DNA from: Hyphomonadaceae bacterium ML37 | GTDB taxonomy: Bacteria; Pseudomonadota; Alphaproteobacteria; Caulobacterales; Maricaulaceae | Direction of reading: 5' to 3' | DNA: 64,000 bases | Assembly (NCBI GenBank): GCA_027627685.1 | Contig: CP091241.1 | Span: 434,001-498,000, forward strand | Part shown: positions 1-64,000 of the stretch, in pieces | Position numbering within the stretch: position 1 is the first letter of the stretch | Layout of the letters: each line of letters opens with the position of its first letter | Notes under the pieces: model-generated | The model's input: the letters and a program-made list of their open reading frames with translations, nothing else | The model's database searches: none | Told to the model about the DNA's origin: nothing | Made by a program: the position numbers and the translations under genes

Positions 1-2
1 AG

Positions 3-587
3 CCCGACAGCCAGGATATCTGCTTTGTGCCCGACGGCGACTATGCGCGGGTGGTGGAAAAACTGCGCCCCGGTTCGGCCCGGCCGGGCGAGATCGTGCA
101 TCTCGATGGCCGGGTGCTGGGCCGCCATGACGGGGTGATCCACTACACGGTGGGCCAGCGGCGGGGTTTGGGCATCGCCGCAGGCGAGCCGCTTTATGTG
201 ATCGCGCTGGATGCCGAAGCCGCCCGCGTGCGGGTCGGCCCGCGCGAGGCGCTGACCGTGCGCCGCATCGCCCTGAAGGACGTGAACTGGCTGGGCGAGG
301 GCGATCTCACGGGCGCCGATGGCGCGCGCGTTGGCGTGAAAGTGCGCTCAACCCGCCCGCCGGTTCCCGCCGTGCTGGAGCTCGACGCCGCTGGCGGCGT
401 GCATGTGCTGCTGGAGGCGGGCGAAGAGGGTGTGGCGCCGGGGCAGGCCTGCGTCTTCTACAGCCCGGACGACCATGACCGGGTGCTGGGCGGCGGCTGG
501 ATCGCGGGGACGGACCGGGGATCGCGCCCGAATTCAAACGCGCTGCCCCCTGGCCCGGCGCCGTCTTCACCGGTATCGGGCGCTTGA
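3..587 (+). CDS. mnmA: tRNA-specific 2-thiouridylase MnmA, C-terminal part (5' end outside window)
   Basis: MnmA activates U34 of tRNA-Lys, -Glu and -Gln by adenylation and transfers sulfur to make 2-thiouridine in the cytoplasm. The frame is open from the window edge, so only about 194 C-terminal residues of a protein normally 360-390 long are present. The first residues carry the SQDICF motif, which holds the second catalytic cysteine of the family. The central barrel-like region follows with GQRRGLGI, and then the C-terminal beta domain. The last 25 residues or so (Pro/Ser-rich) look like an unconserved tail. The upstream half must lie before base 1. It converges with the DUF2589 gene that follows. 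Confidence 0.93.
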
Positions 588-630
588 GTCCGTCCGGGCG
601 CGCGTCTGGCGCGCGCCCGTCCGCAAATCA

Positions 631-1344
631 TCAGGCGCTTTCCAGCTGCGCCTGGGTCTTCTTGCCGTCGGAATCGGTGGGCAGGGTGAACGGCCCGATA
701 TTCTTGGCGTAGGCTTCCAGGATCAGCGACAGGCCCTTGGGCACAGGCTGCTGCGAGGCGTGAACCTCCACATGGTAGTGCGCGGAGTTGGAGGCGGTGT
801 GCGTCGTCTCGCTGGAGGACTGGCTGGACTGGTTGTGGGACACGGAGCCCTTGACCGACACCGAGAACGGCCCGTAGCCGAACTTCGCCTCGAAACTGCC
901 CTGCTCGGCGAGCGTGTCCGACTTCGAGCTGGACTGGGTGGAGCCGTAGCTGGATTTGACCTCCATATCAAAGGTGATGTCGACCTCGTCCACGCCCAGC
1001 GTCGGGATCGGCATCAGGGAGATGATCGGCACATCCACTTCGCTGGTGACGGTCTCGATCACCGGCGGCTGGGGCTTGCCGCTGGAATCCGGCCCCGGCT
1101 CGATGATCACAGGGCGCTTGAGCACCATGTTGACCATGATCGGCTCGTACTTGTAGCCCTTCTTCGGGTCCTTGTCGTCGAGCGCCACCCGGTTGAAGCC
1201 GGTATCCAGAATGTATTTGGTCTGGGTCATGACCATCTGGTTGTTGGCTTCGGTGGCGGCCATGAGCGGGCCGCCGATGAGGTCGCGCATGGGCAGGCCG
1301 GTGAAGGCCTGGGCCATCGAAACAAGTTCGTCATTATCCGCCAT
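631..1344 (-). CDS. DUF2589 family protein (first of a pair)
   Basis: Function unknown. The N-terminus (LVSMAQAFTGLPMRDLIGGPL) and the later beta-rich segment fit the DUF2589 family. Residues around 130-190 contain Ser/Thr-rich stretches (SSYGSTQSSS, NQSSQSSSETT), and no signal peptide or membrane helix is visible. Two in-frame ATGs lie close together. The second (MADNDE) was chosen because AGGAG sits six bases before it, whereas it directly abuts the first. It follows a second DUF2589-type gene on the same strand by 50 bases, so the two are probably co-transcribed from the divergent region near 2060-2300. The product is likely a cytoplasmic structural or binding protein, but that is only inference. 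Confidence 0.8.
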   Translation of the reverse strand: MADNDELVSMAQAFTGLPMRDLIGGPLMAATEANNQMVMTQTKYILDTGFNRVALDDKDPKKGYKYEPIMVNMVLKRPVIIEPGPDSSGKPQPPVIETVTSEVDVPIISLMPIPTLGVDEVDITFDMEVKSSYGSTQSSSKSDTLAEQGSFEAKFGYGPFSVSVKGSVSHNQSSQSSSETTHTASNSAHYHVEVHASQQPVPKGLSLILEAYAKNIGPFTLPTDSDGKKTQAQLESA

Positions 1345-1394
1345 TGTCATCTCCTGTTGGTTTGCATCGCTGGGATCCCGGCCCCGGCTTCAAT

Positions 1395-2054
1395 TCACCC
1401 CGGGATGTTGGCGCGAAGGGCGCGGTCATAGCCGCGGATGATTTCGTAGAACCCGCTGGGCGGATCGACGCTTTTCAGGACGATCTCGATGGTCCCGCTC
1501 TCGGTGTCGGGCTGCGGCGATGCGTCCGGGTCAGGGCCCTTGCGCGGCCGGCGCCCGCGCCCTGCGCCATCGGTCCGGGGCGTGCCGGGAAAGGCGATGG
1601 ACAGGGTCTCGCCATCCTCGGCGGCATGAATTTTCAGAACCATGCGGAACTCGGCGATCTCCATCGCCTGCATGCCGGTGAGGCTGACCAGCGGCGCGTA
1701 GGCGGTGTGCAGGGCCGGACCGTCCGGCGTGTCTATCGGGTATTCAAAGGCCACCATGCGCGGCGTCAGAAGCGGCGGTCCTTCCGGCTCGCCGTGCGGC
1801 GCTCCGGGCGGCGCGCCGCCGCCGCGATCACCGTCATCGCCCGCCGATCGGGCCTTGCGCGCGGCGAGCGGCAGGCCGTCCTGCGGCCGGCCGCGACCTG
1901 AGGGCGGGGGCGGCGCAGGCGGCGGTTCGGGCGGGCGTGGCTCGCGCACCTCGAAGAAGCGGTAGACCATCTGGAGGTTCTGCTCACGGGCGATATGGGC
2001 GGCCTGGTGAACCGCCGTCTTCACCGCCGTGACGAAGGATTCGAGGGAGATCAT
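1395..2054 (-). CDS. DUF2589-like protein with low-complexity Pro/Arg linker (second of a pair)
   Basis: Function unknown. The N-terminal helix (SLESFVTAVKTAVHQAAHIAREQ) and the C-terminal half (residues ~120-219, including VSLTGMQAMEIAEFRMVLKI) resemble DUF2589 proteins. Between them, residues ~40-90 form a Pro-, Arg- and Gly-rich linker, probably disordered. The gene begins with ATGATC after GAGGGAG and reads towards its partner, which starts 50 bases downstream. The helix-linker-beta layout differs from the Ser-rich partner, so the two may form a hetero-complex. Assignment to the same family rests on visual resemblance only. Confidence 0.7.
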   Translation of the reverse strand: MISLESFVTAVKTAVHQAAHIAREQNLQMVYRFFEVREPRPPEPPPAPPPPSGRGRPQDGLPLAARKARSAGDDGDRGGGAPPGAPHGEPEGPPLLTPRMVAFEYPIDTPDGPALHTAYAPLVSLTGMQAMEIAEFRMVLKIHAAEDGETLSIAFPGTPRTDGAGRGRRPRKGPDPDASPQPDTESGTIEIVLKSVDPPSGFYEIIRGYDRALRANIPG

Positions 2055-2097
2055 GACCCCACCAAACTATTTCAAATTGTATTTTTGCAGGATCGCG

Positions 2098-2129
2098 CCA
2101 GAAGTAAAGCTTTAAGTAGAAGCTTCTGG
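2098..2129. promoter_or_regulatory. Palindrome in the divergent region between the DUF2589 pair and the thiolase
   Basis: A perfect 7-base inverted repeat, CCAGAAG...CTTCTGG, encloses an A/T-rich spacer with AAGCTT elements. A TACAAT-like -10 for the leftward DUF2589 genes lies about 20 bases away, so this may be an operator for the pair. No regulator gene is adjacent. Confidence 0.3.
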
Positions 2130-2303
2130 CCCTTCACTGCGGTTCGCGCGAAGCGCTTAAGCCGGGAGGAGGCTGCCGCCATTCTGCTGCATCTGCGAAG
2201 AGGCTTGACGCGGCGCGGTAGGAAAGGGTCATCTGCGCGCCATCCGCCGGAGCCCCTGTCGAGGGATGAAAACCGGCCAGATCAGTTTTGAGGAGACGGA
2301 CCT

Positions 2304-3488
2304 ATGAGTTCCGAAGATCCAATTGTCATCGTTGGCATGGCGCGCACCGCAATGGGCGGCCTGCTGGGCGAATTGTCTGCCCTTTCGGCCAATGAGCTTG
2401 GCGCGCTGGCGGTGAAGGCCGCGCTCGCGGAAGCGGGCATTGCCGGGGATGATGTGGACCAGATCTATATGGGCAATGTGCTCGGAGCCGGTCAGGGCCA
2501 GGCTCCGGCCCGCCAGGCGGCGATCAAGGGCGGCCTGCCCAAATCGGTGGAGGCCACGACGCTCAACAAGATGTGCGGCTCGGGCATGCAGGCGGCCATC
2601 ATGGCGCGCGCGGCTATCGCCTCGGGCGAGGCTTCGGTGATCGTGGCTGGCGGCATGGAATCCATGACCAACGCGCCGCACCTCCTGCCCACCCACCGCA
2701 CCGGTTTCAAATACGGCCACGACGTGATCAAGGACCACATGGCGCTGGACGGGCTGGAAGACGCCTATGAGCACAAGGCCATGGGCGTCTATGCCGACAT
2801 GATCGCGCGCGAGCACCAGTTCACCCGCGAGGACCAGGACGCCTATGCGCTGGAAACCCTGTCGCGGGCCCTCAAGGCCACCGAGACCGGCGCGTTCAAG
2901 CGCGAGATCACCCCGGCGACCATTTCAGGCCGCGGCGGCGATACGGTGGTGGACACCGACGAGCTGCCCAAGCGCGCGCGTCCGGACAAAATCCCGCAGC
3001 TGAAGCCCGCCTTCTCCAAGGACGGGACGGTCACCGCCGCCAACGCGTCCGCGATTTCGGACGGCGCGGCGGCTCTGGTGCTGATGCGCCGCTCCGAGGC
3101 TGACCGGCGCGGCCTGAAGCCGCTGGCGAAAATCGTCGCCACCGCCGCCCACGCCCAGGAGCCGGCCTATTTCACCACCGCGCCCGTGCCCGCCATGCGC
3201 AAAGTGGTCGAGCGCGCCGGCTGGACCATGTCCGATGTGGATTTGTGGGAGATCAACGAGGCGTTCGCCGTGGTGCCGATGATCGCCATGAAAGAGCTGG
3301 GCCTCAGCCATGACGTGGTGAACGTGCATGGCGGCGCCTGTGCGCTGGGCCACCCCATTGGGGCGTCAGGCGCGCGCATTCTGGTGACGCTGATCGCGGC
3401 GCTGGAAACCCGCGGGCTGAAGAAGGGCGTCGCCTCGCTGTGCATTGGCGGCGGCGAAGCCACCGCCATGGCGGTGGAGCTGATCTAG
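2304..3488 (+). CDS. Acetyl-CoA C-acetyltransferase (thiolase)
   Basis: Thiolase II family enzyme that condenses two acetyl-CoA to acetoacetyl-CoA, or thiolyses 3-ketoacyl-CoA. At 394 residues it has the usual family length. The active-site nucleophile is the Cys in NKMCGSGMQA (~residues 88-97). The general-base His is in NEAF...GGACALGHPIGASG, and the C-terminal Cys in CIGGGEATA completes the triad. A GAGGAG ribosome site precedes the ATG. It is monocistronic by position: divergent from the DUF2589 pair and convergent with rcdA. No phaB or other beta-oxidation gene is adjacent, so a role in PHB synthesis versus degradation cannot be decided here. Confidence 0.93.
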   Translation: MSSEDPIVIVGMARTAMGGLLGELSALSANELGALAVKAALAEAGIAGDDVDQIYMGNVLGAGQGQAPARQAAIKGGLPKSVEATTLNKMCGSGMQAAIMARAAIASGEASVIVAGGMESMTNAPHLLPTHRTGFKYGHDVIKDHMALDGLEDAYEHKAMGVYADMIAREHQFTREDQDAYALETLSRALKATETGAFKREITPATISGRGGDTVVDTDELPKRARPDKIPQLKPAFSKDGTVTAANASAISDGAAALVLMRRSEADRRGLKPLAKIVATAAHAQEPAYFTTAPVPAMRKVVERAGWTMSDVDLWEINEAFAVVPMIAMKELGLSHDVVNVHGGACALGHPIGASGARILVTLIAALETRGLKKGVASLCIGGGEATAMAVELI

Positions 3489-3507
3489 ACCAGACGGTTT
3501 TTTAGAG

Positions 3508-3540
3508 CGTGTTCTGGGCCGTCCCTGGCGGGCGGCCCGG
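3508..3540. terminator. GC-rich hairpin between convergent thiolase and rcdA
   Basis: The sequence GGGCCGTCC, a short loop and GGGCGGCCC form a 9-pair stem (one G-U) between the ends of two convergent genes. There is no strong T-run after it on either strand, so it may only assist termination. Confidence 0.4.
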
Positions 3541-3549
3541 GCATTTCAC

Positions 3550-4077
3550 CTAGCCGGTGCTGCGCCCGAACGCCGCGTTTAGGCGCGACATCTGGCCGGC
3601 CACCGGGTTCGGCGTGACAGGCGCAGACTCGCCGTCAAACAATGACCGGTCCAGCCGCGACAGGCGCTCGTGCAGGGTCGAGGCGCGCAGCGCCAGATCG
3701 CCCAGACGCGGCGGGCAGGGATCGTCGCCGGCCGGCCACAGCGCGTCTTTCTGGCGCGACGGCGTCAGCCGGTAGCGTTGCTCGGCGGCTTCCACAGGGT
3801 TCATGTCGCCTTCGGCCACCGCGCGCTGGGTCAGGAGCCAGGACGCGCACTGCATCAGCTGGGTGGTCAGGCTCATGGATTCGGACGCATAGGCGAGCGC
3901 GCCGGAGCGGCCCAGCCGCTTGGCGTCATCGCGCCCGGCGCCGTCGAGATAGCTGGCGGTCTCCTCCACCAGCTCCATCCCGTCCCGGAACAGGCGGCGG
4001 AACAGCTCGGACGCTGCAAATTCGGACACCCGGCTTTCAACCCCGGGTCCGCGATCTGTATCAACCGGGCTCATCAC
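3550..4077 (-). CDS. rcdA: RcdA family (DUF1465) cell-cycle proteolysis adaptor
   Basis: In Caulobacter, RcdA is an adaptor in the ClpXP-CpdR-PopA hierarchy that delivers CtrA and other cell-cycle proteins for degradation. This 175-residue protein has the all-helical DUF1465 core: LFRDGMELVEETASYLDGAGR, then a long helix with YASESMSLTTQLMQ, then a helix containing the ASWLLTQRAVAEG segment. Length and order match the family, and there is no enzymatic motif. It is followed on the same strand by a small DUF1192 gene upstream of it. A CtrA-type binding box elsewhere in the window (22061) fits an organism with this circuit. The assignment is by family resemblance; adaptor activity is inferred. 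Confidence 0.87.
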   Translation of the reverse strand: MMSPVDTDRGPGVESRVSEFAASELFRRLFRDGMELVEETASYLDGAGRDDAKRLGRSGALAYASESMSLTTQLMQCASWLLTQRAVAEGDMNPVEAAEQRYRLTPSRQKDALWPAGDDPCPPRLGDLALRASTLHERLSRLDRSLFDGESAPVTPNPVAGQMSRLNAAFGRSTG

Positions 4078-4168
4078 GTACGCGTTCCCCTCATCCTCGT
4101 CCCCTCATGCGACCTTGCGCTTTCCATCCCCCAAGCAAGCCGGGGGCCAGAGCGCTCCGGCAACCCGT

Positions 4169-4360
4169 TCAGCCGCGCCGGAACACCGCCTCGGCGGCGC
4201 TCATCTTGTCGCGCTTGTGGGCGATCATCGCTTCTGCACGGGCGATCTCGCTGCGCAAGGTCTCGATGCGCAGTTCAAGCTCGGCGACCGCCATCAGCGA
4301 CAGGTCCTCGCCCGGTTGAATGGCGCCCGCAGGCTCCGTATGCGGTTCATCCTGAAACAT
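4169..4360 (-). CDS. DUF1192 family small protein
   Basis: A 63-residue protein with the DUF1192 pattern: a short acidic start, LSLMAVAELELRIETLRSEIARAEAMI as a single amphipathic, coiled-coil-like helix, then AAEAVFRR at the end. The function is unknown. The family is common in Alphaproteobacteria as an independent small gene. It reads towards rcdA (92 bases apart) and is divergent from the quinone oxidoreductase. The short length and helix-only makeup suggest a dimerising accessory protein. Confidence 0.82.
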   Translation of the reverse strand: MFQDEPHTEPAGAIQPGEDLSLMAVAELELRIETLRSEIARAEAMIAHKRDKMSAAEAVFRRG

Positions 4361-4432
4361 GGCGCACCCGCTTTCCGTTTGCGTCTCAAGTCTGGCAATC
4401 TAGCGCCTAAGCGCAGCGGAGTCCCGTTTTCC

Positions 4433-5413
4433 ATGACCCATACCACCCGCATCGTCACCGCACCGTCCCCCGGCGGGCCTGAAGCGCTGCGAATCGAGAC
4501 GCGCGATCTGGCCCCGGCGGGGCCGGGCGAGGTGCTGATTGATGTTGTGGCGGCAGGCGTGAACCGGCCCGATGTGTTCGAGCGCATGGGGCTTTATCCG
4601 CCGCCGCCGGGCGCGCCCAACGGGCTGGGGCTGGAGGTGTCCGGCCATGTGCGCGAGGCGGGCGCGGGCGTCAGCCACGTGAAGCCCGGCGATCCGGTGG
4701 TGGCGCTGACGGCGGGCGGGGGATATTCGGACATTGCGCGCGCCGATGCGGTTTGCGTGCTGCCTGCACCTGACGGCGTGGACCTGATCCATGCGGCTGG
4801 CCTGCCCGAAACCGTCTTCACCGTGTGGAGCAATGTGTTTGACCGCGCGCGGCTTCAGCCCGGCGAGCGATTCCTGGTCCATGGCGGCGCCAGCGGCATA
4901 GGCACGACAGCGATCCAGATGGCCAAAGCCCATGGCGCCCACGTCATCGCCACGGCGGGCTCGCCGGAGAAATGTGATCTGTGCCGCCAGTTGGGGGCGG
5001 ATCTGGCGCTCAACTACCGAAACGATGACTGGGTGCAGGCGGTGAAGGATTTTGGCGGGGCGGATGTGATCCTGGACATGGTGGGCGGCGACTATGCCGC
5101 GCGCAATCTTTCGCTCCTCAACACGGACGGGCGCCTGGCCATGATCGCCTTCCTCAAAGGCGCGCGGGTGGAGCTCGATCTGATGCGGGTCATGCTCAAG
5201 CGCCTGACCCTCACCGGATCGACCCTGCGCAGCCGCCCGGCTGAGGAGAAAGCCGCCATCGCGCGCGGCGTACAGACCCAAGTCTGGCCGTGGATTGCAG
5301 CGGGCGCGGTGCGGCCTGTGATCGATTCGGTGTTTGCGCTGTCGGACGTGGCCAAAGCCCATGCCCGCATGGACGCCATGGCTCATGCCGGCAAGATCCT
5401 GCTGACGCCGTGA
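4433..5413 (+). CDS. NAD(P)H:quinone oxidoreductase, zinc-free MDR (PIG3-like)
   Basis: Medium-chain dehydrogenase/reductase superfamily, 326 residues, without the structural zinc cysteines. The N-terminal GroES-like fold carries GVNRPDVFERMGLYPPPPGAP, a signature of the PIG3/Qor branch. The Rossmann part has FLVHGGASGIGTTAIQMAK for NADPH binding, and NYRNDDW and GADVILDMVGG follow as in this family. The reaction is expected to be NAD(P)H-dependent one- or two-electron reduction of quinones. The frame stays open further upstream, but MTHTTRIV is the start that matches family N-termini and avoids overlapping the divergent DUF1192 gene. Confidence 0.88.
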   Translation: MTHTTRIVTAPSPGGPEALRIETRDLAPAGPGEVLIDVVAAGVNRPDVFERMGLYPPPPGAPNGLGLEVSGHVREAGAGVSHVKPGDPVVALTAGGGYSDIARADAVCVLPAPDGVDLIHAAGLPETVFTVWSNVFDRARLQPGERFLVHGGASGIGTTAIQMAKAHGAHVIATAGSPEKCDLCRQLGADLALNYRNDDWVQAVKDFGGADVILDMVGGDYAARNLSLLNTDGRLAMIAFLKGARVELDLMRVMLKRLTLTGSTLRSRPAEEKAAIARGVQTQVWPWIAAGAVRPVIDSVFALSDVAKAHARMDAMAHAGKILLTP

Positions 5414-5434
5414 CCGCACGGTTGCAAACTGATG

Positions 5435-5463
5435 TTTTCACAGCCGCGCGCACAGGCTATAAG
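5435..5463 (+). promoter_or_regulatory. Candidate sigma-70 promoter of trcR
   Basis: TTTTCA and TATAAG are separated by 17 bases, with four and five matches to the -35 and -10 consensus. The predicted start near 5470 would give a leader of about 110 bases carrying the terminator-like hairpin described next. Confidence 0.45.
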
Positions 5464-5530
5464 CGCCTCGAACAAATCCTTTCGTCACGTGGTTGCTAAT
5501 ACGCCGGTGCTGAAAGGTCGGTCGACGGAA

Positions 5531-5558
5531 AGCCCGGCGGTCCGCGCCGGGTTTTTTT
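5531..5558 (+). terminator. Intrinsic terminator in the trcR leader (attenuator candidate)
   Basis: CCCGGCG, a five-base loop and CGCCGGG form a 7-pair G/C stem followed directly by seven T. It ends 22 bases before the trcR start codon. A CGCCGG at 5502-5507 can instead pair with the left arm CCGGCG (5534-5539), giving a mutually exclusive antiterminator. It may also be the end of a small RNA begun near 5470. Confidence 0.65.
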
Positions 5559-5580
5559 ATTGCAAACGAGGTTGGACGAT

Positions 5581-6264
5581 ATGGCTGACATTCTCATGCC
5601 GAAGGCGACAGCGGTCTGGCTGGTGGACAACACCGCGCTGACCTTCGAGCAGATTGCCGATTTCACCGGCCTGCACCATCTGGAGATCAAGGGCATCGCC
5701 GATGGCGATGTGGCGGCAGGCGTGCGCGGCGCCGATCCGGTTGCTGCCGGCCAGCTGGAGCGCGAAGAGCTCGCCAAGGCCGAGGCCGACCCGTCCTACC
5801 GCATGGCGTCGAGCAAGCCGAAATACTCCGAATACCAGGACACAGGCCGCAAGGGTCCGCGCTACACCCCGCTATCGCGCCGCCAGAACCGGCCCGACGC
5901 CATCGCCTGGCTGGTGCGCAATCACCCCGAGCTGACCGATGGCCAGATCTCCAAGCTGATCGGCACCACCAAAACCACCATCGAATCGGTGCGCAGCCGC
6001 GAGCACTGGAACTCGTCCAACATCAAGCCGACCGACCCGGTCTCGCTGGGCCTGTGCACGCAGATCGATCTGGACGCCCAGGTGACCAAGGCGTCCGCGC
6101 GCCGCGCCCAGATGGAGAAGGACGGCACGGTCAAGATTGAAGAAGACGTGCTGAAACCCGCCGAGGAATATGACGCGCCGAGCTCCTCGCCGACCACGCT
6201 TGACGAGCTGTTCGGCAAGCCCAAGCGCAAGGCCGGCCGCGACGACGAGGACGACGAGGACTAG
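5581..6264 (+). CDS. trcR: TrcR family (DUF1013) cell-cycle transcriptional regulator
   Basis: A 227-residue DUF1013 protein, a family restricted to Alphaproteobacteria and annotated as cell-cycle regulator TrcR. The start MADILMPKATAVWLVDNT is typical. An N-terminal helix-turn-helix-like segment (LTFEQIADFTGLHHLEIKGIADG) is followed by a second one (LTDGQISKLIGTTKTTIESVRSREHW, ~residues 115-140). The C-terminus is an acidic and basic tail rich in Asp/Glu/Lys. GAGGTTGG before the ATG acts as the ribosome site; an upstream in-frame ATG is rejected because it lies within the leader. Expression is probably controlled by the preceding attenuator-like structure. Confidence 0.88.
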   Translation: MADILMPKATAVWLVDNTALTFEQIADFTGLHHLEIKGIADGDVAAGVRGADPVAAGQLEREELAKAEADPSYRMASSKPKYSEYQDTGRKGPRYTPLSRRQNRPDAIAWLVRNHPELTDGQISKLIGTTKTTIESVRSREHWNSSNIKPTDPVSLGLCTQIDLDAQVTKASARRAQMEKDGTVKIEEDVLKPAEEYDAPSSSPTTLDELFGKPKRKAGRDDEDDED

Positions 6265-6273
6265 GACGGGGGG

Positions 6274-7365
6274 CTAAGACGCCTCGCCCGCCCGCCGCTC
6301 GGCGGCGAGATAGTCGTGGCTGCGCATCTCCATCAGGCGTGAGACCGTGCGCTGGAACTCGAAGGCGTAATCGCCCTCGACATACAGCGCATCGGCCTGC
6401 GCCTGCGCGCTCATCACCAGCTTGGTGCGCGCCTCATAGAGCGCGTCGATCAGGGTGGCGAAGCGCTTGGCCTGGTCGCGCCGCGCGGGCCCGAGTTTCG
6501 GCGCATGATCGATCATCACGGTGTGAAACCGCTCGGCCAGCGTCAGGTAATCGGCCGGCCCCAGTGCGCGATCGCATAATTGCTCAAAGCTGAAACGCGC
6601 CACGCCCGCCGCCGCGCGCGGGACCTCCAGCGTGCGCCCTTTCACGGTCAGCTCGCACGGGCGCGCCTGAGCGCCCAGCGTCAGCCGGTCAAACGTCGCA
6701 TCCATGGCGGCGTCGGCGGCGTCGCCCAGCGGCGCGTAATAGACCGGCGCCGCTTCCAGACGCTCCAGCCGGTAATCACGCCCGGAATCGAGCCGCATCA
6801 CATCAAGGCGCGCCTTGATGGCGGCGATGAAGGGCAGGAAGAGCTGGCGGTTGATGCCGTCCTTGTAGAGGTCGTCCGGCGCGCGGTTGGATGTGGCTAC
6901 CAGCACCACGTCTTGCGCGAACAGATGGTCGATCAGCCGGCCCAGCACCATGGCGTCGCCCACATCGGTGACCTGCAGCTCGTCAAAGCACAGAAGCCGC
7001 GTCTCGCGCGCCAGCGCCGCCGCCACGCGCGGCAGGGGATCGGCTTCCTGACGCGTGCGCTCTGTGGTGATGCGGGCCTGCAGCTCCTGCAGGAATTGAT
7101 GGAAATGGACGCGGCGCTTGGCCGCGACGGGCGCGGCGTCGAAGAACAGATCCATCATCAGGGATTTGCCTGTGCCCACCCCGCCCCACAGATACACCCC
7201 GCGCGGGGCAGGCCGTGACCGGCCGAACCAGCCGGACTTGCCGCCCTTCCACGCCTTGATGTCCTGAGCCAGCGCGGTCAGACGCGCCGCCGCCCCGGCC
7301 TGCGCCGGATCAGCCTGCAGCCGCCCGTCGGCGACAGCTGCCTGCAGCGCCTCGGCCGGCGTCAT
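6274..7365 (-). CDS. zapE: Cell division protein ZapE / AFG1-family ATPase
   Basis: A P-loop ATPase of the AFG1/ZapE family (363 residues), reported to act at the division ring in Gammaproteobacteria and in inner-membrane protein quality control in mitochondria. Walker A is in GGVGTGKSLMMDLFF (~residues 62-76). Walker B is in LLCFDELQVTDVGDAM, and VATSNRAPDDLYKDG is the conserved sensor-like stretch. The C-terminal AFE-type segment (YVEGDYAFEFQRTVSRLMEM) ends in the SHDYL motif of the family. The start codon overlaps the stop of a possible 31-residue upstream ORF (ATGA). It converges with trcR, nine bases apart. Confidence 0.93.
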   Translation of the reverse strand: MTPAEALQAAVADGRLQADPAQAGAAARLTALAQDIKAWKGGKSGWFGRSRPAPRGVYLWGGVGTGKSLMMDLFFDAAPVAAKRRVHFHQFLQELQARITTERTRQEADPLPRVAAALARETRLLCFDELQVTDVGDAMVLGRLIDHLFAQDVVLVATSNRAPDDLYKDGINRQLFLPFIAAIKARLDVMRLDSGRDYRLERLEAAPVYYAPLGDAADAAMDATFDRLTLGAQARPCELTVKGRTLEVPRAAAGVARFSFEQLCDRALGPADYLTLAERFHTVMIDHAPKLGPARRDQAKRFATLIDALYEARTKLVMSAQAQADALYVEGDYAFEFQRTVSRLMEMRSHDYLAAERRAGEAS

Positions 7366-7457
7366 GCGCTCAGCCAGACGGCGATCGCGCCGCCCATCAG
7401 CGCAGCGGCCAGCACGGCGGCGAGGATCAACAAAGCGGGGCGTTCAATGCGGCGCAT
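7362..7457 (-). CDS. Possible 31-residue single-pass membrane peptide upstream of zapE
   Basis: A short ORF begins MRRIERPALL and consists of a basic N-terminus followed by one hydrophobic helix (~residues 8-29, Ala/Leu/Ile/Val). Its TGA overlaps the zapE ATG as ATGA, which usually means translational coupling. GGGTGGGC precedes the ATG as a weak ribosome site. It is too short for family assignment. It may be a true micro-protein tethering or co-regulating ZapE, or only a translated leader; coding status is uncertain. Confidence 0.42.
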   Translation of the reverse strand: MRRIERPALLILAAVLAAALMGGAIAVWLSA

Positions 7458-7532
7458 GCCCACCCGATTAGCCTGCCCCGCGCGACTTGGCAAAGCGGCC
7501 CCCCGGTTGCACAGTGCGCGCCGGAGAGGGGC

Positions 7533-8147
7533 ATGATCACCAAAGGCCTGAAGCCCGCCGAGAAACAGCTGCTGGCATCCGCCGGTTTTGCGCCCGATGC
7601 TGTGCGCGTCATCACGGATGAGGCTGAGCGCCTGCGCTGGCTGTTTCTCAAGCGCCCGGGCGCGGGCGCCCTTTGGTGGGGCGCCGGCATTGTTGCGGCG
7701 GTGATCATAGGCGGCCTGTGGCAGGCGACAGGGATTTGGGGCGCGCTGGCTGTTCCCATTCTGGCTGCCGGGACGCAGATGATCGCCGGTTTGGCAGATG
7801 TGGAAATCAACGCCCCGAAATCCAGCGATCCTCCGCGCTGGGCTGCGCGCAGAATGGCGCAGCTCTCCCTCAAGGCCGCCGCCATGATAGTTCCGGAAAG
7901 CAGCGAGGCCTTCGGCGAGCTCCAGGCGCATGCCGAAGCAGGCAGCGGGCTCAGCAGCCCCTGGTCGGCCATGCGCGTCATTGCCGGGCGCCTGGCTGCG
8001 CCAAAAGGCGGCGCAGGCCCGGCCAGCTCAGCCCGCAAGTCCGCAACCTCCGGCGACAGCCTCGGCGCCACCCTGCGCTTTGGTCTCATCATCCTCGCCG
8101 TCGTGGTGATCATCATCACCCTGGCGCTGGGCGCGCGCCCGTTCTGA
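7533..8147 (+). CDS. Hypothetical membrane protein
   Basis: Not recognised. It has 204 residues. A soluble N-terminal ~45 residues (GLKPAEKQLLASAGF...) is followed by two adjacent hydrophobic helices (~48-66 and ~70-88) and a cytoplasmic-looking middle region rich in Ala, Pro and Ser. A C-terminal helix with LIILAVVVIIITLAL ends at ARPF. No signal peptide or catalytic motif is seen. It is transcribed divergently from zapE and its micro-ORF, and may share a 75-base promoter region with them. Codon use and GC match the neighbours, so this is probably a genuine lineage-specific membrane protein. Confidence 0.65.
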   Translation: MITKGLKPAEKQLLASAGFAPDAVRVITDEAERLRWLFLKRPGAGALWWGAGIVAAVIIGGLWQATGIWGALAVPILAAGTQMIAGLADVEINAPKSSDPPRWAARRMAQLSLKAAAMIVPESSEAFGELQAHAEAGSGLSSPWSAMRVIAGRLAAPKGGAGPASSARKSATSGDSLGATLRFGLIILAVVVIIITLALGARPF

Positions 8148-8217
8148 CCTGCCGCCTTGCCCGCCAACGCGGTTTGCAGTGAAGTGCGCGCCTGTTCCGG
8201 CCGAGGAGACCGCCCGC

Positions 8218-8850
8218 ATGACCGCCCAGCCTGATCTCACCCTGTTTCACGCGCCCATGACCCGTTCCATCCGTCCGCGCTGGGCGCTCGAAGAGATGGG
8301 CCTGCCCTACACGCTGGAGCGCGTGGCGTTCGACCGGGGCAATGTGGGCGGGGACGCCTACCGGGCGGTCAATCCGATGCAGAAAGTGCCGGCGCTCAAA
8401 GACGGCGATCAGGTGATCCTGGAATCCACCGCGATCCTGGAATACCTGGTCACGAAGCATGGCCCGACCCCGCTGGCGGTGACGCCGGACGAGGCCGATT
8501 ACGGCCGCTATCTCGAATGGCTGCATTTCGCCGAAGGGACCATGTCCATGTCGGTGAATCTCACCCTGGCCCATACGATGCTGCTGCCCGAAGAGCAGCG
8601 CAATGCGGGCCTAGCACAGTGGGCGCTGGCCAATGTGAACCGCCAGCTCGTTCAGGTGGCCGAGCGGGGCCTGGGCGATGGCCGCGAATGGCTCGCCGCC
8701 GGGCGCTTCACCGCTGCCGATATCTCGATGGGCTATATGTTCTATCTGCTGAAAATCGTGAAGCAGTTCGACAATGCGCCCGAGCCGGTGAAAGCCTATT
8801 TCGACCGCATCAAGGTGCGCCCCGCCTGGCGCAGGGCCAGCGCGGACTGA
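8218..8850 (+). CDS. Glutathione S-transferase family protein
   Basis: A cytosolic GST of 210 residues. The thioredoxin-like N-domain begins LTLFHAPMTRSIRPRWALEE with a Ser/Arg active-site region. The cis-proline motif NPMQKVPAL and the glutathione-contacting Glu-Ser in VILESTAILEYL follow. The helical C-domain contains GRFTAADISMGYM, the N-capping box of GSTs. The expected role is glutathione conjugation or peroxide/isomerase chemistry; the substrate is unknown. GAGGAG ten bases upstream sets the start. It lies 37 bases before folC on the same strand, so both may be co-transcribed. Confidence 0.9.
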   Translation: MTAQPDLTLFHAPMTRSIRPRWALEEMGLPYTLERVAFDRGNVGGDAYRAVNPMQKVPALKDGDQVILESTAILEYLVTKHGPTPLAVTPDEADYGRYLEWLHFAEGTMSMSVNLTLAHTMLLPEEQRNAGLAQWALANVNRQLVQVAERGLGDGREWLAAGRFTAADISMGYMFYLLKIVKQFDNAPEPVKAYFDRIKVRPAWRRASAD

Positions 8851-8887
8851 CATCGCGGGTGCCCGCGAGCGTAAACAGAAAGCCGTC

Positions 8888-10213
8888 ATGAACCAGGGCG
8901 CCGAAACCATCGAGGCGGGGCTGGCGCGCCTGGCGCGCCTGCATCCCAAATCCATCGATCTGTCGCTGGGGCGCATAGAACGCCTGCTGGCGGCGCTGGG
9001 CGATCCGCAGCACCGCCTGCCGCCATTGATCCATATCGCCGGCACCAACGGCAAGGGCTCCACCGCCGCTTTCCTCAAAGCCATCGCGGAAGCGGCGGGC
9101 GAGCGGGTCCATGTCTACACCTCGCCTCATCTGGTGCGCTTCAATGAGCGCATCGTGCTGGCCGGAGAGATCGTCAGCGACGACGCCCTGCGCGACGCCT
9201 TCGCGCGCTGCGAGGCGGCCAATGACGGGGCGGACATCACGTTTTTTGAAATCACCACCGCCGCCGCCTTCCTGCTGTTCTCTGAAACACCAGCCGACCG
9301 GCTGATCCTGGAGACGGGGCTGGGCGGGCGGCTGGATGCAACCAATACGGTTCCCAACCCCCAATGCACGGTGATCACGCCGGTGAGCCTCGATCACCAG
9401 GCGTTTCTGGGCGACACGATTGCGCAGATCGCGGGCGAGAAAGCCGGCATCATCAAGCCGGGCGCGCCGGTGATATGCGGTCCGCAGGGCGAGGCGGCGC
9501 TGAAAGTCATTGAGGCAGCCGCTCGGCGGCGGGGCGCGCCATTGCAGGTCTGGGATCGTGATTTCTCTATCCGGCCCGAGCATGGCGGTCTGGTCTATGA
9601 GGAAGAAAACCTGCTCTGGGATTTGCCCGCGCCGGGCCTGAAAGGCGCCCACCAGATGGCCAACGCCGCCCTCGCCATCGCGGCGGCGCGGGTATGCGGT
9701 TACGCGCTGGATGCTGTGCGCGCGGGTGTGGCCAATGCCCGCTGGCCGGCCCGCCTGCAACGCCTGACGGCCGGACCGCTTGCTGACATCGCCCGGGGCG
9801 GACATGCTGAACTATGGCTTGATGGCGGGCACAATCCGGCGGCGGCGCAGGCGCTGGCTGCGGCGCTGGGCGAGATGGAGGCGGCGCGCGAACGCCCGCT
9901 GGTGCTGATCTGCGCCATGTCGCGCAACAAGGATGCGCAAGGTTTCCTCAGCTGGTTCGCGACCCTGGCCGCGCGGGTGATCGCGGTAAGTTTCTCCGGC
10001 GGGCGCGAGGGCGCCCATACGGCCCAGTCCATCGCGCAGGCCGCCCGCAAGGCCGACCTGCCTGCCCAAACCGCCGCCGGTCTGATCGAGGCGGTCCACG
10101 ACGCGTTGGAGGATTATGACCAGCCGCGCATCGTCATCTGCGGCTCGCTCTATCTGGCCGGCGAGGTGCTGGCCATGGGCACAGGCGACAGCGTGCAGAC
10201 GACACCGGGTTAG
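8888..10213 (+). CDS. folC: Bifunctional dihydrofolate synthase / folylpolyglutamate synthase
   Basis: A Mur-ligase-like ATP-dependent enzyme that adds L-glutamate to dihydropteroate and to reduced folates in the cytoplasm. At 441 residues it has the normal length. The P-loop is in IAGTNGKGSTAAF (~residues 48-60). Downstream are the FEITTAAAF and LETGLGGRLDATN motifs (Mg and ATP binding), SLDHQAFLGDTIAQIAGEKAGI (carbamylated-Lys region) and the C-domain DGGHNPAAAQAL. folD is present elsewhere in the window, and phhB at 13.6 kb is another pterin gene, but these are not in one operon. Confidence 0.95.
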   Translation: MNQGAETIEAGLARLARLHPKSIDLSLGRIERLLAALGDPQHRLPPLIHIAGTNGKGSTAAFLKAIAEAAGERVHVYTSPHLVRFNERIVLAGEIVSDDALRDAFARCEAANDGADITFFEITTAAAFLLFSETPADRLILETGLGGRLDATNTVPNPQCTVITPVSLDHQAFLGDTIAQIAGEKAGIIKPGAPVICGPQGEAALKVIEAAARRRGAPLQVWDRDFSIRPEHGGLVYEEENLLWDLPAPGLKGAHQMANAALAIAAARVCGYALDAVRAGVANARWPARLQRLTAGPLADIARGGHAELWLDGGHNPAAAQALAAALGEMEAARERPLVLICAMSRNKDAQGFLSWFATLAARVIAVSFSGGREGAHTAQSIAQAARKADLPAQTAAGLIEAVHDALEDYDQPRIVICGSLYLAGEVLAMGTGDSVQTTPG

Positions 10214-10308
10214 GGCGCCCTGCTTTTCGCACCTGCAGCAGTGGCGGGCGATGACATATTCAGGCTCAGGCGCATAATGTCGCGGCCTGACGCCGTGCGA
10301 GATCCGCC

Positions 10309-13143
10309 ATGCCCCTGAACGACACCGAAAGCGCCAAGAGCGCCCGCCTGCCCGGCACGCCGGATCAGCTGGCGGCCTTCTGTCTGGAGGCGCTGGCCGG
10401 CGGATGGGGCGAGGACTGGGATGCGCCGCTGGTCAATCCGGTGGGCGATCTGGCCGCCCAGCTCTTTTCCGGCCTGCGCCGGGGCGCGGTGTCGGTGGAG
10501 GGGCTGAAAGCCCTGATCCAGCATTTCGCCGATGACGGCCTGGCGGCGCGGGCGAGGGCGCTGTCAGCGCTGCATGGCGACGGGTTGTCGGGCGCCGCCG
10601 AAGCGGATGTGCGCGGCCAGCTTGAGGCGCTGGCGGGGGAAGGGTTTGACGCCTTTGCCGCTGCGGTGACGCGCAAGCGCGGCGGCGTTGTCTTCACCGC
10701 CCATCCGACCTTCGCCTTGTCGCGAGCCGTGCGCGATGCGCTCGCCAGCGCCGCCGTCACTGGCGAGGCCGGGGCGCTGGTGGGCGCGGGCCATATCCAC
10801 GGGCCGGATGAGGATGTCACCCTCATCAACGAACATGACGAGGCCATGGCCGCCGTGGAGGCCGCTCGCGAGGCGCTGACCGGTCTCAACGCCCTGGTGC
10901 TGGACGTGGCGCGCGCCGCCTTCCCGGACCGCTGGCGCTCGCTCGATCCCGACCTCATCTCGCTGGCGAGCTGGGTGGGATATGATCTTGATGGCCGCAC
11001 CGATATTCACTGGGGCCGCTCCATCGCCTTTCGCCTGCAGGAAAAATCCCGCCAGCTCATGCGCTATGCGGCGCTGATCGAGGCGTCGGGCGCTGCTGAG
11101 CTGGACCCGCTCGCCGCCCGCCTGCGTGCAGCCGCCGAGGCGAGCGCAGGGCATGCGGCGCTGTTCGAGGCCGATCTGGATGACCCCTCGGCTGTGGTGC
11201 GCGCCGCCAATGCGCTGACGGTGGAGTATCCAGAGCGCCTGACCAGCCTGTCGGGACCCATCGCTGAACTGGACCGCGCCATCGGCGATGCGGACGATGA
11301 CGTGGCGTCTCGCCTGGTCCTCCTGCGCTCGGAGATGAAGGCGGCGGGGCTGGGGGCGGCGCATATCCATCTGCGCATCAACGAGGCCCAGCTGCGCGGC
11401 GCCGTGCGCGCCGATCTGGGGCTGGAGGATGACAGTGATGATTTCGGGCGCCTGGCCCTCACCCGCGCCGCAGAGCGGGCGGCGGAGGCTGAGGTGCGCA
11501 CGGTCAGCTTCGCCTCGGTCTTCCTGGAGCAGATGACGGCCCGGCGCCAGTTCATGCTGTGCGCCCAGCTTATCAAGCACGTGGACAGCGACACGCCCAT
11601 CCGCTTCCTCATCGCCGAGTGCGAAACCGCGGCCACGGTGATGGGGGCGCTTTATCTGGCGCGTCTTTATGGCGTGGCCGATCGGGTGGACATCTCGCCC
11701 CTGTTCGAGACGCCTGAGGCGCTGGAGCGCGGCGGACGCCTGATCGAGCGCCTGCTGGCCGAGCCGGTCTATCGTGATTACATCGCCGGGCGAGGGCGGC
11801 TGGCCATCCAGCTGGGCTATTCGGACTCGGGCCGTTTCATGGGTCAGGCGGGCGCCCAGCTCGCCATTGAACGCCTGCACATCCTCACCGCCCGGGCGCT
11901 GGCGCGCTATGGCGTCAAGGGCGTGGCGGTGGTGGTGTTCAACACCCACGGCGAATCCATGGGGCGCGGCGCCCATCCCGGCGGCTTCAACGAGCGGCTG
12001 GACCATTTGCTGACCCCCTGGGCGCGCGGCAAGTTCGCCGCCGCAGGCGCGCCGGTGATCCACGAGACCAGCTATCAGGGCGGGGACGGGTTTTTGCATT
12101 TCGCCCGGCCCGAGCTGGCGCGCTCGGTGATGATGTCGACCGCCCGCCATTTGCTGGCCGAGCCCGGCGCCCCGCGCGGCGATCCCTTCTATGGCGAGAT
12201 CGACTACACCTGGGACGTCTACCGGTCGCTCAAGGCCTGGCAGGAAGCCCTGTTCGACAATGCTGATTACCGCACGGCGGTCACGGCGTTTGCGCCCAAC
12301 ATGCTGGCGCGCAGCGGCTCGCGCCGGGCCAAGCGGCCGGGCGCGCCGGGCCAGAGCCTGGATCTGTCCATGCTGCGCGCCATCCCGCATAACGCGGCGC
12401 TGCAGCAGCTCGGCATTCCGGTGAATGTGTCCGGCGGGCTCGGCGCCGCCATTGGATCAGAGCCTGAACGCATGGCGGCGTTTCTGGAGCGCTCGCCGCG
12501 TATGGCGGCCCTGCGCGGGATGATTTCGCGGGCGCGCACCCTGACCAGTCTCAATGCGCTGCGCGGCTATGCCCGCCTGTTTGACGCCAGCGAATGGACC
12601 GGCCGGGCGGCGGCGGCCCAGTCCGAAGCCGCCGAGCGGGCCTTTCTGGCGCTGGCCGGGCGCCTCTCCGACCAGTCGCGCCAGACGGCGCTGACCCGGC
12701 TCAGCAATCATCTGTCGGCGGATCTGATGCGGTTTGACCGCATCGCCGACGGGTCGGACCATGCCTGGCGGGACGATCCCGACCGGCGCGCGGTGGAGGC
12801 GCTGCACGCCATCCGCCAGGCGCTGATCATGCAGGCCTTCCTGACCATTTCGCGCCTGCCGGCGTTTTCACGCCGCCATGATCTGACACGCGAGGACCTG
12901 ATCGATCTGGTGTTCGCCCTGCGCCTTCCCGAAGCGGTGACTGCGCTGGAGGAGATTTTCCCCGCCGCGCGCCCCGGCCTGGAATTACTGGACGCGGTGG
13001 AGGAGCAGACCGGCGCCGACGAGCCGGCGCGGCGCGGATACCCGGAGATACAGGCGCGCATCGTCCAGCCGCTGGCCGAGCTGCACCCGATGATCGGCCA
13101 GATCACCGTGGCGATCAGCCATTATTACCGGGCGTTCGGCTGA
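10309..13143 (+). CDS. ppc: Phosphoenolpyruvate carboxylase family protein with altered active-site motifs
   Basis: A 944-residue homologue of PEP carboxylase, the anaplerotic enzyme making oxaloacetate from PEP and bicarbonate. The TAHPT motif is present (His at residue 132). Other catalytic motifs diverge. GYSDSAKDAG of the family is GYSDSGRFMG (~residues 503-512), so the usual Lys is Arg. The FHGRGG..GRGG loop is replaced by NTHGESMGRGAHPGG (~545-559), keeping the His and the second Arg but losing the first Arg. SGSRRAKRPG and LRAIPHN are partly conserved, and the chain ends in Gly as in the family. It may be a divergent but active PEPC or a related enzyme. An ATG after a short intergenic region sets the start. 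Confidence 0.8.
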   Translation: MPLNDTESAKSARLPGTPDQLAAFCLEALAGGWGEDWDAPLVNPVGDLAAQLFSGLRRGAVSVEGLKALIQHFADDGLAARARALSALHGDGLSGAAEADVRGQLEALAGEGFDAFAAAVTRKRGGVVFTAHPTFALSRAVRDALASAAVTGEAGALVGAGHIHGPDEDVTLINEHDEAMAAVEAAREALTGLNALVLDVARAAFPDRWRSLDPDLISLASWVGYDLDGRTDIHWGRSIAFRLQEKSRQLMRYAALIEASGAAELDPLAARLRAAAEASAGHAALFEADLDDPSAVVRAANALTVEYPERLTSLSGPIAELDRAIGDADDDVASRLVLLRSEMKAAGLGAAHIHLRINEAQLRGAVRADLGLEDDSDDFGRLALTRAAERAAEAEVRTVSFASVFLEQMTARRQFMLCAQLIKHVDSDTPIRFLIAECETAATVMGALYLARLYGVADRVDISPLFETPEALERGGRLIERLLAEPVYRDYIAGRGRLAIQLGYSDSGRFMGQAGAQLAIERLHILTARALARYGVKGVAVVVFNTHGESMGRGAHPGGFNERLDHLLTPWARGKFAAAGAPVIHETSYQGGDGFLHFARPELARSVMMSTARHLLAEPGAPRGDPFYGEIDYTWDVYRSLKAWQEALFDNADYRTAVTAFAPNMLARSGSRRAKRPGAPGQSLDLSMLRAIPHNAALQQLGIPVNVSGGLGAAIGSEPERMAAFLERSPRMAALRGMISRARTLTSLNALRGYARLFDASEWTGRAAAAQSEAAERAFLALAGRLSDQSRQTALTRLSNHLSADLMRFDRIADGSDHAWRDDPDRRAVEALHAIRQALIMQAFLTISRLPAFSRRHDLTREDLIDLVFALRLPEAVTALEEIFPAARPGLELLDAVEEQTGADEPARRGYPEIQARIVQPLAELHPMIGQITVAISHYYRAFG

Positions 13144-13150
13144 GCGCGCG

Positions 13151-13423
13151 TCAGGCGACGCCGATGCGCGGCGGGCCGCCATGAGCCGCTTCAGACGGCC
13201 CGAAGGCGCGGTTGAGCGAGGCGGTGGAATCGCACGCCAGCTCGATGGCGGCGGTGAGGTGTTCGAGCACCTTCACATTATTGGCCAGCACATGCAGCGC
13301 TTCGGGGCGCGTGTCGGCGGAGATTTTCGTACACCGCACAAGCACTTCGGCGCGCAGGGCCTGGAGGATGTCCTCCAGCTTCAGGCCGGCCGGATTGTCG
13401 TCGGAGACCAGGTAACGCGTCAT
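13151..13423 (-). CDS. Small hypothetical protein
   Basis: Not recognised. It has 90 residues, begins MTRYLVSDDNPAGLKLEDIL, and is mostly helical with two Cys (LVRCTKI and ELACDS). No signal or membrane segment is seen. The start is fixed by a near-perfect AAGGAGG five bases before the ATG, even though the frame stays open upstream. It converges with the PEPC-like gene (7 bases apart) and is divergent from phhB. It might be a small regulatory or scaffold protein; no function can be given. Confidence 0.7.
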   Translation of the reverse strand: MTRYLVSDDNPAGLKLEDILQALRAEVLVRCTKISADTRPEALHVLANNVKVLEHLTAAIELACDSTASLNRAFGPSEAAHGGPPRIGVA

Positions 13424-13564
13424 GTCCGCCTCCTTGGTTGCGGGTCTGAAGCGCGAGAATGGCATGGCTGCGTCATTTTTCCGTAAACGCGCGCCCGGCG
13501 CCTTGCCCGTGCTGGCCGGGCGGTTCAGTTTGCCTGCGATCAATCAGGTTGAGGAGAATGCGAT

Positions 13565-13846
13565 ATGTCCGAACGGATCGGAGCGGCGGCGCTGGTGAAG
13601 GCGCTGGATGGCTGGCAGGCGGTGGAGGGGCGCGACGCGGTGCGCAAGGAATTCCGCTTTGATGACTTCAAGACTGCCTTCGGCTTCATGGCGCGCGTCG
13701 CCCTGAAAGCTGAACAGATGAACCACCATCCTGAATGGTTCAACGTCTACAACACGGTGGATATCACGCTGTCCACCCACGACGCCGGCGGCGTCACGGC
13801 GCTGGACAAAGAGCTGGCCGAATACATCGAGACGGCGGCGCGCTGA
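13565..13846 (+). CDS. phhB: 4a-hydroxytetrahydrobiopterin dehydratase
   Basis: Pterin-4a-carbinolamine dehydratase (PCD/DCoH fold), which dehydrates the 4a-hydroxy pterin made by aromatic amino-acid hydroxylases. The 93-residue length is typical. The catalytic signature with paired histidines, [22 protein letters not shown], is intact, followed by [20 protein letters not shown] eight bases upstream of the ATG defines the start. No phenylalanine hydroxylase gene is nearby; in such bacteria the enzyme can also serve in molybdopterin-type or general pterin recycling. It converges with the FliL-like gene, nine bases apart. Confidence 0.95.
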
Positions 13847-13854
13847 GACGCTGG

Positions 13855-14283
13855 TCAGCCCGAATGGATCATCACCGTGTCGAGCAGGACCCGGGCCCGC
13901 CCGGGGCCGAGCAGGCGGTCGGTTTCAGCTTGCAGCAATGCGGCGATCGCCTCGGCGTCCGGCACGTGAGGCCAGGCGTACTGGCGCGCTGAATAATTGA
14001 GCACGGTGCGGGTATAGGCGTCGCGCAGCCAGGGTTGACGCTCCTCGACCAGCGCCCGGTCCTCACGCCTTGGAATGTCGAGCCCGAATGCGATCTGCAG
14101 CTGGCCCGCCGTACGTCCGCGCGCGCGCACCGGCGCGTGGACCGGTGTCTGGGCGAAATAGGATTGCGCCGTGGTGATGTGGCGCCCCGGCGGCGCCTCT
14201 GGCGCACTTGGCGCAATCGCCAAGGCGGCCGGAGCGGACAGGGCCGCAGCCACGACGCTCAGGCATGACAATACACGCATCAT
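13855..14283 (-). CDS. Secreted FliL-like protein
   Basis: A 142-residue protein with an N-terminal signal sequence (MMRVLSCLSVVAAALSAPAALA). A short Pro/Ala stretch and a C-terminal domain follow, with the layout of FliL: LQIAFGLDIPRRED, then WLRDAYTRTVLN, then ALLQAETDRLLG and a final VLLDTVMIH beta strand. FliL proteins surround flagellar stators in the periplasm; this one lacks the usual N-terminal membrane anchor if the signal is cleaved. It lies 85 bases downstream of the giant glycosyltransferase-sulfotransferase gene on the same strand and could be co-transcribed. The FliL relation is by pattern only. Confidence 0.55.
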   Translation of the reverse strand: MMRVLSCLSVVAAALSAPAALAIAPSAPEAPPGRHITTAQSYFAQTPVHAPVRARGRTAGQLQIAFGLDIPRREDRALVEERQPWLRDAYTRTVLNYSARQYAWPHVPDAEAIAALLQAETDRLLGPGRARVLLDTVMIHSG

Positions 14284-14368
14284 GTCGCCTTTATGGCCCG
14301 CGCGCGTAAAGGATTGGTTTGCGAGCGGACGTATGAGCGCCGCCGGGAGGCGGCGCTCATACGTCCGC

Positions 14369-17300
14369 TTACCAGTCCATATCCTCTTCGTATCCCAGAT
14401 CGATCAGCGCCTGGCCGTAGCGCTCCTTGAACGCCTCGCGAATTCTCGAGGTGAAGTTCTGGGGCCAGGGGCTGGACCCTGGGTTGGCGTGCGTGCTGGC
14501 CAGGTCGATACCCGCCACGTCGGGCACGTTCAGGAAGCGGGCGATCTGCTCCAGATGCGCGGCTGGTCTGGCGGCGAAATCCTCCAGACGCAGGGTCAGC
14601 ACCCGTTCGTCGTCGAAAGGCGCCAGCAGCAAGTCCTCGATCACGTGCTTCGAGATATTGTCCAGCTCATACAGGATCCCGTCTTCCTTGGACAATTCGT
14701 TGAGGATCGGTTTGTCCTGCTTGAGCTGATCCCAGACCCAGCCGTTCAGCTCGGTATGGTGGTCACCCTTGTGGTGGAAATAGTTCGAAATCAGCACCTG
14801 ACGCGGGTCGCGGATGATCCGAAGACCCCGCCAGTCGCCAGCCGTGCGCCGGATCTTGTCGAGGCTGCGCTGTGTCGCGTTCGCAAACAGGACGACATCG
14901 CGGCCGTTCTGGCCGAGGTCCGAAAAATCGATATTGGGCAGATCCAGATCGTCCAGCCGCGAATAATGGTGCGGCGGATTGGCGATCTTGTAGCTGCGCA
15001 CCCGTGCGCCGGTGCTTTCCGCGATCCGGCCAAAAACCTCATTGCGGAAGAACCTGGAGCCGCATTTATGGTGACCGAAGAACACGAACACGTCCGGTGC
15101 ATCGGGGTATTTGATGGCGCCGATCTGGCGTTCGGCCGCAGTCACGCGTTCCTGAAGCATGGTTCCGGTCTTGCGGAACGTGCTGACGGTCTTCTGTGTC
15201 CCGGTGGCGATTTCCAGCGCCTGCTTGGACGTGGTCTGAAGGGCCGCGAGCGGCGCCTTGACGTCTGCATCGAGAATGGAGCGCAGGGTGTCGATTTCCC
15301 GGCGCAGCTTGGCGTCTGATTCACCGGCGGTCATCGCAACCGCTTCGAACCGTTCAGTGAGCCTGCCGATGGATTCCGCCGTGGCCTCGTCCACTTCGGC
15401 GCGCAGCCGCTGTTCGAGGCCCTGGCGGATCGCTTTGAGCTCTTCGCGAAGCGCGTTGTCGCCCTGAGTGGCGGCTGAATGCGCCGACAGCGCTTCGGCT
15501 TCGGCTCTTTTCAGCGCCTGTTGCATCGCCTCAATCTGTTCGCGCAGCTCGGCTTCGCGCTGTTTGGCGGCTTGCGCCGCCCGGCCGAAGCTTGCAGTCG
15601 TCACAGCGGCGCGTGCACTGAGTTTTTGTTCGAGAGCCGCCTGCAAACTCGCCAGCTCGTCCCTCAGCGCTGTGGCTTTCGCCGAATTGTCGTCCGACAG
15701 GCGCGCTTCAAGCGCCGAAAGCTCGGCCCGCAAGGCCGCCTCACCGCCGATGAGGGCATTTCTGCCAGCCTCGGCTATCTGGCCTTTCAAGGCGTTCGCG
15801 ATCCGGGCCTGCTCGGCTTCAAGGCGCCCCAACTCGGCGCGCAGAGGGGCCTCGGCGCCCGATTGCGCCGCCTGGCTGGCGCGCGCGATTTCCTCTTTCA
15901 GCAATTCGGCGGCTCGGGCCTGCTGGGTTTCCAGCCTGGCCAGCTCACCGCGCAGATCGGTCTGGGCGCCCGAGCGCGCGGATTGCGCCGCGCGCGCGAT
16001 TTCCTCTTTCAGTGCGTTGGCAGTTTGGGCCTGCTCGCCTTCAAGACGCTCCAGTTCGCCGCGTAGCTCTGCGGCCGAGCGAGATTGCGCCGCCTCACTG
16101 GCGCGCGCGATTTCGTCCTTCAGGGAGTCCGCCGTGCGCGCTTGTTCGGCTTCCAGTTTCGCCAGTTCTGCGCGCAAGTCCGACTCGGCTCCCGCACGCG
16201 CAGCCTCGCTGGCTCGAACGATTTCGTCTTTCAACAAATCGGCCGTGCGGATCTGTTCAGCCTCCAAACGCGCCAGCTCGGCGCGCAGCGTGTCCTCGGC
16301 CCCCGAGCGTGCGGCCAGCCCAGCCTGCGCGATCTCTTCCTTGAGCGCCTGCGCGGCACGGGCCTGCCTGGCTTCAAGACGTGTAAGCTGAGCGCGCAGA
16401 ACGGCTTCTGCGTCCAGCCGGGCCGCCTCGCCCGAACGGGCAATCTCGCCCTTGAGCGTTTCTCCGGTGCGCGAAATCTGGACTTTTAGCGTTTTCACGG
16501 TTCGCAGCTGCTCGTCATTGAGCGCTATCAGCCGGTCTTCGAGATCGCGCGTAGAGCGTGCCTGGGCGCCCCCGTACTGAACCAGACGATCATCAAAATC
16601 ACGCTGGTCATTCACCAGGCGCTCAACACGTCTTTCACGCCCGGCGGCCAGCTCGTGAATGCGGGCGATATCGTCGGCCAGCCGCCGGTTTTCGGCCGAC
16701 AGGGTCTGGACGGCCCGCCGCAGCCGCCAGCCCAGCGCGCCCAAGCCGATCAGAAGACTGGCGCCCAGCAGGGCTCCGGCCAGAACCAGGCGTGATCCGA
16801 GCAGCCCGGGTCCCAATGCGGCGAAGGCCAGAGCGGCGAGGGCGGCAAGCCCGGCGATTGCGAGAAGAGTCGATCCGCCTGCGCGCCAGAGCGTGCGGCG
16901 GGTGTTCTGCAGTGTGGGAAACAGGCCGGGCGCGAGGCGGCGCAGGGCGTCGCCGGCCGGCGCGTACCAAGGCCGGCTCAACGGGGGCCGGGGCGGGGTC
17001 AGGCCGGCAGGCTCCACGACCGTTCGATCAGCGTGGCCTGACATCTCGCGTTCCTGAGCGGGACGTTTATCCGGCGCGCTTCCCTGAACAGGGCGCTGTG
17101 GGGCTGGAGTTTCCTGATGGAGCACGTGCACGTCGCTGGGCCGGGGCGGCGGCGGTGTGTCAGGTTGTGTGCGCCGGACCGGCTTGGGCAGCCCGCCTGC
17201 GCCGGACGCCGAAGCATCCACGACGAGCTGACGCAGCGTCTCTTGCAGCGTATCGAGATTGTGGTTCTCGAAAGCGAAAGTCCGCGCAGCTCGGCCCAGC

Positions 17301-19270
17301 GCCTGACGACGGCCCGGATCGTTCATCAGGTCCACCAGGGCGCGTTCCAGAGCGCCTTCGTCTTCCTGATCGACCACCATGCCCAGGCCATTGTCTTTGA
17401 GATAGCCGATGGTGGCGGCGTCTGCCGGGCCATGGGCCAGAAGCACTGCGCCGGAGGCGAGGCACTCAGGCATTTTATTGGCCATGGAATAGCGCACATA
17501 GCGCAGCGTGGCCTCGTCGAAATTATAAGCGATGACCACCGCGTCCGCGCGGCGCAGCCATTCGCGGTAGACGTCCAGAGGGCGCGTCTCGTCGGTCACC
17601 GAGGTGAACTCAAAACCCGAAAAATCGTCCTTCGCCTCGCGCAGCCACCAGGGCTGGGTGTTGATCTCCAGCGATACGGCGTTTCCGGCTTTGCCAAGCC
17701 TCTCCACGGCGCGCGCCAGACGCAGGACGCTGGCGCGCTGCATGTTAGCGGCCAGTCCGCCGGCATAGCGGATACGCAAACGCCGCCCGGAGTGTGGCGC
17801 GCGCTCCGGCCAGTCGCTGATGCGCACGCCATTGGCCAGCGGTGTGAACGGAGCGCCGTAACGCGCTTCAAACGCCGAAGACATCGACTCGCAGATCGAC
17901 AGGCGCGCCTGGGCGTGTTCGAGCAGGAGGTTGAGGTCCGGCTCCAGAACGCGCCATTGCTCGGGATCGCGCTCGGCCAGATCGCGCGGCCAGTCATCCA
18001 TCACCCAGGCCACGACCGGCTTGCCAATCTCGTGCAGCAGGGACATCGCCAGGGAATGCAGCCACGGCATGTCAGGCACCGGGCGGTACAGCACCGCGTC
18101 GGCGTCAAAGCTCAGCGCGGCGTCGCGGGCCGCCTGTTCCGAGCAGGGCTTGGTGACGTATCCTCCAGACCCGTCCGGCTTCGACAGGGCGAGCCCGTCC
18201 TTGCCGTGACGCGCGATCTGCAAGAGCTGGTCCGCGGGCCAGCCGGCAAACAAATTGGCCTTGATCTCGCCGGTGGCGGTGCCGTTGGCGAACGGCGTCA
18301 TGTCGAGCATCAAAAGGCGCGGATAGCGTCGCAAATGGCCATTGGCCTTGACGTCTTCAGGCGAGCGCGCATGCGGAAACAGGTCGTGGAAAGGCCGCCG
18401 CTCGAACACCTCAAGCTGGCCGCCAATGCCGGCGTTGTAGATCATCTGGCCGGTGCCTTCGAGCGTCCGGCGCGCCTCGGTATAGGCTTCCACCATCTTG
18501 TCGACCTGCGGGTCGTGCCAGCGGAAGCCCTTGCCGAAATAGTTCGGATCGAAATGGTTCGGGTCATCGGACTTCATGTCCAGAACCCCGACCCCGTAAT
18601 CCTTGCTTTCCTTCGCGTCTTCAGGGATCGCGTAGCTGGCGTCGACGCCGATCAGGTAAATTTCCTCGAAGCCGAGATAGGCCGCGATCTGCATCATCGA
18701 GAAGGTGACAGTGCACCCCGTGTAGGTGATCTTGTCGGCTTCCATGGAGAAATCGAAGCCGTGCGGATAGCTTTTGCGCGGGCGGTGATTGTAGAAAACC
18801 GTGTCTTCATCGGCCTCGAACATATAGCCCAGATAAGCCGGGAACAGCTTGATCGGGCCCTTGAACTCGTTGATCCACGCGGCCCGGTCTTCGGCGACCA
18901 GATGGTCTTCGACCAGATAGAAGGTGGGCTTCCAGTCAAGATCCTTGGCTTTCAGGAAGAAGCCGTTCACCGCGAAGGTCACTTCGTCTTTCAGCACTGA
19001 CAGATCGGTTTCGTTCAGGCTGGGCCCGTTGCCGATCAGGAAGCAGCGCTTGCGCCCCTTGAACTGCTCGCGCAGCGCGCGCAGGCGCGGGCGATAAACC
19101 GCGTCGAGATCGTGTTTGTAGATCTGGATGACATGGCGGACGCCGCGGATCTTGTCCTCGAGCGGGATTTTTTCGGTGGGCAGATAGATCGGCGCCCGGC
19201 TTGGCAGTTTCGCCAGCAATTCCTGATATTCTTGCTCTTGCGACGTCATGCCCATCGAAAGCTGTGTCAT
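14369..19270 (-). CDS. Giant multidomain protein: DUF115/MptE-like domain, GT-B glycosyltransferase, TM hairpin, repeat coiled coil, sulfotransferase
   Basis: A single 1633-residue frame. Residues ~60-310 form a DUF115/MptE-like domain (FLIGNGPSLNETDL; YTGCTVTFSMMQIAAYLG), related to Maf flagellin glycosyltransferases. Residues ~315-680 are a GT-B transferase (DMTPFANGTATGEIKANL; GGLAANMQRASVLRLARA; the nucleotide-sugar end MANKMPECLASGAVLLAHGP). A Pro-rich linker follows (~685-770). Two hydrophobic helices (~800-818, ~826-847), flanked by Arg, form a hairpin with both ends cytoplasmic. Residues ~850-1385 are coiled coil, including six 37-residue repeats (958-1179). Residues ~1388-1633 are a sulfotransferase with a PAPS P-loop (GHHKCGSRFF) and a 3'-phosphate site (RIIRDPRQVLISNYF). 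Inferred role: making and sulfating a surface glycan or glycoprotein. A terminator-like hairpin separates it from upstream galE. Confidence 0.85.
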   Translation of the reverse strand: MTQLSMGMTSQEQEYQELLAKLPSRAPIYLPTEKIPLEDKIRGVRHVIQIYKHDLDAVYRPRLRALREQFKGRKRCFLIGNGPSLNETDLSVLKDEVTFAVNGFFLKAKDLDWKPTFYLVEDHLVAEDRAAWINEFKGPIKLFPAYLGYMFEADEDTVFYNHRPRKSYPHGFDFSMEADKITYTGCTVTFSMMQIAAYLGFEEIYLIGVDASYAIPEDAKESKDYGVGVLDMKSDDPNHFDPNYFGKGFRWHDPQVDKMVEAYTEARRTLEGTGQMIYNAGIGGQLEVFERRPFHDLFPHARSPEDVKANGHLRRYPRLLMLDMTPFANGTATGEIKANLFAGWPADQLLQIARHGKDGLALSKPDGSGGYVTKPCSEQAARDAALSFDADAVLYRPVPDMPWLHSLAMSLLHEIGKPVVAWVMDDWPRDLAERDPEQWRVLEPDLNLLLEHAQARLSICESMSSAFEARYGAPFTPLANGVRISDWPERAPHSGRRLRIRYAGGLAANMQRASVLRLARAVERLGKAGNAVSLEINTQPWWLREAKDDFSGFEFTSVTDETRPLDVYREWLRRADAVVIAYNFDEATLRYVRYSMANKMPECLASGAVLLAHGPADAATIGYLKDNGLGMVVDQEDEGALERALVDLMNDPGRRQALGRAARTFAFENHNLDTLQETLRQLVVDASASGAGGLPKPVRRTQPDTPPPPRPSDVHVLHQETPAPQRPVQGSAPDKRPAQEREMSGHADRTVVEPAGLTPPRPPLSRPWYAPAGDALRRLAPGLFPTLQNTRRTLWRAGGSTLLAIAGLAALAALAFAALGPGLLGSRLVLAGALLGASLLIGLGALGWRLRRAVQTLSAENRRLADDIARIHELAAGRERRVERLVNDQRDFDDRLVQYGGAQARSTRDLEDRLIALNDEQLRTVKTLKVQISRTGETLKGEIARSGEAARLDAEAVLRAQLTRLEARQARAAQALKEEIAQAGLAARSGAEDTLRAELARLEAEQIRTADLLKDEIVRASEAARAGAESDLRAELAKLEAEQARTADSLKDEIARASEAAQSRSAAELRGELERLEGEQAQTANALKEEIARAAQSARSGAQTDLRGELARLETQQARAAELLKEEIARASQAAQSGAEAPLRAELGRLEAEQARIANALKGQIAEAGRNALIGGEAALRAELSALEARLSDDNSAKATALRDELASLQAALEQKLSARAAVTTASFGRAAQAAKQREAELREQIEAMQQALKRAEAEALSAHSAATQGDNALREELKAIRQGLEQRLRAEVDEATAESIGRLTERFEAVAMTAGESDAKLRREIDTLRSILDADVKAPLAALQTTSKQALEIATGTQKTVSTFRKTGTMLQERVTAAERQIGAIKYPDAPDVFVFFGHHKCGSRFFRNEVFGRIAESTGARVRSYKIANPPHHYSRLDDLDLPNIDFSDLGQNGRDVVLFANATQRSLDKIRRTAGDWRGLRIIRDPRQVLISNYFHHKGDHHTELNGWVWDQLKQDKPILNELSKEDGILYELDNISKHVIEDLLLAPFDDERVLTLRLEDFAARPAAHLEQIARFLNVPDVAGIDLASTHANPGSSPWPQNFTSRIREAFKERYGQALIDLGYEEDMDW
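15734..16399 (-). repeat. Six in-frame tandem 111-bp (37-residue) coiled-coil repeats
   Basis: Six consecutive units of exactly 111 bases inside the giant gene each encode a 37-residue segment. The pattern is LRAELxRLEAEQARxAxxLK, then EEIARAxxAARSGAExx. No unit has an insertion or deletion. A diverged seventh start (LRAELSALEARL) follows at 15733. Units differ in sequence, so these are old duplications rather than a fresh expansion. Confidence 0.9.
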
Positions 19271-19297
19271 CTGGCTCTACACGTCCTTCATCGGATC

Positions 19298-19322
19298 AAA
19301 AAAACCGGCCCGCCGGGCGGGG
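19298..19322 (-). terminator. Terminator-like hairpin downstream of galE
   Basis: Read on the minus strand, a very G/C-rich hairpin-forming stretch (CCCGCCCGGCGGGCCGG) is followed by seven T. It lies between the galE stop and the start of the giant gene, so it would partly uncouple the two. Confidence 0.55.
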
Positions 19323-19401
19323 TGTGTCTGCAAGTGGTGTGGGCGTCAGTCTTGAATGCGTCATCTGGTCCGGCGCCAGGCGCCCGGCCGCTTCAGGCGT
19401 T

Positions 19402-20391
19402 TCATATTACACTCCGCTCGCGCAGCGCCTGCTCCCAGGCCCATGCCGAAGCGACAATGCCCGTCAGATCATCGTGGCGCGGCGCCCAGCCCAGTTCGCG
19501 CTTCAGACGGTCTGCGCCGGCGACGATCGCAGCCGGGTCGCCTGGACGGCGCCCCGTTTCGCGCACCTCGAAATCGACCCCCGAGACGGCTTTGACCGTA
19601 TCGATCACTTCGCGCACGCTGGCGCCGCGCCCATAGCCGCAATTGAGCGTGACGCTGCCATGTCCGGCGCGCAAGCGGGCGAGCACCATGGCGTGGGCGT
19701 CCACCAGATCACTCACATGAATATAGTCGCGTACGCAGGTCCCGTCACGCGTGGGATAATCGGTCCCGAACAGATCCAGGCGCTCGCGCAGCCCCAGGGC
19801 CGCCTGGCAGGCCGCCTTGATCAGATGGGTGGCTCTTGCGGTGGACTGGCCGGCGCGGCCCTGCGGGTCGGCGCCCGCCACGTTGAAATAGCGCAGGACC
19901 CCGAACTCCATCGCGCCGGCGGCTGCAGTGTCGGCCAGCATCCACTCGGTCATCAGCTTGGAGCGGCCATAGGGCGAAAGCGGCGCCAGGGGCGCGTCCT
20001 CGCTCACCGGTTCGTCGCCCGCCATGCCGTAAACCGCCGCGGTGGAGGAGAAGATGAAACGGGTCACGCCACAGGCTGCCGCCGCGTCGATGAGATTGCG
20101 CGAGGCGGCGGTGTTGTTGGCGTAGTAGCTCAGCGGATCAGCGACAGAGTCCGGCACCACCACTGATCCAGCGAAATGGATGATGTCGGTGATGGCGTGT
20201 TCTGCGATAAGTCTGGAAACAAGCGCCATGTCCCCGGCGTCGCCGCGCACAAAAGTGGCGCGCTTGTCCACCGCCCAGTCAAATCCGGTGACCAGATTGT
20301 CCAGAACAGTCACGCGCTCGCCTGCATCAAGCAGGGCCAGCGTCATGTGGGCGCCGATATAGCCTGCGCCGCCTGTCACCAGAACAGTCAT
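19402..20391 (-). CDS. galE: UDP-glucose 4-epimerase
   Basis: An extended SDR enzyme of 329 residues that interconverts UDP-glucose and UDP-galactose with bound NAD. The N-terminus MTVLVTGGAGYIGAHM is the NAD-binding glycine motif. The catalytic Ser/Tyr/Lys are in FIFSSTAAVYG and SPYGRSKLMTEW (YxxxK), and HVSDLVDAHAM and NCGYGRGASVREVI are family motifs. GGGGGACGG precedes the chosen ATG; the frame runs further upstream without support. It lies upstream of the giant glycosyltransferase-sulfotransferase on the same strand and probably supplies UDP-galactose for surface glycans. Confidence 0.95.
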   Translation of the reverse strand: MTVLVTGGAGYIGAHMTLALLDAGERVTVLDNLVTGFDWAVDKRATFVRGDAGDMALVSRLIAEHAITDIIHFAGSVVVPDSVADPLSYYANNTAASRNLIDAAAACGVTRFIFSSTAAVYGMAGDEPVSEDAPLAPLSPYGRSKLMTEWMLADTAAAGAMEFGVLRYFNVAGADPQGRAGQSTARATHLIKAACQAALGLRERLDLFGTDYPTRDGTCVRDYIHVSDLVDAHAMVLARLRAGHGSVTLNCGYGRGASVREVIDTVKAVSGVDFEVRETGRRPGDPAAIVAGADRLKRELGWAPRHDDLTGIVASAWAWEQALRERSVI

Positions 20392-20555
20392 CCGTCCCCC
20401 AGTTTCGCCCCCCCCGGGCGGCCTGCCTGCGTGCAAGCGGGCCGTTCAGCCTGCTTGGTAACGCCCATCGTACAAGGGTTCAAGCCGGAATGCGCCCGGT
20501 GGCGGACCGGTGTACAGAACACGCGTCTGATGGTCTGGTGCGGGCAGCAGGAATC

Positions 20556-20631
<76 letters not shown>

Positions 20632-20647
20632 GTTCCAGAGGCGCGAT

Positions 20648-20676
20648 CGGATACGGAGGCGCCCCTGTGTTGTCAA
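20648..20676 (-). promoter_or_regulatory. Promoter of tRNA-Ala
   Basis: On the minus strand a perfect TTGACA is followed after exactly 17 bases by TATCCG, ending 16 bases before the mature tRNA 5' end. Position, spacing and the strong -35 fit a sigma-70 promoter for a stable RNA. Confidence 0.7.
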
Positions 20677-20770
20677 GCGCGCCCGCCAGCGCCGCGCCCG
20701 CCTTGCAGGCTGCGCGCGCGCCGGGTAAGGCAGGACCGGCAAGGCCGCTTCGCCCCGCCAAGGAGGCTCC

Positions 20771-21076
20771 ATGACATTCGGACAGGCGCTGATCGCCTAT
20801 TTTATTCACCCGGTGCTGACGCTTCTGGTGATTGTGGTTTTCGTCAATGTGATCCTGACCTGGCTGGTCGGGTTCAACGTGGTCAATCCGCGCAATCAGC
20901 TTGTCAACATGATCGGGCGGGCTACCGAGGCGATCACCGCGCCGCTGCTCAATCCGATTCGGCGCGTGCTGCCGTCGCTGGGCGGGATGGATTTCTCGCC
21001 GCTGGTGCTCTTGCTGATCATTTTCTTCGTGCGCGACTGGCTGGTTATGGGCCTGCTTTGGAACGCGCTGGGCTGA
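20771..21076 (+). CDS. YggT family membrane protein
   Basis: A 101-residue integral membrane protein of the YggT family with two hydrophobic blocks: residues ~8-35 (IHPVLTLLVIVVFVNVILTWLV) and ~78-98 (VLLLIIFFVRDWLVMGLL). Between them is the conserved amphipathic stretch NPIRRVLPSLGGMDFSPLV. The family is implicated in osmotic or potassium stress tolerance and, in some bacteria, in division-related functions; the exact role is unknown. AAGGAGG precedes the ATG. It sits 46 bases upstream of folD on the same strand, so the two are probably one transcript. Confidence 0.92.
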   Translation: MTFGQALIAYFIHPVLTLLVIVVFVNVILTWLVGFNVVNPRNQLVNMIGRATEAITAPLLNPIRRVLPSLGGMDFSPLVLLLIIFFVRDWLVMGLLWNALG

Positions 21077-21122
21077 CGGCGCGCTTGACGCACGCCGGGG
21101 CTCCGGTCCATGAGCGCGCGCC

Positions 21123-22064
21123 ATGACCCAAACTGATCCGATCCTGCGGCCTTCGGGCCGGCGCGCCGTGCTGATAGACGGCAAGGCCGCCGCATCTGAA
21201 GTTGACGCCGCCGCCCGGGAGTGCGCGCTGGCGCTGGCTGAGCGGCTGGGCCGCAAGCCGTGCCTGGCCGTGGTGCTTGTGGGCGAGGATTCGGCCAGCC
21301 AGGTCTATGTGCGCAACAAGATCCGCCGCACCGAGGCCGCCGGTATGACCTCGCTGGAGCATCGCTTGCCTGCCTCGGTGAGCCAGGACGAAGTGCTGGC
21401 GTTGGTGGCGCGTCTCAATGCGGATGCGGGCGTGGACGGCATTCTGGTCCAGCTGCCGCTGCCTGACGGTCTCGACGACACGGCCGTGGTGCAGGCCATT
21501 GATCCGGCCAAGGATGTGGACGGGCTCACCGCCGCCAGCGCGGGCGCGCTGGTGCTGGGCGCGCCGGGCCTGCGCCCGTGCACGCCGTCCGGCTGCGTCT
21601 ATCTGGCGCGCCGGGCACTGGGTGATCTGTCCGGGCGCCATGTGGTGGTGATAGGGCGCTCCATCCTGGTCGGCAAGCCGGCCGCGCTCCTCTTCCTTCA
21701 AGCAGATTGCACCGTGACGCTGGCTCATTCGCGCACCCGCGACCTGCCGGCTCTGACGCGTCAGGCAGATATTCTGGTCGCCGCCGCCGGGCGGGCGGGC
21801 ATGGTCTGGGCGGACTGGATCAAGCCTGGCGCAACGGTGATTGATGTCGGCATCAATCGGGTCGACGGCCCGGACGGGACCAGCCGCCTGGCGGGCGATG
21901 TCGATTTTGAGGCGGCGCTGGATATAGCAGGCTTCATCACGCCTGTGCCCGGCGGGGTGGGGCCGATGACCATCGCGATGCTGCTGATCAACACTCTGGC
22001 CGCCGCCGCCCGGCGTGCGGGCCTCGCGCTGCCGGAGGGAGCGGCGCGCGTGCTCACGCCTTAA
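21123..22064 (+). CDS. folD: Bifunctional methylenetetrahydrofolate dehydrogenase / methenyl-THF cyclohydrolase
   Basis: FolD interconverts 5,10-methylene-, methenyl- and 10-formyl-THF, feeding purine, fMet and one-carbon metabolism. At 313 residues it is slightly long. The catalytic Tyr/Lys are in [17 protein letters not shown] (Y-x3-K). [10 protein letters not shown] and the active-site block [10 protein letters not shown] follow. NADP binding uses [18 protein letters not shown], and the end [19 protein letters not shown] is diagnostic. The stop codon lies inside a CtrA-type box that precedes the next gene. Confidence 0.96.
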
Positions 22065-22075
22065 CGTCCCCTTAA
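22061..22075 (+). promoter_or_regulatory. CtrA binding box (TTAA-N7-TTAA)
   Basis: TTAACGTCCCCTTAA is a perfect full CtrA site: two TTAA half-sites exactly seven bases apart. It overlaps the folD stop codon and lies about 43 bases upstream of the receiver-protein start, a position compatible with promoter control by the master regulator CtrA. Confidence 0.6.
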
Positions 22076-22117
22076 GCCTGTGAGCATACCGCTATTCATA
22101 AGTTGGAGGAGGCGCCT

Positions 22118-22534
22118 GTGTCCCCGGATCTGAACGTGCTGCATGTCGAGGACGACTTCGCGGACGCCATGCTGCTGCAGCAGGCGCTGCGCGATGCAGG
22201 GGCCTATGCGTTCAATTTCGAAGTGGTGCGCACTCTGCGCGATGCGGGCTTCAAGCTCCAGAGGCGCGCATACGACCTGATCATCGCCGACCTGCGCCTG
22301 CCTGATTCGACGGACCCGAACGAAACCGTCGGCCTTCTGCAAAAGCACGCCGGCGAAGCGCCGATTCTGGTGCTCAGCGGGTCGGTCGGCCTCGATGCCG
22401 AGAAAATCGGCTCGGACATCACCCTGCTGGACAAGAATCTCTATTTTGACGGCCGCGCCTCGAAGCGCAGCGCCGAATTGCTCAGCCAGGTGCTGGATGC
22501 TGCGACACGCGACCGCGACGCGTTGATGCTCTAG
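22118..22534 (+). CDS. Single-domain response regulator
   Basis: A 138-residue receiver domain with no output domain. The acidic pocket is in LNVLHVEDDFADAMLL, the phosphoacceptor Asp in LIIADLRLPDS, the switch Ser in ILVLSGSVG and the conserved Lys in LLDKNLYF. Such stand-alone receivers act as phosphorelay shuttles or allosteric partners. A GTG start is chosen because GGAGGAG lies immediately upstream. A full CtrA box precedes the gene, suggesting cell-cycle control. A PAS histidine kinase 0.8 kb downstream on the opposite strand is a possible partner; that link is inference. Confidence 0.88.
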   Translation: MSPDLNVLHVEDDFADAMLLQQALRDAGAYAFNFEVVRTLRDAGFKLQRRAYDLIIADLRLPDSTDPNETVGLLQKHAGEAPILVLSGSVGLDAEKIGSDITLLDKNLYFDGRASKRSAELLSQVLDAATRDRDALML

Positions 22535-22573
22535 CCGCTGGATGGCTGGACCCGCAGCCCTAGCTGATGCGCC

Positions 22574-23332
22574 ATGAGCGTGTCCCTCACCTCCTTCCCA
22601 AAGAACTACCGCGCGCTAGTGTTCGGCGCCGGCGGCGGGCTTGGCGGCGCGTTTGTACGCGCGCTGGCCGCCGATCCGCGATGCGCAGCCGTGTTCGCGG
22701 TCTCGCGCCGCCTGATGGACATTCCCGGCGCGACCGCGCTGCAGGCTGACTTCAATGAGCCCGCCAGCATCGCTGCAGCTGCCGAAGCGGCAGGCGCCGG
22801 CGGTCCGCTGCATCTGGTGATCACGGCGACCGGGATCTTGCATGACGGCGCGGACCTGCAGCCGGAGAAATCCTGGCGCGACCTGGACGCAGACCGGCTG
22901 GCGCAGGTGATGCGCATCAACGTGATCGGGCCGTCGCTTGTCGCCCGCCATACGCTGGACCGCCTGGCGCGAGGCTCGCGTGACGCGCCGGACAAGGCTG
23001 TCTGGGCGGCGCTCTCGGCGCGGGTGGGGTCGATCAGCGACAACCGGCTGGGCGGCTGGCACGGCTATCGCGCGTCCAAGGCGGCGCTCAACCAGATGAT
23101 CCGCACCCTGTCGGTGGAGCTGGCGCGCAAGGCGCCCGGCGCCGCCTGTATCGGCCTGCATCCCGGCACGGTGGACACGGGACTGTCCAAACCGTTTCAG
23201 CGCAATGTGCCCGACGGCAAGCTGTTCACCCCGGAATATTCAGCCGCGAAATTGCTGGGCGTGATCGACGCGATCGGGCCGGCGGACAGCGGTCAGGTGT
23301 TCGACTGGGCCGGCGCGCGGATCGATCCCTAG
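22574..23332 (+). CDS. SDR family oxidoreductase (C-factor-like)
   Basis: A short-chain dehydrogenase/reductase of 252 residues. The NAD(P) motif GAGGGLGGAFVRAL is near residues 18-31. VITATGIL is the equivalent of the NNAG segment. The catalytic residues are Ser in ALSARVGSISDN and Tyr/Lys in GYRASKAALNQM. The ending with LHPGTVDTGLSKPFQ resembles the CsgA/C-factor and sniffer-carbonyl-reductase branch. The substrate is unknown. It follows the receiver gene by 39 bases on the same strand and its stop codon overlaps the stop of the convergent histidine kinase. Confidence 0.9.
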   Translation: MSVSLTSFPKNYRALVFGAGGGLGGAFVRALAADPRCAAVFAVSRRLMDIPGATALQADFNEPASIAAAAEAAGAGGPLHLVITATGILHDGADLQPEKSWRDLDADRLAQVMRINVIGPSLVARHTLDRLARGSRDAPDKAVWAALSARVGSISDNRLGGWHGYRASKAALNQMIRTLSVELARKAPGAACIGLHPGTVDTGLSKPFQRNVPDGKLFTPEYSAAKLLGVIDAIGPADSGQVFDWAGARIDP

Positions 23333-24288
23333 GCGGCCGCGTCCGCCCGGTCGGGCAGGGTGAAGTGGAAGCGTGCGCCGAAACAGGGCTCGGTATCCAC
23401 CCAGATGCGTCCGCCATGGCGCTCCACCGCCTGCTGGCAAATCGCCAGGCCAATGCCGGTGCCGGCGTAGGCCTCTCGCGTCTGCAGCCGCTGAAACGGC
23501 GCGAACACCTTGTCGGAAAAGCGCGGGTCAAACCCGATGCCGTCATCGGCCACGGTGATGCGCCAGGCCTCGCTGTCGCGCTCGGCGCGCACCACCACGC
23601 GCACATGGGCGCCCTTGCGGTATTTGAGCGCATTGGTCAGCAGGTTCTGGAACAGAAGCCGCATCAGGGTGAGGTCGGCGCGCACGGTGGGCAACGGACC
23701 GCATTCGATCTCGGCGCGCGCCTCGGACACCATCAGGCTGAGTTCATCCAGCGTGGTCTCCAGAAGCGCGTTCAAATCCACCGTCTCGAGGGTCATTTCG
23801 CGATTGGACGTGCGCGAATAGGCCAGCAAATCATCGATCAGCCGGCGCATGCGCTGGGCGGCGTCCACCAGATAGGCCAGGCTCTGACGGCCATCGGCGT
23901 CGAGCTGGTCCTCATAGCGCCGCGCCAGAAGGCTGGCGAAGGCGGAAATTTTGCGCAAAGGCTCCTGCAGATCGTGGGAGGCGACGGTGGCGAACCGGTC
24001 CAGCTCCCGGTTGGAGCGTTCCAGCGCGGCGGCGTGCTGCTCCAGCGCCCGCGGCGCCGCGAAGGCCATTTCAAGCCCGTCCGGCCCGGTGCGCCGTGTG
24101 AAATCCGGCGCCGCCTCGTCCAGAGCGCGGCCGGTCCATGGACCCGGTCCATAGGCGGCGGCGAACGCCGCGTTGACGGCGGTGATCGCCCCGCGCGCAT
24201 CCAGCACGGCGGCCGGATCGGGCAGCGTGTCGAACACCGCCCGCCAGGTCAGGCCGGTCTGGGGCGTATCCGCTGACGCGTCAGGCAT
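23329..24288 (-). CDS. PAS-domain sensor histidine kinase
   Basis: A soluble kinase of 319 residues. An N-terminal PAS-like domain (~14-70: [22 protein letters not shown]) leads into a short coiled coil and HisKA with the phosphorylated His in [13 protein letters not shown]. The HATPase_c domain has the N box ([16 protein letters not shown]), the G1 box [10 protein letters not shown], the F box FAPFQRLQ and the G2 box [18 protein letters not shown]. It has no transmembrane segment, so the signal is cytoplasmic. It is similar to phytochrome-type and HWE-neighbour kinases in lacking long linkers. It is orphaned from a DNA-binding regulator; the single-domain receiver at 22118 is a candidate partner. 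Confidence 0.92.
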
Positions 24289-24458
24289 GGCGCATACCCG
24301 TGGGGCTGTGCGAATCGGACATGGGCGGCAGTATACTGCTAATGTATGCGGCGCTGTCGCGTGCCCGGGTCATGGGCGCCGCGCGCGCTGGCCATGGCCA
24401 TACGAGGCGGTATGCTGCGCGCCGAGTGTTCCGCTGGCCTTTTTCAGGATTTTACGCC

Positions 24459-26306
24459 TTGACCCAGACGACTGCGCCGATCTTCCAGGTGTCCGACCTG
24501 CATGTGACCTTCGACACGCCTGATGGCGCCGTCAACGCTGTGCGCGGCGTCAGCCTGGAGATCGCCCGCGGCGAATGCCTCGCTGTGGTGGGCGAGTCCG
24601 GGTCAGGCAAGAGCCAGACCTTCCTCGCAGCGATGGGGCTTCTGGCGTCCAACGGCAAGGCGTCGGGCTCGATCCGCTACGCCGGCGAAGAGATCCTCAA
24701 TCTCGCGCCGCACAAGCTGAACCGCGTGCGCGGCCGGAAGATGACCATGATCTTCCAGGACCCGCTGACCTCGCTGACACCGCACATGCGCGTCGGCGAC
24801 CAGCTGAAAGAGGTGCTCGACGTCCACCTCAAACTGCGCGGTGAAGCCGCTGAGAAGCGCTGTGTGGACTGGCTGGAGCGCGTGCGCATTCCCGAAGCGC
24901 GCCGGCGCCTGCGCCAGTTCCCGCACGAGCTGTCGGGCGGCATGCGCCAGCGCGTCATGATCGCCATGGCGATGCTGTGCGAGCCGGACCTCCTGATCGC
25001 CGACGAGCCGACCACGGCGCTCGACGTGACGGTGCAGGCCCAGGTGCTCGACATCATGGATGATCTCAAAGCCGAGACCGGCGCGGCCATTGCGCTGATC
25101 ACCCATGACATGGGCGTGGTGGCGCGCATGGCGGACCGGGTCCAGGTGATGAAGGACGGCGCCTATGTGGAAACCGGCGATGTGCACGATATTTTCAACG
25201 CCCCGCGCCACGCCTATACCCGCATGCTGCTGGATGCGATGCCGCGCCTGGACCAGCCGGGCAAGCTGACCGGCGCTGCGCCGCGCAAGGGCGAATCCAC
25301 CGACGCGCCGATGCTGGAGGCGGTGGATCTGAAGGTCCAGTTTCCGGTCAAGGTCGGGGGCGGGTTGTTTCCCAAGACCAAACCGCTCAAGGCGGTGGAC
25401 GGGCTGAGCTTTGCGCTGCTGCCTGGCGAGACGCTCGGGATTGTGGGCGAGTCCGGGTGCGGCAAGTCGACGCTGGCGCGCGCTGTGCTGCGCCTGGTCC
25501 CGTCAAAGGCCGGGGCGGTGAGCTGGATTGGCAAGGATTTGCTGGCGCTGAACCGCAAGGACATGCGCGCCGCGCGCGAGGATTTGCAGATCGTGTTCCA
25601 GGACCCGATGGCCTCGCTCAATCCGCGCATGACGATCGGCGCTTCCATCGCCGAGCCCATGCTGACCTATCGCCGCTTCATGAGCGCGCGCGAGCGCGAG
25701 ACCGAAGTGCGCGCGATGATGGCCCGGGTCGGGCTCGATCCCGACATGATCAACCGCTACCCCCACGAATTGTCCGGCGGCCAGAACCAGCGCGTGGGCA
25801 TCGCCCGCGCGATGATCCTGGAGCCCAAGCTGGTGATCTGCGACGAGGCGGTGAGCGCGCTGGATGTGTCCATCCAGGCCCAGATCATCGAGCTGCTGGT
25901 TGGGCTTCAGGAAGACTTTGGCTTGTCCATGCTGTTCATTTCCCACGATCTGTCGGTGGTGCGCGAAGTCTCTCACCGGGTCATGGTGCTGTATCTGGGC
26001 CGGGTGGTGGAGCTGGCTGACCGCGATACAATCTACTCCGATGCACGCCATCCCTATACACGGGCCCTGATCAGCGCCGCGCCGATCCCCGATCCGGCCA
26101 TCGAGAAATCGCGCAAGCGCCTGAAACTGTCGGGCGATCTACCCAGCCCGCTCGACAGCCGCGCCCAGCTGCGCTTCCTGAAATCGAAGCTGATCGACGA
26201 TCCCGAGGCCGAGCAATACCGGCCCAAGCTGATCGAAGTGGCGCCCGGGCACTGGGTCGCCGAGCATGATCCCATCGAGACGCTGGCCGAGATCGAGCCC
26301 GTCTGA
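24459..26306 (+). CDS. Peptide-type ABC transporter, double ATP-binding protein (DppD-DppF / YejF-like)
   Basis: A tandem ATPase of 615 residues. NBD1 has Walker [10 protein letters not shown], signature LSGGMRQRV and Walker [16 protein letters not shown]2 has Walker [10 protein letters not shown], signature [15 protein letters not shown] and Walker [13 protein letters not shown]. Oligopeptide-specific C-terminal extensions ([15 protein letters not shown]) are present. It energises import of peptides, microcin C-like compounds or similar solutes at the inner membrane. The best start is TTG ([10 protein letters not shown]) with AGGA nine bases upstream; upstream in-frame codons encode no family sequence. 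No permease or binding protein is adjacent, so partners must be elsewhere. Confidence 0.9.
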
Positions 26307-26393
26307 CCGGCGCGTGTCAGCAATTTCATTTGCTGTGCGCGGGCAGACGCCTATCCTTCATGACGGGACGGGGCGGGCTGTAAGAGGTTGCAG

Positions 26394-29345
26394 ATGACAA
26401 TGATGTGGCGCAATGCGCTGGCGCTGGCCGCAGCGCTGGGCTTTCTGGCTCTGGCGGGCTGCGAACGATCAGGTGATTCAGAAATTGATCTGCGCGCGGC
26501 GTTCGAGGCGGCTGATTTCGCGCACGAGGCCAGCGATATCCCGGCCGATCCCGGCGTTCGCTACGGCGTGCTCGAGAACGGGATGCGTTATGCGATCATG
26601 TCCAATTCCACGCCGTCGAACACGGCGGCGGTGCGCCTGGTGCTTGATGTCGGCTCGCTGGCCGAGGCTGACGACCAGCGCGGTCTCGCCCACTTCATCG
26701 AACACATGGCCTTCAAAGGCTCCACCAACGTGCCGCGCAACGAAATGGTGCGCCTGCTTGAACGCTATGGCCTGGCCTTCGGACCAGACACCAACGCGTT
26801 CACCGGCCATGAAGTGGTCGGGTATCAGCTGAACCTGCCCCAGGCCAGCGAGGAATTGCTCAGGATCGCCCTGTTCCTGATGCGTGAGACCGCCTCGGAA
26901 CTGACCATGGCTGACGCCGAGATCGAGTCCGAACGCGGCGTGATTCTGGGCGAGGAGCGCTTCCGCAACACGCCCGTCAGCCGCTTTCTGAGCGAATACT
27001 ACGAATTTCTCTATCCCGGTTCGATGATCCCGCAGCGCGACCCCATCGGGACCACCGAGGTCATCGAGACCGCCACGCGCGAGGCCTTCGTACGCTATTA
27101 CGAGGCGTATTACCGGCCCGAGCGCGCCCTGCTGGTGGTGACCGGCGATTTCAATGCCGATGATATCGAGGCGATGATCCGCGACGGGTTCGACATCAGC
27201 GTGCCGGGCCTGGAGGTGGAGCGCGTCGAGAGCTTCGCCAGCTGGTCCCAACCCGGCGAGCCGGGCGCCGATCCCGAGGCCGGAACTGTCACCCGCAACG
27301 ACGCGCCGCGATTTGCGTTCTTCCATGATCCTGGCGTCTTCACCCTCATCACCGCAGATGTGATCGTGCCAGGCCCAGGCGCACTCGATACCCGGGAGGG
27401 CCGCGAGCAGGCGCTGCTGCGCCAGCTGGGTCAGTCCATCGTCCAGCGCCGCTTGCAGGCGCGCATCAATCGTGGGGATTCGCCGCTGGTTCAGGCGAGC
27501 CTGTCCTATGTCAGCGAGTTTGATATGGCCACGCGCGCAGGCGTGTTCGCCGTGTCCTCGCCGGACCGCTGGCGCGAAGGCGTGGCCATGGTCGAGCAGG
27601 AGCTGCGCCGCGCTTTGGAGCACGGCTTCACCCGCGCCGAGCTGGACGAACAGCTGGCCAATGTGCGCACCGCCGTGCGCAATGGCGCCGATCAGGCGGC
27701 CACGCGCCAGACCACCAGCCTGGCCGACGGCATATGGTCGAGCTGGCTGCGCGGATCGGTGTTCAACCATCCCGAATATGCCCGCGAATGGTTCGACGCC
27801 CGTGAAAGCGAGATCACGCTGGCGCGCGTCGAAGCGGCGTTCCGCGAAGCGTGGGAGGCTGCGCCGCCGCATGTGATGGTGGGCCTTAATCAGGATCTGG
27901 CCGAAGGCGAAGCGGCGGTGCGCGAAGCCTGGCTCGCCTCCACCGCCGAGCGGGTCGATCCGCCGGCTGAAACCGGCTCCGACGCCTTCGCCTATACCGA
28001 TTTCGGACCCGCCGGAGAGGTCGCCTCGCGCGACGAAATCGACGAGTTCGGCGTCACCCGGGTCACGTTCGCCAACGGCGTGCGGCTCAATGTGAAGCCC
28101 ACCGACTTTGAATCACGCGTGGTGCGCGTGCGGGTCGATTTCGGCGCCGGCGACATGACCGATCAGCCTGTCCCGGCGGCCGGCTCGATCCTGGGCGCGG
28201 CTTTCGGGGGCGGCGGACTCGAGGCCCATGACCGAGACGATCTTCAGCGCCTGTTGGCCGGGCGTTCGGTGGGTTACGGGCTGGGCGTGGGGTCGGAGAG
28301 CTTCTTCTTCTCCAACGCCACCACCCCGTCCGATTTCGAGCTGCAGATGCAGGTGCTGGCCGCCTTCATGACCGCGCCGGGCTGGCGCGAGGACGGGCTC
28401 AATCAGTTCCGCGCCATCGCCGAGGAAGTGCGCCGCGGCCAGAACGCGCAGGCCGTCCAGGTGGCGGTGAATCGCGGCGGGCGCATCCTGCGCAGCGGCG
28501 ACGCCCGCTGGGGTTTCCCCACAGCCGAAGAGATCGCCAACTTCACCATGGACCATGCCCGCGAGATGCTGGCCCCGGCGCTGGCCGAGGCGCCGGTGGA
28601 GATCACCATCGTGGGCGATATCACGGTCGACCGGGCCGTCGAGGTGGCGGCCGCGACCTTTGGCGCCCTGCCCGAGCGCGCGGCTGAGTGGCCGGAGTAT
28701 GACGCCAACCGGCAGCTGCGCTTCCCCGAACCCGCGCCGGAACCGGAAGTGCTGTATTTCGACGGTCAGGATTATCAGGGCATGGCCAATGCCTATTTCC
28801 CCATCGGCGACGCGTTCGACCGCCGCCGGGGCCGGGCGCTGGACCTGATGGCCGAGGTGTTCTCCCTGAAAGCCACCGAACGGTTCCGCGAGCGCGAGGG
28901 CGCCACCTATTCACCCATCGTCCAGGGCCAGCCTTCTACGGTGTATCCTGATTTCGGCTTTGTCTGGGTGGGCCTGGATGTGGCGGTGGACGATATCGAG
29001 CGCATGTACGAGATCATCGACGAGATCGCGGGCGTCATGGCGTCCGGCGAGATCAGCGAGGACGAGCTGCAGCGCGCCCGCCAGCCGGTGCTGGAGCGCC
29101 TGCGCGAGGAGCGCGAGCGCAACCCGTTCTGGATCAACGCGCTCGCGCGCTCCCAGACCGACCCGGAGCGGCTGGAATATCTGCGTACCGCCGAGCCGCA
29201 CTATCGCGAGGTCACCGTCGAGGAAATCGCCGGCCTCGCACGCGAAAGCCTCGACCCGTCCCGCGCCTTCCGCCTGACCATCCTGCCCCGGATCGTGGAA
29301 GACCAGCCTGAAGGGATGGATGCGCCGGACGAGGGCGAGGGGTAA
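26394..29345 (+). CDS. M16 family zinc metallopeptidase, lipoprotein
   Basis: A pitrilysin/insulinase-type protease of 983 residues. A lipoprotein signal ends at LALAGC, so the protein is probably anchored in the periplasm. The inverted zinc motif HxxEH is in GLAHFIEHMAFKG (~residues 100-112), with the third ligand Glu in the downstream ESERGVILGEERF stretch. Three further M16-like half-domains follow, the last containing FSLKATERFREREGATYSP; the second half lacks an HxxEH, as usual. It degrades peptides in the periplasm. GAGG six bases before the ATG supports the start. It follows the peptide-ABC gene, which might handle its products. Confidence 0.92.
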   Translation: MTMMWRNALALAAALGFLALAGCERSGDSEIDLRAAFEAADFAHEASDIPADPGVRYGVLENGMRYAIMSNSTPSNTAAVRLVLDVGSLAEADDQRGLAHFIEHMAFKGSTNVPRNEMVRLLERYGLAFGPDTNAFTGHEVVGYQLNLPQASEELLRIALFLMRETASELTMADAEIESERGVILGEERFRNTPVSRFLSEYYEFLYPGSMIPQRDPIGTTEVIETATREAFVRYYEAYYRPERALLVVTGDFNADDIEAMIRDGFDISVPGLEVERVESFASWSQPGEPGADPEAGTVTRNDAPRFAFFHDPGVFTLITADVIVPGPGALDTREGREQALLRQLGQSIVQRRLQARINRGDSPLVQASLSYVSEFDMATRAGVFAVSSPDRWREGVAMVEQELRRALEHGFTRAELDEQLANVRTAVRNGADQAATRQTTSLADGIWSSWLRGSVFNHPEYAREWFDARESEITLARVEAAFREAWEAAPPHVMVGLNQDLAEGEAAVREAWLASTAERVDPPAETGSDAFAYTDFGPAGEVASRDEIDEFGVTRVTFANGVRLNVKPTDFESRVVRVRVDFGAGDMTDQPVPAAGSILGAAFGGGGLEAHDRDDLQRLLAGRSVGYGLGVGSESFFFSNATTPSDFELQMQVLAAFMTAPGWREDGLNQFRAIAEEVRRGQNAQAVQVAVNRGGRILRSGDARWGFPTAEEIANFTMDHAREMLAPALAEAPVEITIVGDITVDRAVEVAAATFGALPERAAEWPEYDANRQLRFPEPAPEPEVLYFDGQDYQGMANAYFPIGDAFDRRRGRALDLMAEVFSLKATERFREREGATYSPIVQGQPSTVYPDFGFVWVGLDVAVDDIERMYEIIDEIAGVMASGEISEDELQRARQPVLERLREERERNPFWINALARSQTDPERLEYLRTAEPHYREVTVEEIAGLARESLDPSRAFRLTILPRIVEDQPEGMDAPDEGEG

Positions 29346-29556
29346 TCGTCAGCGGCGCCGGCGTCTGGCGTTGAGGGTTAAGTTGCGGCGCGGTTCTTGA
29401 AAACCGAACCTGCTTTCCCGGCCAACCGCTGGGAGAGCCGGGATTCCTCCATTCAAGCCGATAACCGGCGCGCAGGCTGAATTGACACAGGATGGAACCC
29501 GGATCGGCTACGCCGTCCGGGAAAGCAGCATCGGGTGCTGCAATGTGTCCCGCCCC

Positions 29557-30588
29557 CTACGCTGCGTCGCGTTCCAGGTCTTCGGTCCATTCGCCCAGCG
29601 CGGCCAGGGAGTTCATGCGGGCGCGGTGGTTGAAGGCGCGCTGGCCGGCTTCGACGTTTGAGCCGCCCCAGGCCTTCAGCGGCGCGGCCTGCAGGGCGCG
29701 GCCATAGGAGAAGGTCAGCGGCCAGGGCAGGTCGAAGCCCTGATTCATCATCGACAGGTGCGCGGTGGCGTCCTCGTCCGACTGGCCGCCGGACAGGAAG
29801 GCGATGCCCGGCACCGCGGCGGGCACGGTGTTGATGAGGCACTGCACCGTCATCTCGGCGACTTCCTCGCGGCTCGCCTGGTCGGGGCACAGGGCGCCGG
29901 CGATGACCATGTTCGGCTTCAGGACCGTGCCTTCCAGGATCACGCCCTGGTCGAACAGTTCCGAATAAAGGCGGCGCAGGGCGAACTCGGTCACCTCATA
30001 GCAGCGCTCGATGGAGTGATCGCCGTCCATCAGAACCTCGGGCTCCACGATGGGGACGATATTGGCTTCCTGACACAACGCGGCATAGCGCGCCAGCGCG
30101 TGCATGTTGACGTTGATGCAGTATTGCGAGGGGATGGACTCATCCCCGCCGCGGCCGAGATCGATCACGGCGCGCCATTTCGCAAAGCGGGCGCCGAGCT
30201 TGTAATACTCCTCCAGCCGCCCGCGCAGGCCGTCGAGGCCTTCCGTCACCGTCTCGCCCGGCGAGCCGGCCAGCGGCTTGGCTCCGGAATCCACCTTGAT
30301 GCCCGGAATCGAGCCGGCGTCGGTGATCAGCTTTGTCAGCGGCGTGCCGTCGGCGGCGAACTGGCGCAGCGTCTCGTCAAACAGGATTACGCCGGACACG
30401 TATTCGGTCATGGCGGGCCGTGTGCGGAACAGCATCTCGCGCCAGTCGCGGCGGCTGTCCGCCGTCGAGGTCAGGCCGATCGTGTCGAAGCGCTTCTTGA
30501 TCGTGGAGGTGGACTCGTCCGCCGCCAGAATGCCCTTGCCCGGCGCCGTCAAGGCGATGGCGGTTTCGTTGAGCTGGTCGAGATCCAT
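29557..30588 (-). CDS. Class I fructose-bisphosphate aldolase
   Basis: A Schiff-base aldolase of 343 residues cleaving fructose-1,6-bisphosphate to DHAP and GAP in glycolysis, or the reverse. The N-terminus MDLDQLNETAIALTAPGKGILAADES is typical of the animal/plant-like class I family. PIVEPEVLMDGDH holds conserved active-site residues. The Lys that forms the imine is in LEGTVLKPNMVIAG, and LSGGQSDEDATAHL binds phosphate. It is the last gene of a gap-pgk-aldolase run on the minus strand, 76 bases after pgk. It needs no metal, unlike the class II enzymes more usual in bacteria. Confidence 0.95.
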   Translation of the reverse strand: MDLDQLNETAIALTAPGKGILAADESTSTIKKRFDTIGLTSTADSRRDWREMLFRTRPAMTEYVSGVILFDETLRQFAADGTPLTKLITDAGSIPGIKVDSGAKPLAGSPGETVTEGLDGLRGRLEEYYKLGARFAKWRAVIDLGRGGDESIPSQYCINVNMHALARYAALCQEANIVPIVEPEVLMDGDHSIERCYEVTEFALRRLYSELFDQGVILEGTVLKPNMVIAGALCPDQASREEVAEMTVQCLINTVPAAVPGIAFLSGGQSDEDATAHLSMMNQGFDLPWPLTFSYGRALQAAPLKAWGGSNVEAGQRAFNHRARMNSLAALGEWTEDLERDAA

Positions 30589-30664
30589 GGCGCCTGTCCC
30601 TTTGCGAATGTGGAGAGCTGTATCCGCCGCCTGTGTGTCCCCGCCCGCGCGCAGGGTCAAGATG

Positions 30665-31852
30665 TCAGCCTTCAAGAACCGCGATTCCGGGCAGGGTCTT
30701 GCCCTCCAGCCATTCCAGGAAGGCTCCGCCCGCGGTGGAGACAAAGGTGAAATCGTCCGCCGCGCCCGCCCGGTTGAGCGCCGAGACCGTGTCGCCGCCG
30801 CCGGCCACCGCCGTCAGCCCGTGCTCACGGCAACGCAGCGCGGCGAACTGCGCCGCCTCAACCGTGCCGGTGTCAAAAGGCGGCGTCTCGAACGCGCCAA
30901 GCGGACCATTCCACACCAGCGTGCGCGCCGTCTCGATGGCGTCGGCGAGCCGGTCAATGGTCTCCGGCCCGCAATCGAGGATCATGTCCGGGCCCTGCAC
31001 ATCATCCAGCTCCGCCACGCGCCGGTCGGCATGGGCCTTGAACTCGCGCGCCACCACCACGTCGACAGGCAGCATCAGCGTGCAGCCGGCCTGCCCGGCG
31101 GCCTCTTCTATGGCCCGCGCGGTGTCGAGCAGCTCGCGCTCATACAGGCTCGACCCCACCGAGTGGCCGCGCGCGGCCAGGAAGGTGTTGGCCATGGCCC
31201 CGCCGATGAACAGCCGATCCACCTTGGCGACAAGGTTTTTGAGAAGATCAATCTTGGTAGAGACTTTCGCGCCGCCCACAATCGCCAGCAGCGGGCGCTG
31301 GGGCGCTTCCAGAGCCGCTGTCACATGGTTGATTTCTCGCTGCAAGGCGAGGCCGGCATAGCTCGGCAGAAGGCGCGCCACGCCCTCGGTCGAGGCGTGG
31401 GCGCGGTGCGCGGCGGAGAAGGCGTCGTTGACATAGATATCGGCCAGGCGCGCCAGTGACGCGGCGAAGTCGGGATCATTTTCCTCTTCACCGGCGTGGA
31501 AGCGCGTGTTTTCCAGCAGCAGCACGCCGCCGGGCTTCAGGAGGCCCGCCGCTCCTTCGGCGTCCGGGCCGACGCAGTCGGAGACGAATTTCACCGGCGC
31601 GCCCAGCAAGTCCTCCAGCGCCGAGGCCACCGGCGCCAGCGACATGGACGGCACGCGCCGGCCGCGCGGCCGGTCGAAATGGGCGGCCAGGATCACCATC
31701 GCTCCGCCATCACGCAAATGGTTGATGGTCGGCAGCGCCGCGCCCAGGCGCGTATCGTCGGCGACGCGCATGCCCTCCATGGGTACATTGAAGTCCACCC
31801 GGACCAGCACGCGTTTTCCGGCGATGTCAGCGTCTTCAATGCGGCGGATCAT
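30665..31852 (-). CDS. pgk: Phosphoglycerate kinase
   Basis: A 395-residue kinase converting 1,3-bisphosphoglycerate and ADP to 3-phosphoglycerate and ATP. The N-domain has VLVRVDFNVPMEG, HFDRPRGR and FHAGEEENDP (usual NTRFHxGEE). The hinge and C-domain carry AIVGGAKVSTKIDLL, IGGAMANTF, WNGPLGAFE and the nucleotide loop VAGGGDTVSAL. All expected substrate-binding Arg and Lys residues are visible. It lies between gap (29 bases upstream) and the aldolase gene, forming a lower-glycolysis/gluconeogenesis operon. Confidence 0.97.
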   Translation of the reverse strand: MIRRIEDADIAGKRVLVRVDFNVPMEGMRVADDTRLGAALPTINHLRDGGAMVILAAHFDRPRGRRVPSMSLAPVASALEDLLGAPVKFVSDCVGPDAEGAAGLLKPGGVLLLENTRFHAGEEENDPDFAASLARLADIYVNDAFSAAHRAHASTEGVARLLPSYAGLALQREINHVTAALEAPQRPLLAIVGGAKVSTKIDLLKNLVAKVDRLFIGGAMANTFLAARGHSVGSSLYERELLDTARAIEEAAGQAGCTLMLPVDVVVAREFKAHADRRVAELDDVQGPDMILDCGPETIDRLADAIETARTLVWNGPLGAFETPPFDTGTVEAAQFAALRCREHGLTAVAGGGDTVSALNRAGAADDFTFVSTAGGAFLEWLEGKTLPGIAVLEG

Positions 31853-31880
31853 GGCGTGTCCCTCTCGGCCTGGGCGGACC

Positions 31881-32891
31881 CTACAGAAACCGCCCCATCG
31901 CCACTGTGGTGTCGATCATGCGGCAGGCGAAACCCCATTCATTGTCATACCAGGTCATCACCCGCACCAGCTGGCCGTCGATGACATTGGTCTTGTCCAG
32001 CGCCACCACTGAGGAGCGCGGATCATGGTTATAGTCGATGGAAACCAGCGGCAGGTCGTCATAGCCCAGCACGCCCTTCATCGGCCCGTCAGCGGCGGCG
32101 CGGATGGCGGCGTTGACCTCTTCGATGGTGGTGGCGCGGCCCGGGGTGAACACCAGATCGATCACCGACACGTTGGGCGTGGGCACCCGGATCGCCGAAC
32201 CGTCGAGCTTGCCCTTGAGCTCGGGCAGCACATCGCCCACCGCCTTGGCGGCTCCGGTGGTGGTGGGGATCATGGACAGAGCGGCGGCGCGGGCGCGGTG
32301 CAGGTCCTTGTGGTTCCGGTCCAGCGTCGGCTGGTCGCCGGTATAGGCGTGGATCGTCGTCATGTGGCCGCGCGCAATGCCGATGGCGTCATTGAGCGTC
32401 TTGGCCACCGGCGCCAGGCCATTGGTGGTGCATGAGGCGTTCGAGACGATGATGTCGTCCGCCGTCAGCGCGTCATGATTGACGCCATAGACGATGGTCT
32501 TGTCGGCGTTCTTGGCCGGGGCCGAGCACAGCACGCGCTTGGCGCCGGAATGGATGTGCGCCATCGACCCTTCTTTGGAATTGAACGCGCCGGTGCACTC
32601 CAGAACGATATCAATCCCCAGATCGCCCCAGGGCAGTTTGGAGGGGTCGCGGCTCGACACCTTTGTGATGCGTCCAAAACCGGCGTCGATCCAGTCTTCG
32701 CCCACCTTGATCTCGCCGGGATAGCGGCCGTGGACGCTGTCATATTTGAGCAGGTGCGCATTGGTTTCGGGCGTGGAGGAATCGTTGATCGCCACCACCT
32801 GAACTTCGTCGTGGCGCTGCTGTTCCAGCACGGCGCGCAGCGCCAGGCGTCCAATGCGTCCAAATCCGGTGATCGCCACGCGAAGGGCCAT
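31881..32891 (-). CDS. gap: Glyceraldehyde-3-phosphate dehydrogenase, type I
   Basis: A 336-residue enzyme oxidising GAP to 1,3-bisphosphoglycerate. The NAD fold starts VAITGFGRIGRLALRAVLE. The catalytic Cys is in VSNASCTTNGLAPVAK and the base His is in TIHAYTGDQ. The conserved RAAALSMIPTTTGAAKAVG and the C-terminal WYDNEWGFACRM complete the family. It is the first gene of the gap-pgk-aldolase run. The residue after the NAD-binding strand (AINDSSTPETNAHLLKYDSVHG) fits the NAD- or dual-specific bacterial Gap class. The ~200-base region upstream, shared with divergent sqdB, must hold the promoter. Confidence 0.97.
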   Translation of the reverse strand: MALRVAITGFGRIGRLALRAVLEQQRHDEVQVVAINDSSTPETNAHLLKYDSVHGRYPGEIKVGEDWIDAGFGRITKVSSRDPSKLPWGDLGIDIVLECTGAFNSKEGSMAHIHSGAKRVLCSAPAKNADKTIVYGVNHDALTADDIIVSNASCTTNGLAPVAKTLNDAIGIARGHMTTIHAYTGDQPTLDRNHKDLHRARAAALSMIPTTTGAAKAVGDVLPELKGKLDGSAIRVPTPNVSVIDLVFTPGRATTIEEVNAAIRAAADGPMKGVLGYDDLPLVSIDYNHDPRSSVVALDKTNVIDGQLVRVMTWYDNEWGFACRMIDTTVAMGRFL

Positions 32892-33094
32892 GATGCTCGC
32901 TCCTCAAATGCGGTGATCGGCGCTGACCCGGTGCGGGCCTCCAGCGCCGGTGACTGTCGCGCGGGGGTTTAGACGCTTCGCGCGCGTGCGTCCATACGCG
33001 CCGGGCGCCGCTGGGCGCGGCGGCTTGCGTCCATGCGCGCCGCCTGCAATGACTAATGGCGAGTTAATTGGTTTGAGTGTGCATGAGGGGCGTG

Positions 33095-34288
33095 ATGAAG
33101 GTTCTGGTTCTCGGTGGAGACGGGTTTTGCGGCTGGCCGTCGGCGCTGCATTTGTCGGCGCGCGGCCATGATGTGGTGATCGTGGACAATCTGTCGCGGC
33201 GCAAGATCGATGTGGAGCTGGAGGTGGATTCCCTCACCCCCATCGCCCCCATGTCTGTCCGCCTGGCGGCCTGGAAAGAGGTGTCGGGCCGCACCATCAG
33301 CTTCCATGACCTGACCGTGGGCAAGGACTATCAGGAGCTGGTCAATCTCCTGCTGGCCGAGCGCCCCGACGCCGTGGTGCATTTCGCCGAGCAGCGCGCC
33401 GCGCCCTATTCCATGAAGTCGGCGCGCCACAAGCGCTACACCGTGGACAATAACCTCAACGCCACCAATGACGTGCTGGCCGCCATCGTGGAGACCGGGC
33501 TGGACATCCATCTCGTCCATCTCGGCACGATGGGCGTCTATGGCTATGGCACGGCGGGGATGAAAATCCCCGAAGGCTATCTCAAGGTGAAGGTGGATAC
33601 GCCCCAGGGTCTGGTGGATACAGAAATCCTGTACCCGGCCAATCCGGGCTCGATCTATCACATGACCAAGACCCAGGATGCGCTGTTCTTCCAGTTCTAT
33701 AACAAGAACGACAAGCTCAAGATCACCGATCTGCACCAGGGCATTGTCTGGGGCACCCAGACTGAAGACACCCGCAAGGACGAGCGCCTGATCAACCGGT
33801 TCGACTATGACGGCGATTACGGCACGGTGCTCAACCGCTTCCTGATGCAGGCGGCCATCGGCTTTCCGCTCACCGTGCACGGCACAGGCGGTCAGACGCG
33901 CGCCTTCATCCACATCCAGGACACGGTGCGCTGCATCCAGCTGGCGGTGGAGAACCCGCCCCAGACTGGCGAGCGCGTGCGCATTATGAACCAGATGACC
34001 GAAACCCACCGGGTCAGCGATCTGGCCGGGCTCATCGCCAAGCTCACCGGCGCCGACGTCGCCTTCCTGCCCAATCCGCGCAACGAAGCGGACGAGAACG
34101 AACTCAATGTGGAGAACGCGGCCTTCCTGGCGCTGGGGCTCAATCCCATCACGCTGGCCGAGGGCCTGCTGGAAGAAGTCACGGATATCGCCCGCAAATA
34201 CGCAGACCGTTGCGACCGCTCCAAGGTGAAATGCGTCTCCTACTGGAACCGCGACCGGGAAGCGGCGCAGGAGAGCGCGGCGGGATAG
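33095..34288 (+). CDS. sqdB: UDP-sulfoquinovose synthase
   Basis: An SDR-type enzyme of 397 residues that makes UDP-sulfoquinovose from UDP-glucose and sulfite, the head-group donor for the sulfolipid SQDG. The N-terminus KVLVLGGDGFCGWPSALHLS is the SQD1/SqdB NAD motif, followed by the diagnostic VDNLSRRKIDVELEVDSLTPI. The catalytic Thr/Tyr/Lys region is GTMGVYGYG and PGSIYHMTKTQD. The late motif QTRAFIHIQDTVRCI matches the family. ATG 33095 is used because the NAD motif starts there and GAGGGG precedes it; shorter upstream extensions are possible. No sqdX/sqdC-type transferase is adjacent. Confidence 0.94.
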   Translation: MKVLVLGGDGFCGWPSALHLSARGHDVVIVDNLSRRKIDVELEVDSLTPIAPMSVRLAAWKEVSGRTISFHDLTVGKDYQELVNLLLAERPDAVVHFAEQRAAPYSMKSARHKRYTVDNNLNATNDVLAAIVETGLDIHLVHLGTMGVYGYGTAGMKIPEGYLKVKVDTPQGLVDTEILYPANPGSIYHMTKTQDALFFQFYNKNDKLKITDLHQGIVWGTQTEDTRKDERLINRFDYDGDYGTVLNRFLMQAAIGFPLTVHGTGGQTRAFIHIQDTVRCIQLAVENPPQTGERVRIMNQMTETHRVSDLAGLIAKLTGADVAFLPNPRNEADENELNVENAAFLALGLNPITLAEGLLEEVTDIARKYADRCDRSKVKCVSYWNRDREAAQESAAG

Positions 34289-34302
34289 GAGAGGGCTGAC
34301 GG

Positions 34303-36057
34303 CTACTGAGGCTGATCGGCGATCCACGCCTCCATCCGCGTCTCCAGATAATCCAGCGGCACCGCGCCCTCTTCCAGCAGGGCGTCGTGGAAGGCGGCGA
34401 GATCAAAATCCTCGCCCAGCGCCGCTTCTCCCTGCGCCCGCAGCCGCCGGATCAGGATCTCGCCGGTCTTGTAGGCCAGCGCCTGACCGGGCCAGGAGAT
34501 ATAGCGCGACACCTCATTGGTGATGTTGAGCGGCGCCAGCGCCGAGTTCTCCAGGAAGCAGGCTTCAGCCTCCTCCCGGGTCCAGCCAAACCAGTGCAGG
34601 CCGGTATCGGCGACCAGGCGGCAGGCGCGCCACATCTCATAGGTCAGCCGGCCGAAATTCTCATACGGGTCTTCATAGAAGCCCATGTCGAGCCCGAGAT
34701 GCTCGGCATAAAGCCCCCAGCCTTCACCAAACGCGGTGATGTAGCTGCGGCGGCGAAACTCGGGCAGGCCTTCGATTTCCTGGGCCAGCGCAATCTGGTG
34801 GTGATGGCCGGGCACGGCCTCATGCAGGGTCAGGGAGGGCAACTCGTAAAGCGGCCTCTGATCCAGGCGGTAGGTGTTGACCATATAGCCGCCCGCCCGC
34901 CCGGTTTCCGCGTCGCCCGACCAGTAGCGGCCCGTGGTGTAGTTGGGCGCCAGGGCGGCCGGGACGGGCCGCACGCCGTATGACAGGCGCGGCAGCCGAT
35001 TGAAGAAGGCCGGCATCTGGTCGTCGGCCAGCTTGGAGAGCCAGGCCGCGCGCATCATCAGCTCCATTTCGCTCTCGGCGTAAAACTGCGGGTCGGTGCG
35101 CAGGAAATCGAGGAATTCGGCGAACGAGCCCTCAAACCCGGTTTGCGTGATCACCTCTTCCATCTCGGCGCGGATACGCGCGACTTCTTCGAGGCCCGTC
35201 TGGTGAATCTCTTCCGGGGTCAGGTCCAGCGTCGTGTGCTGGCGCACCAGAGCCGGGTAGAACGCCTCGCCGCCCGGCAGGTCGCGCGCGCCCAGGGTCT
35301 CACGGGCGTTGGGTATGTAGCTGGAAACAAAGAAATCATGCAGCCGGCGCAGGGCCGGCAGGGCGGCGGTTTCGATGGCCTCCAGCGCCTCGGCGCGCAG
35401 GCGTGTGCGCTCGGCCTCGGGCAGGCTGTCGGGCAGGGCGTCGATGGGCATCAGAAGCGCGCTGTCTTCGGCGGCCACGATCTGCGCGTCGATCTGGTCG
35501 GCCACGCCGTCCAGAATGGCGCGCGGCTGGGTGAAGCCGGTCTCCAGACCGCGTTCCAGCCAGGCCTGGTGCTGGGCGAAATAATCGGGCAGGGCGCGAA
35601 TGCGGGTGATCCAGGCCTCGGCCTCCTCCACCGTGCGGGCCCGCGCGCTCATGGCGGCGAAATCGGGCGAGGTATGAAACCCGCTATCATTGGTGAAGGG
35701 GATCATGGCGCTCTGGGCGCGTGGCAGCTCGATGGCGGAGCGCAGCGTGTAGGCGAGCACGGCGTGGCTCGCCACATCGGTTCCGGTCAGCGTGGCCGGA
35801 TCGATCTCCTCCAGCCGGGCGTGGAAACCGGCCATGGCCTCATCCCAGGTCTCTACAGCCTCGAAGCTGGCGTCGGGCCAGCGCGAGGCCGCGTCCAGAT
35901 CGCCGCGCCGGCCGCGCGTCATCACGTCGCGCTCTTCCAGAAACGCCTCGTAATCGGCGATCAGGACGGTGAAGGGGCCGGGCTCTTCAGACTGCGCCTG
36001 TGCGGCGACAGAGGGCGTGAAGGCGAGCGCAAGGGCGAGGGCGAAGGTGCGGATCAT
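34303..36057 (-). CDS. Secreted DUF885 family protein (putative metallopeptidase-like)
   Basis: A 584-residue protein with a signal peptide (MIRTFALALALAFTPSVAAQAQ). The DUF885 body is mainly helical, with the HExxPGHH motif in LTLHEAVPGHHHQIALAQEI (~residues 415-434) and GWGLYAEHLGLDMGFYED downstream, which looks like a gluzincin zinc site. DUF885 proteins are often annotated as peptidases, though activity is rarely shown. GGAG nine bases upstream supports the ATG at the signal peptide rather than an earlier in-frame one. It converges with sqdB, 14 bases apart. It probably acts in the periplasm or outside the cell. Confidence 0.88.
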   Translation of the reverse strand: MIRTFALALALAFTPSVAAQAQSEEPGPFTVLIADYEAFLEERDVMTRGRRGDLDAASRWPDASFEAVETWDEAMAGFHARLEEIDPATLTGTDVASHAVLAYTLRSAIELPRAQSAMIPFTNDSGFHTSPDFAAMSARARTVEEAEAWITRIRALPDYFAQHQAWLERGLETGFTQPRAILDGVADQIDAQIVAAEDSALLMPIDALPDSLPEAERTRLRAEALEAIETAALPALRRLHDFFVSSYIPNARETLGARDLPGGEAFYPALVRQHTTLDLTPEEIHQTGLEEVARIRAEMEEVITQTGFEGSFAEFLDFLRTDPQFYAESEMELMMRAAWLSKLADDQMPAFFNRLPRLSYGVRPVPAALAPNYTTGRYWSGDAETGRAGGYMVNTYRLDQRPLYELPSLTLHEAVPGHHHQIALAQEIEGLPEFRRRSYITAFGEGWGLYAEHLGLDMGFYEDPYENFGRLTYEMWRACRLVADTGLHWFGWTREEAEACFLENSALAPLNITNEVSRYISWPGQALAYKTGEILIRRLRAQGEAALGEDFDLAAFHDALLEEGAVPLDYLETRMEAWIADQPQ

Positions 36058-36167
36058 GACGGCGTCTCCGAAACGTCTGGGCCGCAACGGGGCCCGGTCT
36101 GAGCGCCGTCATCAGACCCGAGCCCGGCCCCCGGCTCAAGAGCCGGGGCGCCGAAACCCGTTTCAAG

Positions 36168-36632
36168 TCAGCCGCCCGCCGCGGCTGCCTGCAGCGCGGC
36201 GATGTCGATCTTCGTCATTTTCATCAGCGCGGCGGACACGCGCCCGGCGGTCTCACCGCCGCGTCCCATCAGGCGTGGCAAAGCCTCCGGCACGATCTGC
36301 CAGTGAACGCCATAGCGATCCTTCAGCCAGCCGCACATACTCGCTTCGCCGCCCTCGGTCAGGGCGTCCCAGAGCCGGTCGGTCCCGGCCTGGTCCTCGG
36401 TCAGGACGCAAATCGAGGTCAAGTAGCTCGGGGCCGGCTCGGGATTGCCGTTCATCGTCATGTAAGGCGCCCCGCCCAGCGTGAACTCGACCACCAGCGC
36501 CGGACCGTCCGGGTCCGGGCGGTGGATGAGATCAATGGCGCTGTCTGCGATCAGGTCGACATAGAAACGGGCCGCCTCCTCGGCCTGTGATGGCAGGAAG
36601 AGGCAGGTTCGGACAGGCGATTTGAACTCCAT
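36168..36632 (-). CDS. VOC family (PhnB/3-demethylubiquinone methyltransferase-like) protein
   Basis: A 154-residue protein of the vicinal-oxygen-chelate superfamily, PhnB-like branch. The first unit has TCLFLPSQAEEAARFYVDL and VVEFTLGGAPYMTMNGNPEP. The second has the family motif LKDRYGVHWQIVPEAL with a possible metal His. A catalytic role is unproven. It follows the DUF1428 gene by 11 bases on the same strand, and the two form a small operon divergent from an HxlR regulator. GGGAGG five bases before the ATG marks the start. Confidence 0.88.
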   Translation of the reverse strand: MEFKSPVRTCLFLPSQAEEAARFYVDLIADSAIDLIHRPDPDGPALVVEFTLGGAPYMTMNGNPEPAPSYLTSICVLTEDQAGTDRLWDALTEGGEASMCGWLKDRYGVHWQIVPEALPRLMGRGGETAGRVSAALMKMTKIDIAALQAAAAGG

Positions 36633-36643
36633 CGCGGCCTCCC

Positions 36644-36997
36644 TCAGACTTCGAGGAGGATTTCAAAGCCGCCGAAAATCATGCGCTTGCCGTCAAAGGG
36701 CATCTCCATGCCGGACATGTCGGGATCTTCCATGATTTTCGCCCAGGCAGCGTCGCGCACCTCTTTGGAGGGCCAGACCATCCAGTTGAGCACCACGCTC
36801 TCATGCGGTTCGCGCAGCACCGCCGTGTGCATGGAGTTGATCTTGCCTTCGGGCAGATCGTCACCCCAGCATTCGGTGCTGGATACAAGGCCGTAGCGCT
36901 TGAAGACGTGCGCCGCGCGCTCGGCGTGGGCGCGGTAGTCTTCTTTTTTGTCGGTCGGTACAGGCAGCAGAACGCCGTCGATATAGGCCATGGACAT
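36644..36997 (-). CDS. DUF1428 family protein
   Basis: A 117-residue ferredoxin-like alpha/beta barrel-type protein of family DUF1428. Typical motifs are YIDGVLLPVPTDKKEDYRAHAERAA, GLVSSTECWGDD, LNWMVWPSKEVRDAAW and the end FDGKRMIFGGFE. The function is unknown, but the family is often encoded next to PhnB-like VOC proteins and HxlR regulators, as here. GGAGGAG six bases before ATG 36997 gives the start. It is the first gene of a two-gene unit with the VOC protein, controlled from the 90-base region shared with the HxlR gene. Confidence 0.92.
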   Translation of the reverse strand: MSMAYIDGVLLPVPTDKKEDYRAHAERAAHVFKRYGLVSSTECWGDDLPEGKINSMHTAVLREPHESVVLNWMVWPSKEVRDAAWAKIMEDPDMSGMEMPFDGKRMIFGGFEILLEV

Positions 36998-37087
36998 GTC
37001 TCCTCCGGTGTTGAACGAAGGCGAAGGTCCGACATCTAGTTCAAAAAAGCAACTGGATAATTCGCAGAATCAACTTAAATCTGGTCC

Positions 37088-37759
37088 ATGGCCCGCAAGA
37101 AGCCCTATGACGATGGATGTGCGACGGCTCATGCGCTCGATCTGATCGGCGAGCGCTGGGCGCTTTTGATCGTGCGCGAGCTGATCCCGGGCCCGAAGCG
37201 ATTCAGTGATCTCAAGGCCGCGCTGTGCGGCATCAGCACGAATATCCTGACCACGCGCCTCCTTGAGCTGGAAGCCGGGCATCTCGTAGTGCGCCGCAAA
37301 TTGCCGCCGCCCGCCGCCTCGCAAGTCTACGCGCTTACGCCCTGGGGCGCCGATCTTGAGCCACTGATCAAGGATATCGGCCGCTGGGCGGCGCGTTCTC
37401 CGACCCTGGCGCCGGGCAAGCCGATGAGCGCGGCGTCAGTGATGCTGTCTTTTCGAACGATGTTCAACGCAGAGCGCGCCGCCGGCCTCGATGTGGAAGC
37501 CGCGCTGGTGCTCGACGGCGTGCCCCACCGGGTGCGCATCAAGGACGCACAGCTGGACATCGCGATTGGGGAGGCGTTGCGGCCCGCCTTCACCCTGTCG
37601 GGCGATCCCAACCTGGTGGCCGGTCTGGTCTATGGCGGCCTGACGCTGGACGCGGTGCGCGCGGCGGGCCTGTCGGTTGAGGGCGATACAGCGCTGGCGC
37701 AGCGTTTCGCCACGCTGTTTCCGTTGCCCGAAAAAGCCGAGCCGGCCGCCTCGCTTTAG
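37088..37759 (+). CDS. HxlR family transcriptional regulator with C-terminal extension
   Basis: A 223-residue regulator. The winged helix covers ~residues 8-100: CATAHALDLIGERWALLIVRELIPGPKRFSDL, then GISTNILTTRLLELE, then YALTPWGADLEPLI, all HxlR hallmarks. A Cys near the N-terminus (DGCATA) is in the redox-sensing position of some HxlR/YodB members. The extra ~110-residue C-domain (VMLSFRTMFNAERAAG to the end) resembles the SCP2-like or ligand-binding tail found on long HxlR proteins. It is divergent from the DUF1428-VOC pair, the likely target. A/T-rich sequence between the starts holds the promoters. Confidence 0.9.
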   Translation: MARKKPYDDGCATAHALDLIGERWALLIVRELIPGPKRFSDLKAALCGISTNILTTRLLELEAGHLVVRRKLPPPAASQVYALTPWGADLEPLIKDIGRWAARSPTLAPGKPMSAASVMLSFRTMFNAERAAGLDVEAALVLDGVPHRVRIKDAQLDIAIGEALRPAFTLSGDPNLVAGLVYGGLTLDAVRAAGLSVEGDTALAQRFATLFPLPEKAEPAASL

Positions 37760-37778
37760 AGGCGGCCGTCCCCGGATT

Positions 37779-39272
37779 TCACCCCGCCTCGCGGAAACTA
37801 TCCACTTCGAGATCGTATTCGCGCACTTTGCGATAGAGGGTCGAGCGGCCCACGCCGAGGCGGCGGGCGACCTCGGCCATACGGCCCGAATAGGTCTCGA
37901 TGGCGAACGCGATCAGATCACGCTCGATGGCTTCCAGCGAGCGCAGATGACCACCTGCATCCAGGATATCGACCCTCAGGGCGTCGTCCTCGTCTCCCAG
38001 CGCGGCGGCGTCAAACACCTCTGTGCTGGACGGCGCCGCCGCGATATTGGCCGGAGACGGCGCGGGCGCCGGCATCGCCTCGGCTTCGCGCAAGGTCGGC
38101 GTCAGGCCGGAGATTTGCGGGAAGTCTTCAGGGGTCAGATAGTCGCTGTCGCTGAGCACCACAGCGCGGAACACCGCATTCTCCAGCTGGCGCACATTGC
38201 CCTTCCATTCGTGCCGCGCCAGCAAATCCATGGTCTCCCCGGTGGCGTCTAGCACGGCCTTGCCCTCCTGGGCATTGAAGCGGGCGATGAAGTGGCGCAC
38301 CAGGGCCGGGATGTCATCCCGGCGTTTGGCCAGAGACGGCACCTCGATGGGGAACACGTTGAGCCGGTAGAACAAATCCTCCCGGAAGGCGCCGGTCTTG
38401 ACCTGTTCGGTCAGGTCGCGATTGGTCGCCGAGACGATGCGCACATCCACCTTCACCGGACGGCGCGACCCGACCGGATCGACCTCGCCTTCCTGCAGGG
38501 CGCGCAGGAGCTTGACCTGCATGTCCAGCGGCAGTTCGCCGATCTCATCGAGGAAGAGCGTGCCGCCATCAGCCTCCTGGAACTTGCCCAGATGCTTGGC
38601 CACCGCGCCGGTGAACGAGCCCTTTTCGTGGCCGAACAGGGTGGATTCCACCAGGTTTTCCGGGATCGCCCCGCAATTGACCGCCACGAAGGGACGCCCC
38701 GCGCGGTCCGACGCCGCCGCGATGGAGCGCGCCACCAGCTCTTTGCCCACGCCGCTTTCGCCGGTGATCAGGATCGGGATGTTGGATTTGGCCGCCCGCT
38801 CGCCCAGCCGCACCACCTGGCGCATGGCCGGGGCCCCGGCGATCATGTCGTCAAAGCCCAGCTGACCCGAGCGGGTCTTCTTCAGCCGGGTGACTTCACT
38901 GGAGAGATCTTTCACCTTGAGCGCGTTGCGCAGCGACACCGCGATGCGCTCAGGGCTGGCGGGCTTCACAAAGAAGTCCACTGCGCCGGCGCGCATGGCC
39001 CGCACCACGGTCTCTAAGCCGCCGTGGGCGGTGAGCATGATCACGGGCAGATCGGGCTCGCGCGCCTTGATCGCCTCCAGGGTCTCCACCCCGTCCATGC
39101 CGGGCATGATCATGTCGAGCATAACCACGTCGATCCCGCCGCGCTTCACGGCGGCCAGGCCGGAATCGCCGTCCTCGGCGCCCTGGAAGGTATGTCCTTG
39201 CTTCTCCAGCACCGCCTGCATCAGGCGGCGCTGGGTCGGATCGTCATCGACGACCAGTACGGTCTTCGCCAT
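37779..39272 (-). CDS. Sigma-54-dependent response regulator (NtrC/TacA-like)
   Basis: A transcription activator of 497 residues. The receiver domain (~4-115) has VDDDPTQRR and the phosphoacceptor in VVMLDMIMPGMDG. The AAA+ domain has Walker A GESGVGKE, the sigma-54 loop GSFTGA (the usual GAFTGA with Ser), Walker B TLFLDEIGELPLDMQ and the R-finger region. A Fis-type helix-turn-helix closes the protein (YSGRMAEVARRLGVGRSTLYRKVREY). It activates RpoN promoters when phosphorylated. The layout and C-terminus resemble TacA of Caulobacter stalk biogenesis, but orthology cannot be shown here. No kinase is adjacent. Confidence 0.92.
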   Translation of the reverse strand: MAKTVLVVDDDPTQRRLMQAVLEKQGHTFQGAEDGDSGLAAVKRGGIDVVMLDMIMPGMDGVETLEAIKAREPDLPVIMLTAHGGLETVVRAMRAGAVDFFVKPASPERIAVSLRNALKVKDLSSEVTRLKKTRSGQLGFDDMIAGAPAMRQVVRLGERAAKSNIPILITGESGVGKELVARSIAAASDRAGRPFVAVNCGAIPENLVESTLFGHEKGSFTGAVAKHLGKFQEADGGTLFLDEIGELPLDMQVKLLRALQEGEVDPVGSRRPVKVDVRIVSATNRDLTEQVKTGAFREDLFYRLNVFPIEVPSLAKRRDDIPALVRHFIARFNAQEGKAVLDATGETMDLLARHEWKGNVRQLENAVFRAVVLSDSDYLTPEDFPQISGLTPTLREAEAMPAPAPSPANIAAAPSSTEVFDAAALGDEDDALRVDILDAGGHLRSLEAIERDLIAFAIETYSGRMAEVARRLGVGRSTLYRKVREYDLEVDSFREAG

Positions 39273-39552
39273 TGCACCCACGCCCTTTCGGTCCCATCCA
39301 CCGGGGGCGGCTTCTGAGCGGCGCCGGCCGGGGCGTTCCCCGTCCCGGCTCCGCGGCCGTCTCCCGTCTTGATGCGCACCGTTATGGGACACGCCCGGTA
39401 AAGATCACGTGTAAGGCCCGGTGAGAATTGGTTAGGGTAAAGAAAGGGTTAGGGACGAGGCGTGGCCACCGTCCGCCACCTATTTGACGCGCCGCAGCAC
39501 GAGGGCTAACCCTTTCATCTGTTTCCAGTCCTTGTTTTTGGATGCCCCCTTC

Positions 39553-40485
39553 ATGACCGACCCTGCCCCCCTGCCTCCGCCGCTGGCGCAATTCGCCGGC
39601 AAGCCTGTGCCTGCGCCGGACTGGTTTGCCGACGCGCTGGCGGCGCCTTTCGAGACGGGGGCCGTCGAGCGGGACGGCGTGCGTCTGGTGTGGAAGGCGT
39701 GGGGCAAGCGCGGCGATCCGGCGCTGGTGCTGATCCATGGCGGTACGGCGCACAAGGGCTGGTGGGATGCGCTGGGCCCGTTCCTGGCTGCGCCAGGGCG
39801 CCGGGTGATCGCGCCGGATCTCGCCGGCATGGGGCAAAGCGGCTGGCGCGAGGTCTACACCATGACCGACCACGCCGCCGACATGCGCGCGGCGGCTGAA
39901 GACGCCGGCGCGTTCGAGAACGGCAAGCCCATTTTCGTGGGCCATTCATTCGGCGGGTTCGTGACGCTGCAGGCCGCTAAGGAGTTTGGCGCGGACCTGC
40001 GCGCTGCGGTGATCCTGGACAGCCCGATCCGCAAACCGGAAAAGCAGCGCGAAGGTTCGCCGCCGCGCCGGGGCGGGCGGGTCTATACTGATCTCGCCGC
40101 CGCGCTGGCGCGCTTCCGACTGCTACCGGCCCAGCCGTGCGACAATGTGTGGCTGGTGGACCATGTGGCGCGCGGTTCGCTGCGTGAAGCCGAGGGCGGC
40201 TGGACCTGGTGGTTTGATCCCGATCTGTGGGCCAAGCTCACCTATCAGCGGCGCGATCCTGAAGCCGCGGCGGCGGCGCTGGGCTGCCCGCTGGCCTTCA
40301 TCCGGGGCGAACGCTCCGACCTCATGAACACAGAGACCTGGGCCTATATGCGCTCGGTCTTCACCCGCTCGCCCTTCATCACCGTGCCGCGCGCGCGCCA
40401 TCACCTGATCCTGGATGACCCGCTTGCAGTGGTGTCCGCGCTCGATGCCCTCGTCGAGGGGTGGGCGCCGCGTAAATCAGGCTGA
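39553..40485 (+). CDS. Alpha/beta hydrolase
   Basis: An alpha/beta-hydrolase fold enzyme of 310 residues. The oxyanion-hole motif is LVLIHGGTAHKGWWDAL. The nucleophile Ser is in FVGHSFGGFVTLQ (~residues 133-145). The acid is probably in IRGERSDLMN and the His in VPRARHHLILDDP. The lid is small. The substrate is unknown; the sequence is like many esterase/epoxide-hydrolase-type members. ATG 39553 is the most likely start, though its ribosome site is weak and an upstream extension is possible. The preceding ~280 bases, divergent from the sigma-54 regulator, hold no gene. Confidence 0.88.
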   Translation: MTDPAPLPPPLAQFAGKPVPAPDWFADALAAPFETGAVERDGVRLVWKAWGKRGDPALVLIHGGTAHKGWWDALGPFLAAPGRRVIAPDLAGMGQSGWREVYTMTDHAADMRAAAEDAGAFENGKPIFVGHSFGGFVTLQAAKEFGADLRAAVILDSPIRKPEKQREGSPPRRGGRVYTDLAAALARFRLLPAQPCDNVWLVDHVARGSLREAEGGWTWWFDPDLWAKLTYQRRDPEAAAAALGCPLAFIRGERSDLMNTETWAYMRSVFTRSPFITVPRARHHLILDDPLAVVSALDALVEGWAPRKSG

Positions 40486-40598
40486 CGGGTCGCATGCCCC
40501 TGCGGCGCTTGCCGCCTTGGCGGGGGCGCCCGGTCATGCTAGAGGCGCCCCATGCAGGAGCGAGCGCTCCGGAGCCTTTCCAGACAAGGATCGAGACG

Positions 40599-40895
40599 AT
40601 GGCTGAAGACTACACCCGCGGTCAGATGGACATTTCCCATCACAAGGCGACCTACGGCGCCGTCATGAAGGTGTCGGTGTTCATCTCGGTCCTGCTGGGT
40701 CTGATCGTGCTGTATCTGACCCTGGTGTTCGGGGCCGGCACGAACTGGATCAGCGCCCTGATTGTGTCTCTGATTGCGGGCGGTCTTGCCGGGTTCATGC
40801 TCAAGCAGGGCCCGCGCTACTGGGCGTTCCTGGGCGTGCTGACAGTGATCGCCCTGATGGCGGGCGGGATCACCCTGCTGCTCGCCAGCGCCTGA
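40599..40895 (+). CDS. aa3-type cytochrome c oxidase subunit IV-like small membrane protein
   Basis: A 98-residue protein. The first ~40 residues (MAEDYTRGQMDISHHKATYGAVMKVSVF) match the short alphaproteobacterial CoxIV family pattern, ending in the first helix. Two more hydrophobic helices follow (~residues 50-70 and 75-97). AAGGATCGAG gives the ribosome site before the ATG. It lies 91 bases ahead of pntAA on the same strand. This small protein commonly precedes transhydrogenase genes in related bacteria, so its link to cytochrome oxidase versus transhydrogenase is open. Confidence 0.75.
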   Translation: MAEDYTRGQMDISHHKATYGAVMKVSVFISVLLGLIVLYLTLVFGAGTNWISALIVSLIAGGLAGFMLKQGPRYWAFLGVLTVIALMAGGITLLLASA

Positions 40896-40986
40896 CGCGA
40901 CCGCGCCGGGCCAGAAACCCATTGCCTTTCCAGCCGAGTCGCGCATGCTGGACACAGGTTAAAGCCGCGCCGCTCAAGGGATTTGC

Positions 40987-42120
40987 ATGCGAATCGCCAT
41001 CCTTGCCGAAACTTATCCGGGCGAGACCCGGGTCGCCGCCACGCCTGACAGCGTGAAAGCGCTGGTCAAAACCGGCGCCGAGGTGCTGGTGGAATCCGGC
41101 GCGGGCGCCCGCGCCGATTTCGCCGACGCCGCCTATGAAGCCGCTGGCGCCGCCGTGAGCGCGCGCGGTGATGTGGTGAAGGCGGCGGACGCCCTGTTCT
41201 GTGTGCGCCGGCCCGATGCCGCCGTGATCAAGGGCCTGAAGAAGGGCGCCGTGATGGTCGGGCTGTTCGAGCCCCATGGCGCGGTGGACTTCGCCGGGTC
41301 CTGCGCCAAGGCGGGCGTCAATGCGCTGGCCATGGAATTTACCCCGCGCATCACGCGCGCCCAGTCCATGGACGCGCTGTCGTCCCAGTCCAACCTCGCC
41401 GGCTACCGCGCCGTGGTGGAAGCCGCCACGCTCTATGGCCGCGCCTTCCCGATGATGATGACGGCGGCGGGCACCATCGCCGCTGCGCGCGTCTTCGTGA
41501 TGGGCGTGGGCGTCGCCGGCTTGCAGGCCATCGCCACGGCCCGGCGCCTGGGCGCCATTGTGACCGCCACCGACGTGCGCCCCGCCGCCAAAGAGCAGGT
41601 GGCCTCGCTGGGCGCCAAATTCGTCGCGGTCGAGGATGAAGAGTTCAAGGCCGCCGAGACTGCCGGCGGTTACGCCAAGGAAATGAGCGACGACTACAAG
41701 GCCAAGCAGGCCGAGCTCGTCGCAGCGCACATCCTCAAGCAGGACGTGATCATCACCACCGCGCTGATCCCGGGGCGCCCGGCGCCGCGCCTGCTGACCA
41801 AGGCCATGGTCGAGACCATGAAGCCGGGCTCGGTGATCATCGACATCGCCGCGGCCAATGGCGGCAATTGCGAGCTGACGAAATCGGGCGAGATGGTTGT
41901 CCATAACGGGGTGAAGATCGCCGGCTATGGCGATCTGCCTTCGCGCCTGGCGGCCGATTCCTCGAACCTGCTGGCGCGCAACCTGGTCAATCTCTTCCCG
42001 CTTCTGCGCGCCGAAGACGGCGCGCTCAGCCCCCACTGGGACGATGACATCATCAAGGGCATGGCCCTGACCCGGGATGGCGAGATCGTCCATCCCACCC
42101 TCAAAGGAGACGGCTCATGA
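40987..42120 (+). CDS. pntA: NAD(P) transhydrogenase subunit alpha part 1 (PntAA)
   Basis: The cytoplasmic NAD(H)-binding domain I of the proton-pumping transhydrogenase, 377 residues. It starts [24 protein letters not shown], contains [29 protein letters not shown], the Rossmann motif [22 protein letters not shown], and ends with [16 protein letters not shown]. It works with PntAB (membrane) and PntB to couple hydride transfer from NADH to NADP with proton flow. Its TGA overlaps the ATG of a 29-residue ORF (ATGA). Confidence 0.96.
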
Positions 42121-42206
42121 AACGCCGCATCATCCAGCTCGCCATCGCCGTGACGGCCATCGTCACGCTCAGCGCATTCGCCGCCGCCGCCATCATCGCG
42201 GGCTAA
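42117..42206 (+). CDS. 29-residue hydrophobic micro-ORF between pntAA and pntAB
   Basis: A short ORF starting [17 protein letters not shown]: a basic tail followed by one hydrophobic helix up to the end. A strong AAAGGAG lies six bases before its ATG, which overlaps the pntAA stop as ATGA. pntAB itself starts 30 bases after its stop. The ribosome site, charge pattern and coupling support translation. It could be a small transhydrogenase accessory peptide. It is too short for homology judgement and would be missed by most length cut-offs. Confidence 0.6.
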
Positions 42207-42235
42207 GCCCCGCACGCCGCCTCACGGAGCCTGAC

Positions 42236-42568
42236 ATGGACGCAGTTGATCCGAATGTTTTCCGCCTGGCGATTTTCGTGCTCGCCGTGTTCGTGGGCTA
42301 TTACGTGGTCTGGTCGGTGACCCCGGCCCTGCACACCCCGCTCATGAGCGTGACCAACGCCATCTCCTCGGTGATCATTGTCGGCGCCCTGATTGCGGCC
42401 GCCGCGGCCGCCGCCAGCGAAGGCGCGCAATTCGCCAAGGGCCTCGGCGTGCTGGGCGTGCTGCTGGCCAGCATCAATATCTTTGGCGGCTTCCTCGTCA
42501 CCCAGCGGATGCTGGCGATGTACAAGAAGAAGGAGCGCCCCGCCAAACCGGCCAAGGGTGAGTCCTGA
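42236..42568 (+). CDS. pntAB: NAD(P) transhydrogenase subunit alpha part 2 (PntAB)
   Basis: Membrane part of the split alpha subunit, 110 residues with three helices: ~8-30 ([20 protein letters not shown]), ~38-63 ([20 protein letters not shown]) and ~70-95 ([20 protein letters not shown]). The [19 protein letters not shown] and [20 protein letters not shown] motifs are characteristic. It forms the proton channel with PntB. The ATG follows ACGGAGCC. The stop overlaps the start of the next gene as TGATG. Confidence 0.95.
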
Positions 42569-43314
42569 TGCGCGCTCAGTCCAGCGGCGTGATCGCGGCG
42601 GCCACCGCCTTCCTGTGCGCCGAGGGCGCAGCGCAGGCCCAGATGGTCCCGCGCGCCGAGCACGGCGCCGTTCCGCTCATACTCGAGCCCATGGAGGCTT
42701 TTGAGCCGATCACCGTTGCGCGTGGCGAGCGGGTATTTAACGAGCGCCTGACGCCGCGCTATGTGGCGCGCATGACCGAGGACGCGCCCGAGCGGCCGCG
42801 CCCCGGTCCGCTGCCCGGCGCTGCGGCGGGAGATTTGTTATACGGCGTGCGCCTGCAGACCGGTTTTGCATACTGCCAGCGTATTGATGTCGCGGCGCCC
42901 AACCGCACCGTGCAATGCTATCGCGATTTCGACGACAATGGCACGTTCGATGGCGGATACGTCACCGAACATAACGGCTTCGCCACCCAGGTCATTCCGT
43001 CGCTTCTCCACGGCCTTGCCGGCATTCCCAGCGTTGCATTCGAGCGCGCGTCGCCGGCGGCCTTCGGCTCGGTTGACGGGCACTGGACCTTCGACCGGTG
43101 GCGGCGCGGCAAGGCCCGATTCCACCTCTTCGTGGAAGGCCAGCGTCTGTCCGATCCCATGACTTGCGAGCCCCTTGATGACCATCCCGGTCTGTGTTCG
43201 CTGGCCGGCTTGGCGCTTCGCATCACCGAGACGTCAGGCGGCGGGGCGACGATCACGCTCGCCGGCCAGGCCGAACGCCGCCTAATGATGATCACCACCA
43301 GCGGCGCGTTTTAA
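42568..43314 (+). CDS. Unrecognised secreted protein embedded in the pnt operon
   Basis: No family was recognised. It has 248 residues with an N-terminal signal-like segment ([25 protein letters not shown]). A Pro/Arg-rich stretch follows, then a beta-rich domain with four Cys (FAYCQRI, TVQCYRDFDDNGTFDG, MTCEPLDD, GLCSLAG) that could form two disulfides. DFDDNGTFDGGY resembles a calcium-binding loop. Its ATG overlaps the pntAB stop and pntB begins 34 bases after its end, so it is in the operon. It is probably periplasmic. A link to transhydrogenase is suggested only by position. Confidence 0.75.
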   Translation: MRAQSSGVIAAATAFLCAEGAAQAQMVPRAEHGAVPLILEPMEAFEPITVARGERVFNERLTPRYVARMTEDAPERPRPGPLPGAAAGDLLYGVRLQTGFAYCQRIDVAAPNRTVQCYRDFDDNGTFDGGYVTEHNGFATQVIPSLLHGLAGIPSVAFERASPAAFGSVDGHWTFDRWRRGKARFHLFVEGQRLSDPMTCEPLDDHPGLCSLAGLALRITETSGGGATITLAGQAERRLMMITTSGAF

Positions 43315-43348
43315 GCCGCACCGACCGTCCCGCCACGAGGCTCTGTTC

Positions 43349-44755
43349 ATGTCCGCAGATTTCGCCGCCCTCCTGTATCTCGTCTCCGGGATCCTGTTCA
43401 TCATGGCCCTGCGCGGCCTGTCGAGCCCCGAGACCTCGCGTCAGGGCAATTATCTCGGCATGGCCGGCATGGCCGTGGCGGTGGGCACGACGCTGATCGT
43501 GGTCGATCTGACCGGCCTTGGCATCATCCTGATCCTGGGCGCGGTGATCATCGGCGGCGGCATCGGCGCAGTGATCGCGCGGCGCATCGCCATGACCGAC
43601 ATGCCCCAGCTGGTGGCGGGCTTCCACTCGCTGGTGGGTCTGACCGCCGTTCTGGTGGCAGCCGCGGCCCTGTACGAGCCGGAGGCGTTCGGGATTTCCG
43701 CGCCGGGCGGCGGGCTCAAGGCCTTGTCGCTGGTGGAGCTGGCGATCGGCGTCGCCATCGGCGCCATCACCTTTTCCGGCTCGGTCATCGCCTTCATGAA
43801 ACTACAAGGCCTGATGAGCGGCGCCCCCATCGTGTTCAAGGGCCAGCACTGGCTCAATCTCGGCCTCGGCATCGCGGCGGCGGTCTTCATCGTGTTCCTC
43901 ACCGCCAGCGGCGGGGACAACAAGACCGCGTTCTGGATCATCACGCTCCTCGCTCTGGTGCTGGGCGTGCTGCTGATCATTCCCATCGGCGGCGCGGACA
44001 TGCCGGTGGTGGTGTCCATGCTCAACTCCTATTCGGGCTGGGCGGCGGCCGCGTTGGGCTTCACGCTGGAGAACACGGCGCTTCTGATCACTGGCGCGCT
44101 GGTGGGCTCGTCGGGCGCCATCCTGTCCTACATCATGTGCAAGGGCATGAACCGGTCCTTCATCTCGGTCATCCTGGGCGGGTTCGGCGCCGATGCGGCC
44201 TCCGCCGGCGCTCACGGCCAGGTGGACCGCGCCGTGAAGATGGGCTCTGCCGAGGACGCCGCCTTCATCATGAAAAACGCCAGCAAGGTCATCATCGTGC
44301 CGGGCTATGGCATGGCGGTGGCGCAGGCCCAGCATGCCCTGAAGGAAATGGCCGATACGCTCAAAGCCGAAGGCGTGGATATCGCCTATGCGATCCACCC
44401 GGTGGCCGGCCGCATGCCAGGCCACATGAACGTGCTGCTGGCCGAAGCCCAGGCGCCCTATGACGAGGTGTTCGAGCTGGAAGACATCAATGCCGAGTTC
44501 GCCACCGCGGACGTGGCCTTCGTGATCGGCGCCAATGACGTGACCAACCCGGCCGCCGAGGACGATCCCACCAGCCCGATCTACGGCATGCCTGTGCTGC
44601 AGGTGTGGAAAGCGCGCACGGTGATGTTCGTCAAGCGGTCCATGGGGTCGGGCTATGCCGGCATCGAGAACCCGCTCTTCTTCCGCGACAACACGCTGAT
44701 GCTGCTGGGCGACGCCAAGAAGATGACCGAGACCATCGTCAAGTCGCTGGACTAG
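43349..44755 (+). CDS. pntB: NAD(P) transhydrogenase subunit beta (PntB)
   Basis: A 468-residue membrane subunit. About nine helices in the first 270 residues (for example LVGLTAVLVAAAALYEP, SGSVIAFMKLQGLMSG) are followed by the NADP(H)-binding domain III: VIIVPGYGMAVAQAQHAL, HPVAGRMPGHMNVLLAEA and VIGANDVTNPAA. With PntAA and PntAB it makes NADPH at the expense of the proton gradient. Its TAG stop codon coincides with the CTAG target site of the inserted IS element; the coding sequence is complete. Confidence 0.96.
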   Translation: MSADFAALLYLVSGILFIMALRGLSSPETSRQGNYLGMAGMAVAVGTTLIVVDLTGLGIILILGAVIIGGGIGAVIARRIAMTDMPQLVAGFHSLVGLTAVLVAAAALYEPEAFGISAPGGGLKALSLVELAIGVAIGAITFSGSVIAFMKLQGLMSGAPIVFKGQHWLNLGLGIAAAVFIVFLTASGGDNKTAFWIITLLALVLGVLLIIPIGGADMPVVVSMLNSYSGWAAAALGFTLENTALLITGALVGSSGAILSYIMCKGMNRSFISVILGGFGADAASAGAHGQVDRAVKMGSAEDAAFIMKNASKVIIVPGYGMAVAQAQHALKEMADTLKAEGVDIAYAIHPVAGRMPGHMNVLLAEAQAPYDEVFELEDINAEFATADVAFVIGANDVTNPAAEDDPTSPIYGMPVLQVWKARTVMFVKRSMGSGYAGIENPLFFRDNTLMLLGDAKKMTETIVKSLD

Positions 44756-45590
44756 GTTCTGTACCCATAAACGGGATTCCCAAATCAGCTGGGTCGTGAT
44801 TCAAGCTCCTTGAAGGGAGTTTGGTCATGGCCCGATTTGATTTGAGTGATGCGGAGTGGTCGATCATCGCGCCGCTCCTGCCGAACAAGCCGCGCGGTGT
44901 GCCGCGCACGGACGACCGGCGTGTGCTGAACGGGATTTTCTATATATTGCGGACGGGATCGCCCTGGCGCGATCTGCCGGAGCGCTACGGCCCGTACACG
45001 ACGGTCTACAACCGCTTCAACCGGTGGGCCAAGGCGGGGGTATGGGTGAGTGTTTTCAATGCTCTGGCCGACCAGTCTCCAGAGTCGATGACCTTTATCG
45101 ACAGCTCCATCATCCGCGCCCACCAGCACGCCGCAGGCGGAAAAAAGGGGGTCCGGATCACGCCATCGGTCTCTCTCGCGGGGGACTGAGCACCAAGATC
45201 CACGCCATCGTGGACGATCAGGGTCTGCCCATCCGCCTGGCCCTGTCTCAAGGCCAGGCTGGTGACAAGAGCGCCGGCGCCGAGCTGATATCCACCCTGC
45301 GCCGCGCCCGCCATGTGGTGGCCGACCGCGGCTACGACGCCCGCGCCCTTGTGGAGCAGATCGAAGCCATGGGCGCCACAGCTCACATCCCGACCCAGAA
45401 AAACTGCAAGGTCCAGCGATCGGTCGCGCCGCACATCTATCGCCAACGCAATCTCGTCGAGCGCTACTTCTGCAAACTCAAGCACTTCAGACGATGCGCC
45501 ACACGATTCGAAAAGCTGGCCAGAAACTTCCTGGCCGCCATCGCACTCGCATCAGCAAGACTCTGGATCAGAGCTTATGAGTCCACGACC
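44755..45590 (+). mobile_element. IS5-family insertion sequence, intact
   Basis: About 836 bp. The ends are imperfect inverted repeats, GGTTCTGTACCCATAA at the left and, reverse-complemented, GGTCGTGGACTCATAA at the right. The element is flanked on both sides by CTAG. This is either a 4-base (YTAR-type) duplication sharing end bases or a TA duplication; the palindrome makes the exact edges uncertain by one base. One transposase is encoded, read through a -1 frameshift. It was inserted exactly at the pntB stop codon. Confidence 0.9.
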
Positions 45591-45593
45591 TAG
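44827..45593 (+). CDS. IS5-family transposase, made by programmed -1 frameshift
   Basis: A DDE transposase in two overlapping frames. The first frame (ATG 44827, stop at 45189, ~120 residues) has the N-terminal DUF4096-like DNA-binding region (DLSDAEWSIIAPLLP, GSPWRDLPERYG) and the first Asp in TFIDSSIIRAHQHA. At 45141-45147 the canonical heptamer A_AAA_AAG lies in phase. A -1 shift there continues into GGPDHAIGLSRGGLSTKIHA, the second Asp in VVADRGYDA and the Glu in NLVERYFCKLKHFRR. The fused product is ~255 residues, the family norm. The final TAG lies within the right target-site CTAG, so it is supplied by flanking DNA. No other lesion is seen. Confidence 0.9.
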
Positions 45594-45606
45594 GCGCAGG
45601 CCGCGC

Positions 45607-46080
45607 TCATGCGCCGTCCAGCACCGGATAAGCTGTGCTCATCTTGATCGTCTCCATGGAGAAATGGCTGGAGACGTCGTTGAGATCGGCGATCTGGATC
45701 AGCTCTTTGTAGATCGCGTCGAAGTGCTCCATGTCGCGCGCCGCCACCTTGATGAGGTAGTCGGTCTCTCCGCTCATGCGGTGAAACTCCAGCACATGGC
45801 CGAGGCCGGACACGCCGCGCGCAAAGCGCTCCAGCCAACGGTCATTGTGCTGATTGGTCTTCACAGCGATGAAGGCGACCAGCTTCAGCCCCAGCGCCCG
45901 CGGATCGGCCAATGCGACCTTGCGCAGGATGACGCCGCTTTCCGTGAGCCGCTTGACCCGGCGCCAGCACGGCGTCTGGGACAGGCCGACCCGTTCGGCC
46001 AGCTCGGCGATGGGCAAATCGGCATCCTGTTGCAGCCAGTGCAGGATCTTGCGGTCAATGGAATCCAGTTTCGCGGCCAT
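45607..46080 (-). CDS. Lrp/AsnC family transcriptional regulator
   Basis: A 157-residue feast/famine regulator. The N-terminal helix-turn-helix (LDSIDRKILHWLQQDADLPIAELAERVGLSQTPCWRRVKRL) is canonical. The C-terminal RAM/AsnC ligand domain has LVAFIAVKT, VLEFHRMSGETDYLIKVAARDMEHFDAIYKEL and ends near SSHFSMETIK. It forms octamer-like particles and usually senses an amino acid; the ligand is unknown. It is divergent from the DUF6356 and YeiH genes, which might be its targets, and converges with the IS element at the end of the pnt operon. Confidence 0.94.
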   Translation of the reverse strand: MAAKLDSIDRKILHWLQQDADLPIAELAERVGLSQTPCWRRVKRLTESGVILRKVALADPRALGLKLVAFIAVKTNQHNDRWLERFARGVSGLGHVLEFHRMSGETDYLIKVAARDMEHFDAIYKELIQIADLNDVSSHFSMETIKMSTAYPVLDGA

Positions 46081-46193
46081 GAGTAGAATAATCTCCTATA
46101 TCCGGATCACTGAGCGCATGATTTTGGACGCCTTTTCTACGCGAACTGCGCCATCCTTCCAAGCATCATCGCTCCGGACAGGACCTGACCGCC

Positions 46194-46460
46194 ATGATCA
46201 AGCGCGCCTTCACCGAACACCCCGCCTCTGTGGGCGAGAGCTATGGCGCGCATCTGGCCCAGGCCTCGTCCTTCGGCTTCGCCATGATCGGCGCCGGGTT
46301 CGCCTGCCTGGTCCACGGCCTCTTCCCCTTCCTGTTCGTGAAGTCAGGCTCGCGTTGTATCGAGGAATTGCACCGGCGCATGGTGACCCATCGCGATCAG
46401 CGCCACGCGGCCCCGGCCACCGGCGCGCCCGGAACGGTCCGGCGCGAGGGCGAAGCCTGA
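46194..46460 (+). CDS. DUF6356 family small membrane protein
   Basis: An 88-residue protein of the short alphaproteobacterial DUF6356 family. The N-terminus MIKRAFTEHPASVGESYGAHLAQA is followed by a hydrophobic helix (~residues 25-50, FGFAMIGAGFACLVHGLFPFLF) and a conserved charged segment (SRCIEELHRRMVTHR). The function is unknown; the family is usually a single-pass membrane protein. It lies 41 bases ahead of the YeiH-type exporter on the same strand, probably in one transcript, and is divergent from the Lrp gene. Confidence 0.85.
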   Translation: MIKRAFTEHPASVGESYGAHLAQASSFGFAMIGAGFACLVHGLFPFLFVKSGSRCIEELHRRMVTHRDQRHAAPATGAPGTVRREGEA

Positions 46461-46500
46461 CTCTGGCGGCCGTTTCGGCCCGCGTGAATCGAGTTCCATC

Positions 46501-47496
46501 GTGATCTTTCTCTGGCGGCCGCGCGCCGCGCTCCCTCTGCTTCCCGGCCTGGCGGTTGCGCTGGTGCTGGCGGGCGCTGCCCTTGCCGTTTCCGGCGTGA
46601 CCCCGGCCTGGCTGGGCGCCCCGGCGCTGGCGCTGCTGGCGGGCATGGCCCTGCGGGCGGTCTTGCGCGGCGCGCCGGCTGTGATCGAGCGTGGTCTCGC
46701 TACGGCCTATGGTCCTGTGCTCAAGGCGGCGGTGGTGCTGCTGGGCCTGCGCCTGGGCAGTCACGACATCGCGGCCATTGGCTGGTCGGGCGCCGCACTG
46801 GCGGTGGCGGCCGTGGCCATCGGGTTCACCGCGACGCTGGGCCTCGCGCGCCTCATGGGCGTGGACCGGGACATGGCGCGGGTGATGGCCGCCGGCGTCT
46901 CCATTTGCGGCGCGTCGGCGGCGCTGGCGGCGGGCGCGGCGCTCAAGGCCAGGCAGGAAACCATCACCACCACGCTGGCGGCCATCACCCTGATGGGAGG
47001 CCTCGCCATGGTCGCCATCCCCGTGATCGCTCACGCAGCAGGGCTCAGCGCGCTGGCCGGCGGGGTCTGGGCGGGAGCATCGCTGCACGAGCTCGCCCAC
47101 GCCACCGGCGCGGCTTCGGCCATGGGCGAAGAGGCGGGCGCGGCCGGCGTCAGCGCCAAGCTCATCCGTGTGGCCATGCTGGCGCCGGTGCTGATGCTGC
47201 TGGCGCCGGGCGGGGCGCCGGGTTCGACGGGGCTCGGCCGGCTTCTGCCGCCCTGGTTCGTCACCGGATTCGCAGTGGCGGCGCTGGTGGCCTGGCAGGC
47301 GCCCCTTGCGCCGGAGCTTATTGCGGCCAGCGCCTGGCTCGCCTCGCTCTTGTTCTGTGCGGCGCTGGCGGCGCTGGGTCTGGCGATTGATCCGCGCCGG
47401 ATCACGCAGGCGGGCTGGCGTCCTCTGGCCCTGTGCGCGCTGGCCTCCCTGATCCTGCTCGGGACCACATTCACAGGCGCCGCGCTGTTTTTGTGA
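46501..47496 (+). CDS. YeiH family putative sulfate exporter (UPF0324)
   Basis: A polytopic membrane protein of 331 residues with about 9-10 helices. Conserved stretches of the family are LKAAVVLLGLRLG, VMAAGVSICGASAALAAGAALKA and GGVWAGASLHELAHATGAASAMG, the last typical of YeiH/UPF0324. A transport role for sulfate or another anion is annotated for the family but not firmly shown. The start is GTG. It follows the DUF6356 gene and precedes the SAM-II-controlled methionine operon, which suggests a link to sulfur metabolism. Confidence 0.88.
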   Translation: MIFLWRPRAALPLLPGLAVALVLAGAALAVSGVTPAWLGAPALALLAGMALRAVLRGAPAVIERGLATAYGPVLKAAVVLLGLRLGSHDIAAIGWSGAALAVAAVAIGFTATLGLARLMGVDRDMARVMAAGVSICGASAALAAGAALKARQETITTTLAAITLMGGLAMVAIPVIAHAAGLSALAGGVWAGASLHELAHATGAASAMGEEAGAAGVSAKLIRVAMLAPVLMLLAPGGAPGSTGLGRLLPPWFVTGFAVAALVAWQAPLAPELIAASAWLASLLFCAALAALGLAIDPRRITQAGWRPLALCALASLILLGTTFTGAALFL

Positions 47497-47513
47497 GCGG
47501 GTCATTTTGGCTC

Positions 47514-47542
47514 TGGACACGACATAAGCATATCTTTATATT
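47514..47542 (+). promoter_or_regulatory. Promoter of the methionine operon
   Basis: TGGACA and TATATT (five of six matches each) are separated by exactly 17 bases. The predicted start, near 47549, falls at the first bases of the riboswitch stem, so the two elements fit each other. Confidence 0.65.
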
Positions 47543-47548
47543 TGTTGA

Positions 47549-47600
47549 CGCGCCGATTTGAGCTTCAGCTTGCGGGCGCGGAACAAGTGCAGCTAAAGCG
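47549..47600 (+). promoter_or_regulatory. SAM-II riboswitch
   Basis: A stem CGCGCC/GGCGCG (47549-47554 with 47575-47580) encloses a loop with GATTTGA and GCTTGC. It is followed by GAACAAGTGCAGCTAAAG. The order (short stem, GAUUU loop, downstream GCUAAA pseudoknot strand) is that of the alphaproteobacterial SAM-II (metA) aptamer. It precedes a homoserine-to-methionine operon, its usual target. Binding of S-adenosylmethionine would reduce expression, probably at translation. A hairpin CACGCCC/GGGCGTG lies downstream (47618-47637). Confidence 0.82.
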
Positions 47601-47706
47601 AAGCGACTGAGTGGTTCACACGCCCTGACCGGGGCGTGCGTGCGCCCAGACGCTGCCTCCTGTTCCCGCCCGTGCGCTCAAGCGCCAGCTGTGACCGGAG
47701 ACCGAT

Positions 47707-48735
47707 ATGCCCGCCTTACTCACCACCCCGAAGCCCGTCCAGACTTACGCTGACACGTCCGCGATGGCCGTCCCCGTCACACTGGAAGCGCGTCTCGCGG
47801 CGCGCCGGGCCGTCCGGCCCCTGCGCACGGTGGTGCTGGGATGCGGCGTGGCGGGCGGCGGGGTCATTGATAATCTGCCCGAACCCCTGATCCTCACCGC
47901 CATTCTGGCGCGCACCGGACGTCCTGAGGGCGCTTACCCGGCGCCGGTATTCACCGATGCGGACGCTGTGTTCGCCACCCGGCCCGATCTGGTGATCGAG
48001 GCCCTGCCGGGCGGAGCCGAGGCTGAGGCGCTTCTCGCCCGCGCGGTGGCGCAAGGCTGCCACGTGATCAGCGCCAACAAGGATGTGGCCGCACGCCGGC
48101 CCGACCTGATCCGCGAGGCGCGAGCGTCGGGCCTTGTCTTCGCCCACTCCGCCGCCGTCGGCGGCGGCGCGCCGGTGCTGGAGACAGTGGCGCGGCTGGC
48201 CGCGTCCGGCGCCGGGATCGCTCGTGTGCGCGGCGTGCTCAATGGCACATCCAATTTCGTGCTCGACCGGTTGCAGAGGGGAGAGAGCCTGGAAAGCGCC
48301 GTGGCGGCGGCTCAGGCGGCGGGATTCGCCGAAGCCGACCCCAGCGCCGATCTGGACGGGCTGGACGCGGCCAACAAACTGGTGCTGATCGCCCGTGAAG
48401 CCTGGGGCGTCAGCCTGGACCCGGCCTCGGTGACGCGCGAATCCATCTCTCATCTCCCCGCCAGCGCTGCGGCCAGCGCCCGGCGCCAGTCGCGCCGCCT
48501 GCGTCAGGTGGCGCTGCTGGAGCGCGTGGGCAGCCGGGTGCGCGCATGCGTGCGGATTGAAGCGCTGGACGAGGCCGACGCGCTGGCGCGCACGCGCGAC
48601 GAAGGCAATTGCGTGGTGCTCAGCCCCGAACGCGGCGCACAGGTGATCGTCGCGGGCAAGGGCGCCGGGCGGGCGCCCACGGCGGCCAGCATGCTGGGCG
48701 ATGTGCACCGGCTGATCGCATCGGTATGTGCATGA
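47707..48735 (+). CDS. hom: Homoserine dehydrogenase without ACT domain
   Basis: A 342-residue NAD(P)-dependent oxidoreductase converting aspartate-semialdehyde to homoserine. The Rossmann motif is VVLGCGVAGGGVI (~residues 42-54). VIEALPGGAEAE, VISANKDVAA and GVLNGTSNFVLDRL are family motifs. The catalytic Asp/Lys block is DPSADLDGLDAANKL. No regulatory ACT domain follows, and the C-terminus ends soon after a short cap, so feedback may be replaced by the upstream SAM-II switch. GGAGACC precedes the ATG. The stop overlaps the start of the next gene (ATGA). It is specific to this operon and may be a second copy. Confidence 0.9.
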   Translation: MPALLTTPKPVQTYADTSAMAVPVTLEARLAARRAVRPLRTVVLGCGVAGGGVIDNLPEPLILTAILARTGRPEGAYPAPVFTDADAVFATRPDLVIEALPGGAEAEALLARAVAQGCHVISANKDVAARRPDLIREARASGLVFAHSAAVGGGAPVLETVARLAASGAGIARVRGVLNGTSNFVLDRLQRGESLESAVAAAQAAGFAEADPSADLDGLDAANKLVLIAREAWGVSLDPASVTRESISHLPASAAASARRQSRRLRQVALLERVGSRVRACVRIEALDEADALARTRDEGNCVVLSPERGAQVIVAGKGAGRAPTAASMLGDVHRLIASVCA

Positions 48736-49649
48736 CGGCTCTGGCAAGGCAGACCCAGCCGGCGTCCTGGCCGGTGGAGGACATCGTGTGCGGCTTCGCG
48801 GCCCGCAGCGGCGCCTGGTACGAGGCGGCGGGACGCGTTGCAGGCGCGCCGGACGGACCGGTCACTGTGGTGCTGGGCGGCATCTCCGCCGGGCGCAGGC
48901 TTCTTGCGGATGCGGATGGCGCGGGCTGGTGGCCCGGCGTGGCGGGGCCCGGCGGGGCGCTGGACCCGCGCCGTGGGCGGTTCCTGAGCCTTGATTTTCT
49001 CGGCAGCGAGGCGCGGCCCTTCCCCAGCGTGGAGGACCAGGCGGACGCCGTACTGGCCCTCGCCGACGCCGCCGGAATCGAGCGTTTCGCGCTGGCCGGG
49101 GCGAGTTATGGCGGCATGATCGCGCTGGCCATTGCTTCCTCGGCGCCGCACCGGGTCGTGCGGGCGGATATTCTGTGCGCTGCGGCGCGGCCTCATCCCA
49201 TGGCCGCAGCCTGGCGCTCCATCCAGCGCGAGATCGTGCATCTGGGCCTGGAGACCGGGCGCGGCGCGCAGGCGCTGGATCTGGCCCGGCGTCTGGCCAT
49301 GACCACCTATCGCACGCCGGAGGAGTTCGTAGGCCGGTTCGCCAGCCCCGCTGAAACAGAATCCTATCTGGCCGCCTGTGGCGCGCGCTATGCGGCGGTG
49401 ACGGAGCCGGAGCGGTTCCTCGTGCTGTCCCAGTCAATGGACGCCGTGGACATCGCCATGGAGACCATCGCGGTTCCGCTGCGCTTCCTCGCGATCAATT
49501 CCGACCGGCTGGTGCCGCCCGAAGATGTGGCGGCCACCGCCGCCCGCGCCCCGCGCGCCAGCGTCATCCGTATTGACAGCCTGTATGGCCATGACGGTTT
49601 CCTCAAAGAGGTCGAGGCGGTCAACGCCTTCCTGGCAGGGCGGTCATGA
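48732..49649 (+). CDS. metX: MetX-like homoserine O-acyltransferase (compact)
   Basis: An alpha/beta-hydrolase-fold acyltransferase, 305 residues against ~370 for typical MetX. The nucleophile Ser is in ALAGASYGGMIALAIA. The Asp is in LAINSDRLVPPEDV and the His in DSLYGHDGFLKEVEAV; the last two match MetX. VVLGGISAGRRL stands where MetX has its oxyanion motif. It would acylate homoserine with acetyl- or succinyl-CoA, supplying the next enzyme. The start ATG overlaps the hom stop, and the TGA overlaps the next ATG. Parts of the MetX lid are missing, so substrate preference is uncertain. Confidence 0.82.
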   Translation: MTALARQTQPASWPVEDIVCGFAARSGAWYEAAGRVAGAPDGPVTVVLGGISAGRRLLADADGAGWWPGVAGPGGALDPRRGRFLSLDFLGSEARPFPSVEDQADAVLALADAAGIERFALAGASYGGMIALAIASSAPHRVVRADILCAAARPHPMAAAWRSIQREIVHLGLETGRGAQALDLARRLAMTTYRTPEEFVGRFASPAETESYLAACGARYAAVTEPERFLVLSQSMDAVDIAMETIAVPLRFLAINSDRLVPPEDVAATAARAPRASVIRIDSLYGHDGFLKEVEAVNAFLAGRS

Positions 49650-50791
49650 GCCGCATCCGCACACGGGCGGCGCGCGCGGGCATCAATGCCGATCCGGTTG
49701 AGGGCGCGGTGGTGGCGCCGGTCAGCCTGTCGGCGGCCTATCGCCGGGACGATCCGGCTGTGCCCGGGCCCTTCGACTATGCCCGCACCGCCCATCCGGG
49801 CCGGGACCTGCTGGCGCGCGCCATCGCCGATCTGGAAGGCGCAGCGGGCGCGGTGGTCACCGCGTCGGGCATGGCGGCCATCGATCTCATTCTCAACGAC
49901 CTTCCCAATGGCGCGCGCATCGTGTGCGCCCATGATTGCTATGGCGGCACGCGGCGCCTGTTCGATGCGCGCACGGCGCAGCGCGGGTTTGATCTGGTCT
50001 ATGCCGATTGCACCGATCCGGCGGCGCTGGCCCGCGCGCTGGCGCCCGGCGCGGCGCTGGCATTCTTCGAGACCCCGTCCAATCCGCGCCTGCGCCTGAC
50101 CGATCTGGCCGCCGCGTGTACGCTGGCGCGCGAGGCGGGCGCATTGAGCGTAGTGGACAATACCGTCCTGTCGCCGGTGCTGCAGCGGCCCCTGGAACAT
50201 GGCGCAGACGTGTCGCTCGCCTCCATCACCAAGCTGATCAATGGTCATTCGGATATGGTGGGCGGCGTGGTGTGCACGCGCGATGGCGCGCTTGCAGAAC
50301 GCCTGGCCTGGTGGGCCAATGCCGCCGGTACGGGCGGGGCGGCGTTTGATGCGTTCCTGGCCCTTCGGGGTTTGCGGACCCTGCCGGTGCGCGCGCGGGT
50401 GCAGTCGCAGAGCGCTGGAGACATCGCCGTGCGGCTGGCCGCGCACCGGTCTGTGGCGCGGGTGGATTATCCCGGCCTCACGGACCATCCCGGCCACGCG
50501 ATCGCCTCGCGCCAGCAGGACGGGTACGGACCGCTTCTGAGTTTCGAACTCCACGCGGGAACGGACGCCGCGCGGACGCTCACGCAGAAACTCGCCCTCT
50601 TCACCCTCGCCCAGTCGCTGGGCGGGGTTGAATCGCTGGTGTCCATCCCGGCCCTGATGACCCATGCGGCAATGAGCCCGCAGGCGCGCGCGCAGGCTGG
50701 CGTCGGTGACGGTCTGGTGCGCCTGTCGGTGGGGCTGGAGGATGTGGAGGATTTGTGGGCTGATCTCGACGCGGCGCTCAGCGCGCTCTAG
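49646..50791 (+). CDS. metB: Cystathionine gamma-synthase/O-acylhomoserine sulfhydrylase-type PLP enzyme
   Basis: A Cys/Met-metabolism fold-type I PLP enzyme of 381 residues. The PLP-stacking and substrate-binding block has AVVTASGMAAIDLILN. CYGGTRRLF and FFETPSNPRLRLTDL follow. The Schiff-base Lys is in LASITKLINGHSDMVGGVV (~residue 195). SLGGVESLVSIPA and LVRLSVGLEDVEDL are the typical ending. It uses O-acylhomoserine from the preceding enzyme with cysteine (cystathionine) or sulfide (homocysteine); the choice cannot be settled from sequence. The start overlaps the metX stop. It is the last gene of the SAM-II operon. Confidence 0.88.
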   Translation: MSRIRTRAARAGINADPVEGAVVAPVSLSAAYRRDDPAVPGPFDYARTAHPGRDLLARAIADLEGAAGAVVTASGMAAIDLILNDLPNGARIVCAHDCYGGTRRLFDARTAQRGFDLVYADCTDPAALARALAPGAALAFFETPSNPRLRLTDLAAACTLAREAGALSVVDNTVLSPVLQRPLEHGADVSLASITKLINGHSDMVGGVVCTRDGALAERLAWWANAAGTGGAAFDAFLALRGLRTLPVRARVQSQSAGDIAVRLAAHRSVARVDYPGLTDHPGHAIASRQQDGYGPLLSFELHAGTDAARTLTQKLALFTLAQSLGGVESLVSIPALMTHAAMSPQARAQAGVGDGLVRLSVGLEDVEDLWADLDAALSAL

Positions 50792-50884
50792 TCAGATTTC
50801 CTGCGAAACCGGGTCCCGTGCAGGCGCGAAGCCCGCTAGTGTTCTGTCGCGCAGTGTTGCACGCACATCAGGGAGATTCTCGCC

Positions 50885-51181
50885 ATGGCCGCCCCAATCG
50901 GCTCGAAAGCCAATCCGTCCCAGTATGACTGCTATCCCGATCTGGCCGAGGACGAGCCCTATTTCGTCATCCGCGCCCATGACGCCCTGTCGAGCGCGCT
51001 GGTGGAGCTGCACGCCTATATCGGCGCGGGGCAGTCTGGCGCGGCGCACAACAAGCTGGCCGAAATCATGGAGCTGACCCGCGACCGCGCCCCGCGCCCC
51101 GCCGGCAGCCCGAAATACCGCGAGACCTTCGCCATCTCCCAGTCCATGGAGCAATGGCGCGACACCCATCCCAAGAGCTGA
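50885..51181 (+). CDS. Small conserved hypothetical protein
   Basis: Not recognised. It has 98 residues: MAAPIGSKANPSQYDCYPDLAEDEPYFVIRAHD, then a helix pair (ALVELHAYIGAGQ, KLAEIMELTRDRA) and a hydrophilic C-terminal part. No membrane or signal segment is seen. Regular codon use and a GGGAG ribosome site support coding. It lies about 90 bases after metB on the same strand but is probably a separate unit. The product is soluble and acidic. A large inverted repeat follows it. Confidence 0.65.
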   Translation: MAAPIGSKANPSQYDCYPDLAEDEPYFVIRAHDALSSALVELHAYIGAGQSGAAHNKLAEIMELTRDRAPRPAGSPKYRETFAISQSMEQWRDTHPKS

Positions 51182-51254
51182 CGCCTGAACGACAACCGGC
51201 GCGCCGTGGGAAGCGGCGCGCAGGGTCAGTCGGGGGAACACATCTTCAGATACC

Positions 51255-51305
51255 GGACCCGGCCGGGCGCGGGCTTGGGGGGAGGGAATCGCGCCCGGCC
51301 GGTCC
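51255..51305. terminator. Large GC inverted repeat between the 98-residue ORF and hsp20
   Basis: GGACCCGGCCGGGCGCG and CGCGCCCGGCCGGTCC are complementary over 16 pairs with one bulged C, around an 18-base loop. It sits between the ends of two convergent genes and has no T-run, so it is a bidirectional hairpin or transcript stabiliser rather than a simple intrinsic terminator. Confidence 0.5.
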
Positions 51306-51322
51306 GTGGCTCATCCGTGCAA

Positions 51323-51808
51323 TCAGGCGGCGGACGCCTTCTTTGCGCCGGAGAGCAGCTTGGCGCCGGTCCGGCCATCGGTGCGGCCATTGACCTCGAT
51401 CCGGCGCGGCTTCATGGCCTCGGGCACTTCGCGTTCGAGCCGGATGGTCAGCAGCCCGTTCTCAAGGCGCGCATCGCGGACCTGGATATGGTCAGCCAGG
51501 TGGAAGCGCCGTTCGAACGAGCGTTCCGCGATGCCGCGGTGCAGGAAATTGCGCGCCTCCTGAGTATCGTTGACGGCGCGCTTGCCGGCCACGGACAGGA
51601 CGTTCTCCTGAACCTCGACATCAATGTCGTTTTCCGCAAAGCCCGCCACAGCGAGCTCGATCAGGTATTCGTGCTCGCTGACCTGCTCGATATTGTAGGG
51701 CGGGTAGGCGACACCGGTCTCCTGCTTGGCGGCGGTGTCGATCATGTCGGCCAGCCGGTCAAAACCGACAATGGTCCGGTAAAGCGGGGTGAAGTCTACA
51801 GTACGCAT
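51323..51808 (-). CDS. Hsp20/alpha-crystallin family small heat-shock protein
   Basis: An ATP-independent holdase of 161 residues, IbpA-type. The N-terminus MRTVDFTPLYRTIVGFDRLADMI matches IbpA/HspA. The alpha-crystallin domain (~40-130) has EYLIELAVAGFAENDIDVEVQENVLSVAG and ends with LENGLLTIRLEREVPEAMKPR. The C-terminal anchor IxI-type region is short here. A strong GAAGGAGG precedes the ATG. It is monocistronic. No sigma-32-type promoter could be identified by eye in the 253 bases upstream, which hold no other gene; a thermosensor cannot be excluded. Confidence 0.94.
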   Translation of the reverse strand: MRTVDFTPLYRTIVGFDRLADMIDTAAKQETGVAYPPYNIEQVSEHEYLIELAVAGFAENDIDVEVQENVLSVAGKRAVNDTQEARNFLHRGIAERSFERRFHLADHIQVRDARLENGLLTIRLEREVPEAMKPRRIEVNGRTDGRTGAKLLSGAKKASAA

Positions 51809-52061
51809 CGTGATCCTCCTTCGAAGCGATCTGGCGCGCTCCCGGTGTGGAAGAGCGCCCTTTGCAGTTTCTGTTCGCCCCCTGTCGGGCCTGCCTGAGC
51901 AGCGCCGGACGTCAGGGCCGTCGTTCTGTCAGGCCCCGTCTGGCTGCCCGACGAGACCGATGTGGGAATCGATTCTGCGCTCTGCAAGAGGCGCCCCGCC
52001 ACTTGCCGGACCGACGTGGTTTGGCCATGACTTGTGACCCTGGCCGCAACGGAGTTGCCTG

Positions 52062-53021
52062 ATGATCCGGTCCGCCCGCCCCCTGTCCGCCCTGGCGCTC
52101 TGCGCCGGTTTCAGCCTCTGGCTCGCTGCATGCGGCGGCGGGGCGCCCGATCCCGACGCGCCGCCTGCAGATGATGCGGCTTCGGACGCGGCGTCCGACG
52201 GGTCTGAAACCGCGCCGCAGGACACGCCCGGATCGGAGCCTGCCGAAGCGCTGGACTTCACCCGGCTGGGCGATGTCACCGCGGCGCCCTGGCGTGATGC
52301 GGCGGCGCGCGCGCGCGATGCGGCGCGCAATCCCGCTGACACGCTGGAATTTTTCACCCTCGATCCGTCATCCACCATCGTTGAGATCTGGCCGGGCGGT
52401 GGCTGGTACACCGATATTCTGGCGCCCTGGATTGCGGCCCATGGCGGAACCTATGTGGCGGCCTGGACAGCAGTGGAGCCGGACGATGCGGGCGCACTGG
52501 CCCTGCGCGAGCGGTTCGCGGCGCGGTTTGAACAGCCCGCCTTCGGCGACCTCACCCTGACCGCTTTCGGGCCGGAAGGCTTCACACGGTTCGAGCCCGG
52601 CGCCGCCGACGCCATCGTGACCTTCCGCAACACCCATAACTGGATGGCGGGCGGTTTTGTCGAGACCGCCTATGAGGCCATGTTCGAGGCGCTGAGGCCC
52701 GGCGGACTGCTGGGCGTGGTGGAGCACCGCCTGCCCGCCAACCGGGTGCAGGACCCTCGTGCGGCGTCGGGCTATGTGCAGGAAGACTATGTCATTGCGC
52801 TCGCCGTGGAGGCGGGATTCGAGCTGGTCGGCGCCAGCGAGATCAACGCCAATCCGGCCGACACGGCTGATCACCCGTTCGGGGTCTGGACCCTGCCGCC
52901 GGTGAGCCGCACCTCGCCGTTGGGCGAGCCGCCCGACCCGTCCTTTGACCGCGCACCATACGAGGCGATCGGGGAATCGGACCGGATGACGCTGCTGTTC
53001 CGCAAGCCGGAGACCGACTGA
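52062..53021 (+). CDS. Secreted lipoprotein with class I methyltransferase fold
   Basis: A 319-residue protein. A lipoprotein signal (LWLAACGGG) is followed by an Asp/Ala/Pro-rich linker to ~residue 60 and a SAM-methyltransferase-like domain. Motif I is IVEIWPGGGWYTDIL (~108-122), the form seen in the COG4798-type predicted methyltransferases. FRNTHNWMAGGFVETAYEAMFEALRPGGLLGVVEHRLP follows. Location outside the cytoplasm is odd for a SAM-dependent enzyme, so it may be a ligand-binding or degenerate relative. The stop overlaps the next ATG (TGATG), giving a two-gene unit. Confidence 0.8.
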   Translation: MIRSARPLSALALCAGFSLWLAACGGGAPDPDAPPADDAASDAASDGSETAPQDTPGSEPAEALDFTRLGDVTAAPWRDAAARARDAARNPADTLEFFTLDPSSTIVEIWPGGGWYTDILAPWIAAHGGTYVAAWTAVEPDDAGALALRERFAARFEQPAFGDLTLTAFGPEGFTRFEPGAADAIVTFRNTHNWMAGGFVETAYEAMFEALRPGGLLGVVEHRLPANRVQDPRAASGYVQEDYVIALAVEAGFELVGASEINANPADTADHPFGVWTLPPVSRTSPLGEPPDPSFDRAPYEAIGESDRMTLLFRKPETD

Positions 53022-53680
53022 TGTTCGCCGCCCTTCTGGCTGCGCTGGCGCTGGCGGGCGCAGATCTTCCGGCGCCCGAGGCCCGCACAATTCCGGCCGA
53101 ACGTATCTTTGCCTTCTGGGGCGAATACAACGCTTTGCCGGAGGACGAACGCGACGCCTTCACCCTGCGCTATGAGCTGCGTGCGCAGCCCGGTCCGGAC
53201 GGGCAGGCGCGGCGCTTCTGGACGGGGCTGGAGGGCGAGGACTGGCGTGCGCTGGAGCCGGGCCCGGACGGCGCCGTGGCGCCGCCCGCGCCGGACCGGC
53301 TGGCGGCCGGCCTTTTGCTGGCGACCGACGCGCCCCAGGGCGGCGTTGCGGTGAATGTGCAATTTGCCCTGACCGGTGCGCCGTCGCAAACTTATGAACT
53401 TGCCTATCTCCAGGCGGCGCTGGCCCAGACCCGGGCCGCCATGCGCCGCGCACTTGGTTTGCGCGCTCTGATCGCGCCGCGGCCCCGCCGCATTGACTTC
53501 GTGTTCGACGGACCTTCGCCCGACGCCTTCGCGGTCTTTCCCGACGGGCGCGAGGAAGAGCTGACAAGCGTGTTCGAGCGCGTGATCCAGCTTGACCCTG
53601 GCGCGCGCGAACTGCGCGGCGTGCAGACAATCCGGTTCGGGCGCGCCCCGGACGCCGTGCGCATCATCGTGGCGAACTAG
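53021..53680 (+). CDS. Hypothetical secreted protein, partner of the methyltransferase-fold lipoprotein
   Basis: Not recognised. It has 219 residues, with a weak signal sequence (MFAALLAALALAGADLPAPEA) and a mixed alpha/beta body (RIFAFWGEYNALPEDERDAFTLRYELR, LAYLQAALAQTRAAMRRALGL, PRPRRIDFVFDG). No Cys pairs or catalytic motif are seen. The ATG overlaps the stop of the preceding lipoprotein gene, so the two are translationally coupled and probably act together outside the cytoplasm. It ends seven bases before the arsR stop on the other strand. Confidence 0.68.
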   Translation: MFAALLAALALAGADLPAPEARTIPAERIFAFWGEYNALPEDERDAFTLRYELRAQPGPDGQARRFWTGLEGEDWRALEPGPDGAVAPPAPDRLAAGLLLATDAPQGGVAVNVQFALTGAPSQTYELAYLQAALAQTRAAMRRALGLRALIAPRPRRIDFVFDGPSPDAFAVFPDGREEELTSVFERVIQLDPGARELRGVQTIRFGRAPDAVRIIVAN

Positions 53681-53686
53681 TTTGGT

Positions 53687-54037
53687 TCAGCACTTCACCA
53701 GGCCGCCGCACACTTCCGGCGCGCCCTGGCAGCACTCATTGACCAGAAAGCCCAGAAGCTCGCGCACGGCCTCGAGATCGGGCGCATAGATACGCTGACG
53801 TCCGTCCCGGCGCACCGTCACCAGCCCGGCGCCCAGCAGGACGTTCAGATGGGATGACAAATTGGACGCGCTGACCTGTGCCGACCCGGCCAGCGCCCCC
53901 GCCGCCAGTCCCTCCGGCCCGGCGCGCATGAGGGCGCGAAACACGGTCAGCCGCGTCTCATGCGCCAGCGCGCCCAGCCGCGCCGAGGCCTGGCCGGTGA
54001 GGGCGTCCTGGGCCGTTGCGAGCGTGTCTGCGATCAT
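53687..54037 (-). CDS. arsR: ArsR family transcriptional repressor
   Basis: A 116-residue winged-helix repressor of the ArsR/SmtB family. The DNA-recognition region is LGALAHETRLTVFRALMRAGPEGLAAGALAGS and SNLSSHLNVLLGAGLVTVRRDGRQRIYAP. The C-terminus carries Cys pairs (NECCQG, VCGG, VKC) that could bind As(III), unlike the classical CVC in the recognition helix. It is divergent from arsC-acr3-arsH with a palindromic operator between. It is expected to release DNA on arsenite binding. Confidence 0.92.
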   Translation of the reverse strand: MIADTLATAQDALTGQASARLGALAHETRLTVFRALMRAGPEGLAAGALAGSAQVSASNLSSHLNVLLGAGLVTVRRDGRQRIYAPDLEAVRELLGFLVNECCQGAPEVCGGLVKC

Positions 54038-54049
54038 GTGCTGCCTCTC

Positions 54050-54069
54050 ATTTCAATATCTCTTGAAAT
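54050..54069. promoter_or_regulatory. ArsR operator palindrome
   Basis: ATTTCAA and TTGAAAT form a perfect 7-base inverted repeat around six bases, 12 bases from the arsR start and 66 bases from arsC. It has the form of ArsR-family operators and would control both divergent transcripts. Confidence 0.65.
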
Positions 54070-54135
54070 GTTGAAGTAAGGATCGTATCACGGCCACTCA
54101 CGGGCGGCAAAACCGGTTTGATGGCGGGGCATGCG

Positions 54136-54618
54136 ATGAACATTCTGATCCTGTGCACGGGTAATTCGGCGCGGTCGATCCTGGGCGAGGCGTTGTTCGC
54201 TGCGCTGGGGAAGGGGCGCGTCACCGCCTTCTCCGCCGGGTCCAATCCAAAGGGCGCGCCGCACCCTGAAGCGCTGGCCACGCTGGCGCGCCACGGTCAT
54301 GACATCACGCGCTTTCGCTCCAAGCGCTGGGACGAGTTCGAGGCGCCGGGCGCGCCGGTCATGGACGCGGTGATCACGGTGTGCGATTCGGCGGCCAGCG
54401 AACCCTGCCCGGTCTGGCCCGGCGCGCCGGCCCGCGCCCACTGGGGCCTGCCCGACCCCGCCCATATCGATGATCCCGACGCCTGCCGCGCGGCGTTCGA
54501 GGCGACGTATGCGGCGCTGGACGCGCGCGTCCGGCATGTGCTGGCCTCGGACGCCGGCCCGCACGATCCCAAAGGGCTGAGCGCCGCCCTCAAAGCCGCC
54601 CATGAGGCCTGTTCATGA
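54136..54618 (+). CDS. arsC: Arsenate reductase, low-molecular-weight phosphatase type (ArsC)
   Basis: A 160-residue thioredoxin-coupled arsenate reductase. The P-loop CTGNSARS (CX5R) starts at residue 8, followed by [16 protein letters not shown] and [12 protein letters not shown]. The redox Cys pair is in [17 protein letters not shown], and [10 protein letters not shown] supplies the Asp acid (DP motif). It reduces As(V) to As(III) for export by the next gene product. ATG 54136 ([11 protein letters not shown]) begins at the beta strand of the fold; a start 15 bases earlier is possible. Its stop overlaps the start of acr3 (ATGA). Confidence 0.93.
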
Positions 54619-55685
54619 CCGATATCACCCGGGACAAGCCCGCCGCCGGGATCGGCCTGTTTGAAAAATGGCTCTCTGTCTGGGTGGCGCTGGCGATTCT
54701 GGCCGGGGTTGGTCTGGGCTATGTGTTTCCCGGCGCGTTCAATGGGCTGGCGGGGCTGGAATACGCCTCGGTGAACCTGCCCGTGGCGGTCCTGATCTGG
54801 GCCATGGTCTACCCGATGATGATCAGCGTGGACTTCACCAGCCTCGCCCGGGTGAGCGACAAGCCCAAGGGGTTGGTCATCACCCTCGTCGTAAACTGGT
54901 TGATCAAGCCTTTTTCCATGGCGGCTCTGGCGGTGGTGTTCTTCGAGTTTGTCTTTGCACCCTTCATCGAGCCCGAAGACGCAACACAATACATTGCCGG
55001 GCTGATCCTTTTGGGCGCCGCGCCATGCACCGCCATGGTGTTCGTGTGGTCCCAGCTCACCAAAGGCGACCCGAATTACACGCTGGTGCAGGTGGCGGCC
55101 AATGACGTCATCATGGTGTTCGCCTTCGCGCCGCTGGTGGCGATCCTGCTGGGGGTCACCGATATCGCCGTGCCGTGGGACACGCTGATTCTGTCGACGG
55201 TGCTGTATGTGGTGATCCCGCTGGCCGCCGGCATCGCGACGCGGCTGTGGCTGACGCGCGGGCTGGCCAGGCCGGACGGCGAGTCGCGAGTCGCGGCTTT
55301 CACGTCCCGCGTCAAACCGGCCTCAGTCATCGGGCTGATCGCGACGGTGGTTTTGCTGTTCGGCTTTCAGGGCGATGTGATCCTGGAACGCCCGCTGGTC
55401 ATCGCCATGATCGCGGCGCCGCTGCTCATTCAGGCCTATGGTATCTTCGCCATCGCCTATGCGGCGGCCTGGGCGTGGAAGACGCCGCATCGGATCGCGG
55501 CGCCCTGCGCGCTGATCGGCACATCGAACTTCTTCGAGCTCGCCGTGGCGGTGGCCATCGTCATGTTCGGGGTCAATTCCGGCGCGGCGCTCGCCACTGT
55601 GGTGGGCGTGCTGGTGGAGGTGCCGGTGATGCTGTCGCTGGTGGCGCTGGCCAACCGCACGCGGCGCTTCTTCCCGGAGGCGTGA
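54615..55685 (+). CDS. arsB: ACR3 family arsenite efflux transporter
   Basis: A 356-residue inner-membrane antiporter with ten predicted helices. ACR3 hallmarks are [53 protein letters not shown] (the conserved Cys) and [18 protein letters not shown]. It exports As(III) made by ArsC, using proton exchange. The gene overlaps arsC by four bases and arsH starts six bases after its end, so the three form one operon. Confidence 0.95.
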
Positions 55686-55690
55686 AGTCC

Positions 55691-56413
55691 ATGACCGCTG
55701 ATCCAAACGATACGCCGCAAATGGACGAGGACAGCTTCCGCACGCCCGAACCGGACCGGCTGTTCCCGCCCGTGCGCGCCACCCACCGCCCGCGCATCCT
55801 CCTGCTCTACGGATCGCTCAGGGAGGTGTCCTACAGCCGTCTGGCGGCGGAGGAAGCGGCGCGTATTCTGGAGCGGCTGGGCGCGGAGACGCGCTTCTTC
55901 AATCCGTCGGGACTGCCCCTGCCCGACGGCGCCGAGGCCAGCCATCCCAAGGTGGCCGAGCTGCGCGAGCTGGTGACCTGGTGCGAGGGCATGGTGTGGT
56001 CGAGCCCGGAGCGCCACGGCGCCATGACAGGCGTCATGAAATCCCAGATCGACTGGATCCCGCTTTCGCTGGGCGCGGTGCGGCCCACGCAAGGCAAGAC
56101 GCTCGCGGTGATGCAGGTCTGTGGCGGGTCGCAGAGCTTCAACGCTGTCAATCAGCTGCGCGTACTTGGCCGCTGGATGCGGCTGATCACCATTCCCAAC
56201 CAGTCCTCCATCGCCAAGGCCTGGCAGGAATTCGGGCCGGATGGACGCATGCGTCCCTCGCCCTATTATGACCGGATCGCCGATGTGATGGAGGAGCTCA
56301 TGAAATTCACGCTCCTGACCCGCGACTGCGCCGATTATCTCGTGGACCGGTATTCCGAACGGAAGGAAACGGCCGAGGCGCTGATGGCCCGGGTGAATCA
56401 GCAGGCTTTGTGA
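55691..56413 (+). CDS. arsH: ArsH, NADPH-dependent organoarsenical oxidase/reductase
   Basis: A 240-residue flavodoxin-like FMN protein. The FMN loop is [34 protein letters not shown], the [22 protein letters not shown] stretch and [25 protein letters not shown] are ArsH signatures. The enzyme oxidises trivalent methylarsenicals and can reduce quinones. GGAGG ten bases before the ATG supports this start over a GTG nine bases earlier. It is the last gene of the arsenic operon. Confidence 0.95.
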
Positions 56414-56488
56414 GGCGCGGCGTCCCTCACGCCTCGACACCGGGGCATGTCGCGCACTAGCATCGCGCTCCAGCCTTGGGAGCACCCC

Positions 56489-56839
56489 ATGATCCTCGCC
56501 GCCTTCGCCTCCGCCGCCCTTCTGTCCACTGCCGAAGCGCCCGGATCCTATGAGCTGCGCCTTGAAGAGCGGGTGTGCCGCGTCGTGCTGGATGCGCCGA
56601 GCGCTGCGCCGGAAGGATCGTTGGTCACCGTCGATGGCGCCGCCGGCCTTGCGATGGCCTTCCCAGATTGCCCGGCGGGGCTCGATGAGGCGGCGTTCTG
56701 GCGCCTCAACACAGAAGACAGCGTGCTGACCCTGTTTGATGGTATGGGCGGCGTGCTGATGACTGCCGCCCCGGACGAGCTGCGCGGCTGGGCGGGCGAG
56801 ACCGCCAGCGGGGCGCAGGCGCAGCTGTCGCGCCGCTGA
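56489..56839 (+). CDS. AprI/Inh-like secreted protease inhibitor domain protein
   Basis: A 116-residue protein. A signal sequence (MILAAFASAALLSTAEA) is followed by a small beta-barrel domain with the Inh/AprI pattern: CRVVLDA, then MAFPDCPAGLDEAAFWRLNTEDSVLTLFDGMGGVLM, including the disulfide Cys pair. Such inhibitors block astacin-/serralysin-type proteases in the periplasm. GGGAG precedes this ATG; an earlier in-frame ATG lacks a signal. No cognate protease is adjacent. Family assignment is by visual pattern. Confidence 0.6.
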   Translation: MILAAFASAALLSTAEAPGSYELRLEERVCRVVLDAPSAAPEGSLVTVDGAAGLAMAFPDCPAGLDEAAFWRLNTEDSVLTLFDGMGGVLMTAAPDELRGWAGETASGAQAQLSRR

Positions 56840-56956
56840 GCGCACGCGCGCGCCCAGCCTCGACAAGACGCGGCGCCAGCGGCTAAACCGGCCCGGATAA
56901 TCATCGAACAAAACAAAAGACGCCGCCCGCCAGAGGCGGCGCAAGGAGGAAGCCCC

Positions 56957-58462
56957 ATGTCCGGCCCCCGCGAAATTCCCCACTACATCAACGGCCAGCG
57001 CCTCGCCGGGACGTCGGGCCGTCACGGCGATGTGTTCGACCCCAATACCGGCGCGGTGCAGGCGCGCGTCGGGCTGGCCAGCGCCGCAGAGCTGGGCGAG
57101 GCCGTGGCTGCCGCCAAAGCCGCCCAGCCGGCCTGGGCCGCCACCAATCCGCAAAAGCGCGCGCGCGTCCTGTTCCGCTTCAAGGAGCTGATGGAGCGCG
57201 AGATCGATGACCTGGCGCATTTGCTGGCCACCGAGCACGGCAAGGTGGTCGCTGACGCCAAGGGCGATATCCAGCGCGGACTGGAAGTGATCGAGTTCGC
57301 CTGCGGCGTGCCGCACCTGATGAAGGGCGAGTACACTGAAGGCGCCGGTCCCGGCATCGATGTGTATTCCATGCGCCAGCCGCTGGGCGTGGCCGCGGGC
57401 ATCACCCCGTTCAACTTCCCCGCCATGATCCCGATGTGGATGTTCGGCGTGGCCATCGCCTGCGGCAACGCCTTCATCCTCAAGCCGTCGGAAAAAGACC
57501 CCAGCGTGCCGCTGCGCCTGGCCGAGCTGATGACCGAGGCGGGCCTGCCTGATGGCATCCTCAACGTCGTCCACGGTGACAAGGAAGCGGTGGACGCCAT
57601 CCTGCACCACCCTGACATCAAGGCGGTGAGCTTTGTGGGATCGTCCGACATCGCCCAGTACGTCTATGTGACCGGCGCGCAGAACGGCAAGCGCGTGCAG
57701 GCCATGGGCGGCGCCAAGAACCACGCCGTCATCCTGCCCGACGCTGATCTTGACCAGGTGGCGCGCGACCTCATCGGCGCCGCGTTCGGCTCGGCCGGCG
57801 AGCGCTGCATGGCCCTGCCTGTGGCGGTGCCGGTGGGCGACAAGACCGCCGATGCGCTGATCAGGAAACTCCTGCCCGAGATCGAGAAGCTGGTCCCTGG
57901 CGCTTCCACCGATCCCGATGCGGCCTATGGTCCGGTGGTCTCCGCCGCCCACAAGGCGCGGGTGGAAAGCTATATCCAGATGGGCGTGGACGAGGGCGCC
58001 GAGCTCATCGTGGACGGGCGCGGCTTTGCCTTGCAGGGCTATGAGAACGGCTTCTTCATCGGGCCGAGCCTGTTCGACAAGGTGCGTGCGGATATGCGCT
58101 CCTATCAGGAAGAGATTTTCGGCCCCGTGCTGCAGATCGTGCGCGCGCAGGATCTGGAAGAAGCCGCGCGCCTGCCCAGCGAGCACCCCTATGGCAATGG
58201 CGTGGCGATCTTCACCCGCAATGGGCTGGCGGCGCGCGAGTTCGCCTCCAAGGTCAATGTGGGCATGGTGGGCGTGAACGTGCCGATCCCGGTGCCGGTG
58301 GCCTATCATACCTTTGGCGGCTGGAAGCGGTCTGCCTTTGGCGACACCAACCAGCATGGCATGGAAGGGGTGCGCTTCTTCACCAAGATCAAGACCGTCA
58401 CCCAGCGCTGGCCCACCGGCGAAGTGACGGATCAGGCGTTTGTCATTCCGACGATGGGGTAG
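56957..58462 (+). CDS. mmsA: Methylmalonate-semialdehyde dehydrogenase (CoA-acylating)
   Basis: An ALDH-superfamily enzyme of 501 residues that oxidises methylmalonate semialdehyde to propionyl-CoA, or malonate semialdehyde to acetyl-CoA, in valine, thymine or inositol breakdown. The N-terminus has HYINGQRLAGTSGRHGDVFDPNTGAVQ. GVAAGITPFNFPAMIPMWMF is the family motif. NAD binding uses SFVGSSDIAQYVY. The catalytic Cys is in GSAGERCMALPVAV, and FGDTNQHGMEGVRFFTKIKTVTQRW is the typical end. AAGGAGG precedes the ATG. It stands alone, without mmsB or other valine genes. Confidence 0.95.
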   Translation: MSGPREIPHYINGQRLAGTSGRHGDVFDPNTGAVQARVGLASAAELGEAVAAAKAAQPAWAATNPQKRARVLFRFKELMEREIDDLAHLLATEHGKVVADAKGDIQRGLEVIEFACGVPHLMKGEYTEGAGPGIDVYSMRQPLGVAAGITPFNFPAMIPMWMFGVAIACGNAFILKPSEKDPSVPLRLAELMTEAGLPDGILNVVHGDKEAVDAILHHPDIKAVSFVGSSDIAQYVYVTGAQNGKRVQAMGGAKNHAVILPDADLDQVARDLIGAAFGSAGERCMALPVAVPVGDKTADALIRKLLPEIEKLVPGASTDPDAAYGPVVSAAHKARVESYIQMGVDEGAELIVDGRGFALQGYENGFFIGPSLFDKVRADMRSYQEEIFGPVLQIVRAQDLEEAARLPSEHPYGNGVAIFTRNGLAAREFASKVNVGMVGVNVPIPVPVAYHTFGGWKRSAFGDTNQHGMEGVRFFTKIKTVTQRWPTGEVTDQAFVIPTMG

Positions 58463-58510
58463 GGGTGCGTGCGGGTAGGAGGCTGGCAGGCGTGTTCACG
58501 CGCCTGAGCC

Positions 58511-59188
58511 TCATACCCGCTTCCTCATCAGCGCCACGTCCTTGCCCGGAACATCTATCTCCAGGCCCAGACGCGCCGCGACATGGCGCAGCGTGGCCTC
58601 GCTATAGAAGACCACATGGGTGGGATCGAGGCGGTAGTGCCAGCGGGCGAAGGCTGTCTCGTCGGTTTGAAAGCTGGTCATAACGGCCAGCCAGCCGCCG
58701 GGTCTCAGGAGGCCGGCGAGGGTTTCGAACTCGGTCCAGGGATCGTGGAAATGCTCGGCGGTTTCGGTGCAGGTGACAAAGTCATAGCGCGCGTCCAGCA
58801 CGGCGCGGCCTGGCGCGAAGAGCGGATCGTATAGCGCCATGGCGTGCCCGGCTTCGCTGAGCATGGCCGCCAGCGCCGGTCCCGGCCCGCAGCCATAATC
58901 CAGCCCGCTTGATCCAGGCTTGAGCCGCGCCATGAGCGGGTCCGCCATTTTTGACAGGAAATTGCGATAGCCCGGATCATCAGGGTGGTTCCGGTGCAGG
59001 CGGTATTGGGCGTGCTCGGCCTCGCGCGGCAGGTGATGGCGCGCATCCATGAAAATTGCTTGGCACGCCGTACAGCGCCAGTAATCCGTCCCGTCCACTC
59101 GGGCGAAGGGCGCAGGCTCCGGCGTGCGGCAGACCGGGCAGGGCGGGGTGGCCCCGATGGCTGTTTCTGAGGGTGCGGGCGGGGGCAT
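58511..59188 (-). CDS. Class I SAM-dependent methyltransferase with N-terminal zinc ribbon
   Basis: A 225-residue protein. Residues ~15-50 hold two CxxC knuckles (PCPVCRT and WRCTACQAIFMD). A class I methyltransferase domain follows, with motif I LDYGCGPGPALAAML, acidic strand ALYDPLF and TCTETAEHFHDPWTEFETLAGLLRPGGWLAVMT. The layout resembles sugar or small-molecule methyltransferases of the zinc-knuckle type. The substrate is unknown. It is divergent from the Hen1-like methyltransferase, 42 bases between starts, so the two may share control. Confidence 0.86.
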   Translation of the reverse strand: MPPPAPSETAIGATPPCPVCRTPEPAPFARVDGTDYWRCTACQAIFMDARHHLPREAEHAQYRLHRNHPDDPGYRNFLSKMADPLMARLKPGSSGLDYGCGPGPALAAMLSEAGHAMALYDPLFAPGRAVLDARYDFVTCTETAEHFHDPWTEFETLAGLLRPGGWLAVMTSFQTDETAFARWHYRLDPTHVVFYSEATLRHVAARLGLEIDVPGKDVALMRKRV

Positions 59189-59230
59189 GGCGCGTGTTAT
59201 AGACCCCGCCGCGCTGAACGGAAGCCGCCC

Positions 59231-59836
59231 ATGCCCACGCCCTTGCACGCTGAACGCCTTGACGCTGTGCACGACGCCCTGCGGGCGCTGGGCGCGCGGC
59301 GCATCGCCGATCTGGGCTGCGGCGATGGCGATTTTCTGATCCGTCTGGCGCAGGATGAGACCATCGACCACATCACCGGCGTGGAAATCAGCCGTGCGCG
59401 GCTGGACGCGCTGGCGGCGCGCCTGGCTGAAGCGGGACCGGACGCGCAGGCGCGCGTCACCTTGCGCCATGATACGCTGATCGAAGCCGGGCGCTGGATC
59501 GGTGCGGCGGACTGCGTGGTCATGGTGGAGGTCATCGAGCATCTGGCGCCCGCCGAGCTCGGCCGGCTGGAGCGGCGCATCCTGCACGAGGCGCGCCCGC
59601 CCGCGCTGATTCTCACCACGCCCAACGCCGAATACAATGCGCGGCTGGGCGTGCCCGCCCACCGCTTTCGCCATCCCGAACACCGGTTTGAATGGAGCCG
59701 GGCGCAGTTTCGCGACTGGGCGCGGCGCGTGGCGCGCCGGGCCGGTTATGGCGCAGGCTTTCAGGACATGGGGGGCGTCGATCCAGATATTGGCGGCGCC
59801 AGCCAGATGGCCATATTGATCCGCCATGGGGGCTGA
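59231..59836 (+). CDS. Hen1-like 3'-terminal RNA ribose 2'-O-methyltransferase
   Basis: A 201-residue SAM-dependent methyltransferase. Motif I is IADLGCGDGDFLIRLA. The metal-binding ExxEH is EVIEHL (Glu100, Glu103, His104), and the downstream His is in HRFRHPEHRFEWSRAQF (~His148/151). TTPNAEYNARL and HRFEW are Hen1 signatures. Hen1 methylates the 2'-OH of RNA 3' ends; in bacteria it usually pairs with Pnkp for RNA repair. Here the N-terminal ligase-like Hen1 domain and a pnkp gene are absent, so this is a stand-alone catalytic domain. The RNA target is unknown. Confidence 0.78.
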   Translation: MPTPLHAERLDAVHDALRALGARRIADLGCGDGDFLIRLAQDETIDHITGVEISRARLDALAARLAEAGPDAQARVTLRHDTLIEAGRWIGAADCVVMVEVIEHLAPAELGRLERRILHEARPPALILTTPNAEYNARLGVPAHRFRHPEHRFEWSRAQFRDWARRVARRAGYGAGFQDMGGVDPDIGGASQMAILIRHGG

Positions 59837-59855
59837 GGCTGAGCGCCTTAAGTCC

Positions 59856-60539
59856 CTAGATCTGCAGGCGGTAGCCGCCGGTTTCGGTGATCAGCAGGCG
59901 GGCGTGCTGGGGGTCGGGTTCGATCTTCTGGCGCAGGCGGTAGACATGGGTTTCCAGCGTGTGGGTATTGGCCTCGCGGTGATAGCCCCAGACCTGGTCC
60001 AGCAGCTCCTCGCGCGCCACAGGCTTGCCGCTGGCGCGGTACAAGTATCTGAGAATGCTGGTCTCTTTCTCGGTCAGGCGAATCTTCTTGTCCTCGGTTG
60101 TGAGCAGCAGCTTCATCGCCGGCTTGAAGCGGTAGGGACCCAGCGGCAGCACCGCATCCTCGCTGGCCTGATGGCGTTTGAGCTGGGTGTTCACCCGTTC
60201 GAGCAGCACCACGAAGGAGATCGGCTTGGCCAGAAAATCATCGGCGCCTGAGCGCAATCCCAGCACGTGATCAGCGTCGCCGGACTGAGCCGTCAGAAGA
60301 ATGATCGGCGTGGTTATCCCGGCCTTGCGCAAGTGGCGGCAGGCCTCCCGCCCGTCCATATCCGGCAGGCCGACATCCAGGATGATCAGGTCCACCGGCT
60401 CGGATCTGGCCAGCTCCATGCCGGGCCTGGCCCCGTCGGCGGTCAGGACGGCGAACCCGTCCTCAAAGCCAAACTGTTCGGCCAGCGCCTCACGCAGCAA
60501 ATCGTCGTCATCGACCAGAAGAATGGTGTGGGTCGTCAT
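59856..60539 (-). CDS. OmpR-type DNA-binding response regulator
   Basis: A 227-residue regulator. The receiver (~1-120) has ILLVDDDDLLREAL, the phosphoacceptor in DLIILDVGLPDMDG, the Thr in ILLTAQSG and Lys in FLAKPISF. The winged helix (~135-225) has KKIRLTEKETSILRYLYRASGKPVAREELLDQVWGYH and THTLETHVYRLRQKIE. No kinase gene is adjacent, so its partner is elsewhere. It is divergent from the L,D-transpeptidase gene, with ~190 bases between. An envelope-stress or cell-wall role is possible by context only. Confidence 0.93.
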   Translation of the reverse strand: MTTHTILLVDDDDLLREALAEQFGFEDGFAVLTADGARPGMELARSEPVDLIILDVGLPDMDGREACRHLRKAGITTPIILLTAQSGDADHVLGLRSGADDFLAKPISFVVLLERVNTQLKRHQASEDAVLPLGPYRFKPAMKLLLTTEDKKIRLTEKETSILRYLYRASGKPVAREELLDQVWGYHREANTHTLETHVYRLRQKIEPDPQHARLLITETGGYRLQI

Positions 60540-60731
60540 GGCGGGCGCTCCCTGGCCGGACGATTAAGCCGCCAGCCTTGCCTGTTCCGCCGCCCGGCGC
60601 AAGCGCGGGCGGTCGGCGGCTCACTACCGCAAGGCGCGGCGCGGGGCGATTGACGCATGGGTGAGCGGTGTCAAACTTTGCGTGATGGCGGCGCACCGCG
60701 CGCGGCGGGCAGGCGCTATCCGGAGGATAAG

Positions 60732-61262
60732 ATGGCCGCGATTCGTGTTTTGCGGGACGTAAACGGGCCGCACGGGGTCGTCATGGCCCTTGAGGGAGAC
60801 ATGTTGGGTCCGCTTCCGGCCGCCATCGGGCGCTCAGGCCTCATCGCGGCGGAGACGAAGCGCGAGGGCGACGGCGCGACCCCGGCGGGCGCCTGGACGG
60901 TGCGCCGCGCGCTGTGGCGCCCCGACCGGCTGGAACGTCCGGACACGGCCCTGGTCCTCGACCCGATCGGGCCGGATGACGGCTGGTGCGACGACCCGGC
61001 GGACTCCGCCTATAACCGGCCGGTCAGATTGCCCTGGCCGGGGCGCCATGAAGTGATGACCCGCGAAGACGGGCTCTACGACATTGTCGTCGTGCTCGGC
61101 CACAACGACGACCCGCCGGTCCCCGGCCTCGGCTCGGCGATCTTCCTCCACTGCGCCAGCCCGGACTATCGGCCCACCGAGGGCTGTATCGCGATTGCGC
61201 GCGATGATCTGGTGGCGCTGCTGACTCTGCTGAAGGCGGGCGATGTGATCGAGGTGGGGTGA
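60732..61262 (+). CDS. L,D-transpeptidase (YkuD) family protein without signal peptide
   Basis: A YkuD-fold protein of 176 residues. The active-site block is SAIFLHCASPDYRPTEGCIAIAR, with His and the nucleophilic Cys spaced as in the family; GDGATPAGAWTVRRALWRPDR marks the N-terminal part. Members cross-link peptidoglycan 3-3 or attach proteins to it. No signal peptide is seen, as in the COG3786-type branch, so export or location is unclear. CGGAGGATAAG before the ATG is a good ribosome site. It is divergent from the OmpR-type regulator. Confidence 0.9.
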   Translation: MAAIRVLRDVNGPHGVVMALEGDMLGPLPAAIGRSGLIAAETKREGDGATPAGAWTVRRALWRPDRLERPDTALVLDPIGPDDGWCDDPADSAYNRPVRLPWPGRHEVMTREDGLYDIVVVLGHNDDPPVPGLGSAIFLHCASPDYRPTEGCIAIARDDLVALLTLLKAGDVIEVG

Positions 61263-61351
61263 GGGGGGACTCCTGAACACTCCGCTTGCGCTTCGGGCCG
61301 ACGTGTTGTCCTGTCGCGCGCATTGTCCGTCCCAGCGTGAAGGGGAGCGCC

Positions 61352-62089
61352 ATGCAGCTACAACAGGCGTCCTGGCCCGAGATCGAGGCCCATCTCAAGA
61401 CCTCCAAAGGCATCGTCATACCCATCGGCTCGTTCGAGCAGCATGGGCCCAACGGGCTGATCGGCACTGACGCCATCTGCCCTGAAGTCATTGCGCGCGA
61501 GGCGGGCGATGCGGGCGGCTTCCTGGTGGGGCCGACCTTCAATGTGGGCGTGGCCCAGCATCATCTGGGCTTTCCCGGCTCCATGACGCTGCGCCCCTCC
61601 ACCATGATCGCGGCGATCAATGACTGGATCGATTCGCTGGTGCGCCACGGCTTCCGGCGGATCTATTTCCTCAACGGTCATGGTGGCAATATCGCGACGA
61701 TCTCGGCGGCGTTCGCTGAAAGCTATGCGGCCTGGTCCATGGATGGCGACGCCTGCCCCTACAAGCTGCGCCAGATGAACTGGTGGGAGCTGCCCGGCGT
61801 CATGGGCGTGTGCAAGTCCATCTTCCCGGTGGGCGATGGCAGCCACGCCACGGCCTCGGAAGTGGCGGTGACGTACTACGCCTATCCGGACGCCCAGAAG
61901 GACGTGGTCATGACGCCGAAAATCGCGCCGGAAGGTTCGTTCACGGATGCGGCCGATTACCGGCGCAATTTCCCCGACGGGCGCATCGGCTCGGACCCCT
62001 CCCAGGCCACGCCGGAAAAGGGCGCCCAGATTGTCGCGGCGGCCCGGGACTCCCTGGTGCGCGACGTGGAGGCCTTCTTCAAGGGCTAG
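61352..62089 (+). CDS. Creatininase family protein (putative amidohydrolase)
   Basis: A metal-dependent amidohydrolase fold of 245 residues. Metal-binding motifs are IPIGSFEQHGPNGLIGTDAI (Glu, His, Asp), FLNGHGGN and GDGSHATASEVAVTYY (Glu). Relatives hydrolyse creatinine, or act in formamidopyrimidine or mycofactocin pathways; the substrate here is unknown. AAGGGGAG ahead of the ATG sets the start. It ends just before a REP-like palindrome and converges with the sterol-desaturase-family gene. Confidence 0.9.
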   Translation: MQLQQASWPEIEAHLKTSKGIVIPIGSFEQHGPNGLIGTDAICPEVIAREAGDAGGFLVGPTFNVGVAQHHLGFPGSMTLRPSTMIAAINDWIDSLVRHGFRRIYFLNGHGGNIATISAAFAESYAAWSMDGDACPYKLRQMNWWELPGVMGVCKSIFPVGDGSHATASEVAVTYYAYPDAQKDVVMTPKIAPEGSFTDAADYRRNFPDGRIGSDPSQATPEKGAQIVAAARDSLVRDVEAFFKG

Positions 62090-62144
62090 AGCTTTAACCG
62101 ACCTGACTGCGTCAGGCCGCACGCTCCAGCTTTTGATCTGGACC

Positions 62145-62183
62145 GCAATTTTTCCGAAAACCGGTTCCCACTTTTCGGATTGC
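62145..62183. repeat. REP-like palindromic element
   Basis: A palindrome with arms GCAAT...CCGAAAA and TTTTCGG...ATTGC around CCGGTTCCCAC. It resembles dispersed intergenic palindromes seen in many Alphaproteobacteria, recalled from general knowledge. It lies between convergent genes and could also help termination. Only one copy was noticed in the window. Confidence 0.6.
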
Positions 62184-62191
62184 GCTCTGGG

Positions 62192-62983
62192 CTATTTGCG
62201 AACCAGAGGCCACAGGAGTTCGCGGCGCGCGCTGACTGGCGCCATGGCTTCGATGCCGTAGGTCTCCGGGTAGCGCCGCGTGATCAGCGCGGTGCCGAAC
62301 AGCACGTCCCAGAAGAACAACAGGTTCCCGTAATTGCCCTTGTACCGCGTGACGCCGTCCGTGGCGTCCAGACCGTGATGGGCGGCGTGGGTGGCGGGGG
62401 TGGAGATGGTGCGCTCGATAAGCCACATCAAAGGCGACAGCGCCTTGATCCGGTAGAGCGGCTCGTCCCAGCGCCAGCTGGAATGGGCGGCGAAGATGAC
62501 CGTCATCTTGATGATCAGATAGACCACGTAGACTGGTCCGAACCCCAGATGGACCAGCACCGCCGAGATCCAGATGCCCGGCATGAGCAGGTAGTAGAAA
62601 AGATTGTTCCGGTAGACGATCCGCACGCTCATATAGGCGCCCGAATGATGGGCGCGGTGCAGATTGTAAAGCCAGGGAATCTGGTGGTTCAGCCGGTGCC
62701 ACCAGTACTGGGTCATGTCGTCGCCGACGAGCAGGATCAGAACCATCGCCCAGATGGGCAGGAAGGCCAGCGCGCCCGCCGAGCCCGGACGGATCATCTC
62801 CACCAGCAGCGGCGCCACCGCGAAGATCGCCGGCACGGTCAACAGGATGATGGTGAGGGTGGACACCGCCTCGATGAAGGCGTCGCGCGCGCTCGCGCGG
62901 TCCTTCGGGTTGAACCGGCCCAGCAAGATTTCCAGCAGGGCGAAGCCGATGAAAATCGCCGGAATGATGATCTGGTAGGCCAT
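62192..62983 (-). CDS. Sterol desaturase / fatty-acid hydroxylase family membrane protein
   Basis: A di-iron membrane oxygenase family member of 263 residues. Histidine clusters are WWHRLNHQIPWLYNLHRAHHSG (HxxxH and HxxHH) and ISTPATHAAHHGLDAT (third cluster). Hydrophobic helices occur at ~3-25, ~38-60, ~66-90 and ~140-165. It would hydroxylate or desaturate a lipid or carotenoid; the substrate is unknown. GGGGAG precedes ATG 62983 (MAYQIII), chosen over upstream in-frame codons. It is divergent from the LysR gene, probably its regulator. Confidence 0.9.
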   Translation of the reverse strand: MAYQIIIPAIFIGFALLEILLGRFNPKDRASARDAFIEAVSTLTIILLTVPAIFAVAPLLVEMIRPGSAGALAFLPIWAMVLILLVGDDMTQYWWHRLNHQIPWLYNLHRAHHSGAYMSVRIVYRNNLFYYLLMPGIWISAVLVHLGFGPVYVVYLIIKMTVIFAAHSSWRWDEPLYRIKALSPLMWLIERTISTPATHAAHHGLDATDGVTRYKGNYGNLLFFWDVLFGTALITRRYPETYGIEAMAPVSARRELLWPLVRK

Positions 62984-63064
62984 GGCGCTCCCCGGTGCGT
63001 ATCGCAATCCAGACTGGACCGCACCACGCATAACATCCAATATCAAAAACACATTCTGTCATGC

Positions 63065-63985
63065 ATGGAGGTTATGGTTTTGGAGGTCCGTGAAGCGCGT
63101 CTCCTGACCGCCTGTGCCCGTGAGGGTACGCTGACGGCGGCTGCGCAAGCGCTCAATGTCTCCCAACCTGCAGCGTCGCGCACCTTGGCGCTGATCGAGG
63201 CGCGCCTGGGCGGCGCTCTGTTCGACCGGAGCGGACGGCGTCTGATCCTGACACCGCTGGGCGAGGCAATCCTGCCGCGCGCCACGGCGCTGGCGCAGCA
63301 AAGCGCGGACCTGATCGCCCAGGCGCGGGCCTGGCGCACGGGCGAGGCCGGCGTGCTGACCCTGGGCGCCGGTCCCGCCGTCGCCTTCCATCTTCTGCCG
63401 GGGGCTCTGGCGGTCTATTACCAGGACGGGCGCCGGGTCCGGCTGCGCGTGCAGGCAGGCGCCTCTGAACAGCTTGTAGAGGCGGTGCGCAGCGGCGCGC
63501 TGGACATGGCGGTGTGTGACAGCGAGCCGGCCGAGGCTGATTCGGCCCTGGCGGTGACTGCGCTTTCCGGCGCCGGAATCGCGGCCGCCGTCCGGCCCGG
63601 ACATCCCGCCCTTTCGGGCGCACCGCTGGCCGACTTTCCGTTCGTTTCAGCCACGCCGCCCGCGCGCATGCGCCGTCCGGTCTGGCCCTGGCCGTCAGCG
63701 GACGCCAATCTGGTCAGTGATGATTACGCCCTGCTGGCGCAGGTCTGCGCGGTGTCTGACCATGTGCTGGTCGCGCCCGAACCCGTCCTTGCCCGGCTTG
63801 TCGCCGAACGGATTTTACGCCTCGCCAGCGCGCCCTTTGAAGGACTTGTCGTGCGTCCTGGCGTCATCACGCGCGCCGGCGCGCCCGACAGCGCTGCGCG
63901 CGAGGCGCTAAGGCGTGCCCTGATCTGCGCCGCCGGCGGTTGCGCCGCAGCTCAGGCCGCGTCGGTGAGGCGCCCGCGGAACTGA
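63065..63985 (+). CDS. LysR family transcriptional regulator
   Basis: A 306-residue regulator. The N-terminal helix-turn-helix (REGTLTAAAQALNVSQPAASRTLALIEARLGGALFDRSGRRLILTPLGEAIL) is typical LysR. The rest is a periplasmic-binding-protein-like effector domain (VLTLGAGPAVAFHLLPGAL, LVEAVRSGALDMAVCD, VSDDYALLAQVCAVSDHVLVAP). The ligand is unknown. It starts 81 bases from the divergent sterol-desaturase-family gene, the usual LysR target layout. The start at 63065 is tentative; another ATG nine bases later lies close to GGAGG. It ends 15 bases before the window edge. Confidence 0.92.
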   Translation: MEVMVLEVREARLLTACAREGTLTAAAQALNVSQPAASRTLALIEARLGGALFDRSGRRLILTPLGEAILPRATALAQQSADLIAQARAWRTGEAGVLTLGAGPAVAFHLLPGALAVYYQDGRRVRLRVQAGASEQLVEAVRSGALDMAVCDSEPAEADSALAVTALSGAGIAAAVRPGHPALSGAPLADFPFVSATPPARMRRPVWPWPSADANLVSDDYALLAQVCAVSDHVLVAPEPVLARLVAERILRLASAPFEGLVVRPGVITRAGAPDSAAREALRRALICAAGGCAAAQAASVRRPRN

Positions 63986-64000
63986 ACCAGCTCCTCGCCC

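Follow-up and report, generated by a model that had tools for sequence, protein, structure and literature searches.

A giant protein of Hyphomonadaceae bacterium ML37 joins glycosyltransferase modules, a membrane hairpin, a helical rod and a sulfotransferase cap, and its relatives keep the hairpin and rod while exchanging the enzymes at both ends

The window analyzed here, a stretch of 64,000 nucleotides from the genome of Hyphomonadaceae bacterium ML37, contains a gene (14369 to 19270, minus strand, ATG start at 19270) that codes for a protein of 1633 amino acids. Its domains follow the order DUF115/MptE-like, GT-B, Pro-rich linker, hairpin of two transmembrane (TM) segments, helical rod of about 550 residues, and C-terminal sulfotransferase. 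The gene is real and its chassis is conserved, and the swapping of caps and modules adds interest beyond the original prediction made for this DNA. That prediction overlooked the exchange of N- and C-terminal modules, the variation at one locus, and the parallel with coiled-coil rulers and terminators of O-antigen synthesis, as these are described in the sections of PMC11231755 cited here. We see about an even chance that the protein works as a polymerase-ruler-terminator, assembling a glycan by means of one membrane-anchored polypeptide.

Results

The gene and its surroundings

The minus-strand frame is free of stops through all 1633 amino acids, and the plus strand has several stops between 14369 and 19270. 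When compared with the homologue in genome G091, substitutions fall mostly at the third position of codons, both in the N-terminus (0.089, 0.047 and 0.296 at the three positions) and in the cap (0.069, 0.049 and 0.348), with a weaker bias in the coil (0.323, 0.242 and 0.495). Judged by these substitutions, the codon pattern of the N-terminus and the cap is that of a gene under purifying selection. Upstream of the giant gene lies a gene for an NAD-dependent epimerase (19402 to 20436, minus strand), matching Pfam Epimerase and GDP_Man_Dehyd, that we read as galE. A terminator-like stem-loop with a T-run (19298 to 19321, minus strand; -8.4 kcal/mol, folded as the native sequence only) separates the two genes, yet both are absent together from the corresponding site of G094. 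Elsewhere in the window, a frame of 966 amino acids (55457 to 58357, minus strand) gave nothing in Pfam at E<=1e-5 and appears to be antisense.

N-terminal enzyme modules

The DUF115/MptE-like domain (Pfam PF01973) occupies residues 50-310 (18341 to 19123, minus strand), with a Pfam match at residues 54-214 scoring 45.8 bits against a cut-off of 34.6. It carries the motif GNGPSL at residues 80-85 (19016 to 19033, minus strand), which it has in common with the Maf/DUF115 flagellin glycosyltransferases and with CstII-type sialyltransferases; here, context and partner modules point instead to a polysaccharide. CstII-type chains fill 7 of the 12 rows matched by profile A3 in alignments that span both conserved motifs, at non-significant E-values (0.07-0.36).

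The following domain (residues 315-690; 17201 to 18328, minus strand) is assigned to the GT-B glycosyltransferases from a Foldseek search, from a Pfam score for the GT-B family Glyco_trans_1_4 that lies below the cut-off (15.3 against 27), and from non-significant matches of the DUF115-GT profile to GT-B structures. The AlphaFold model of residues 1-700, built from a shallow alignment of five sequences with a mean pLDDT of 53, gave 171 Foldseek matches at E<=0.001 when searched as a whole. The best 50 of the 171 are mostly GT-B-fold enzymes, PimA, MshA and WaaG among them, which reach a probability of 1.00 on this low-pLDDT query and have low TM-scores. A GT-B fold is consequently predicted by this model for the N-terminal part.

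Membrane hairpin and rod

The anchor module (16727 to 16990, minus strand) consists of an RPWYAP segment, the hydrophobic stretches TM1 (residues 802-818) and TM2 (residues 828-844), and a nine-residue loop between them. In raw counts, with the loop shorter than the 20-residue flanks, all 23 hairpins compared have 3-6 Arg/Lys in the flank ahead of TM1 and 0-2 in the loop; after TM2, Arg/Lys outnumber those of the loop in 20 of the 23 and equal them in the other three. Because the flanks are thus richer in Arg/Lys than the loop, a location of both ends of the protein in the cytoplasm is supported. PAPS, SAM and nucleotide sugars are cytoplasmic.

Residues 857-1389 (15104 to 16702, minus strand) form a helical rod that, from its hydrophobic periodicity, is a probable coiled coil. 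From TM2 to the cap it measures 549 residues, or about 81 nm if it is one continuous helix. Its hydrophobic period of 3.68 residues (peak 15.7, against 6.8 for the 95th percentile of shuffles) is nearer to a hendecad than to a heptad coil, and that of a relative, L051, peaks at 3.5. Between 15804 and 16306 (minus strand) TRF finds 4.5 copies of a 111-bp tandem repeat, equivalent to 37 residues, whose self-identity is 0.308, compared with at most 0.169 in 200 shuffles. By helical periodicity, an extended coil separates the glycosyltransferase modules from the distal enzyme, and we infer that the rod pairs into a coiled coil. Among 19 proteins the distance from TM2 to the cap ranges from about 136 to 719 residues, the start of the Methyltransf_24 caps being set by ad hoc motifs.

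The sulfotransferase cap

The C-terminal cap comprises residues 1390-1633 (14372 to 15103, minus strand). Sulfotransfer_1 matches residues 1483-1583, the C-terminal half of the domain, with 22.2 bits in the whole protein (cut-off 22) and 28.0 bits in the excised cap, and all seven aligned caps match this family at E<=0.01 (best E 1.5e-10). The cap is 62-66% identical to six caps from outside the genus. The segment FGHHKCGSRFFR (15044 to 15079, minus strand), which we take to be a putative 5'-phosphosulfate loop, is invariant in 11 of 12 columns in the seven caps. RDPRQVLISNY (14780 to 14812, minus strand), presumably a 3'-phosphate-binding motif, was located in the aligned caps and aligns with SULT chains in matches that are not significant. 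With a cap model from a shallow alignment of three sequences (pLDDT 45), Foldseek returned no sulfotransferase among the 50 matches listed. The genome encodes APS kinase, and therefore PAPS can be made.

At the level of Pfam, then, the giant protein is a member of both DUF115 and Sulfotransfer_1. Structures of WbbB and WbdD exist in the PDB; neither was matched when PDB sequences were searched with the whole protein and with the profiles for the cap, DUF115-GT and MTA. The original prediction had proposed a single uninterrupted frame, naming no strand, and had listed the same domains, which Pfam (DUF115, Sulfotransfer_1) and Foldseek (GT-B) support. It had also placed both enzyme ends in the cytoplasm by means of the hairpin, in agreement with the Arg/Lys pattern of the 23 hairpins, and had described an arm of up to about 80 nm, which the 549-residue rod provides if the helix is continuous.

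Distribution and exchange of modules

Among 398 genomes of the order, 18 (own included), belonging to 8 of 59 genera, match hairpin profile A1, and nine, again including our own, match cap profile A6 at E<=1e-20. Eight of these nine cap matches lie in frames of 888-2391 amino acids and one in a free frame of 261. Among 385 genomes of the class the cap profile matched only our own, so that, in the genomes sampled, proteins with a sulfotransferase cap appear to be confined to this order; the broader hairpin profile A8 gave our genome and a weak match in G555 (E 9.4e-6). Among viral contigs, the cap profile search found no relative. A scan of named genomes gave six loci, in Alkalicaulis satelles, two Oceanicaulis MAGs, an Alphaproteobacteria MAG (two loci) and a MAG labelled Rhodobacterales, that of Alkalicaulis satelles being of the MTA type (described below). 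By these matches, the chassis of hairpin, rod and cap is present in four families of the order, with varied N-terminal sets. A fusion private to this assembly, which the original prediction had named as grounds for discarding it, is consequently not what is seen, and the search it had advised for the same domain order in relatives finds the chassis outside ML37, with ends that vary.

Nineteen proteins combine hairpin, rod and an assigned cap, modules being assigned by module queries and Pfam: nine have a sulfotransferase, four a methyltransferase-like cap (MTA) and six Methyltransf_24. MTA is read as a methyltransferase from motifs and weak Pfam matches (to Methyltransf_24 in two of the four, best E 0.0099). 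Outside the family, sulfotransferase caps occur in G255, G257, G216, G260 (its N-terminus cut off by the contig), G168 and G237, Methyltransf_24 caps in G208, G356 and G201, and an MTA cap in G224; further Methyltransf_24 caps, within the window's family, are those of G018, G055 and G011. The whole protein of G257 scores 19.2 against Sulfotransfer_1, below the cut-off of 22, yet its cap is 66% identical to that of the window. Over 1607 residues the proteins of G208 and G216, which belong to one genus, match at 83% identity, and beyond this point the first ends in Methyltransf_24 and the second in a sulfotransferase. As judged from such alignments, the chassis is modular: between relatives, glycosyltransferases and caps are exchanged and the rod changes in length.

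Two related frames depart from this plan. A gene of G093 (L053:828-6053) has the reversed order Methyltransf_24, coil of about 690 residues, DUF115 and GT4, with no TM segment. Our own genome has at about 2.81 Mb a second protein, a GT2-DUF115 of 727 amino acids (L055:8311-10494) with a related hairpin (E 5e-8), a short charged tail and no cap, and a CMP-sugar synthetase-like gene lies within about 3 kb of it. Separately, an open frame of 5726 amino acids (L056:1343-18523) lies in G055, at a distance of about 25 kb from the giant gene there.

One locus with several versions

The PEP carboxylase (PEPC) gene of the window, at 10309-13143, served as anchor and is matched in only 6 of 15 genomes of the genus, the other nine being uninformative. 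In five of the six, our own included, the giant gene sits between galE and the orf142-PCD-PEPC side. In the sixth, G094, folD, orf142, PCD and PEPC are kept there but galE and the giant gene are both missing, so the genus locus appears as five versions of the giant gene and one empty site. The window's version is DUF115-GTB-hairpin-coil-sulfotransferase (1633 amino acids). That of G089 has an N-terminus like the window's, with 86% identity over 699 residues, and differs in its cap, which is MTA. G091 has DUF115-GTB-DUF115-like-GT4-hairpin-coil-sulfotransferase (2378 amino acids), G090 has DUF115-like-GT4-GT4-DUF115-like-FkbM-hairpin-coil-sulfotransferase (2382 amino acids), and G085 has DUF115-like-GT2, two further modules, hairpin, coil and MTA (2105 amino acids). 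The DUF115-like labels in G085, G090, G091 (second copy), G011 and G224 come from motifs or BLAST and not from Pfam. In G089 another giant gene occurs close to another copy of galE, and G090 and G085 each have a separate DUF115-GTB gene of about 800 amino acids outside the slot.

Exporters and sugar genes

Genes for Wzm/Wzt (ABC-2) exporters lie within about 6 kb of the giant gene at ten loci, nine of them outside the genus. The five sulfotransferase-capped systems with a linked Wzt (L097, L098, L101, L130 and L131) all have a Wzt of 250-278 amino acids without Wzt_C, whereas the five Methyltransf_24 systems (L049, L051, L100, L132 and L053) all have a Wzt of 412-603 amino acids matching Wzt_C, a carbohydrate-binding module (CBM), in three of them below the Pfam cut-off (25.5, 19.5 and 23.1 against 30.4). 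Cap type and Wzt_C are associated with a Fisher p of 0.008, relatedness being ignored. This tally of ten covers the nine of the 19 capped hairpin proteins with a linked Wzt, plus the reversed, hairpin-less L053, whose gene in G093 lies 3.5-6 kb from Wzm and the CBM-bearing Wzt; L132 is counted under Methyltransf_24 though a free sulfotransferase gene abuts its Wzt. It omits the sulfotransferase-capped window, L040, L042 and L096, with no linked Wzt in the stretch, the four MTA caps, L046 and L095, which lie near contig ends and have no Wzt in the sequence covered, and L052 and L106, which have a CBM-less Wzt and no assigned cap. For nine of the 19 capped proteins, the stretch of sequence covered contains no Wzt.

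By Pfam, our own genome has no Wzt_C exporter; an ABC-2 pair without Wzt_C lies at about 2.617 Mb, away from the giant gene, and similar exporters also occur in members of the genus without a giant gene. No exporter adjoins the giant gene in the five slot genomes. Wzt_C is found in 2 of the 15 genomes of the genus, G093 and G094, neither of which has a hairpin-type giant gene. GDP-sugar or CMP-sugar genes accompany several of the related loci. CMP-sugar synthetase-like genes, a family named from one member (CTP_transf_3), occur in 17 of 41 stretches, equivalent to 15 of 25 genomes, and in the slot genomes they are not near the giant gene.

Discussion

The polymerase-ruler-terminator reading is favored because the anatomy of the protein matches that of published O-antigen systems, in which, as far as the cited sections describe them, the enzyme that ends the glycan is placed at the far tip of a coiled coil, with the polymerase in the same or another chain, and in E. 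coli O9 and Klebsiella O12 the length of the coil was shown to determine that of the glycan (PMC11231755). The conserved chassis, the swapped caps, the variable slot, the exporters near ten loci, the APS kinase gene and the CMP-sugar synthetase-like genes also count in its favor. In the mechanism we propose, the DUF115 and GT-B modules would add sugars, probably a CMP-activated keto-sugar in the case of DUF115, to a glycan chain carried on a lipid, on the cytoplasmic side of the inner membrane. The hairpin would anchor these enzymes at the membrane and send the polypeptide back into the cytoplasm, where the rod would hold the sulfotransferase up to about 80 nm away, so that only glycan chains of sufficient length could reach it. 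PAPS-dependent sulfation of the free glycan end would then halt growth and mark the chain, and an ABC-2 exporter would carry the finished product out. We infer the enzyme activities, the donor sugar, the termination and the ruler action.

In its presumed working the protein is likened to WbbB and WbdD; it is not filed with them because recognition by a CBM was not found and no sequence similarity was seen. WbbB, of Klebsiella O12 and Raoultella terrigena, is described in the cited sections as a single-chain polymerase with a coiled-coil ruler and a β-Kdo terminator (PMC11231755). Here the order is reversed: the glycosyltransferase modules come first and the cap last, with a TM hairpin separating the glycosyltransferases from the rod, and the cap is a sulfotransferase. 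As in the WbdD/WbdA system of E. coli O9a, an enzyme would be carried by the end of a coil bound to the membrane, the rod is of variable length, and methyltransferases, recalling the methyltransferase-kinase WbdD, occur among the alternative caps. WbdD, however, is described in those sections as membrane-associated through an amphipathic helix and as recruiting a separate polymerase, whereas the giant protein has an integral hairpin, and the Wzt CBM that checks the end group in the WbdD system (PMC11231755) is absent by Pfam from our own genome. Klebsiella O7 ORF6 (methyltransferase-kinase, coiled coil and two GT2) likewise unites terminator, coil and glycosyltransferases in one chain, in reversed order and with different enzymes; the partial description of it at hand mentions no TM hairpin. 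The integral anchor, the reversed order and the predicted sulfotransferase cap set the protein apart from WbbB and WbdD. In the open-licence literature we found no coiled-coil O-antigen ruler or terminator with a sulfotransferase; Mann, Kimber and Whitfield 2019 may list some.

What speaks most strongly against the polymerase-ruler-terminator reading is the missing CBM. Also weighing against it are the slot genomes with no exporter beside the giant gene, the similar exporters in members of the genus that lack this gene, the nine capped proteins with no Wzt nearby, the lack of resemblance to WbbB or WbdD, and the Foldseek outcome for the poor cap model. Because our own genome and all five sulfotransferase-capped systems with a linked Wzt lack a Wzt CBM, the classical checkpoint of the end group is missing, and in our own genome, without a Wzt_C exporter, the cap may therefore only decorate. 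In the strongest rival, which we consider rather unlikely, the cap would sulfate a growing or finished glycan or add an optional end group, the rod providing reach and not length. Its strength comes from Klebsiella serotype O1, where, according to the cited sections, a terminal pyruvate goes with a CBM-less exporter and is unnecessary for chain length or export (PMC11231755). The CBM-less Wzt of these five sulfotransferase-capped systems agrees with such a decorating role, as do the free sulfotransferase relative (36% identical) that abuts Wzt and Wzm in G201, besides a giant gene capped with Methyltransf_24, and the giant proteins of L102, L103 and L104, which have no cap and stop in the coil. 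Beside two of these capless genes lie separate genes (L102:3271-5022 and L104:558-2684) with a GMHRSGTS motif, sulfotransferase-like as judged by eye, which are a possible cap in trans. Against a mere decorator, alternative caps occupy the distal end of one rod, the position of the terminators described in the cited sections of PMC11231755.

DUF115 is a domain of Maf enzymes, and 5mu5, which we take to be a Maf structure (titled uncharacterized protein), is among the PDB matches at non-significant E-values. Maf enzymes decorate flagellin with nonulosonic acids or Kdo, according to the part of PMC11339370 used here, so the protein could glycosylate flagellin or another protein that is sulfated afterwards. 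We regard this as improbable, since ABC-2 exporters accompany ten related loci and GDP-sugar or CMP-sugar genes several, and the FkbM, GT2, GT4 and several DUF115-like modules per chain suit a glycan polymer. The original prediction is supported in its domain content, topology, arm and surface-polysaccharide role, the building and sulfating of such a polysaccharide being the likeliest use; its emphasis on flagellin and Maf gained no support, and flagellin was rejected as the leading idea, because the genomic context seen favors glycan export. That the gene is a mosaic of decaying or randomly fused pieces with no joint function is very improbable. Module content is very variable, the coil diverges fast, and there are stops inside a few related matches (G109, G067, the second match in G356, and G095), as a mosaic would predict; on the other hand, the N-terminus and cap show the purifying pattern, caps keep their 62-66% identity outside the genus, several families retain the chassis, and the 19 capped frames are open, if by construction of the frame-finder.

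The polymerase-ruler-terminator reading has a tentative extension, possible and on balance doubtful, in which the cap would be a plug-in for the chain end on a measuring rod: sulfation and methylation would be interchangeable endings, the type of cap would decide whether the exporter senses the end, and swapping at a fixed locus would make the cell surface differ from one close relative to the next. If these readings are true, sulfation would be added to the ways in which bacteria end and measure their surface polysaccharides, and the whole polysaccharide job would sit in one membrane-anchored chain. Furthermore, the natural pairs with swapped caps, 83-86% identical elsewhere and found in harmless environmental bacteria, would let experiments separate terminator chemistry, rod length and exporter recognition.
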